Positions 1 to 35,636 of a stretch of 35,636 nt of DNA are shown here, one piece after another. The stretch lies in assembly GCA_021821045.1 (NCBI GenBank), contig JAKACW010000046.1:1-35636 (forward strand), given 5' to 3'. The translations under genes and the position numbers were made by a program. Each line of letters begins with the position of its first letter. Within the stretch, counting starts at the first letter, position 1. The DNA is from Pseudomonadota bacterium. GTDB taxonomy: Bacteria; Pseudomonadota; Gammaproteobacteria; JAADHS01. Under the pieces are notes generated by a model. That model did not search any database. It saw only the letters and a list, made by a program, of their open reading frames with translations, and had not been told where the DNA came from.

Positions 1-202
1 GAAACCGCTCCCACAGCAACAAGCCAAACCGGCGTGATCATCCGTTGTGGGAGCGGATCATTCCGCGATTGAGTCGGGCGCCCAATCGCGGTAGGAAACC
101 GCTCCCACAGCAACAAGCCAAACCGGCGTGAACATCCGTTGTGGGAGCGGATCATTCCGCGATCGCGTCGGGCGCCGCATCGCGGTAGGACACCGCTCCC
201 AC
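1..202. repeat. Array A of palindromic elements
   Basis: This is a tandem direct repeat with an exact 94-bp period (1-94 and 95-188, then a partial third copy), lying just 3' of the minus-strand kinase gene that ends at 207. Each period holds one nested inverted repeat. The outer arms are GTGGGAGCGG and CCGCTCCCAC (47-56/99-108 and 141-150/193-202). The inner arms are CCGCGAT and ATCGCGG. The complete elements are 47-108 and 141-202, 62 bp each. The right arm of another copy (5-14) is cut by the window edge. These are the shortest forms of the family found elsewhere in this window and point the opposite way to the copies at 7725-7902. Such elements usually act on mRNA 3' ends, gyrase or IHF binding, or are REP-type mobile repeats; which applies here is not known. 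Confidence 0.9.
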
Positions 203-206
203 GACG

Positions 207-1385
207 TTAGGCCGACAAGGTGAAATAGAAATTTGCCCCGGCGTTCACCGCGCCCTCGGCCCAGATCCGGCCTCCATGACGATGAACGACACGCTGCACA
301 ATGGCCAAACCGATACCGATGCCGGGAAACTCGTCGACGCGGTGCAGCCGTTCAAATGGCCTGAACAGCTTGTCGGCGAAGCGCATGTCGAACCCCGCGC
401 CATTGTCGCGCACGATGTAAACGACCTCTTCGCCCTCTGTCCGCGCAAACAACTCGATTGTCGCCTCGTCGACATTGACGGTGTACTTCCACGCGTTGCC
501 CAGTAAATTATCCAGCGCAACGGACAGCAGATCCGGATCGCCGCGCGCGTGCAGTCCCTCGGCAATGTGCGCTGTCACATGGCGATGCGGATCACTTTCC
601 CGCAGCCGCGCCAAAGCATCATGGGCCAGCTCGGTCAAGTCGACGCCCTCCACCTCCAACTGTGCGCGGGTAATGCGCGACAGCGCCAACAGTTCGTCGA
701 TCACCACACCCATGCGTTGGGCGGCGGCACGCATACGCTCCAGGGCGGCGTGGGCACCGGGTTCCAGGTTTTCCCCGTGATCTTCGGCCAGCACCCGGCT
801 GAAACCATCGATGGCCCGCAACGGCGCCCGCAAATCGTGGGAAACGGAGTAACAGAAGGCTTCCAATTCTTTATTTGCCACCCGCAGTTCCCGCGTGCGC
901 TCTTCGACCAGTTCTTCCAAGTGTTCCTGGTGATGCTGCAATTCTTGCTGTGCTTGAGTGCGTCGAAGTATTTCATGCTCAAGCTCGCGAATCTTTTCAT
1001 TCAGCACGGTGAAGCCCCGCACGAATTCGCTCTTGGTCTGAATGCGCAACAGAATGGCCGGCGGTACGTCGGCCGACGTCGAGTGAATCAAGTGGCCGCT
1101 CAATATGCACGGCGTAACCGTGCCGTTGCCCGCGCGCAGCACGAACCCTCCCGGCACCGGCTCGGAGGTGCGCGCGCACTGGGTCATGAACTGGGCGAAT
1201 TCGTCTCGCGGCCCGGCGAAGATATCCGCCAGCGTCACCGGCACCCCGTCGGGCGAGTCGAGCTGCAGCAGTCGCCGCGCCCCGGCGTTCGCGCCGAGAA
1301 GGATGCCGTCGCGGGAAACAAGGCACAAGGCATCGGGCAGCGAGCGCGCCAGTGTGTCGAAATTTAGAGCAAAACTGGGCGTCAT
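207..1385 (-). CDS. Orphan PAS-type sensor histidine kinase
   Basis: This is a 392-residue soluble histidine kinase with no membrane segment. A PAS-like region covers about residues 8-115, followed by a coiled coil at about 125-170. The HisKA dimerisation box has the phospho-acceptor His183 in [11 protein letters not shown]. The HATPase domain carries the N box ([10 protein letters not shown]), the G1 box (DNGAGFDM) and the G2 box (GIGIGLAIV). It should autophosphorylate and pass phosphate to a response regulator, but none is adjacent. Its ATG overlaps the stop of the upstream MetOD1 gene by 4 bp (ATGA), so the two are translationally coupled and the MetOD1 protein is the likely input partner. 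The coiled coil and H box closely resemble those of the larger kinase at 23276-25504. The stop lies 5 bp from repeat array A. The kinase assignment is firm; the signal is unknown. Confidence 0.93.
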
Positions 1386-1903
1386 CGGCTTGCTTTGTAG
1401 TACTCGCGCCCCTCGCCGTCGGTCGGCTCAAACGACACCACAACGCGGCACTCCTTGGCGCCCGTGGCAATCGCTGTTTCTATGTTCACCTTGGCATAGC
1501 CGATGTTTTCGGCGGCGATGACGCCGAAAACATTGGAGGTCATCATGCACAACGAGGGGTGGCCAAGCACCTTTTCGGCGAACGGACAAGCGCGGTTGCC
1601 CAGCGCGATTTTCGTATCAGTTTGCTCAACAATGTAAAAATCACCTTGAATGCGCCGCTTCAGATCCACCAGCACCTGGGCGATCTGATCGCGGGACAGC
1701 GCGTTTACCTTCAACGCATGACGGTAATCTTCGTTGATCCAGTCCGCGACCCGTTGCCCGACCACACTAATGAATCCCGCCGCTTGCTCCACCCCAACGA
1801 TGTCTTCCAAAACATCGGCGAGCTGGCGAACCAAGTCGCGCAGGAAGACATCGCGGTTCAGTGCGACGTCAAGTTGATCGATCCGCGTGGTTTCTACCTT
1901 CAT
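1382..1903 (-). CDS. MetOD1 (methanogen output domain 1) sensor-like protein
   Basis: This is a 173-residue soluble protein. The C-terminal half has a pattern I associate with the MetOD1 family, a relative of V4R ligand-binding domains: Cys at [14 protein letters not shown], then MTSNVFG, GYAKV and a final Cys near KECRVVV. The Cys/His spacing suggests a metal, heme or small-molecule site, but that is inference. The ATG at 1903 has a good Shine-Dalgarno sequence (GGGAG at 1911-1915, 7 nt away). The stop overlaps the start of the histidine kinase gene (ATGA), so the pair probably forms a sensor module. It lies downstream of cbbR on the same strand, separated by an AT-rich hairpin terminator. 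Family assignment is from memory of the motif. Confidence 0.72.
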
Positions 1904-1984
1904 GCGCCAACTCCCGGATTGCGTCTCACACTATAGACGACAATGGAGCGTCGCGCTCAAAGTTTATCGAGAAGAAATGTTAGA

Positions 1985-2004
1985 AAATAAGCATCCGCTT
2001 ATTT
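1985..2004 (-). terminator. AT-rich hairpin terminator of cbbR
   Basis: This is a perfect 8-bp inverted repeat (AAATAAGC / GCTTATTT) with a 4-nt loop. On the minus strand it begins at the cbbR stop codon and is followed by a T-rich stretch. It looks like a Rho-independent terminator separating cbbR from the MetOD1/kinase pair. The low GC content of the stem makes its strength uncertain. Confidence 0.5.
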
Positions 2005-2978
2005 CATTGCGACGCCGCGTGCAGCTGGTCTGCACCGGCACTGCGCTCGGCTTTGATCAATTCCGCCGATTCACTGGTAATAAATTCAAGAAACGCCTGC
2101 GCCACCACCGAGGGCTGCTTCTCGCTCAAACGCCCGATTTGCCAGTCCCAATACACGGGAAAGCCGTCCACATTCAGCACCGTGATGTCGCCGCTTGCTC
2201 CGTCCGCCAGCAACGTGTGGGCGGACACCACCGCGATACCCAGTCCCGCCGCCACCACTTGCTTGATGGCTTCGTTGCTGCCCAGCTCCATGCGAATTTG
2301 CGGCTTGAGCCCAGAACGCTCGAACTGTCGCTCCACGGCGAGCCGCGTGCCAGAACCCGGCTCGCGCATGATGAACGGCTCCGCGGCAAGCTGCCGCAGT
2401 TCGATGTGCTGCGCGTTGGCCAAAGGATGACGAGTCGGCGCAATCATCACCAGCGGATTGCGCATGAACGGCTCAAAGTAGAAATGGGCGTCCGTCGGCG
2501 GCTGGCCGATGACGTAAAGATCGTCTAGGTTTTCCACCATGCGCTCAAGCAGCCGTTCCCGATTGGTCACTTTGAGGGCGACATCGATCTGCGGATAGCC
2601 CTCGAGAAACGCGCCCAATAGTCGTGGCACAAAATACTTTGCCGTGGTCACGACCGCCAAACGCAAATTGCCTTGCTTGAGGCCCTTCAGATCGGCGGCC
2701 TCCATCTCGAAATTTCCCAGTGCGCCGAACACATCGCGGCACGCCCGATGCAATTTGCGGCCGGCGTCGGTGAGGTAGATTTTCTTGCCCACTTGCTCGA
2801 ACAACGGCAGCCCGATGACGTCGGTGAGATTTTTGATTTGCGCCGACACCGTCGGCTGGGCCAGATGCAGTTCGTCCGCCGCGCGGGTAAAGCTCAAATG
2901 ACGCGCGATGGCCTCAAACACCTGCAATTGACGGAGGCTCGCGTGACGAATGAGCTTGGGAATGATGGGCTTCTCCAT
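2004..2978 (-). CDS. cbbR: CbbR-type LysR transcriptional regulator
   Basis: This is a 324-residue LysR-family regulator. The N-terminal winged helix-turn-helix (about residues 13-75) reads LRQLQVFEAIARHLSFTRAA, then AQPTVSAQIKNL. The C-terminal co-inducer-binding domain carries FVPRLL, NLDDLYVIGQPP and NPLVMIAPTRHPLA, typical of CbbR proteins. CbbR activates Calvin cycle operons in response to metabolites such as RuBP or NADPH. Its divergence from cbbL, with only 96 bp between the start codons, is the classical cbbR-cbb layout and the main support for the name. The ATG at 2978 is the natural start. A paralogue lies at 17301-18266. A hairpin follows directly at the stop. Confidence 0.9.
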   Translation of the reverse strand: MEKPIIPKLIRHASLRQLQVFEAIARHLSFTRAADELHLAQPTVSAQIKNLTDVIGLPLFEQVGKKIYLTDAGRKLHRACRDVFGALGNFEMEAADLKGLKQGNLRLAVVTTAKYFVPRLLGAFLEGYPQIDVALKVTNRERLLERMVENLDDLYVIGQPPTDAHFYFEPFMRNPLVMIAPTRHPLANAQHIELRQLAAEPFIMREPGSGTRLAVERQFERSGLKPQIRMELGSNEAIKQVVAAGLGIAVVSAHTLLADGASGDITVLNVDGFPVYWDWQIGRLSEKQPSVVAQAFLEFITSESAELIKAERSAGADQLHAASQ

Positions 2979-4562
<1,584 letters not shown>

Positions 4563-4585
4563 CCAATCGATAAGGAGAACGCTCT

Positions 4586-5023
4586 ATGATGACCAATCTC
4601 GGCAACCGGCTGACCCAAGGTCAGTTCTCGTTTCTGCCGGATCTCACTGATCAGCAGATCACCGCGCAGATCAAGTACGCCCTGAAAAACAATTGGGCGG
4701 TGAACGTCGAGTACACCGACGATCCCCATCCGCGCAATACCTATTGGGAGATGTTCGGCAACCCCATGTTCGATCTGAAGGATCCGGCAGGCATCCTGAT
4801 GGAGATCAACAACTGCCGCAAGACGTTCCCCAATTGTTACATCCGGGTGACGGCGTTCGATTCGACTCGCGGGTGGGAAACGCCGCGCATGTCCTTCCTC
4901 GTCAATCGACCGAAGAACGAGCCGGGCTTCGGCTTGATCCGCCAGGAAGTGGACGGACGCAGCGTTCGCTATACCATTCGTTCTTACGCCGCCGACAGAC
5001 CGGAAGGTGAACGTTATAGCTAA
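4586..5023 (+). CDS. cbbS: RuBisCO small subunit, red-type
   Basis: RuBisCO small subunit, 145 residues. It opens with the red-type signature [15 protein letters not shown], followed by [18 protein letters not shown] and [12 protein letters not shown]. It ends with the C-terminal extension [21 protein letters not shown], which in red-type enzymes forms the beta-hairpin lining the central channel of the L8S8 complex. The tandem ATGATG start at 4586 is served by AAGGAG about 10 nt upstream. It lies 23 bp after cbbL, so it belongs to the same transcript. The Asn-Leu-Gly-Asn lead before RLTQG is a few residues longer than usual. Confidence 0.97.
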
Positions 5024-5050
5024 CAAATAAGCGAAACGCGCAGTGGCAGA

Positions 5051-5075
5051 CGCGGGGGTCCTTGCGGCCCCCGCG
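5051..5075 (+). other. GC-rich hairpin between cbbS and cbbX
   Basis: This is a perfect 8-bp inverted repeat (CGCGGGGG / CCCCCGCG) with a 9-nt loop, between the cbbS stop and the cbbX ribosome binding site. No T-run follows, so it is not a classical terminator. It more likely protects the 3' end of the abundant cbbLS message or partly attenuates cbbX. That role is inference. Confidence 0.7.
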
Positions 5076-5096
5076 ATGCCTAAAGGAGTTCAAGCC

Positions 5097-6011
5097 ATGG
5101 AACCTGCCATGACAATCGCCGACGAGAATGCGGCCATCGATTTGGGCGCCGAGTTCCGCGACTCCCATATCCAGGAAGTACTGGACAAAGTGGAGCGGGA
5201 ACTGATCGGCCTCAAGCCCATCAAAACGCGCATCCGCGAAACGGCGGCCCTGCTGCTGGTGGACCGCGTGAGAAAACGTTTGGGACTCTCCGCCGGCGCC
5301 CCCAGCCTGCACATGTGCTTTACCGGCAATCCCGGCACCGGCAAGACGACGGTGGCTCTGCGCATGGCGGAAATCCTCCATCGCCTGGGTTACATTCGCC
5401 GCCCCGAAGTCGTTTCGGTCACACGCGATGATCTCGTGGGCCAGTACATCGGACACACCGCCCCGAAAACCAAGGAAGTGCTGAAGAAAGCCATGGGCGG
5501 CGTGCTGTTCATCGACGAAGCCTATTATCTCTACAAACCGGAAAATGAGCGCGACTACGGTCAGGAATCCATCGAGATTCTGCTGCAAGTCATGGAGAAC
5601 AACCGCGACGACTTGGTGGTGATCCTCGCCGGCTATAAGGACCGCATGGAGCGCTTTTTCCAAAGCAACCCGGGCATGGCCTCGCGCATCGCGCACCATC
5701 TCGAGTTTCCCGATTACACGCCCGAGGAACTGTTGGCCATCGCGAAGCTCATGCTGCAGCAGCAGCAGTATTGTTTAAGCGATGAGGCGGAAAAGACTTT
5801 CCTCGACTACGTTCGCAAGCGAATGCGCCTGCCCCACTTCGCTAACGCCCGCTCCGTGCGCAACGCGCTGGATCGCGCCCGTCTGCGCCAGGCCAACCGC
5901 CTATTCGAAAGCGCAAGCGCCCATTTGACCAAAACAGACCTAATGCTGCTGGAGCCCGCCGATATTCTTGCCAGCAGGGTCTTCGACCAAGAGGAAACCG
6001 ATATCGGATAG
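5097..6011 (+). CDS. cbbX: Red-type RuBisCO activase, AAA+ ATPase
   Basis: CbbX, 304 residues from the ATG at 5097. This start has AAGGAG 8 nt upstream; an in-frame GTG at 5043 lies inside the intergenic hairpin region and is less likely. Walker A is GNPGTGKTT, Walker B is [10 protein letters not shown], and the AAA+ arginine-finger and sensor regions follow in [11 protein letters not shown] and [15 protein letters not shown]. CbbX hexamers release inhibitory sugar phosphates from red-type RuBisCO by pulling on the CbbL C-terminus. Its presence agrees with the red-type subunits upstream. The gene is probably cotranscribed with cbbLS. No other Calvin cycle gene follows in this window. Confidence 0.96.
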
Positions 6012-6114
6012 CGAACACTCGGGAGAGCGGAAAAGCCAGGTGGAGATTTTAGATTCAGGCTCGTCCGCTCGGTTTGGAAAGTTGCGGGAAGTCCACGGAG
6101 AAACGAACGTTTGG

Positions 6115-6210
6115 TTACAACGTTGTTGCGACGATCGATATCGCCAATAGAATGATCGCTGCGCCGCCAACTATGATCCAGTCGTTCGCAATCGCGCTTG
6201 GCTTGCTCAT
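6115..6210 (-). CDS. 31-residue single-span membrane peptide
   Basis: A short gene of 31 codons plus TAA. The peptide starts MSKPSAIANDW and continues with one hydrophobic stretch (IIVGGAAIILLAISIVATTL) that would span the membrane once. The ATG at 6210 is preceded by AAGGA with 8 nt spacing. It sits alone in the gap between cbbX and pncB, opposite in direction to cbbX and with the same direction as pncB but downstream of it. Many small inner-membrane peptides look like this. I recognise no family. The support is the start context and the clean transmembrane composition. Confidence 0.5.
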   Translation of the reverse strand: MSKPSAIANDWIIVGGAAIILLAISIVATTL

Positions 6211-6362
6211 TTGGTGATCCTTGTGGTTAAAGTTGACTAATTTCGGCGGGTATCGCCTCCCACGTGAGGTTGTGGTTTGCGAAGCGTAACAGCAGCTTGG
6301 CCAAACGCAAGAACAATCACGCGATTGGCCTTGATGAAATCAGGGCGTAAGAAGCAGGGCCG

Positions 6363-7703
6363 TTATGCTTGACGCTTATCCACCTCGGCCGCCAGCGCTT
6401 CGAGCGCCGGAGCGACACGCACGTCGAACCGCGCGGATTCGCGGAGGTCGCGCAACGCAACGGGCAACCGTTTCAATTCGCCCGCAACGCGCTCGCGTGT
6501 TGCCGTTAAGCCTTCCGATGCGCTCACCCGTTTGCCGTTCATCATAAAAGGATGAATCAGTGCCTCGCCTGCGTGTTTGTCGTCGACGAGTGTCAACACA
6601 TCGTGACTCAACGTGCCAGCATCAGTGTAGTGACGATACACCTGTTTGCGTCCCGGCCACGTCGCTTTGCCTTCGGATCGTTTGCGCCGCGCCAGTCCCG
6701 CGTACTCCTGCAGTTTGTACGCGCAATCCAAATAGGGCGCGTCGCTGGACGTATCCATGTGGGTTCCCACGCCGAAACCGTCGATCGGCGCACCCGCTTT
6801 TAACAATGTGTCGATGGCGAACTCATCGATATTGCCGCTGGAAAAGATTCCCACTTCGGCCAATCCACCGTCATCGAAAATAGCGCGCACTTTGCGGGCG
6901 TGATCGGCCAGATCGCCGCTGTCCAAGCGCACTGCTTTGATGTGGATTCCTTTATCGCGTAGGCGCCGCGCCAACTCAACGACTCGGCGCGCCCCGCGCT
7001 CGGTGTCATAGGTATCGATCAGCAGCACCACGTTGTCCGGCTGAGCGTCGGCGAAGCGTTCGAACGCCGCGGCTTCGTCATCGTGAGCCTGAATAAACGA
7101 ATGAGCCATGGTGCCGAACACCGGAATTCCAAACAGCGGTGCAGCAAGCACCGTCGCGCTACCGGAGAATCCCGCCAAGTAGCTCGCCCGCGCCGCCCAC
7201 AATCCCGCCTCGGCGCCGTGGGCGCGGCGCAATCCGAAATCCACCAAGAGCTTGTCCGGGCCGGCCAACACGCAGCGCGCCGCTTTCGAGGCGATCAAGG
7301 ATTGGAAATGCAGAATGTTGATGATGCGGCTTTCGATCAATTGCGCCTGAAGAATCGGCGCGGTGACCCGCAGAATGGGCTCGTTGGGGAAAAACACCGT
7401 CCCCTCCGCGATGCCGTGAACGTCGCCGCTAAAACGCAGGGTGGCGAGGTAATCGACGAAGGCATCGGAGAAGCGACCGCAATTCGCCAGCCAGTCCAAT
7501 TCATCGACGGTGAAGTGGAAGCGCTCGAGAAAGTCGATCGCCTGTTCCAATCCCGCCGCCACCAGAAAATTGCGCGACGGCGGCAGTTTGCGCACGAAAA
7601 ACTCGAAGACCGCCACCTCCTCCATGCCGCGATCGAAATAGGCTTGACCCATGGTCAGTTGGTAAAGGTCGGTCAATAACGCGCTGTGTTGAATATCCGA
7701 CAT
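6363..7703 (-). CDS. pncB: Nicotinate phosphoribosyltransferase
   Basis: A 446-residue NAPRTase, which joins nicotinate and PRPP to nicotinate mononucleotide in the Preiss-Handler NAD salvage path. The N-terminus LLTDLYQLTMGQAYF is the family signature. The phosphate-accepting histidine lies in TMAHSFIQAHDDE. The barrel phosphate-binding elements appear as VRLDSGDL, FSSGNIDEFAID and GFGVGTHM. Length is normal for the bacterial long class. The enzyme upstream on the same strand, PncA, makes its substrate, so the two form a pathway pair. Two palindromic repeats lie between them in the presumed transcript. Confidence 0.95.
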   Translation of the reverse strand: MSDIQHSALLTDLYQLTMGQAYFDRGMEEVAVFEFFVRKLPPSRNFLVAAGLEQAIDFLERFHFTVDELDWLANCGRFSDAFVDYLATLRFSGDVHGIAEGTVFFPNEPILRVTAPILQAQLIESRIINILHFQSLIASKAARCVLAGPDKLLVDFGLRRAHGAEAGLWAARASYLAGFSGSATVLAAPLFGIPVFGTMAHSFIQAHDDEAAAFERFADAQPDNVVLLIDTYDTERGARRVVELARRLRDKGIHIKAVRLDSGDLADHARKVRAIFDDGGLAEVGIFSSGNIDEFAIDTLLKAGAPIDGFGVGTHMDTSSDAPYLDCAYKLQEYAGLARRKRSEGKATWPGRKQVYRHYTDAGTLSHDVLTLVDDKHAGEALIHPFMMNGKRVSASEGLTATRERVAGELKRLPVALRDLRESARFDVRVAPALEALAAEVDKRQA

Positions 7704-7724
7704 CGTGATCTCTACATACCCTTT

Positions 7725-7804
7725 GTGGGAGCGGTTTCTTACCGCGATTCTTCGCCTGAATTGCGGCTACTGCCGATTCGAATCGCGGAATGATCCGCTC
7801 CCAC
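7725..7804. repeat. Palindromic element B1 (80 bp)
   Basis: A complete nested inverted repeat. The outer arms are GTGGGAGCGG (7725-7734) and CCGCTCCCAC (7795-7804); the inner arms are CCGCGATT and AATCGCGG. It lies between pncA and pncB, with its TTTCTTA side toward pncB. It is nearly the same as B2 except in the central loop. Confidence 0.9.
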
Positions 7805-7822
7805 ACCAGACAGCCGCATACT

Positions 7823-7902
7823 GTGGGAGCGGTTTCTTACCGCGATTCTTCGCCCGACTCACCGGCGCCTTTCTTGTCCGTCGCGGAATGATCCGCTCCC
7901 AC
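7823..7902. repeat. Palindromic element B2 (80 bp)
   Basis: The second complete copy in the pncA-pncB gap, in direct orientation with B1 and 18 bp from it. Outer arms are 7823-7832 and 7893-7902. The inner right arm is partly decayed (GTCGCGG). It ends 6 bp from the pncA stop codon. Confidence 0.9.
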
Positions 7903-7907
7903 AACAA

Positions 7908-8501
7908 TCACGCGCCGATATCCGCGCGGGTCGCCAGCACTGCCCCGAGTGCCTTCATCGCTGCGATCGCACGCTCGCCATCCTCGGGCTGAACATTGAC
8001 GGCGCGAATCGCATCTGCGAGCACGACAACTTGAAAACCGTATTCCACCGCATCCTTCACCGTATTCAACACGCAGTAATCCGTCGTAAGTCCGCCAATG
8101 AACACGCGCGTCACGCCATGCGCAACCAATTGCTTCTTGAGTTCCGGACTCCCGAATCCGGAATAGGCATCCTTGTTCTGTTCCGTGGCCTTCGAGATTA
8201 CCTGCACAGTGGGAGGTAGGTTGAGATTCGACGGAAACGCCGCGCCGTGCGTCCCGGCGATGCAATGCGGTGGCCATATTCCACCCTGCGCTTTAAACGA
8301 ACAATGGTTCGCCGGGTGCCAATCTCGCGTCGCGTAAATCGGCAAAGCCTCAGCGTGAAAACGCGCGATGTACTCGTTAAGCACGGACACGACCTGATCG
8401 CCTTCCTTCACCCCAAGACTTCCCCCAGGCAGAAAGTCATACTGCACGTCGACGACGAGCAGCGCGTCATTTTTAGTTAATCGAATGTTCTGTTTGTTCA
8501 T
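7908..8501 (-). CDS. pncA: Nicotinamidase
   Basis: A 197-residue isochorismatase-fold nicotinamidase that hydrolyses nicotinamide to nicotinate and ammonia. The catalytic triad is visible: Asp in VVDVQYDFLPGGSL, Lys in ISKATEQNKDAYSGF and Cys in GLTTDYCVLNTV. The metal-binding residues appear as RDWHPANH. Length is close to the usual 200-215 residues. The product feeds PncB, encoded just downstream. The ATG at 8501 has only a weak Shine-Dalgarno. The gene is divergent from the lipoprotein gene at 8670. Confidence 0.95.
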   Translation of the reverse strand: MNKQNIRLTKNDALLVVDVQYDFLPGGSLGVKEGDQVVSVLNEYIARFHAEALPIYATRDWHPANHCSFKAQGGIWPPHCIAGTHGAAFPSNLNLPPTVQVISKATEQNKDAYSGFGSPELKKQLVAHGVTRVFIGGLTTDYCVLNTVKDAVEYGFQVVVLADAIRAVNVQPEDGERAIAAMKALGAVLATRADIGA

Positions 8502-8669
8502 CTGTAGACCACTCTCTCGTGAAGCAACTCTTCAGCGTTACCGTCGACAATGATATCCACTGAACGCAAAGCAATTTTCTTAAGTGTTTAACTATGGGAG
8601 AATCCTAAGCCTTCTCTCGGACTTGCGCTATACCGAATTCAAAACGTCGAACTCAAAAGGAGTAATCTC

Positions 8670-9035
8670 ATGCACCAAAATCATCGCGTCATGTGTAAAA
8701 CCATCAAAGGGATGACCGCATTGTGCGCAGTGTTGAGTCTCGGCGCGTGCGCAACTTGGCAGGACAATGTACAAAGCCAAGTCGACAATGCAAAGAAAGT
8801 GATCGACACGGCAAAGGCCGCCGGCGCGGAGCGCTACGCACCTGAGGTCGTTAGAACCGCAGATGCCTATGCGGCGCAAGCGTCGGAATTCATCTCGCTG
8901 GGCAAATTTCAAGAAGCATCCCGAACCGCGCAGCAAGCGCTCGCCACGGGGCAACTTGCGCAAGAGCGCACGGCGACCGCCAGCCGCAGCGCGGACATCC
9001 AAGCTTTGCGTTCCGAAATTAGCAATTTGCAGTGA
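8670..9035 (+). CDS. DUF4398-type small lipoprotein
   Basis: A 121-residue lipoprotein. A signal peptide ends in the lipobox LGAC near residue 27. The mature part is a single helical hairpin rich in Ala, Gln and Glu (VDNAKKVIDTAKAAGAERYA, then ADAYAAQASEF), the pattern of DUF4398 proteins. AAAAGGAG precedes the ATG. A related lipoprotein gene with an OmpA domain starts 52 bp downstream, so the two are probably one operon. The role is presumably envelope-related; nothing in the sequence fixes it further. Confidence 0.8.
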   Translation: MHQNHRVMCKTIKGMTALCAVLSLGACATWQDNVQSQVDNAKKVIDTAKAAGAERYAPEVVRTADAYAAQASEFISLGKFQEASRTAQQALATGQLAQERTATASRSADIQALRSEISNLQ

Positions 9036-9087
9036 GTGGATCGCAATCCACTTAACTCTTCCCACACTTAACGCGAGAGAGAACCCT

Positions 9088-9966
9088 ATGAAAAATTCAA
9101 GCTTCTTTGCTTTTTCCAACTCTGTTCTTGCGATGACCGCATGCGCGACAATTCTTGCCGGCTGCGCCTCGACCGAGAACGCTGCATTGACCCGTGCCGA
9201 AAAGACCTATAGCGAAGCCAGTGCCGACAAAAACCTGATGGCTAATGAAGAGGCCGCCGCGTACATGAAGTCCGCGTCCACCGCCTTGAACAAGGCATCG
9301 CACAATAACGACTTGCTCAACAGCTTTGGCGAGCCCATCGACCCGGCGGAAGTCACGGCGCAAGCTTTTGTGGCGGAACAGAACGTGCTCGCCGCGAAAG
9401 AGGTGGCGGCCCGGCAAGCGGCCGACGCCGAGCTGGCGCAGTTGAAAGCCGAACGCGACGCCGCTCTGCTCGCCAAGCAAGAGCGCGATGCGGGCGAAGA
9501 TGCGCGTCAAGCCGCCGCGTTGGCAGATCAACAGCGCGCCGCCCAGGAACTCAGTGCGGCACTCGAACGCGCCAAAGCGCGCGGCGCCGAGGTTCAACAA
9601 ACCGGCGACCAGATAAAGGTCACGTTCCGCAAGGTCACGTTTGACACCAACAAAGCGGAAATCAAACCTGAGTTCCAAGAAGTATTGGACGATCTGGCTT
9701 CCGCGCTGACGGAGCGCTATCCCCAAGCCAAACTCCAAGTCCAGGGCCACACGGATAGCACGGGCCCCACCGAGTACAACGAGCAACTCTCGCAACAGCG
9801 CGCCATCGCGGTGCAGACCTTTCTGATCGGCAAAGGCCTGACGGCCGACCGCGTGGACACTCGCGGCCTGGGCGAGGAGAATCCGATTGCGTCCAACGAC
9901 ACGCCCGACGGACGCGCGCTGAATCGCCGGGTGGAACTGGTGGTGACGGGGATCGAAGAGCAGTAA
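9088..9966 (+). CDS. OmpA-family lipoprotein with DUF4398-like N-terminus
   Basis: A 292-residue outer-membrane lipoprotein starting at the ATG at 9088; upstream in-frame codons run through the previous gene and are ignored. The lipobox is LAGC near residue 30. Residues 31-100 resemble DUF4398. Residues about 105-170 form an Ala/Glu/Gln-rich coiled coil. The C-terminal 115 residues are an OmpA-like peptidoglycan-binding domain (VTFDTNKAEIKPEF, GHTDSTGPTEYNEQLSQQRA, DGRALNRRVELVV). It would link the outer membrane to peptidoglycan, as Pal does. It is paired with the DUF4398 lipoprotein upstream. A GC-rich hairpin follows the stop. Confidence 0.9.
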   Translation: MKNSSFFAFSNSVLAMTACATILAGCASTENAALTRAEKTYSEASADKNLMANEEAAAYMKSASTALNKASHNNDLLNSFGEPIDPAEVTAQAFVAEQNVLAAKEVAARQAADAELAQLKAERDAALLAKQERDAGEDARQAAALADQQRAAQELSAALERAKARGAEVQQTGDQIKVTFRKVTFDTNKAEIKPEFQEVLDDLASALTERYPQAKLQVQGHTDSTGPTEYNEQLSQQRAIAVQTFLIGKGLTADRVDTRGLGEENPIASNDTPDGRALNRRVELVVTGIEEQ

Positions 9967-9983
9967 GAATGTTTTAGCCAAGA

Positions 9984-10007
9984 CGGGAGCGGCGCGGGCC
10001 GCTCCCG
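9984..10007. terminator. Hairpin between convergent genes
   Basis: A perfect 9-bp inverted repeat (CGGGAGCGG / CCGCTCCCG) with a 6-nt loop, between the ompA-like gene and the convergent Nudix gene. There is no T-run on either side, so it may be an mRNA 3'-end stabiliser rather than a strong intrinsic terminator. Its arms resemble the GGGAGCGG core of the palindromic repeat family but lack the inner arms. Confidence 0.5.
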
Positions 10008-10009
10008 CG

Positions 10010-10468
10010 CTAGCCAAGTTTGGCTAATAGCCTGTCCAGGAACGGCAACTGCCCCTTGGAGATCTTCCGCCGCGCCATCTCCACGTCGAACCACTCTCCC
10101 CGATCGATTTCCGGAATCTCGTGCATCTGGCCCGAGCGAGGCGGCCACTCCACAGTACAGGTATTGCTGTTGATCTCACTCGCGTCGAGGTCGCCTGCGA
10201 GGGCGAAACCATGAACGATCTTCCCGCTCGACAGCTTCAGCGTGCCCAAATCGATGAAGTCGCCATCGATCCTAAAGCCCGTCTCTTCCTCGAACTCGCG
10301 CTTAGCCGCCGCCAGCGGTAATTCATCGGATTCGAACAACCCTTTCGGAATAGACCAGGCCCCGTCGTCCTTGCCCTCCCAAAACGGCCCGCCGGGATGG
10401 GCCAGCAACACCTGCACGGCGTCATCACGGACGCGATACAACAATACGCCAGCGCTATGTTGACCCAT
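10010..10468 (-). CDS. Nudix hydrolase
   Basis: A 152-residue Nudix hydrolase. The full Nudix box GX5EX7REUXEEXGU is present (GLFESDELPLAAAKREFEEE followed by TGF). Such enzymes cleave a nucleoside diphosphate linked to another group X. The surrounding sequence (GAWSIPKGLF, then PEIDRGEWFDVEMARRKISK) matches the group often annotated as NTP pyrophosphohydrolases or diadenosine polyphosphate hydrolases; the substrate cannot be read from the sequence. The ATG at 10468 has GAGG 6 nt upstream. A GTG at 10483 is possible but has no room for a ribosome binding site. It is the last gene of a three-gene operon after the MoaD-like gene. Confidence 0.88.
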   Translation of the reverse strand: MGQHSAGVLLYRVRDDAVQVLLAHPGGPFWEGKDDGAWSIPKGLFESDELPLAAAKREFEEETGFRIDGDFIDLGTLKLSSGKIVHGFALAGDLDASEINSNTCTVEWPPRSGQMHEIPEIDRGEWFDVEMARRKISKGQLPFLDRLLAKLG

Positions 10469-10484
10469 GCGCCCCTCAGTCACC

Positions 10485-10742
10485 TCACCCGCCGCTCAAC
10501 GCCTGCACGAGATGGACGGTGTCCGACGGTGCAAGCGTTTGGCCGATGCCGAACACTTGCTCGCCGTTGACGAAAAAGCGCATGTGCGGGCGCATGTTGT
10601 CTTGCTCGTCGATCACTCGAAAGCGCAACCCGGGATACTGACGATCCAAATCAACAAGCAACTCGGCGAGCGTTCGGCCATCGGCTTGCACCTCCCGCTT
10701 GATCGTGTAGGACAACAACGGGCCCGGTATGAATACTTTCAC
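10485..10742 (-). CDS. MoaD/ThiS-like ubiquitin-fold protein
   Basis: An 85-residue protein from a GTG at 10742, beginning MKVFIPGPLLSYT and ending in the di-glycine tail ALSGG. This is the beta-grasp sulfur-carrier pattern of MoaD and ThiS, whose C-terminal Gly is adenylated and thiocarboxylated by an E1-like enzyme. An open frame reaches further upstream into the BNR gene, but the family start is at the GTG, 24 bp after that gene's stop. No E1-like partner is encoded nearby. Its neighbour is a BNR-repeat protein, a pairing I recall from other proteobacterial genomes. The sulfur-carrier role is inferred. Confidence 0.75.
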   Translation of the reverse strand: MKVFIPGPLLSYTIKREVQADGRTLAELLVDLDRQYPGLRFRVIDEQDNMRPHMRFFVNGEQVFGIGQTLAPSDTVHLVQALSGG

Positions 10743-10765
10743 GTTTGCGGTCTCGCTGCGGCGGA

Positions 10766-11974
10766 TCAACTTAACTCGGCGACTTCCACCGCGTAGATCT
10801 CGGGCAGATGGCGCGCAATGCAGTTCCACCGCGCGCCTTCATCGCGACTCATCCACAGCTCGCCGCTGGTCGTCCCGAGATAGAGCCCGACCGAACTCAT
10901 TGCGTCGACGGTCATCGCTTGGCGCTTCACCGTCCACCAGGCTTGGCTTGAGGGGAAACCCGTGGCGAGGGCTTGCCAACGCTTGCCGCCGTTGCGGGTG
11001 ACGTAAACGGCGGGTTTGCCGCCCGGACTGGTGCGTGGCCACACCATGGTGCCGTCCATGGGAAACACCCACGCCGTGTCTTCATCGCGCGGATGCACCA
11101 CCATGGGAAAGCCGATATCGCCGACTTTCTTCGGCATATTCTTGCCAATGCGCACCCAGGAGTTGGACGGGCGATCCAAGCGGTAGATGCCGCAATGGTT
11201 CTGTTGATACAAACGATCCGGGTTGCTCGGGCACATCCGCACGCAGTGGGGATCATGAAACGCCACGTTGGAGGCGTCGAACCCTTCCACCACTTCGAGA
11301 CCGTCTATCAGCGGACTGAAACTGCGCCCACCATCGAGCGACTCATGCACGCCGCCGCCGGACATGGCAAAGTAAAGATGGGCCGAATCGCGCGGATCGA
11401 CGATGATCGAGTGCAGCTTCGGCCCGTCAGGCGTGCCGTCTTGCACACTGCCCATCCACGCCCGGAATTGCATATCGTCATTGACCATCGAAAACGGCGC
11501 CCATGTGTCGCCGCCGTCGTCCGAGCGAAACAATCCCTGCGGCGAAGTGCCGGCGTACCACGCTTTTGGTTCGTTGGCGTGGCAGGGTGTGAGCCAAAAT
11601 GTGTGATTGACCGATCGACCGCTCTCGCCCTGCGCCGCCTTGGCGAATGCAGGAGGCCGGCTCGCTTCCTGCCACTTACGGCCGAGATTGGTGGAACGGT
11701 GCAGGGTCGGGCCAAGATGGCCGGTCGAGGTCGCCGCCAGCAGCGTCTTGCCATCGCGCGGATCGAGCACCATGTGATTGACGATCTGGCCCAGGAAATG
11801 CGGGCCATCGGCGCGCCAAGTTTTGCGCTTGGCATCGCTATGGAACAGCCACGCGCCTTTGCGAGTGGAAACGAGTACGACGAGGCGCCGCGCTGTTCTT
11901 TGGCGGGATGGCTTTTTCGTGCGAGAGGTTGATGTCTTTTTGCGGGTCCCGGTTTTTTTCATTTTTCGATCCAT
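10766..11974 (-). CDS. BNR/WD40-like beta-propeller protein
   Basis: A 402-residue protein from the ATG at 11974. A lysine/arginine-rich N-terminus (KKTGTRKKTSTSRTKKPSR) is followed by a propeller with Asp-box/BNR repeats: RSTNLGRKWQ, RSDDGGDTWAPF, ESLDGGRSFSPL, VTRNGGKRWQAL and MSRDEGARWNC. There is no signal peptide, so it should be cytoplasmic, which argues against a secreted sialidase. It belongs to the group called WD40/YVTN/BNR-like or exo-alpha-sialidase-like proteins of unknown function. It is the first gene of an operon with the MoaD-like and Nudix genes. An in-frame codon at 12034 gives a longer version with less typical residues. The domain call is good; the function is unknown. 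Confidence 0.82.
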   Translation of the reverse strand: MDRKMKKTGTRKKTSTSRTKKPSRQRTARRLVVLVSTRKGAWLFHSDAKRKTWRADGPHFLGQIVNHMVLDPRDGKTLLAATSTGHLGPTLHRSTNLGRKWQEASRPPAFAKAAQGESGRSVNHTFWLTPCHANEPKAWYAGTSPQGLFRSDDGGDTWAPFSMVNDDMQFRAWMGSVQDGTPDGPKLHSIIVDPRDSAHLYFAMSGGGVHESLDGGRSFSPLIDGLEVVEGFDASNVAFHDPHCVRMCPSNPDRLYQQNHCGIYRLDRPSNSWVRIGKNMPKKVGDIGFPMVVHPRDEDTAWVFPMDGTMVWPRTSPGGKPAVYVTRNGGKRWQALATGFPSSQAWWTVKRQAMTVDAMSSVGLYLGTTSGELWMSRDEGARWNCIARHLPEIYAVEVAELS

Positions 11975-12128
11975 TGCGATTAGAATTCCCCCATACTGCG
12001 CCCGCCCCTCAGGACCGGCATGGTCCGCGCTCAACTTGACGACTTCCGGTCAAGCGGCGCAAATAGTATACCCGCGAATGAGACGAACGAAATCGCGCAA
12101 AGCCTGAGTCCCGGCCGCGCGAGTGAGG

Positions 12129-12398
12129 TTAATTCCGGCGCCGATGACCGTTGCGACCCTTGGGGATCTCGAAATTCACTTTCAGCGGCCGGCCGTCTAA
12201 ATCGCGACCGTTCAGTTTGGCAATGGCGTCACGAGCCTCGTGCCCTTCCATTTCCACAAGACCGAATCCGCGACACTTGCCGCTGAAGATATCCATGGAG
12301 AGATTGAGCGATCGCACCTTCCCGAACTCCGAGAACAGGGCATGAACTTGCTGTTCCGTCGCGCTCGGCGCGAGATTACCTACAAATATTTTCTTCAC
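12129..12398 (-). CDS. RRM-domain RNA-binding protein
   Basis: An 89-residue single RNA recognition motif. RNP2 is KIFVGNL at the N-terminus and RNP1 is CRGFGLVEM around residue 43. The RNP1 aromatic at position 5 is Leu and the last is Met, so two of the usual stacking aromatics are replaced. A basic tail (PKGRNGHRRRN) follows. Small RRM proteins of this size in bacteria are often cold- or stress-induced RNA chaperones. The 245 bp upstream contain a perfect 6-bp hairpin (GGTTCA / TGAACC, 12528-12543) that would lie in its leader or promoter region. No operon partner is obvious. Confidence 0.92.
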   Translation of the reverse strand: MKKIFVGNLAPSATEQQVHALFSEFGKVRSLNLSMDIFSGKCRGFGLVEMEGHEARDAIAKLNGRDLDGRPLKVNFEIPKGRNGHRRRN

Positions 12399-12643
12399 GA
12401 TTCAGCCCCTTTGAGCAATTGTTACAGGTATTACGCAGGATTCGCGTTCGAGCTGTCGGCGGGGAGCAGCGGCAAATTCCAAGGCGGGACGTTAGGCACC
12501 CCTGTTATGACCCAAGGATCTTGCCCCGGTTCAGTGTTGAACCAGGTTAGTCGATCTCACGCGCCCATACCCCCTCTGTGTCAAGGGTAACACAATCCCT
12601 CGGCCTCGCCTGCGTTCAATGCGCCCAGTGATTGCTCGACTAT

Positions 12644-13987
12644 TCATTCCTTGAGCACGCACTTGCGGTAGAGATCCTTGAAAACACCGTTGGGATCATA
12701 TTTTTTCTTGAGTTCGTCGTAGTCGGATTTCGCATAGAGCCGCCAGAACTGCTCGGGCGTGTAGTACGAATCGGAATACAGGGACTTCCTGCCGCCGAGC
12801 GCCATCACCTCGTCTTCGATTTGGCGGTTGTAGAATCCGGGCGGCAACTGCTTCGTGCCGCGAATCACATCCCAGAAGCCGAAGTTGACATGGAGTTTGG
12901 AGGGATCAAGGTCGTAGAGACTGAATCTGGCGCTTGCGTCGTAGGCCCGCGTGGGACAAATCCAAATCGGCGTAAAGCCAACGATCTTGAAATAAAAATC
13001 CAGGAAGGCCGGGGCGTTTTCGATGGGAATCTGAACATCCTGGATGACCGGCTCGCTGTGGGTTCCCCGCAGCTTGTCCAAATAGTGGGTCACTTTCCAA
13101 CGACTGTTCCAGCGCATGAGCTTGGTGTAGGTCATCGAATTGAGTCTGCCACGGCCGTAGAGCCGCCGAACGATGGGGTTTTGTGCCAACAGATTTTTTG
13201 AACACCAGAACCAATCCGTGTCCCAGCGCCAAATATAATCCTTTGCTGTCAGGTAATCTTCCGTGCGCTCACGCAGCGAGCGGTAGTAGATTTTGTCGTA
13301 GGTGTAGTCACTGCTATAGGGGGCTTGTTGGGTGAACTTCCCCACGGAAATCACCATTTCATCCGAACCAAACACGACGCCGTCGACGAAGTCCACATCC
13401 GCTTGCTCGCACCGCCGCGCCAGTTCGGAAAAATACGCACGCGAATCTCGGTAGCGCAGGTGGGTAAGCTTCACGAAAGGCTTCACCGGCACAACCTTGG
13501 CTTTTAATCGTAAGGCGTAGCCCAGCGTCCCATAGGAGTTGGGGAAGCCATAGAACAGTTCGCGATGCTCGTTCGATGGCGTGCACAGCACGGTCACGCC
13601 ATGGCCGAGAAGAATTTCCATTTCCTGCACGGTTTCATGGACCAAACCATAACGAAACGAGGACGATTCGATGCCGCATCCCGCCACAGCCCCGCCAATG
13701 GTGATGGACTTCAACTGGGGCACAACGGCAGGCATCACGTTGTGCCTGAGACATTCGTCGACCAGCTTCACGTAGGGCGTCATGCCCTCCACTTCGACAA
13801 AACCGCCCTGCGGATCGACACGCAGAACATCATTCAAGTCCCTGACATCCAGAGGCGGGGCCTTGATTGCCTGGCGATCTCGGAACAGATTGGACGTGCT
13901 CTTGCCCAGACGGACATCTTTTCCGGTATGACCGCGAAGAGACTGCGTGACGCGCGCTCTCTTTTGTTCATACGTCGAAGTAATCAT
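12644..13987 (-). CDS. FAD-dependent oxidoreductase coupled to Cfa-type methyltransferase
   Basis: A 447-residue FAD-linked oxidase/reductase from the ATG at 13987, which overlaps the stop of the cfa-like gene (ATGA); a longer reading inside that gene is rejected. The PCMH-type FAD-binding half is visible: VEVEGMTPYVKLVDECLRH, then PQLKSITIGGAVAGCGIESS and FPNSYGTLGYALRL. The C-terminal half resembles the DHCR24/DWF1 group. No membrane span is evident. In actinobacteria the TmsA (BfaA) reductases of this group reduce a 10-methylene fatty acyl chain made by the methyltransferase TmsB (BfaB) to a 10-methyl chain. The tight coupling to a Cfa-family gene makes the same role plausible here. The FAD family is clear; the substrate is inference. 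Confidence 0.85.
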   Translation of the reverse strand: MITSTYEQKRARVTQSLRGHTGKDVRLGKSTSNLFRDRQAIKAPPLDVRDLNDVLRVDPQGGFVEVEGMTPYVKLVDECLRHNVMPAVVPQLKSITIGGAVAGCGIESSSFRYGLVHETVQEMEILLGHGVTVLCTPSNEHRELFYGFPNSYGTLGYALRLKAKVVPVKPFVKLTHLRYRDSRAYFSELARRCEQADVDFVDGVVFGSDEMVISVGKFTQQAPYSSDYTYDKIYYRSLRERTEDYLTAKDYIWRWDTDWFWCSKNLLAQNPIVRRLYGRGRLNSMTYTKLMRWNSRWKVTHYLDKLRGTHSEPVIQDVQIPIENAPAFLDFYFKIVGFTPIWICPTRAYDASARFSLYDLDPSKLHVNFGFWDVIRGTKQLPPGFYNRQIEDEVMALGGRKSLYSDSYYTPEQFWRLYAKSDYDELKKKYDPNGVFKDLYRKCVLKE

Positions 13988-15246
13988 TGAAATGGCGCTT
14001 CGCGTTGACCGGGAAGACCCTGCCCGTATAGATAGTCCCGCGTCCACGGTAGATCGCTCGCACCGGCGCGAGCGAACGTGATCTGAAACAATTGCATCCA
14101 CCCCGAACGGAATCCGTGAATGGCGCATGCGAGGTAGAACCGCCAGGCGCGGACGAACGTCTCGTCGAACATCTGCTCGACCCTGTCCGCGCTTTGCTCG
14201 AAACGGGCTAACCAGTGCTCCGCCGTTCGCGCATAGTGGAGCCGCAGGTTCTCGACATCGAGCACTGAAAACGCTCCCGACTTAAACACATCGAGCATTT
14301 CCGACAGCGCCGGAGGATAAGCGCCCGGAAAGATGTTTTGTTCGATCCAGGCATTCAGTGGCAGAGGCCGGTCGCGCCCAATCGAATGAATCAAACCGCG
14401 CCCGCCCCGCTCGAGGCAGCGCTCCAGCACCGACCCTAGTTCCGCGTAACGGTCCTTGCCCGCATGTTCCAGCATGCCGATCGAGACGAATGCGTCGAAA
14501 GATTCCGCAATGGCGCTGAAATCCTCTTCGATGAACTCCACTTGCCCGTCCAGGCCTTCGCGCCGTGCGCGCTCGCGCGCGTACTTGATCTGCTCCTGCG
14601 AGATGTTATACGCGCGAACCTTAACACCATAGTGTCGCGCCATATAGAGCGCCTGCGCGCCCCATCCACAACCGGCTTCCACAACGGTTTCGCCCGGCTT
14701 CAAGCGCAACTTGCGACAGACGTATTCCATCTTAGCTTGCTGCGCGTCGTCGAGGCTTGCGGTGGGCGTGGGGTAATATGCGCAAGTATAGACAAGGTCC
14801 GGGTCAAGCCAAAGCCGATAGAAGTCATTGCCCAGATCGTAATGGTGACGAATGTTGCTGCGCGCACGCGCCAACCTATGGGGCGCCAGCTTGGGAAATT
14901 TCAGCTTGAGTCGTTCCCACAACGGCGCCCCAACGCCCTGTGGGTCCAACGGGTCGAGATACCCCAACAGCGCCACCAAATCGCCATCGATCTCGACATC
15001 GCCCTGGGCGTAGGCCTCGCCAAAGTACAGGTCCGGTCGAAAGAGAAAACGCAACAGCAAGCCGCGCTGACTAATGCGAACCCGCACCTGCGGAGAAGCG
15101 CCGCCGGCACGGATAACTTCACCGTTCCATAAGACGAGTTCAATCGGCGGATTGCCCAGTATGGCGAGCGCACGGCGCAATGCCGAGCGCTCCAACCTGG
15201 AGACCTGGCCACGACTGTGAAGACCCGCATCGTTAACCGATTCCAT
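13984..15246 (-). CDS. Cyclopropane-fatty-acid synthase family SAM methyltransferase
   Basis: A 420-residue CFAS-family enzyme that transfers a methyl or methylene from SAM to an unsaturated phospholipid acyl chain. The CFAS entry motif is HHYDLGNDFYRLWLDPDLVY followed by TCAYY. The SAM site is VVEAGCGWGAQALYMA. Later family landmarks are SIGMLEHAG and WIEQNIFPGAYPP. The N-terminal domain of about 110 residues is typical. It could be a true cyclopropane synthase or a TmsB/UfaM-like methyltransferase; the 4-bp overlap with an FAD reductase gene favours the latter. It lies 132 bp downstream of the helicase gene on the same strand. The family is certain; the product is not. Confidence 0.93.
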   Translation of the reverse strand: MESVNDAGLHSRGQVSRLERSALRRALAILGNPPIELVLWNGEVIRAGGASPQVRVRISQRGLLLRFLFRPDLYFGEAYAQGDVEIDGDLVALLGYLDPLDPQGVGAPLWERLKLKFPKLAPHRLARARSNIRHHYDLGNDFYRLWLDPDLVYTCAYYPTPTASLDDAQQAKMEYVCRKLRLKPGETVVEAGCGWGAQALYMARHYGVKVRAYNISQEQIKYARERARREGLDGQVEFIEEDFSAIAESFDAFVSIGMLEHAGKDRYAELGSVLERCLERGGRGLIHSIGRDRPLPLNAWIEQNIFPGAYPPALSEMLDVFKSGAFSVLDVENLRLHYARTAEHWLARFEQSADRVEQMFDETFVRAWRFYLACAIHGFRSGWMQLFQITFARAGASDLPWTRDYLYGQGLPGQREAPFQ

Positions 15247-15378
15247 CAGGTTCCTTCCCGTCCAGTGTCACTGCCGTTGTCGCCGGCGTCGCCCCACCCC
15301 TCGCGCTTGCGAAACAATGTATTGCTTTACGAAAGAATTGGCAATTCCCGACCCTGTGCCAGAGCCGTCCGAAATAGA

Positions 15379-16827
15379 CTAAGCGGGGTTGTGCCGCTGG
15401 CGGCGCGATCTCTGCGGTCGCCTCGAACCTGCGACGTCCGCCTTGGCCGGTCCGCCGCGACCCGTGTTGCCGGCGCCAGCGCCTGGGCTTTGTTTCGATT
15501 GCCCGTGCGCGCGCGCCGCCTGGTTGCCATGCGCGGGTCGTGCCGAACCCCGATTGGACGGCCTGTTGCCGCCGGCCTCGGGCCTGGACGAGCCGTGATG
15601 CGCGCGACGCTGTTGTCCGCCGGGCGCCGCCGATGGTTGATTTCGCCCCCGCGCGCCACGGCCGTTAGGAATGGGTTCGGCCTTGATGGATGGATTGGGC
15701 TCATAGCCCTCGATCACGATTTGCGGAATGGGCTGTTTGGTGACGCGCTCGATGTCCATGAGCAGTTTGCGCTCGTCGATGCACACCAGCGATGCGGCTT
15801 GGCCTTGATTGCCCGCGCGACCGGTGCGGCCGATGCGATGCACATAGTCCTCGGGCACGTTTGGCAACTCAAAATTCACCACGTGGGGTAGTTGGTCGAT
15901 GTCCAATCCCCGCGCCGCAATGTCGGTCGCCACCAGCACCCGCACCGTGCCTTGTTTGAAATCGGCCAACGCGCGGGTGCGCGTGCCCTGCGCCTTATTG
16001 CCGTGAATCGCGGCGCTGGTGATGCCATCGAGATTCAATTGGCGGGCGAGCCGGTCCGCGCCGTGTTTGGTGCGAGTAAACACCAGCACCTGTTTCCAGT
16101 TTTGCGAGCCGATCAAAAACGACAGCAATTCGCGCTTGCGTTCGCGGTCGACCGGATGAACGACCTGCGCCACGGTTTCGGATGTTTTGTTGCGGCGCGC
16201 CACTTCGATCAACACCGGCGAGGTCAGCAGACCATCGGCGAGTTGCTTGATCTCGTCGGAGAACGTCGCGGAGAACAGAAGATTTTGGCGCTTTTTCGGC
16301 AGCACGGCGAGCACCCGGCGAATGTCGCGGATGAACCCCATGTCCAGCATGCGGTCGGCTTCGTCCAACACCAGGATCTCGACGTGGGACAGATCGACCG
16401 TTCTCTGTCCGACATGATCGAGCAACCGGCCCGGCGTCGCCACCAACACGTCAACGCCATTGCGCAGCTTGGTGGTCTGGGGATTGATTTTCACGCCGCC
16501 AAAAACCACGGTGGAACGCAGCGGCAAATATTTGCCGTAGACTTCCACGCTCTCGGCCACCTGCGCGGCGAGTTCACGGGTAGGCGTGAGCACCAGCGCG
16601 CGAATGCGACGCCCATTTTTTGCGGGAGGTTGCGCGCTCAGACGCTGCAACAGCGGCAATGTGAATCCGGCGGTCTTACCCGTTCCGGTTTGCGCGCCTG
16701 CCATGATGTCCCGACCTTCGAGAATCACGGGAATCGCCTGTGTTTGTATTGGCGTAGGTTCGCTATAGCCCTGTTCGGCGACAGCACGGAGCAATTCGGC
16801 TGACAAGCCGAGTGATTTAAATGACAT
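15379..16827 (-). CDS. rhlE: RhlE-type DEAD-box RNA helicase
   Basis: A 482-residue ATP-dependent RNA helicase. All core motifs are present: Q motif ([14 protein letters not shown]), I (AQTGTGKT), Ia (PTRELA), II (DEAD), III (SAT), IV ([11 protein letters not shown]), V ([11 protein letters not shown]) and VI ([10 protein letters not shown]). The core ends near residue 375. A basic, Gly/Arg/Ser-rich disordered tail of about 105 residues follows and probably binds RNA. The tail and the [10 protein letters not shown] junction fit RhlE, which works in ribosome assembly and RNA decay. The ATG at 16827 starts the Q-motif region directly. A 473-bp gap upstream holds a leader region and repeat array C. 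Confidence 0.93.
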
Positions 16828-17031
16828 TAAATGTGTTCCAAAACCGGCCTACCGGGGCAAAACGCCCGGATCGGTCTAGGCGGGATGTATTGTTGTGTTC
16901 GAGGTAAACCGCAAGGATGACCGCGACGAACTGAAGGAGGTGCAGACCGAGATGCTCCAGAAGCGGCGACTATACCACACAAAGAGTGCCCGCGTTTGAA
17001 TATTTACCCTTTGACGCGAGATACCCTTACT
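16828..17031. other. Gene-free upstream region of rhlE
   Basis: About 200 bp upstream of the helicase start, ahead of repeat array C. It must hold the rhlE promoter and a leader. I see no credible coding frame: the short frames here run into the adjacent repeats. I could not place -35 and -10 boxes with confidence. Confidence 0.4.
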
Positions 17032-17181
17032 GTGGGAGCGGGTTCCGATGCACATGGATGTGCGAATACCCCAGGAGGGCACAAGTGTCGCGAGAGGGCA
17101 GGATGCCCGTAGCGACTACCGCGATTTTTATGTTGACTCTTCGAGCCAGCCCGTCTCCATCGCGGAATAATCCGCTCCCAC
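17032..17181. repeat. Palindromic element C1 (150 bp, expanded form)
   Basis: The outer arms are GTGGGAGCGG (17032-17041) and CCGCTCCCAC (17172-17181), with the inner arm CCGCGATT at 17119. Between the left outer and inner arms is an extra module: GATGCACATGGATGTGC (17047-17063, a self-complementary hairpin), then GTCGC (17087) to GCGAC (17112) enclosing GGGCAGGATGCCC. This copy also carries a unique insertion of about 19 bp (around 17067-17085) inside the module. Confidence 0.88.
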
Positions 17182-17201
17182 AAATGCCGGCCCAGTGCCC
17201 T

Positions 17202-17284
17202 GTGGGAGCGGTTTCCGATGCACATGGATGTGCGAATGTCGCGAGAGGGCAGGATGCCCGTAGCGACTACCGCGATTCTTCCCC
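17202..17284. repeat. Palindromic element C2, left half only
   Basis: It begins with GTGGGAGCGG (17202-17211) and includes the complete extra hairpin module and the inner arm with its tail CCGCGATTCTT, but has no right half. It stops about 16 bp from the 3' end of the convergently placed LysR gene (stop at 17301-17303). It runs in the same direction as C1. Confidence 0.85.
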
Positions 17285-17300
17285 CAATCCGTCGGCGGTC

Positions 17301-18266
17301 CTACACTTCCACAATTTTCTCGATCACCCCCGCGCCCTCGTCCTGGAGAAAACGCAAGAACGCGCTCGCCGCCGGCGGCATGTGCCTGTCTTTCGGGTAA
17401 ACGATGTACCAACGCTCCATGAGCGGAAAGCCTTTGACCTTGAGCTCCACCAACTCACCGCGCTCGCACTCGCTGGCAACGCAGTACTTCGACAGGACGG
17501 ACAACCCCATATTGCTCGCCACGGAGCGTTTAAGCGCCTCGTTGCTACTCAACTCCATGCTGACATTCAACGTTAGCGACTGGCTCTCCAAAAAGCGCTT
17601 CAAGGCGATGCGCGTCCCCGACGTGGCCTCGCGCAACAGAAACGGTTCGTTCTTGAGCGCCTCCATCGTCAGATTTTTTCGTCGCGCCAAAGGATGATCC
17701 GCTGACGCGACGATGACTAACGGATTCTTGATAAACGGAATGGTCTCGACTTCGATGTTCTTGGGCACCTGGTCGATCAAGTAAAGATCGTCGAGATTAC
17801 CCTGCAACCGCCGGAACAGATTTTCCCGGTCGAGAATGCTCAAGGCAAAGTTTACGTCTGGATAAAGCTGCTTGAACACCGCCAACAGCACCGGCACGAA
17901 GTACTCGGTGGTGGTTACGCCGGCGAAAGTGAGCGCGCCCCCCACCGTCTCGATACGGTTCGAAACGAGTTCCTCGAACTCAACCACGCAAGCGAATATC
18001 TCGCGGCATGACTTCAGGAACGCGCGGCCCTCATAGGTGAGATGGATCCGCCGCCCCACCTGTTCGAAGAGCCGTGTATTCAGCGCCTCTTCCAACTTCT
18101 TCATCTGCATGGACACCGTCGGCTGCGTGATATGAAGTTCGCGCGACGCCGAGGTGAAGTTTCCCAATCGCGCGACGCACTCGAACACTTGCAATTGCCG
18201 AAAGGAGGCGTTTCGCAAAATGCGCGGCGATAAATTTATCGGGTTTGTCGGCTGTTGTTCATTCAT
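17301..18266 (-). CDS. Second CbbR-like LysR regulator
   Basis: A 321-residue LysR-family regulator. The DNA-binding domain reads FRQLQVFECVARLGNFTSAS and ITQPTVSMQMKKLEEAL. The effector domain has TTTEYFVPVLLAVFK, NLDDLYLIDQVP, NPLVIVASADHPLA and the C-terminal PPAASAFLRFL. These blocks parallel those of the CbbR at 2004-2978, so the two are paralogues within the CbbR-like subgroup. Unlike that gene it faces a DUF2892 membrane-protein gene, starting 119 bp away, and no Calvin cycle gene is near. It may regulate another cbb locus elsewhere or the divergent gene. The 3' end is flanked by a half repeat element. Confidence 0.88.
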   Translation of the reverse strand: MNEQQPTNPINLSPRILRNASFRQLQVFECVARLGNFTSASRELHITQPTVSMQMKKLEEALNTRLFEQVGRRIHLTYEGRAFLKSCREIFACVVEFEELVSNRIETVGGALTFAGVTTTEYFVPVLLAVFKQLYPDVNFALSILDRENLFRRLQGNLDDLYLIDQVPKNIEVETIPFIKNPLVIVASADHPLARRKNLTMEALKNEPFLLREATSGTRIALKRFLESQSLTLNVSMELSSNEALKRSVASNMGLSVLSKYCVASECERGELVELKVKGFPLMERWYIVYPKDRHMPPAASAFLRFLQDEGAGVIEKIVEV

Positions 18267-18385
18267 AGACGAATGGTGATAGGTCCGATACGTATTAGTG
18301 ATTGGATATTAAACGCCACAACGCGCAATCTGAGTGAACTTGCTCAGATGAGCACCTGCAACACTACCGCAATGGAGAATCCAAC

Positions 18386-18706
18386 ATGAACACCACCCAC
18401 TGGCACTTTGACCTTCATCCCAATGTAACAAACACGGACAAGATCGTCCGGTATGTCGCGGGCGCTTTACTTATCGGCGCAATACTGGTCGTCGCCCCGG
18501 CACCCGTCGGCTGGGTAGCCCTACTTCCCTTGATCGCAATACCTGTGGTTATCAGCGCGATCATCGGATGGGATCCAATCTACGCGCTATTTCAGAAACT
18601 GCCGATTCCGCGCTTGTCGTCTTTCAAGAAAATCCGGACTATTAAAGACCAGCGCCTTTTGACTCACAAGGTAATGGAGCCTCCAGTAGCGCACAAAGCC
18701 GCGTAA
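18386..18706 (+). CDS. DUF2892-like small membrane protein
   Basis: A 106-residue protein with two closely spaced hydrophobic segments (about residues 26-42 and 45-63), separated by a short turn and followed by IGWDPIYALF. The layout NTDKIVRYVAGALLIGA, then GWDP, is the DUF2892 (YgaP-like transmembrane) pattern. A GGAG-type ribosome binding site (AATGGAG) precedes the ATG. The charged C-terminus is cytoplasmic. The gene is divergent from the CbbR-like regulator and may be its target. A paralogue with the same GWDP landmark is at 22647-23045. The function of the family is not known. Confidence 0.75.
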   Translation: MNTTHWHFDLHPNVTNTDKIVRYVAGALLIGAILVVAPAPVGWVALLPLIAIPVVISAIIGWDPIYALFQKLPIPRLSSFKKIRTIKDQRLLTHKVMEPPVAHKAA

Positions 18707-18719
18707 GCGCATGCGCGTG

Positions 18720-18776
18720 AACGGAAACAAGATTGCCCCGCCTGCTCGCCATGTGCCCAGGTGGGGATTTTCCGTT
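18720..18776 (+). other. Two-stem structured intergenic element
   Basis: About 14 bp after the DUF2892 gene an 8-bp outer stem (AACGGAAA 18720-18727 / TTTCCGTT 18769-18776) encloses a 9-bp inner stem (CCCCGCCTG 18736-18744 / CAGGTGGGG 18758-18766, one G-T pair) with a 13-nt loop. It could be the 3' end or terminator of the DUF2892 transcript, or a small structured RNA. There is no downstream T-run. Confidence 0.5.
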
Positions 18777-18948
18777 GGAGCTACTAGAACTTAGTTAGAC
18801 GAAGCGAGTGTCCGCCGCTATCGTCCAAGAACAGCAAGAATGCCCTGCGGATTGTAACCGCGCACCACCGTGCCGTTAATGACGATAACGGACACCCCGC
18901 CACCGCCTAACGCTTGATGCTGCTTCGAAGATGCTCCCACACCGCGCC

Positions 18949-19131
18949 TTAAATCGGCGTCGATCCACCGGATGAATCGAGACTGATGATGCCGCCGAAC
19001 GCGCGGCGGGTCGGCAATTGCCGGCGATCGCCAATGGCAGGTTCGGACAGATAAATGCCGCGACGGTCTCGACCGGTGCGTCGACTCGAGATGCGTCGTT
19101 CGGGTCCTGCATAACGCTGATTCGTCGTCAT
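18949..19131 (-). CDS. Short arginine-rich protein
   Basis: A 60-residue protein starting MTTNQRYAGPERRISSRRTG. The repeated ERR/SRR/DRR doublets (GPERR, SSRR, GRDRRG, GDRR, PTRR) form a pattern seen in many short proteobacterial proteins of unknown function. The support for a real gene is the strong Shine-Dalgarno sequence GGAGGA seven bases before the ATG at 19131, and a position divergent from the Vgb-like gene with about 230 bp between. The tail (FGGIISLDSSGGSTPI) shows no motif. The 240 bp between it and the DUF2892 gene contain the two-stem element and nothing else that I recognise. Confidence 0.55.
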   Translation of the reverse strand: MTTNQRYAGPERRISSRRTGRDRRGIYLSEPAIGDRRQLPTRRAFGGIISLDSSGGSTPI

Positions 19132-19310
19132 AACGTCCTCCGCAGCGTAGGCTATTTCCAGCGATTCTAAGTCCAGTGTCGGGAGCCGACAACTTAATCT
19201 TCACCGTACCCAAGTTTAATGCTTAGGATATTTGGCAAGTCCATTGTCCTGATTGAACAACTGGCACGTGTCATGAAAACAATTGCACTGCGGTTTAATT
19301 CCGCGGGCGA

Positions 19311-19339
19311 TTGACTTAAGCTGCACAGCCTGATGTAAG
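19311..19339 (+). promoter_or_regulatory. Candidate sigma70-type promoter
   Basis: TTGACT (19311-19316) and TGTAAG (19334-19339) are separated by 17 bp and lie 21 bp before the ATG of the Vgb-like gene. The -35 matches at 5 of 6 positions and the -10 at 4 of 6. It would drive the three-gene Vgb-NfeD-slipin operon. Confidence 0.42.
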
Positions 19340-19360
19340 AAAACTGACGGAGACCGCACA

Positions 19361-20362
19361 ATGGGATCTGCTTCACGCGCGCTGCTTGGATTGCTCATGT
19401 TGGCCGCCTTTCCCGCCATCGCCGAGTTGCCGGTTGTGGAATATCCCGTGCCCGATGGCGACCATCCCCACGACGTCGCACCGGCGGCGGACGGCTTTGT
19501 CTGGTACACGGCTCAACGTTCCGGCGCGTTGGGCTGGCTCGATCCACGCACCGGCGCGACACGCCATATCCAATTGGGCAATGGTTCCAGTCCGCATGGC
19601 GTAATCGTCGGACCGGACGGCGCGCCCTGGATCACTGACTCGGGCCTCAATGCCATCGTGCGCGTCGACCCAAGAACATTTGCCGTGCAAGTGTTCGCAC
19701 CGCCCGCGGACACGCCCTACATGAATCTCAACACCGCAACATTCGATTTGAACGGCGTTCTGTGGTTCACCGGGCAAACGGGCTACTACGGCCGCGTCGA
19801 TCCGTCGAGTGGAAAAGTGGAAGTGTTCGACGCGCCGCGCGGCCGCGGGCCCTATGGCATCGCCACGACGCCCGACGGCAGCGTGTATTACGCCTCACTC
19901 GCCGGTTCGCATATCGCCCGCATCGACATCGCGACCGGCCGCGCCGACGTCATTGAGCCGCCCACTAAAAAGCAAGGCGCGCGACGGGTCTGGGCCGATT
20001 CCCGGAACAATATCTGGGTGAGCGAGTGGAACAGCGGACAGCTATCGAAGTACACGCCGGCAACCCAGGCATGGCAGCAATGGCGACTCCCCGGTGACGA
20101 TCCCCAGGCTTATGCGGTATACGTCGACGAGCAAGACATGGTGTGGGTGTCCGACTTCGGCGCCAACGCCATGGTACGTTTCGATCCGTCGACCGAAAAG
20201 TTCACGGTCATTCCTCTGCCAAGCCCCAGCGCCAAAGTGCGTCAAATACTCGGGCGGCCGGGAGAAGTGTGGTTGCCCTTGTCCGGTGTCGACAAACTGG
20301 CGGTTATTCGCACCGGACCCGTAGGCGAAGTGGTGATGCGCAACCCGACGAAAGCGGAATGA
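19361..20362 (+). CDS. Secreted Vgb/streptogramin-lyase-like beta-propeller
   Basis: A 333-residue protein with a cleavable signal peptide (SRALLGLLMLAAFPAIAE, cleavage near residue 21). The mature part is a propeller of about 40-residue blades with recurring GAPWITDSGLNAIVRVDP, GVLWFTGQTGYYGRVDP and GSVYYASLAGSHIARID, the Vgb (virginiamycin B lyase) repeat. Genuine Vgb is a cytoplasmic antibiotic-inactivating enzyme; this exported protein is much more likely a periplasmic ligand-binding or scaffold propeller. A CGGAG site precedes the ATG. Its stop overlaps the start of nfeD (ATGA), so it is translationally coupled to a membrane protease gene. Fold confident, role unknown. Confidence 0.87.
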   Translation: MGSASRALLGLLMLAAFPAIAELPVVEYPVPDGDHPHDVAPAADGFVWYTAQRSGALGWLDPRTGATRHIQLGNGSSPHGVIVGPDGAPWITDSGLNAIVRVDPRTFAVQVFAPPADTPYMNLNTATFDLNGVLWFTGQTGYYGRVDPSSGKVEVFDAPRGRGPYGIATTPDGSVYYASLAGSHIARIDIATGRADVIEPPTKKQGARRVWADSRNNIWVSEWNSGQLSKYTPATQAWQQWRLPGDDPQAYAVYVDEQDMVWVSDFGANAMVRFDPSTEKFTVIPLPSPSAKVRQILGRPGEVWLPLSGVDKLAVIRTGPVGEVVMRNPTKAE

Positions 20363-21807
20363 GCCGTTTCCACACTAGCGTCGTTGTTCCACCTGACCCG
20401 TCTCTGCGGCGACGCAGCGCGCACAAGTGGCTGCGAACCGCTCTGTTGATTCCGTTCCTTCTCGCCGCCGCGCTGTTGGGCAAGGAAGTAACAAGTCAGG
20501 AAGCGGGCGGTCCGATTCTGCAATTGACCATCGATGGCGCCATCGGGCCGGCCACGGTCGACTATATCGAGCGCGCGTTGGAAACGGCGACGGACAGGCA
20601 AGCACATCTCATCGTGATACGCATGGACACGCCGGGCGGTTTGGACTCCGCCATGCGCGACATCATCAAACTGATCACCAGTTCCACGGTGCCGATCGCG
20701 ACATTTGTCGCCCCGAGCGGCGCGCGAGCGGCCAGCGCCGGGACCTATTTACTCTATGCCAGCCACATCGCCGCCATGGCGCCGGGCACCAACTTGGGCG
20801 CGGCCACACCTGTGGAGGTCGCCGGTTTCTCGCCGCCAGGAAGCAAAGAGAAAGAAAAAGACCAACCAAGCAGCGACGAGAAGGGAGCCGATTCCAGCGA
20901 TAACGCCATGCGGCGCAAAGTGGTGAATGACGCCGTGGCGTACATCCGCGGTTTGGCCACGCTGCACGGTCGTAATGCCGACTGGGCCGAAAAAGCAGTG
21001 CGGGAAGCGGCCAGCCTGCCCGCCGAGGAAGCGTTAGCCCTGGATGTCGTCGACATCGTCGCCGGCGGCCTGCCCGACCTCTTGAAACAACTCGACGGAC
21101 GCGACGTACAGGTGCAGGGCAAACCTTACGCGCTGCATACGGCGGGTCTGACCGTCGAGCCCTACGAACCGGATTGGCGCAACCGCCTCTTGAGCGTGAT
21201 CACCAATCCCAACGTCGCCTACATCCTGCTGCTCGTGGGCATTTACGGCTTGATCTTCGAGTTCGCCAATCCCGGCGCCGTCGTGCCGGGAACGGTCGGC
21301 GCGATTTGTTTATTGTTGGCGCTGTATGCGTTCCAATTGCTGCCCATCAACTATGCCGGCGTCGGCTTGCTGCTGCTGGGCGTGGCCCTCATGGTCGGAG
21401 AAGCGTTTCAACCCAGCTTCGGCATCTTGGGCATCGGCGGCGTCATTGCCTTTTTGTTCGGCTCGATCATCTTGATGGAAACGGAAGCGCCCGGCTTCGG
21501 CATCGATATTTCGCTGATCGTTACCTTCACCGCCATCAGTGCTCTGGTGTTCATCTTCGTTGTCGGCATGGCGCTCAACGCGCGCCGCCGGCCGGTGGTG
21601 AGCGGTATGGAGCAATTGGTGGGCGGCGAAGCCCTGGTATTGGAAAATTTTTCCAGTGAAGGACAGGTGTCGATTCACAGTGAAATCTGGCGAGCCACCA
21701 CGGCCGTTCCCGTCCGCAAGGGTCAGCCGGTAAAAGTGACCGGCATCAAAGGCCTCACCTTGCAGGTGGAACCGGTGGCCACAGCACACAAGGAGTCCGA
21801 ACAATGA
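20359..21807 (+). CDS. nfeD: NfeD1-type membrane serine protease
   Basis: A 482-residue long-form NfeD from the ATG at 20359 (ATGA overlap with the previous gene). After a signal/anchor helix (about residues 25-42) comes a ClpP-class protease domain with MDTPGGL and the nucleophile region [10 protein letters not shown] (Ser126 by comparison with PH1510), then the lysine-bearing region after [14 protein letters not shown]. About four membrane helices follow (about 280-420), ending with an OB-fold soluble domain ([20 protein letters not shown]). The protease cleaves the C-terminus of its partner slipin/stomatin in archaea. The slipin gene follows with another ATGA overlap, which supports this pairing. 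Confidence 0.93.
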
Positions 21808-22559
21808 CGGCATACGTCTTCTATACCATAGGCATCCTCGCGGTGCTGTTCTTCACCAGCGCCATTCGCATTCTGCGCGAATACGAACGCGGCGTCGTCT
21901 TCCTGCTCGGCCGCTTCTGGAAGGTGAAAGGCCCCGGGTTCATTATCATCATCCCGCTCATTCAACAAATGGTACGGGTCGACCTGCGCACCGTGGTCAT
22001 GGACGTTCCGACCCAGGACGTCATCTCACGGGACAACGTTTCGGTGAAGGTAAACGCGGTGGTTTACTTTCGCGTGATTGCGCCGGACAACGCCATCATC
22101 CAAGTGGAAAACTTCTTCGACGCCACCAGTCAACTGGCGCAGACCACCTTGCGCTCCGTGCTAGGCCAGCACGAACTGGACGAAATGCTGGCCGAGCGCG
22201 AACGCTTGAACGCGGATATTCAGAAGATTCTCGATGCCCAGACCGATGCGTGGGGCATTAAAGTGACCAATGTCGAAATCAAGCACGTCGACCTCGATGA
22301 GAGCATGGTGCGCGCCATCGCCAAACAAGCGGAAGCCGAACGAGTGCGGCGCGCCAAGATCATCCACGCCGAGGGGGAAATGCAAGCGTCGGCGAAGCTG
22401 CTGGAAGCGGCGAAAATTCTCGCCCAGCAACCGCAAGCCTTGCAGTTACGCTACCTGCAAACCCTGACCGAGATCGCCGGCGAGCGCTCCAACACCATCG
22501 TGTTTCCCTTGCCGATGGATGTCGTCGCCACGTTGATCGAGAAGCATAAAGGGGGGTAA
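21804..22559 (+). CDS. Slipin/stomatin-type SPFH-domain membrane protein
   Basis: A 251-residue slipin. An N-terminal membrane hairpin (about residues 3-22) leads into the SPFH/band-7 domain ([51 protein letters not shown]). A coiled coil follows ([20 protein letters not shown]), then a C-terminal segment [13 protein letters not shown] of the kind cleaved by NfeD proteases. It organises membrane microdomains as an oligomer. It overlaps nfeD by 4 bp. The stop is followed at once by a half repeat element. Confidence 0.95.
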
Positions 22560-22560
22560 G

Positions 22561-22626
22561 AATCGCGGAATGATCCGCTCCCACAACTGTCCGGCGCTGT
22601 GGGAGCGGTTTCCGATGCACATGGAT
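22561..22626. repeat. Two half palindromic elements (D)
   Basis: Right half 22561-22584 (AATCGCGGAATGATC, then the outer arm 22575-22584) starts one base after the slipin stop. Left half 22599-22626 (outer arm 22599-22608, then TTTCCGATGCACATGGAT) follows after 14 bp and breaks off inside the extra hairpin module. The order right-half then left-half is what remains when the flanking halves of two neighbouring copies are lost. It sits between convergent genes. Confidence 0.85.
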
Positions 22627-22646
22627 CCCAGCCCCTTCACACGACT

Positions 22647-23045
22647 CTACTGAGCTTCCTTGTGCGTGCTCGACTTGATCGCGTCGACAGCGTGTTCGAC
22701 CTGCTCTTTGACGCTACCCGGGAAATCGCCGGGGATGTTGGTCTCGGACGTGTGGTGACTGACATCGAGAACCGGATCCCAGCCCAGGATCGCGGTCAAC
22801 GCCGGATAGATGCCGAGTAAAGGCAGCACCACCCACCAACCGCTTGCGGCGAAGACGCCTTCATCGAGGTAGAACACCGATCCGATTAACGCCGCCCCGA
22901 GCACGAATCGAAAGAGTCGGTCGAGCGTGCCGACGTTTTGTTTGCGGAAGTGGCGATTCATCCATCGGAATCGCCGCTCATAGCGCGAGGCTTCTCTGGC
23001 TTGCTCGCGTTCATATCCACGATCATTCATTGCTATGTGTTTCAT
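22647..23045 (-). CDS. DUF2892 protein with charged N-terminus
   Basis: A 132-residue protein. A basic, Arg/Glu-rich N-terminal region (about residues 1-38) precedes the DUF2892 core: NVGTLDRLFRFVLGAALIGSV, a second hydrophobic segment GWWVVLPLLGIYPALTAI, and LGWDPVLDV. A polar tail of about 35 residues follows. A strong GGAGGT lies 6 nt before the ATG at 23045; an internal ATG at codon 6 has no such site. It is the second DUF2892 member in the window after 18386-18706. Function unknown; probably an inner-membrane protein. Confidence 0.8.
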   Translation of the reverse strand: MKHIAMNDRGYEREQAREASRYERRFRWMNRHFRKQNVGTLDRLFRFVLGAALIGSVFYLDEGVFAASGWWVVLPLLGIYPALTAILGWDPVLDVSHHTSETNIPGDFPGSVKEQVEHAVDAIKSSTHKEAQ

Positions 23046-23275
23046 CGCGACCTCCTTTTGGGCACGTCTTGATTGACATCACAGCAAAGCGAACCTGCAC
23101 ACCACACAGTGGAAAGCAATCACAACAATTGCGCGGCTTTGAAGGCTGCGCTTCACTTACCTGTACCATTGGTGGGACGGTGATGGATACCGAAAGTTCA
23201 AATAAACTTTTCCTGCGCTTTGTGCGCGGAGTTGAAAAAAACAATGTATTTCATGCCGGAAACTTGCACGTTCCT

Positions 23276-25504
23276 TCACCCGGTGGCGCGCCTAACAATG
23301 CGCAGCGGGACCGCTGCTCCGACTGTAAAGAAAAAGGTCGCGCCCTGGCCGGGCCGACTCTCCGCCCAAATCCGACCGCCATGACGATGAAGGATTCGCG
23401 CGACAATGGCCAATCCCACACCTGTGCCCTCGAACTCCTCTCTACTGTGCAACCGTTGAAAAGGCTCAAACAACTTTTCCGCGTACGCCATATCAAAGCC
23501 GACACCGTTATCCCGTACGCTGTAGACCGTTTCGCCGTCGATCTGCGCGACATCGATCTCGATTCGCGGTTTCGCCGTTCGGCGCGTATATTTCCAAGCA
23601 TTACCGATCAGATTCTCAAGCACCAGTCTCAGCAAACGCGGATCACCCCGACACACCAAGCCAGGCTTAACCGAAATCTGCACCGTCCGCTCACTCTCCG
23701 CGGTACGCAACTGCTCTACCACTTCGGCAGCAAGCCCGCTGATGTCGACGTGCTCGATTTTCAGTTCACCGCGCGCAACGCGCGAAAACTCCAACAAATC
23801 GTCGATAAGCTGGGCCATACGCTTCGTTGCGCCGCACACGCGCTCGAGATAAGAATGCGCCTCGGGCGCCAGCTGCTTTGAATGATCCTCCAAGAGGATT
23901 CGACTGAAGCCGTCGATCGCCCGCAACGGCGCCCGCAGATCGTGGGAAACCGAATAGGCAAAGGATTCCAGTTCCTTATTGGAGACCGATAGCTGGCGGG
24001 TGCGTTCCTCGACGAGCCGCTCGAGGTGCTCTTGATATACCCGCAGTTGTTCCTCCGCCCGCTTCGCCTCGGTGATGTCTTGCACCGTGCCCACGGAGCG
24101 AATTGGATTCCCCGCATCGTCATAATCGGTATGACATACCTCACGAACGAACTTGACGCGCCCATCGGGCATGAGCAGTCGATGCACGATGTCGTACGGT
24201 TCTTGTTTCGCGACTGAACTCGTATAGGCTCTATTGACCAAATCCCGGTCGTCGGGGTGCACCGCCTTAAGAAACGCTTCATATGACGCTTGAAACTGAT
24301 CGGGATCGATCTCAAAAATGCGATAGATTTCGTCCGACCACTGTAATTTATTGTGTACGATATCGAGTTCCCAACTGCCGACGTGCGCAAGGCGTTGCGC
24401 CTCGGCGAGACGCGCTTCGCTGGCGCGCAGAACCTGTTCAATCTGTCGCCGCGAGGAAATGTCCCTCATCAGGGTCGAGATGAAATCCACGCGACCATCG
24501 GAACCGATGTGGCGCAGAATAACTTGGGAAACTGGAATTTCGTTTCCGTCCGCTGAAAGCAATGCCGTCTCTCCTGACCAATTGCCCGTTCGCAGTGCCG
24601 TCGGAATGCCTTCATTGAGAATTATGTCGCTCGCCCACGCCGGGTGCACGTCCGGAATGCGCAGCGTTGAAACCTCCCGATCGCCGATACCGATCAGACG
24701 CCGCCCACCAGCGTTCATATAGAGAATATTGCGATCAAGATCGGCAAAGCTGATGAAGTCGGGCGTCGCCTCGACGATGGCAATGAGCCGGTCCCGCTCC
24801 CCCTCGGCGTCGCGGCGCTGCGCTATCTCCGCGTTCAGTCGTTGGTTCTTATCCGCCAGATCAGCCATTTGCGTTCCGATCGCGTCGCGCATGCGTAGAA
24901 AGCTCTGGCCAAGTTCCCTCAGTTCTTGGGCACCTTGCGGGTGAAATCTCTCATCCATTTTACCGACCGCCATGGCCCGGGCCGCCTCGGTCAACCGCTC
25001 GATCGGTCGCGACAGAGCGCGGGCGAAGAAATACATCACCACAGCCAATCCAAGCAGTGCCGCCATCGAGACGATGATCAGTTCGTCGCGGGACTTGCGC
25101 AGACGATTATCGATACTTGCCGTGGAATAGACGACTTCGACTACACCCAGCTCTTCGGCCCCGCGGTTGACCTCAAGCCGATAAACCAAACGTTCGCCGT
25201 CGCCGACCGCCGGGGTACGCTCTTGCGACATGACCATGCCGTCACTGCGGCGAGTAAGCTTCAACAGGACGATTTCGGGGTTCACAAAAAATGCATCGAG
25301 ATCGCTCTGCACACTCTCCACGTCGCCGCGATAAAGCGGCCCCGCAAGAAGTGAACCGATAAGCCGGTTGGTTTCCGCGATGGTTCTATCCAAGCGCGCT
25401 CGCGCGGCGCGTTCCTCCCGCTCGAGAAAATAGACGGTGTAAATCCCATTTGCGACAGCCACCGCCGCAAGCACAGCTCCGATAATTCGACTTCGTATCT
25501 TCAT
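23276..25504 (-). CDS. Membrane sensor histidine kinase with HAMP and two PAS domains
   Basis: A 742-residue kinase from the ATG at 25504; the open frame continues upstream but without a hydrophobic start. TM1 spans about residues 6-26, a periplasmic sensor 27-139, TM2 141-161, HAMP 162-215, PAS 1 about 240-360 (LDRNILYMNAGGRRLIGI) and PAS 2 about 375-490 (LQWSDEIYRIFEID, then the PAC end GTVQDITEAKRAEE). The coiled coil and HisKA domain carry His521 in [18 protein letters not shown]. The HATPase boxes are ENLIGNAWKY, DNGVGFDM and GTGVGLAIV. No response regulator is next to it. Its kinase core is strikingly close to that of the soluble kinase at 207-1385. The 190 bp upstream show nothing identifiable. 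Confidence 0.93.
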   Translation of the reverse strand: MKIRSRIIGAVLAAVAVANGIYTVYFLEREERAARARLDRTIAETNRLIGSLLAGPLYRGDVESVQSDLDAFFVNPEIVLLKLTRRSDGMVMSQERTPAVGDGERLVYRLEVNRGAEELGVVEVVYSTASIDNRLRKSRDELIIVSMAALLGLAVVMYFFARALSRPIERLTEAARAMAVGKMDERFHPQGAQELRELGQSFLRMRDAIGTQMADLADKNQRLNAEIAQRRDAEGERDRLIAIVEATPDFISFADLDRNILYMNAGGRRLIGIGDREVSTLRIPDVHPAWASDIILNEGIPTALRTGNWSGETALLSADGNEIPVSQVILRHIGSDGRVDFISTLMRDISSRRQIEQVLRASEARLAEAQRLAHVGSWELDIVHNKLQWSDEIYRIFEIDPDQFQASYEAFLKAVHPDDRDLVNRAYTSSVAKQEPYDIVHRLLMPDGRVKFVREVCHTDYDDAGNPIRSVGTVQDITEAKRAEEQLRVYQEHLERLVEERTRQLSVSNKELESFAYSVSHDLRAPLRAIDGFSRILLEDHSKQLAPEAHSYLERVCGATKRMAQLIDDLLEFSRVARGELKIEHVDISGLAAEVVEQLRTAESERTVQISVKPGLVCRGDPRLLRLVLENLIGNAWKYTRRTAKPRIEIDVAQIDGETVYSVRDNGVGFDMAYAEKLFEPFQRLHSREEFEGTGVGLAIVARILHRHGGRIWAESRPGQGATFFFTVGAAVPLRIVRRATG

Positions 25505-25693
25505 GGCCGAGGCACTCGATGTCCTCCAAGCAATGCGAATACAGAGACACTCCGTGCGCATCAGGATAGATAGCGCGTCTTGTACTGGCGACAATGGCGA
25601 GATATGTTAATCGATTTCCGGAAATTGCACAGCCGTCTACATTAGGCGCGCCGGCAGCATGGAATACGAATACACAACGACCGACAGACGCAG

Positions 25694-26689
25694 TTACAGT
25701 CTGGAAATGATTCGCGCGTGCGGCTTGCTGGGAACGGAGGAAAGATAGTGAACACTGAATAGGTCGGCCGAATCGGTCCATACTCGCCGTGGGTGGAAAC
25801 CGGCGGCACGGGCCAACGCGTGGAACTGCTCGATGGAGTATTTGTATGAGTTCTCAGTGTGAATACTATCGCCGCGCTCGAAGCTGAAGCGTCGACCGAG
25901 CACGTGAATGTCCTGGCGGCCTCGGCTGACCAGGTGTATCTCGATGCGTCCCGGCCCACCATTGTAAAACGCGCGATGTTGAAATCCGTCGACGTTCAAC
26001 GTCGCACCGAGTTCGCGGAGTATGCGTTTCAGCAGATTCCGATTGAATGCGGCGGTGATGCCCTGGCTGTCGTTATAGGCGTCGTGGAGAATCCGCGGGT
26101 CCTTCTTCAAGTCGACGCCGATAAGCAAACCGCCATTCGGCTGCGCCACGCGCCGCAGGCGTTGCAGCAGCGTCAATGCGTCGTGGGGCTCGAAATTGCC
26201 GATGGTAGATCCCGGAAAAAACAACACCCGCCGCTCGGACTCCGCGAATATCGGCAAGTCGAACTCCTCGGAGAAATCGGCGCACACGGCATGGGTCTCG
26301 AGCCACGGGTAGTCGCGTGCCAAACGCGATACCGAGTCGTGCAAAAACGCCTGTGAAATGTCAAGTCCGGCATAATGGCGCGGCCGCAGCGCCTCAAGCA
26401 GCAACCTGATCTTGCGCGATGCACCGCTGCCCAGCTCGATCAGCGTCGCATCCTTGCCGATCAGCCCCGACAGCTCCATCGCACACGCCTGCAGAATCCC
26501 CATCTCCGTGCGCGTCGGATAGTACTCCGGCAGATCGCAGATTGCGTCGAATAACCGCGAGCCTTCCTCGTCGTAGAAGAACTTCGGCGAAATGCGCCGC
26601 GGCCGACGGGTCAAGCCCTGTAGAACCGCATCGCCCAGGCATTGCGGCGATGGGGCTGTGCCATGAAAACGGATCGATTGCTTTTTCAT
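25694..26689 (-). CDS. egtD: L-histidine N-alpha-methyltransferase
   Basis: EgtD, 331 residues from the ATG at 26689, which overlaps the egtB stop (ATGA); a much longer open frame upstream lies inside egtB and is ignored. It trimethylates histidine to hercynine using three SAM, the first step of ergothioneine synthesis. Landmarks are SPKFFYDEEGSRLFDAI, LPEYYPTRTEMGIL, the SAM site LIELGSGASRKIRLLLEAL, FFPGSTIGNF, GVDLKKD and the C-terminal HTENSYKYS. Length matches the family (about 320). EgtB, encoded directly upstream, uses its product, so the pair is a two-gene pathway unit. Confidence 0.96.
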   Translation of the reverse strand: MKKQSIRFHGTAPSPQCLGDAVLQGLTRRPRRISPKFFYDEEGSRLFDAICDLPEYYPTRTEMGILQACAMELSGLIGKDATLIELGSGASRKIRLLLEALRPRHYAGLDISQAFLHDSVSRLARDYPWLETHAVCADFSEEFDLPIFAESERRVLFFPGSTIGNFEPHDALTLLQRLRRVAQPNGGLLIGVDLKKDPRILHDAYNDSQGITAAFNRNLLKRILRELGATLNVDGFQHRAFYNGGPGRIEIHLVSRGRQDIHVLGRRFSFERGDSIHTENSYKYSIEQFHALARAAGFHPRRVWTDSADLFSVHYLSSVPSKPHARIISRL

Positions 26690-27993
26690 AGGTCGCGCGC
26701 CAAGCGCAGACCGGAAAACTGCCAGCGGTCCGCAGGGTAGAAAAAATTGCGATAACTGGCGCGAATGTGCGCCGTCGGCGTCACACATGAACCGCCGCGA
26801 AGGACAAGCTGGTTGACCATGAACTTGCCATTGTATTCGCCGAGCGCTCCGCTCGCCGGGCGGTAACCGGGATAAGGCGCATACGCACTCTGCGTCCACT
26901 CCCAAACATCGCCGAACATTTGGGCGACAGGTTCGTCGCCCGCGGCGGCCGGAACAGGATGCAGATGGTCCGCTTCGCGCAAATTGCCCGCGCATACGTG
27001 CTCGTTCGCCACGGCCTCCCACTCCGCTTCCGTGGGCAGGCGCGCCCCGGCCCAGCGCGCGTAGGCGTCGGCCTCGTAGTAGCTGATGTGACAGACGGGT
27101 TCGAGTTCGTCCAGCGGGCGCAGACCGCCAAGCGTAAACATGAACCACCCGCCGTCGTTTTGCTGCCAGTAAAGCGGGGACTGCCATCCCCGTTCATTGG
27201 CCGCGCGCCAGCCGTCGGACAACCATAACTCGGGTCGCCGGTAGCCGCCGTCGTCCAAGAATGCGAGATACTCGCCGTTGGTGACAAGCCGCGACGCAAC
27301 GGCATGGGGCGACAACAAAACCCGATGGCGCGGCGTTTCGTTGTCGAACGCGAACCCATCCCCGTGGTGACCGATGCGGTATTCCCCGCCTTCACGCGAA
27401 AGCCATCTCAACGGGGTTTGGACGACGGCAGCGGCGCGCTTAAGATCGTCGCGATATGCCGGCGCAAGCGGATTGAAAAAGAGGTTGTATTTGATATCGG
27501 TTAAAAACAGTTCCTGGTGCTGCTCTTCGTGATGGCAACCCAGTTGCGCGCGCGATTCGATCGCCGCCCACTGCGCTTCCGGCGTGTTCGTGAGCAGCGC
27601 ATGCATGGCTTCATCCACATGGGCTCGATAGCGGTATACCTCGCCGATGGTGGGCCGCGATAGGAGTCCGCGCTGAGATCGGGGAAATTGAGCGCCGACG
27701 CCGTTGTAGTACGAGTTGAACAGATAGGCGAACTGCGGATGAAACTCGCGATAGTCGGCAACAAACGGTTTAAGCAGAAACGTCTCGAAAAACCAGGTGG
27801 TATGGGCGAGATGCCACTTGGCCGGGCTGACATCGGCCATGGCCTGTAAATTGTAGTCGTCCGGAGCAAGCGGTTGCGCAAGAGATTCGCTCGCGGCGCG
27901 CGCGCTGTGATATCGCGCTTCTGCGTCATTGCGCAATGAACGATCGTCTCGCGTCGCGCCGCGTTGCAGAACGGCGCCAGGGGTTCGCGTCAC
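26686..27993 (-). CDS. egtB: Hercynine oxygenase (sulfoxide synthase) EgtB
   Basis: EgtB, 435 residues from a GTG at 27993, chosen because a GGGAG site lies just upstream and the length then matches relatives; an in-frame codon at 28065 adds 24 atypical residues. The N-terminal DinB-like domain carries the iron ligands His64 (WHLAHTTWFF) and HHEEQHQE (His145, His149, with Glu151). The C-terminal FGE-sulfatase domain shows RLPTEAEWEAVANE, GDVWEWTQSAYAPYPGYRP, LRGGSCVTP and the final RWQFSGLRLARDL. The enzyme couples hercynine to gamma-glutamylcysteine or cysteine with O2. No egtA, egtC or egtE is nearby. The gene is upstream of and overlapping with egtD. Confidence 0.95.
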   Translation of the reverse strand: MTRTPGAVLQRGATRDDRSLRNDAEARYHSARAASESLAQPLAPDDYNLQAMADVSPAKWHLAHTTWFFETFLLKPFVADYREFHPQFAYLFNSYYNGVGAQFPRSQRGLLSRPTIGEVYRYRAHVDEAMHALLTNTPEAQWAAIESRAQLGCHHEEQHQELFLTDIKYNLFFNPLAPAYRDDLKRAAAVVQTPLRWLSREGGEYRIGHHGDGFAFDNETPRHRVLLSPHAVASRLVTNGEYLAFLDDGGYRRPELWLSDGWRAANERGWQSPLYWQQNDGGWFMFTLGGLRPLDELEPVCHISYYEADAYARWAGARLPTEAEWEAVANEHVCAGNLREADHLHPVPAAAGDEPVAQMFGDVWEWTQSAYAPYPGYRPASGALGEYNGKFMVNQLVLRGGSCVTPTAHIRASYRNFFYPADRWQFSGLRLARDL

Positions 27994-28113
27994 ATTACCG
28001 CTCCCGCCAAAAAAAAACGATATTGAATCACAAGCGTCGGCGATGGCCAACCGGACAAATCGCACGCGAGCTGCGCGGAATTAAAGTCATCGCTGATTGA
28101 GATTGTCGGCAAT

Positions 28114-28833
28114 CTATTTGTCCAGCTCCGGATAGCGCCGAAAGATGCCGTCCTCGTTAAACGGGATGCGCCTCTCCGACGCCAAATAGGCGGCGATATT
28201 TGCGCGCTGGGCGATACGATCGTGCAGCGCGACCAATCGCGGCGTCTTTGATTCATGTCGCGCGGCCAGGTTGGGAAATCCATAGCGCATGCCCGCAACG
28301 ATTTGAAAAAGCGACAAGTCGACATACGAAAAGCGCCGCCCCAGAACATAATCGCCGCCGCTACGCTGCAACAGACGCTCGAAATAGAGCAAAAATTGCG
28401 GCGCGCGCTGCGCCGTGAACCAAGCCGCCCGCCGCAGCGCTTCGGGTTTTTGATCGTGATAGTAAAGACCGCTGCCCACGGGGTGGTGGGTATCGTGAAC
28501 TTCGACGACGAAATCCGCGATCGTCAACTGCAACTGATGGGCCCAAAGTCGGGTGGCCTCCGCTTTGGGCACCAATCCCAGTCGCGGCCCGAGATACTGC
28601 AGAATATTCGCCGTCTGCGCGATCACCAATTTTCCAGCGCGCAAAAAGGGCGGTGCGAACGGCGGACGATCGAACTTCGGATCGTTCCAAACCTTCATCA
28701 TCGCCGCTTCCCCCATGCCCCGACCGCGCTCACGTGCGACATCGGTGTAGTCCGCGGCCGCCTCTTCCAGCGCCAGGCGGATAAACTCGCCACGTCCTTG
28801 AATCGTCGGCCAGTAGAACAATTCGTAGCGCAT
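28114..28833 (-). CDS. Glutathione S-transferase
   Basis: A 239-residue cytosolic GST. The thioredoxin-fold N-terminal domain has YELFYWPTIQGRGEFIRLAL with the likely catalytic Tyr, and the gamma-Glu-binding segment LVIAQTANILQYL. The helical C-terminal domain has VLGRRFSYVDLSLFQIVAG, with the N-capping Ser/Asp motif. The arrangement is like sigma/mu-type GSTs. A Shine-Dalgarno (GGGAG) lies about 10 nt before the ATG. It reads toward egtB with a 120-bp gap, so it may share a transcript or only orientation. The substrate cannot be read from sequence. Confidence 0.9.
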   Translation of the reverse strand: MRYELFYWPTIQGRGEFIRLALEEAAADYTDVARERGRGMGEAAMMKVWNDPKFDRPPFAPPFLRAGKLVIAQTANILQYLGPRLGLVPKAEATRLWAHQLQLTIADFVVEVHDTHHPVGSGLYYHDQKPEALRRAAWFTAQRAPQFLLYFERLLQRSGGDYVLGRRFSYVDLSLFQIVAGMRYGFPNLAARHESKTPRLVALHDRIAQRANIAAYLASERRIPFNEDGIFRRYPELDK

Positions 28834-28963
28834 GGGTACTTTCTCCCTCGCAGGTACCGATTAATTGTAGTCCATCTCCCGATGGCCGTTCTGGCGACAA
28901 CAGCAGGCAGCACATGCGGTAAGATTGAGTCTCACGACGGTCATCGATATTGAGGAGCGACCC

Positions 28964-29152
28964 ATGTCCGAACACCCCAAACCAACCGAACCCGATCATG
29001 TCGCGTGCGACGTCTGCATGACGGAAATCCCCCGGTCCGTCGCGACCAATTTCGAGGCGGACGACTACACGCTCCATTTTTGTGGCCTGACCTGTTACGA
29101 GAAATGGCAGAAAACGCGTTCCTCGGGGGATTCCTCCGCTGCCAAGGATTGA
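28964..29152 (+). CDS. DUF3330-type zinc-ribbon-like small protein
   Basis: A 62-residue protein from the ATG at 28964, preceded by GAGGAG. It contains CDVCMTEIPRS and HFCGLTCYEKW, two CXXC-like pairs that would bind one zinc ion, the pattern of DUF3330 proteins. Such proteins occur in accessory and metal-resistance regions, but here it stands alone, divergent from the GST gene. The function is unknown. An in-frame ATG at 28925 is less likely since it lacks a binding site. Confidence 0.75.
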   Translation: MSEHPKPTEPDHVACDVCMTEIPRSVATNFEADDYTLHFCGLTCYEKWQKTRSSGDSSAAKD

Positions 29153-29274
29153 CCGGAACCATCTGAATGGCAGCGTGAATTTGTCACACCCCAGTGGCGC
29201 AGTGCGGCACACCGCCGGTAGTGGCGACGCCGTAGACTAAGGCCCTATACAAAACGCATCAAGGAAATCATCAA

Positions 29275-30258
29275 ATGCGCAAACAGGACAATTCAGCGTT
29301 CCGCACTTGCGTCGCCCTGATCCTCGCGGCGGCCTCGCCCACGACGTTCGCGCAACATATCCAATCGCCGTCGATCCGGCTGGCGCCGAATGTCCTGTAC
29401 ACGACCACCTATCAGAATCCGGGCGCGCCCGACCAACTCCTTTTGGATGCGCCGGACGCGACAAGCGACAGTATTACCGTGAAAATCTCGGTGAGAAACA
29501 ACACCGTGTTTTTGCAGAGACCCGGAGACGCGATCGGCGCGCCCGCCTCGTTGGCGCCTTTCCGGCCATTGCGCGGCACGGATGCCGAACCGCTGCAACT
29601 CAATGTGAACACCCTTCCCTTCGAATTATTCGTGGATAGCCCGCCGGTCGCTTTGGCTGAGTGTCTCGTCGACTTCAATGATGAGGGCGCACTGACGCTG
29701 AGCGAACCGTCGCTGTGGTTCGATCGGATTTATCTGCCGTGGTTTCAGTCCTGCGACGGCGCCGGTTATGTGGATATGCGGCCCCTGGTCATGGAACATT
29801 TTCACCTCGGCTATGCCAATCCCGATGTCGTTCCCTGCTTCAGCAACGATCAAGCCTATCCCAGCATCATGCACGAGGACGGCTCGTGCGACTACGTCGA
29901 CGTTCCCACCGAGCCGCGCACCCATCTGACGACTCACACGCCTGCCGAGTACATTTGGATTCGCGTTTATGGCAATAACAGTCAATGGAAGAACTTCGCC
30001 CTGAATCAAATTCACATCAAAGGCAGCAACTCCGTTCGACTTTGTTACCGCAAGGATGAAGAGGTCGATCTGGGTTGGCTCACCAGCGGAAAGCAGTCGG
30101 GCACGGTGCCCGGCATCTGGCTGTGTTGGAGTGAACTCAGCCCCGGTGCTTGGGACCTGTCCAACTGGGTGTGGGACGTGACCGACGTGAAAGTCACCGG
30201 TGCCGACGGCGCGCCCGGACCGTTCTCGCTCGATAGTCTGCAATTCGGCGTTCAATAA
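29275..30258 (+). CDS. Secreted protein of unknown function
   Basis: A 327-residue exported protein with a signal peptide (FRTCVALILAAASPTTFAQ, cleavage near residue 26). The mature part is beta-rich with many aromatic residues and six or so cysteines (AECLVDF, FQSCDGAGY, PCFSNDQ, GSCDYVD, RLCYRKD, WLCWSEL) that could form disulfides in the periplasm or outside. Repeated Trp-rich stretches (WDLSNWVWDV) and DVKVTGADGAPGPFSLD near the end suggest a jelly-roll-like fold. I recognise no family and no catalytic motif. A hairpin (30265-30281) follows the stop. It appears to be a single-gene unit. Confidence 0.8.
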   Translation: MRKQDNSAFRTCVALILAAASPTTFAQHIQSPSIRLAPNVLYTTTYQNPGAPDQLLLDAPDATSDSITVKISVRNNTVFLQRPGDAIGAPASLAPFRPLRGTDAEPLQLNVNTLPFELFVDSPPVALAECLVDFNDEGALTLSEPSLWFDRIYLPWFQSCDGAGYVDMRPLVMEHFHLGYANPDVVPCFSNDQAYPSIMHEDGSCDYVDVPTEPRTHLTTHTPAEYIWIRVYGNNSQWKNFALNQIHIKGSNSVRLCYRKDEEVDLGWLTSGKQSGTVPGIWLCWSELSPGAWDLSNWVWDVTDVKVTGADGAPGPFSLDSLQFGVQ

Positions 30259-30264
30259 AAACGA

Positions 30265-30281
30265 GGCCGCGTAATGCGGCC
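30265..30281. terminator. Bidirectional hairpin terminator
   Basis: A perfect 6-bp inverted repeat (GGCCGC / GCGGCC, loop GTAAT) lies 6 bp after the secreted-protein gene. Read on the minus strand it is followed by TCGTTTTTATTG, so it is a better intrinsic terminator for the minus-strand Gly/Met peptide gene, whose stop is about 105 bp away. Confidence 0.55.
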
Positions 30282-30385
30282 AAGTTTGCTTCGGTTTCCC
30301 CGGTTGGCGAAAGCCTCGGGGGATTCGGAGCGAGTTTCGCGTCGAGCTAGTTTTGTTTTTTTGTTACCACAACAAGCCGGGCAGC

Positions 30386-30475
30386 CTACATGCCGCCGCC
30401 CATGCCACCGCCGCCGCCCATGCCGCCGCCGCCCATGCCGCCGCCGCCCATGCCGCCTCTCATTCCTCCGCCCAT
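30386..30475 (-). CDS. 29-residue Gly/Met-rich peptide
   Basis: A short gene of 29 codons plus TAG, made almost only of Gly and Met: MGGGMRGGMGGGGMGGGG and onward, with one Arg and regularly spaced methionines. GGAG lies 7 nt before the ATG at 30475, and a hairpin with a T-run lies downstream on the same strand, so it has the parts of a transcription unit. The regular Met spacing could bind Cu(I) or other soft metals, which is inference. It is divergent from cpxRA across a CpxR box. The region may also be read as a low-complexity His/Ala frame on the other strand, which I reject. Confidence 0.5.
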   Translation of the reverse strand: MGGGMRGGMGGGGMGGGGMGGGGGMGGGM

Positions 30476-30599
30476 AGCATTTCTCCTTCGATGATTGATT
30501 GGAAAGACCCAGAACCGCCGCCGACTCAGTTTCACCGTACGGCGTCTCCGGCACGTGAAAAACTCTACCGGGATCAACGCAAAGTAACTTCAAGACGAC

Positions 30600-30614
30600 G
30601 TAAAGTTATGTAAA
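30600..30614. promoter_or_regulatory. CpxR box GTAAA-N5-GTAAA
   Basis: GTAAA at 30600-30604 and 30610-30614 is an exact match to the Escherichia coli CpxR consensus GTAAA-N5-GTAAA. It lies 102 bp before the cpxR start and 125 bp before the start of the divergent Gly/Met peptide gene. It suggests autoregulation of cpxRA and possible Cpx control of the small gene. Confidence 0.7.
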
Positions 30615-30715
30615 GGAAGAGCTTAGGGAAATTGCGTACTCGAGTCGTGCCGGGGGGATATGGCAGACTGCGGCGTGTATTTCCACGGTTTGCGCGAGCA
30701 AGCAGGACCAAGGCT

Positions 30716-31405
30716 ATGAATCATAAGTTGCTGTTGATCGACGATGACAGAGCCCTCTGCGGTATGCTGCAAAACTACCTGTCGCAAGAGTCCTTCGACA
30801 CCGATGCCGTCTATGACGGCGAATCCGCCATCGAAACCGTGTTCGGCAACGCATACGATCTTCTCATCCTGGACATCATGCTGCCGGGGCAATCCGGTTT
30901 CGATGTATTGAAGACCGTGCGCGAGAAATCATCCGTGCCGGTATTGATGCTTACCGCCCGCGGCGAGGACGTGGATTCGGTGATCGGTCTCGAACTGGGC
31001 GCCGACGACTACCTCGCCAAGCCATGTAACCCGCGCGTGCTCGTCGCCCACATCCGCGCCATCTTACGGCGCAGCCAACCCGACGCTTTCACCCACGGCG
31101 CCGACGAGCCGTTGAGTGTCGGGGATATCGAACTCCACCCGCAATCCCGCACGGTGCTGCGCGAGCAACAACCGATCGGCCTCACCTCCACCGAATTCAC
31201 CATTCTTGAAACCCTCATGCGCAACGCCGGCAACGTGGTCAACAAACACGATCTGTCGCAAATCGCATTAGGCCGCAAGCTTGCCCATTTCGATCGCAGC
31301 CTGGATGTGCATATCAGCAACGTGCGCAAGAAACTCGGCTTCGTCGCCGAAGAACACAATCGCATTAAGACGGTGCGCAACGTCGGCTATCTTTTCAGCA
31401 AATAA
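30716..31405 (+). CDS. cpxR: OmpR-family response regulator, CpxR-like
   Basis: A 229-residue response regulator from the ATG at 30716; the upstream in-frame stretch is not regulator-like. The receiver has the acidic pair in LLLIDDDRAL, the phospho-acceptor Asp53 in LLILDIMLPG, MLTARG and the Lys in DYLAKPCNPRVLVAHIRAIL, which closely follows CpxR. The winged-helix output domain ends DRSLDVHISNVRKKLG and RIKTVRNVGYLFSK. It controls envelope-stress genes when phosphorylated by the kinase gene 12 bp downstream. The perfect CpxR box upstream supports the identity. Confidence 0.92.
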   Translation: MNHKLLLIDDDRALCGMLQNYLSQESFDTDAVYDGESAIETVFGNAYDLLILDIMLPGQSGFDVLKTVREKSSVPVLMLTARGEDVDSVIGLELGADDYLAKPCNPRVLVAHIRAILRRSQPDAFTHGADEPLSVGDIELHPQSRTVLREQQPIGLTSTEFTILETLMRNAGNVVNKHDLSQIALGRKLAHFDRSLDVHISNVRKKLGFVAEEHNRIKTVRNVGYLFSK

Positions 31406-31417
31406 TCGGGCAGCCTC

Positions 31418-32812
31418 ATGTACTCGTTTTTTTGGAGAATATTTCTCACCTTCTGGCTGACCATCCTCATCGTCGAGTTGTTCACCGCTTGGTTTGCCGT
31501 GCGTCTGAGCGAAAGTGAAATCCACCCGATTCTGGAGAAGCAAAACCAAATATTCGTCGCCGATTCAAATCGCGCCGTGGCGGTGCTCGAAGCCGAAGGC
31601 CTGCGCGGATTGCGCGAGTGGCTGCAACGAGCGAGCAATCTGCAGGCCATCGACGAGATTTTCGTCGTCAACCAACGCCGCGAGGAGATTAACCACAAGC
31701 CCCTTCCCGACAACATCACCGACATACTGGGTGATACCCACGCCGACCCGCCGCTGCCAGACTACAAGCCCATCAAGTACATTCTGACATCCAAGGCCAC
31801 GGCGCCGGACACCGAGGAGTATTTGGTCATCACCACGTTTCGCGACCCGCACCGGGCCAGTTACCTCTTCGCGCCGCAACGGGTTGCCTTCGGCGTCATC
31901 GTCAGCGGTCTGATTTGTTTCCTGTTGGCGCGTTATTTCACCTCGCCCTTGAACAAGCTGCGCCGCTCGACGCAAACCCTGATGACCGGTGAATTCAATA
32001 CCTCCAGTATCCAGAATCTGCGTCACCGCCACGACGAGTTCGGCGCACTGGCCGTGGATTTTGAAAAGATGGCGGCGCGCTTGAGCGATCTGTTAACCGC
32101 CAAGCGCCAGCTTCTGCGGGATATTTCCCATGAGTTACGCTCCCCGCTGGCCCGCATCCGGGTCGCGCTGGGCCTGGTGCGGAAAAAACACCACGCCGAT
32201 GACAGTGACGAACTTGACCGCATCGAGCGGGAAATCGAACGCCTGGAATCGCTGATCAGCGAGCTGATGATGTTCGTGCGAATCCGCTCGAGCAACACGG
32301 CCGAGTCCATGACGAACGTGGATATCCGCGAACTGCTCGATCATATCGTCGAGGATGCCCAATATGAGAAGCAGCAGGATCGAAGCAAAAACACCATCAA
32401 GCTCCACTGCCCTCCCGGCATCGAAGTCTGGGCCGACGCCCATCTGCTGCATCGCGCGATCGAGAACATCGTCCGCAACGCCTGTTACTACTCTCCCGAG
32501 CAATCCGTGATTCACATTCGCTGCGAGCAGGGAACCGATGACGTTCGCATTGTCGTTGAAGATTTCGGCCCCGGCGTGCCGGACGACATGCTGGAGCCCA
32601 TCTTTCAGCCCTTCGTGCGCGTGTCGTCGGCGCGGGAAGAGGACACCGGCGGCAGCGGCATCGGCCTGGCCATCGCCAAACAGGTCATCGACGTCCACGG
32701 CGGCACCCTCACCGCGCAAAACAAAAAAGAAGGCAGCGGGCTGATCGTCACCCTATCGCTGCCGGTGCGGCGGCGCGCACGCGGGGCGAATTCTTCCTCA
32801 CAGGCCGCATGA
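31418..32812 (+). CDS. cpxA: CpxA-like envelope-stress sensor kinase
   Basis: A 464-residue inner-membrane histidine kinase with TM1 at about residues 5-27, a periplasmic domain 28-150, TM2 about 151-172, HAMP, and HisKA with His238 in RDISHELRSPLARIRVALGL. The HATPase boxes are ENIVRNACYYS, EDFGPGVPDD and GGSGIGLAIAKQVI. CpxA senses misfolded envelope proteins and phosphorylates CpxR. The gene follows cpxR by 12 bp. A 210-bp gap after it holds nothing recognisable. Confidence 0.92.
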   Translation: MYSFFWRIFLTFWLTILIVELFTAWFAVRLSESEIHPILEKQNQIFVADSNRAVAVLEAEGLRGLREWLQRASNLQAIDEIFVVNQRREEINHKPLPDNITDILGDTHADPPLPDYKPIKYILTSKATAPDTEEYLVITTFRDPHRASYLFAPQRVAFGVIVSGLICFLLARYFTSPLNKLRRSTQTLMTGEFNTSSIQNLRHRHDEFGALAVDFEKMAARLSDLLTAKRQLLRDISHELRSPLARIRVALGLVRKKHHADDSDELDRIEREIERLESLISELMMFVRIRSSNTAESMTNVDIRELLDHIVEDAQYEKQQDRSKNTIKLHCPPGIEVWADAHLLHRAIENIVRNACYYSPEQSVIHIRCEQGTDDVRIVVEDFGPGVPDDMLEPIFQPFVRVSSAREEDTGGSGIGLAIAKQVIDVHGGTLTAQNKKEGSGLIVTLSLPVRRRARGANSSSQAA

Positions 32813-33022
32813 TCTGAGGTCCGTGCTTGCACCCACGGTGGCAACGTCGGCACTGGTCGTGGAAACGAAACATAGCGCTTTTTCAAAGCTCACCTCACTC
32901 GAACATTTTGAGCAGGCCGCGGCGACGTTCGTCGCGGGCGACGCAACTTTCAGCGCAATGAGTCTGATAAAATTGACCACGTGACGGAAGCAACCACAAC
33001 AACAGCGAGAGGTTGAAGAAAA

Positions 33023-33682
33023 ATGATCGACTTAAAGGGATTACTCAGTCAGGTTAACCAGCAAATGAACAAGAACCCGGGCCTAGGTGGCGGCCTCGCC
33101 GGTGGACTCGCGGGCGGATTGATCGCGGGACTTCTGGGCAGCAAGGGCGGCCGCAACATCGCCGGCAATGCGCTCACCTACGGCGGATTGGCGGCGCTCG
33201 GTGGTCTCGCCTACAAAGCGTGGCAAAACTATCAGCAGGGCATTCGACCCTCGGCAGCCGATGCGACGATCACGCCCCCCGCGCCTGAAACCGGATTTCT
33301 GCCGGCGGCCGACGACGCCGCGGCCCAACGCGACCTTGGCTTGCTGTTACTGCGCGCGATGATCTCGGCGGCGAAAGCGGATGGACAAATCGACACCGCC
33401 GAGAACCAGAGAATTTTCGACGAGATCAATCGTCTCACCCTGTCGCCGCAAGATAAAGGGCGCTTGCTGGAGGAGTACTCCCGGCCCAGTAGCGTCGATG
33501 CCGTTGTTGCCAGCGTCGCCACCCCCCAACAGGCGTCGGAAGTTTACGCCGCCTCCGCGTTGATTATCGGCGATGCAACGCCGACCGAGCAGCGTTATCT
33601 GGAGGAACTGGGGCAACGGCTGCGACTCGATCCGGCGCTGACCCAGCAATTGCAGTCGTTGGTGGATCAGGCGAGGTCATAA
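33023..33682 (+). CDS. DUF533 / TerB-like protein
   Basis: A 219-residue protein. The N-terminus has a Gly-rich repeat region (GLGGGLAGGLAGGLIAGLLG, residues about 20-45) and TYGGLAALGGLAYKAW, together the DUF533 (YebE-like) opening. The C-terminal part (ISAAKADGQIDTAENQRIF) is a TerB-like helical domain with acidic metal-binding residues. It may be membrane-associated through the Gly-rich segment. The E. coli homologue yebE is a Cpx-induced gene, which is interesting near cpxRA, but I saw no CpxR box directly upstream. A half repeat element follows the stop by about 18 bp. Confidence 0.82.
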   Translation: MIDLKGLLSQVNQQMNKNPGLGGGLAGGLAGGLIAGLLGSKGGRNIAGNALTYGGLAALGGLAYKAWQNYQQGIRPSAADATITPPAPETGFLPAADDAAAQRDLGLLLLRAMISAAKADGQIDTAENQRIFDEINRLTLSPQDKGRLLEEYSRPSSVDAVVASVATPQQASEVYAASALIIGDATPTEQRYLEELGQRLRLDPALTQQLQSLVDQARS

Positions 33683-33699
33683 CCAAGCGAATCTGGCCC

Positions 33700-33728
33700 A
33701 TTCGAATCGCGGAATGATCCGCTCCCAC
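33700..33728. repeat. Palindromic element E0, right half only
   Basis: ATTCGAATCGCGGAATGATC followed by the outer arm CCGCTCCCAC (33719-33728). The sequence matches the right end of element B1 base for base. No left half is present; the DUF533 gene ends 18 bp upstream. Confidence 0.85.
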
Positions 33729-33748
33729 AGGGAACTGGCCCGGCATTT

Positions 33749-33878
33749 GTGGGAGCGGTTTCGATGCACATGGATGTGCGAATGTCGCGGGAGGGCAGGA
33801 TGCCCGCAGCGACCACCGCGATTCTTCGATTGACTCACCGCTGCTGTCCAACGCCATCGCGGAATGATCCGCTCCCAC
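33749..33878. repeat. Palindromic element E1 (130 bp, expanded form)
   Basis: Complete copy with outer arms 33749-33758 and 33869-33878. After GTGGGAGCGGTTTC it carries the extra module: GATGCACATGGATGTGC (33763-33779) and GTCGC (33784) to GCGAC (33809) enclosing a GGGC-AGGAT-GCCC hairpin. It lacks the 19-bp insertion seen in C1. It sits between the convergent DUF533 and tsdBA genes. Confidence 0.88.
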
Positions 33879-33892
33879 ACTTGCTCCCACGA

Positions 33893-35446
33893 CTAGTGTG
33901 CGGTCGCCGGCGACAACCCCTGCGTTTGCGCCGGCGCCGGAGCGGCCTTGGCTTTCGCCTTTTTCTCCAGCAGCGCCGCGAGTTCTTCGGGCGTGCGCCC
34001 GTATAAACAGTTCTCGTCGTGTTCCTTGTCCCGCGTCTTCTCGATGCTGCCTTCAAAACGCGGATCCGCGCCGCGCTCATTGCTATTCATAAATAAGGCC
34101 ACGTCCCACGCTTCCTGATCGGTCAGCGTGCCGCCGCGGCCATACGGCATATTCATCTTGATAAAGCCCGCCGCCGTGTTGATGCGATGCATGCCGGCGC
34201 CCCAGTTGTATGACTTCTCGCCCCACAATGGCGGAAAGGCGTACGCGCCGTTGGCCTGCGTTCCCTCGCCGTTGGCGCCGTGGCAGATCACGCAGTTGTT
34301 TTTATACACTTCCGCGCCGCGCGCAATGTCGGGCGTTTTGGGCGGTTTCGCCACTTCAACGAATCCCTGGCCCGGCAACTTAACCCCCGTCGGCGCGCCG
34401 CTCGCCAGCCAATAGTGATAGGTCACCAGCGCTGTCATTTCTTTGCTGTCCGCCGGGGGTGCCTTGCCGTTCATGCTGTAGAGAAAGCAGCCCTGAATGC
34501 GGGTTTGAATGGTGTCCACCTGTCTTGTTTTCGTGCGATAGGCGGGATACAGCACATAGGCTGCCCACAGCGGTGCGGAGTCCGCTTTGCGCCCATTGTC
34601 GAGATGGCAGTTGGCGCAATTCAGGCCGTTGCCCACATACTGCTTCGCGAAATTCTGCGTGTTGGTGAAAATGCTTTTTCCCATCATGACGGTCTCGCCG
34701 AACTCGTTCTTGGGAATCGCGCTTTCGGGTGGCGGTACGAACTTGGCGGGTTTCGCCGCGGCAGTCTCGCCTTTCGCCGGAACGTTGCTGCGGTAGGCGC
34801 CGCTCTGAGCCGGCTCCGCGCCGGTGAGCGTCGCCAGATACTGCGCCACAGCCTGCATGTCGTCGTCGGTAAGATTTTCCGCCAGGGTTTTCATCAGGCT
34901 CTGCGGATCGTTGCTGCGTGTGCCGCTCTTCCATGCCTTCAATTGACTGACCGTATACGATGCATGCTGTCCGGCGAGCGGCGGAAACGCGGGCGCCACG
35001 CCCACGCCGCCCGGCCCATGACATCTGAAGCAGGGCGCAATCTGTCGATCCCACGCGCCGTTGTTCGCCAGCTCTTCGCCGCGCGCAATGATCGCGGGAT
35101 CGCCCGCGGCGGGTTTTGTTTTCGGACGCGGCAAGCTCTCATAGTATGCTGCGGCGGCTTGCGCATCCTCCGCGGTCATGGCCTGCGCGATCATCGACAT
35201 GAGCGGGTTCTCGCGCGTGCCCGCTTTGAAATCATCGATCTGCTTTACAAAGTAGGCCTGGGGCAATTGCGCGAGCATCGGAATTCCGCTTTGCGGATTG
35301 CCCGCCCCATCTGCGCCGTGGCACCCGACGCACGCCATCGCACCGCCGCTGCCCTGGGTGACAATAGCGGGTGGCGCCGCGATTGCCGCCGCGGTGACGA
35401 TGAACAGCGTGATGATTGCCACTACTAGAGTATTGATAGATCGCAT
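33893..35446 (-). CDS. tsdBA: TsdB-TsdA fusion, tetraheme thiosulfate dehydrogenase
   Basis: A 517-residue periplasmic cytochrome c from the ATG at 35446 (GGGGGG just upstream; a TTG four codons earlier is less likely). The signal peptide ends near residue 24. Four heme sites are present: CVGCH (39-43), CFRCH (139-143), CANCH (277-281) and CVICH (385-389). The first two lie in cytochrome c4-like domains (TsdB-like). The last two form a TsdA-like catalytic unit with Cys320 in QGCFLYSMNG, the likely axial cysteine of the active-site heme, and FIKMNMP near residue 430 for the Lys/Met ligands of the second TsdA heme. The enzyme joins two thiosulfates to tetrathionate or the reverse. A Pro/Lys-rich linker (about 212-245) joins the halves. 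Confidence 0.88.
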   Translation of the reverse strand: MRSINTLVVAIITLFIVTAAAIAAPPAIVTQGSGGAMACVGCHGADGAGNPQSGIPMLAQLPQAYFVKQIDDFKAGTRENPLMSMIAQAMTAEDAQAAAAYYESLPRPKTKPAAGDPAIIARGEELANNGAWDRQIAPCFRCHGPGGVGVAPAFPPLAGQHASYTVSQLKAWKSGTRSNDPQSLMKTLAENLTDDDMQAVAQYLATLTGAEPAQSGAYRSNVPAKGETAAAKPAKFVPPPESAIPKNEFGETVMMGKSIFTNTQNFAKQYVGNGLNCANCHLDNGRKADSAPLWAAYVLYPAYRTKTRQVDTIQTRIQGCFLYSMNGKAPPADSKEMTALVTYHYWLASGAPTGVKLPGQGFVEVAKPPKTPDIARGAEVYKNNCVICHGANGEGTQANGAYAFPPLWGEKSYNWGAGMHRINTAAGFIKMNMPYGRGGTLTDQEAWDVALFMNSNERGADPRFEGSIEKTRDKEHDENCLYGRTPEELAALLEKKAKAKAAPAPAQTQGLSPATAH

Positions 35447-35458
35447 TGAACCCCCCAA

Positions 35459-35636
35459 GCTTGATTAACTCGCCTTCGGTTTGGGTCGCGGTTCCGCACT
35501 CCGCGACGTTTCGGGACGTAGTTTAGCTTGAAATCCCGCGGATTCGTGTCCAGGGGACGTTCTTTGTGGAGTTAGACAAACTGGACAAACGATAGCGCAC
35601 CGGGGCGATCAAGCATGCTCGTCACAGCGCGCGAGG
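35459..35636. other. Upstream region of tsdBA to window edge
   Basis: About 180 bp upstream of tsdBA, where its promoter must lie. I see no gene, palindromic element or clear sigma70 boxes in it. Confidence 0.4.

Follow-up and report, generated by a model that had tools for sequence, protein, structure and literature searches.

The 35,636-nucleotide stretch of Pseudomonadota DNA analysed here (the window) carries a Cfa-family methyltransferase gene directly followed by a gene for an FAD-dependent protein. This raises the question of whether the two form methyl-branched, cyclopropane or furan fatty acids, or whether the FAD protein serves another process. 10-Methyl fatty acids are biomarkers of tuberculosis-group bacteria and sulfate reducers, and are targets for biolubricants.

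The gene pair and its FAD protein

As the original prediction stated, the two genes share an ATGA overlap, both lying on the minus strand (Table 1): bases 13987-13984 read ATGA, so that the methyltransferase stop overlaps the FAD-gene start. The methyltransferase gene begins at an ATG with the sequence GGGAAGGA 5' of the start. Mechanical ORF calling extends the FAD gene as far as 14128, but homologues align from 13987. Pfam assigns a CMAS domain (PF02353, 267 bits) to the methyltransferase and FAD_binding_4 (PF01565, 49 bits) to its partner. A scan of the window against Rfam gave no matches, promoter-like sites were no commoner than in shuffles, and no terminator-like site was found just 3' of the pair. 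Both genes occur in the same order at locus L036 (67% identity for the methyltransferase, 72-73% for the FAD protein), and most betaproteobacterial relatives have a CMAS gene directly 5' of the BfaA-family gene; because homologous pairs recur in this way, the pairing is not due to chance.

Table 1. Coordinates of the gene pair in the window
Feature	Position	Strand	Length	Basis or remark
Cfa-family fatty-acyl methyltransferase, tmpB-type (clade W), predicted methylene-forming	13984..15246	minus	420 aa	domain, tree, residues
BfaA/TmsA-family FAD-dependent reductase (FAD_binding_4, VAO/PCMH fold)	12644..13987	minus	447 aa	
ATGA stop/start overlap of both genes	13984..13987	minus		putative translational coupling

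The window's genome (4.5 Mb, 98% complete) encodes a single full-length CMAS protein, which is the window methyltransferase, the remaining matches being weak generic methyltransferases, and a single BfaA-family protein. Elsewhere in the window are genes for a RuBisCO large subunit and for a SoxA/TsdA-type cytochrome, which would suit a sulfur-oxidising autotroph. The RuBisCO gene is divergent from that of a LysR-type regulator (2004-4562, a cbbR-cbb layout), and the cytochrome (33893-35458), possibly a thiosulfate dehydrogenase, is 521 aa long and has multiple cytochrome c domains, of which one matches SoxA/TsdA. An ORF at 25694-27187 has a histidine-specific (EgtD-type) methyltransferase domain and ~185 extra N-terminal residues.

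Judged by full-length homology and family motifs, the FAD protein is a true member of the BfaA/TmsA family, the identity originally predicted for it. Full-length plasmid relatives detected by tblastn are 42-53% identical and occur in Variovorax, Nonomuraea, Nocardia, Tsukamurella and Prescottella (42-49% at 89-99% query cover for the latter four, actinobacterial genera), and relatives in other genomes share 49-72% identity. A scan of named genomes for the family gave 80 loci, the nearest (68-73%) belonging to Muproteobacteria, Sulfuricaulis, a Chromatiaceae MAG and an Acidithiobacillales MAG. The signatures KxTSNLFR and WRWDTDWFWCS, nearly invariant across the family, are present in the window protein. 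NADPH-dependent reduction of 10-methylene chains has been shown for Thermomonospora curvata BfaA (PMC7791843). The Variovorax plasmid locus has the methyltransferase first, as in the window. In Tsukamurella the FAD gene is 5' of the Cfa-family gene and adjoins genes for an SRPBCC protein and DNA polymerase III gamma/tau, the same kind of neighbours as in the Rv3718c-Rv3720 layout of Mycobacterium tuberculosis. Since its neighbours match that layout (PMC11925245), the Tsukamurella locus can be regarded as a bona fide bfaAB. Two loci are unusual: on a Prescottella plasmid (L029) bfaA-like and methyltransferase sequences form an inverted duplicate near position 3700 in which the frames are broken and which may be an assembly palindrome, and at L065:1844-4246 two opposed, slightly overlapping methyltransferase genes of the BfaA-associated type adjoin one FAD gene.

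The methyltransferase and its bicarbonate site

The methyltransferase is ~50% identical to a gammaproteobacterial set that we term clade W, ~35% identical to Cfa proteins, 35% to betaproteobacterial BfaA-adjacent enzymes, 29% to UfaM-type enzymes and about 28% (mean 28.5%) to actinobacterial BfaB. Clade W comprises 26 rows of the tree (SH-aLRT 99), includes the window enzyme, which pairs with that of L036 at support 100, and is separate from the Cfa, UfaM and actinobacterial BfaB groups; the DUF1365-adjacent methyltransferases form a clade of their own. The original prediction named grouping within bona fide Cfa as a placement that would speak against it; the window enzyme falls outside the Cfa groups. 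That prediction also took the pair to be equivalent to TmsB/TmsA (BfaB/BfaA), which holds for the reductase but not for the methyltransferase, given its low identity to BfaB and its separate clade. A single clade for all reductase-partnered methyltransferases was rejected (p-AU 1.1e-5), and these enzymes are polyphyletic. We infer that clade W corresponds to the published TmpB, on the basis of partner gene, gene order and ~29% identity to T. curvata-family BfaB; the published TmpB-BfaB identity is 31% (PMC7791843). On plasmids, tblastn for a close methyltransferase relative reached at best ~41%, in Cfa-like genes of alphaproteobacteria, and neither of the two such loci inspected had a BfaA-type neighbour.

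The window methyltransferase keeps the bicarbonate-site residues C155, E260, H261, H287, I289 and Y338, and beside this site T154 and L259 replace Ser138 and Phe238 of Escherichia coli Cfa. Thr precedes the bicarbonate-binding Cys in 46/46 clade W, 15/15 actinobacterial and 47/48 other BfaA-adjacent enzymes, whereas Ser does so in 8/8 Cfa and 28/28 UfaM-type rows; a clade W row added later (L255) has Ser at the Thr154 position. Immediately before the catalytic Glu, the Cfa proteins, a small sample of 8, all carry Phe, which the reductase-partnered enzymes never have there. DUF1365-adjacent (UfaM-type) enzymes have lost H261 and H287 in 28/28 cases, with C155 changed to Ser or Ala in 24/28. The Thr/non-Phe signature appears convergent, because a single clade of partnered enzymes is rejected; an independent-pairs test of Thr154 yielded 3-5 pairs, nearly all in the expected direction and too few for significance. 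A Thr/Leu signature occurs inside the alphaproteobacterial Cfa group in L130, previously labelled as 'other', whose genome (G071, a Geminicoccaceae MAG) carries the BfaA-family gene L064. This combination is probably a further independent methylene-forming lineage.

Distribution of TmpA and BfaA among clade W genomes

Clade W genomes without BfaA usually have a geranylgeranyl-reductase-like gene directly 3' of the methyltransferase (TIGR02032 and PDB 3oz2 matches). We identify this neighbour as TmpA because the arrangement fits the published description of tmpB-tmpA, in which the methylase comes first and TmpA resembles archaeal geranylgeranyl reductases (PMC7791843). No TmpA was found in the window's genome, where a BfaA-type gene stands in its place, and the window looks like a TmpB-type methylase with a BfaA-type reductase instead of TmpA.

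A census of 232 gammaproteobacterial genomes found clade W in 34, TmpA in 29 and BfaA in 8. The 34 clade W genomes divide into 27 with TmpA, five with BfaA, two with neither and none with both, an exclusion with P = 7.5e-5 under independent placement and P = 3.7e-4 once the window's own genome is removed; the five BfaA genomes represent five families, and the P values otherwise ignore common descent. Across a wider set of 369 genomes, 40 have TmpA, 14 have BfaA and none has both, which is not significant alone as both are rare, the exclusion being significant only among clade W carriers. A methyltransferase partner is present in each of the 14 BfaA genomes (clade W in 10, another type directly adjacent in four). 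One genus holds both arrangements, G013 with TmpA and G267 (87% complete) with BfaA. Among 20 BfaA genomes reached via loci, 19 lack TmpA and one has only a weak 91-bit paralogue. Many of the nearest FAD loci have no methyltransferase alongside; when 20 genomes with such loci or neighbouring them were searched in full, 16 proved to have a clade W gene, including one split at contig edges and the adjacent one of L036. The two genes are mostly non-adjacent in genomes with BfaA and clade W. Two genomes of one family, G030 (L010) and G182 (L205/L206), have clade W without TmpA or a close BfaA; G030 encodes elsewhere a near-full-length FAD_binding_4 protein, 27% identical, which could be a third reductase type.

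This distribution suggests that TmpA and BfaA are equivalent, an indication from genomics, as TmpA activity has never been demonstrated (PMC7791843). The original prediction of such a pathway outside actinobacteria holds, but not as something new: a 2021 paper described tmpBA in Desulfobacter, Marinobacter and Thiohalospira (PMC7791843), and a thiosulfate-oxidising Thioalkalivibrio is reported to contain 10-Me-C16:0, in passages that name no methyl-branching operon (PMC8092127). What is new here is the hybrid TmpB-type/BfaA-type pairing and the partner exchange. Blitzblau et al. concluded that bfa and tmp had separate origins from unrelated reductases, opposite gene orders and distant hosts (PMC7791843). 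The gene-order and host-distance arguments are weakened because the window shows a proteobacterial operon in which the methylase comes first and the reductase is BfaA-type, and the hybrid pair speaks against the separate evolution of the two pathways.

We lean slightly towards a modular origin of methyl-branch synthesis, in which BfaA would have been joined by several independent Cfa-family methylases (actinobacterial, betaproteobacterial, Nitrospira/Acidobacteria, tmp-type gammaproteobacterial and probably a Geminicoccaceae one), with convergent changes beside the bicarbonate site (S138T and loss of F238) and with TmpA and BfaA interchangeable. If this is true, the methylene reductase missing from proteobacteria would be TmpA, and the two residues would help to steer the product to methylene, not cyclopropane. 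The hybrid pair offers indirect evidence on what TmpA does and points to two residues as a candidate product switch, and the window reductase, a proteobacterial member of an active family, may work with efficient TmpB methylases. The pair also cautions against ascribing 10-Me-16:0 in sediments to sulfate reducers only.

Proposed pathway, alternatives and known systems

We consider it highly probable that the gene pair is a two-gene pathway to mid-chain methyl-branched membrane fatty acids, a reading built on sequence, phylogeny and co-occurrence, from which the chemistry, substrate and product given below are inferred. Judged by the clade and motif of the methyltransferase and by its genome partner, its substrate would be a phospholipid-bound monounsaturated chain, probably 16:1 delta-9 and also 18:1 delta-11. 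The enzyme would methylate the double bond of this chain with S-adenosylmethionine as donor, and proton loss would leave an exo-methylene branch and no cyclopropane ring. By homology to BfaA, the NADPH-reduced FAD protein would then reduce the methylene to a methyl group, giving 10-methylhexadecanoate and some 12-methyloctadecanoate. The likely product is 10-methylhexadecanoic acid; a search of the available literature for such 10-methyl chains in Sulfuricaulis and its relatives, or in Variovorax, found nothing usable. The methyl-branched product originally predicted is most likely, rather than a cyclopropane one.

An ordinary cyclopropane fatty acid synthase, with the FAD gene serving another process, is an unlikely reading of the methyltransferase. 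The enzyme retains the entire bicarbonate site, matches the NCBIfam Cfa models, albeit below their cut-offs, and is slightly closer to Cfa proteins than to BfaB. However, its position in the tree and its T154 and L259, where all of the sampled Cfa proteins have Ser and Phe, argue otherwise, as do the presence of one of the two reductases in 32/34 clade W genomes and the fact that, in several phyla, members of the FAD family adjoin Cfa-family genes that are unrelated. Still less probable is a furan fatty acid route, the alternative raised originally, in which UfaM-like methylation would be followed by FAD-dependent desaturation. UfaM is indeed a Cfa relative and UfaD a flavoprotein (PMC7380195), but UfaD is phytoene-desaturase-like and not of the FAD_binding_4 family (PMC7380195), no DUF1365 protein (UfaO) was found in the 98% complete host genome, and the separate DUF1365-adjacent clade lacks residues of the bicarbonate site that are intact in the window enzyme; the alternative is best set aside.

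The FAD protein might instead act as an oxidase or dehydrogenase, like cytokinin oxidase or DprE1, which we regard as very improbable. Its model (pLDDT 88.9) has a VAO/PCMH fold along the whole length, and the closest solved folds are DprE1, galactonolactone dehydrogenase and cytokinin oxidase, but at ~13-19% identity the match speaks for fold, not function. The protein also lacks the GHS covalent-FAD motif, its family is genomically tied to Cfa-family methyltransferases across phyla, and the characterised T. curvata homologue is a reductase (PMC7791843). Its M. tuberculosis relative Rv3719 is discussed as a putative cytokinin oxidase, in passages that make no mention of the 10-methylstearate pathway (PMC11925245); by locus layout, Rv3719 is the bfaA gene of that pathway.

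Compared with known systems, the proposed methyl-branching pair shares with actinobacterial bfaA-bfaB (tmsA-tmsB; PMC5660069, PMC7791843) a methylase and an FAD_binding_4 reductase homologous over its full length, but the gene order is reversed and the methyltransferase belongs to another branch of the Cfa family. It resembles tmpB-tmpA of Desulfobacter, Marinobacter and Thiohalospira (PMC7791843) in having the methyltransferase first, and in that this enzyme falls in a proteobacterial clade with an adjoining geranylgeranyl-reductase-like gene, the difference being a BfaA-family reductase in place of TmpA. With E. coli Cfa it has in common the family and the SAM and bicarbonate sites (C139, E239, H266, I268 and Y317 in Cfa), but differs by S138T and F238L, a reductase partner and a separate clade. 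The UfaM/UfaD/UfaO furan pathway (PMC7380195) likewise involves Cfa-family methylation of vaccenate-type chains, whereas the window pair has no UfaO, a flavoprotein of another family and an intact bicarbonate site.
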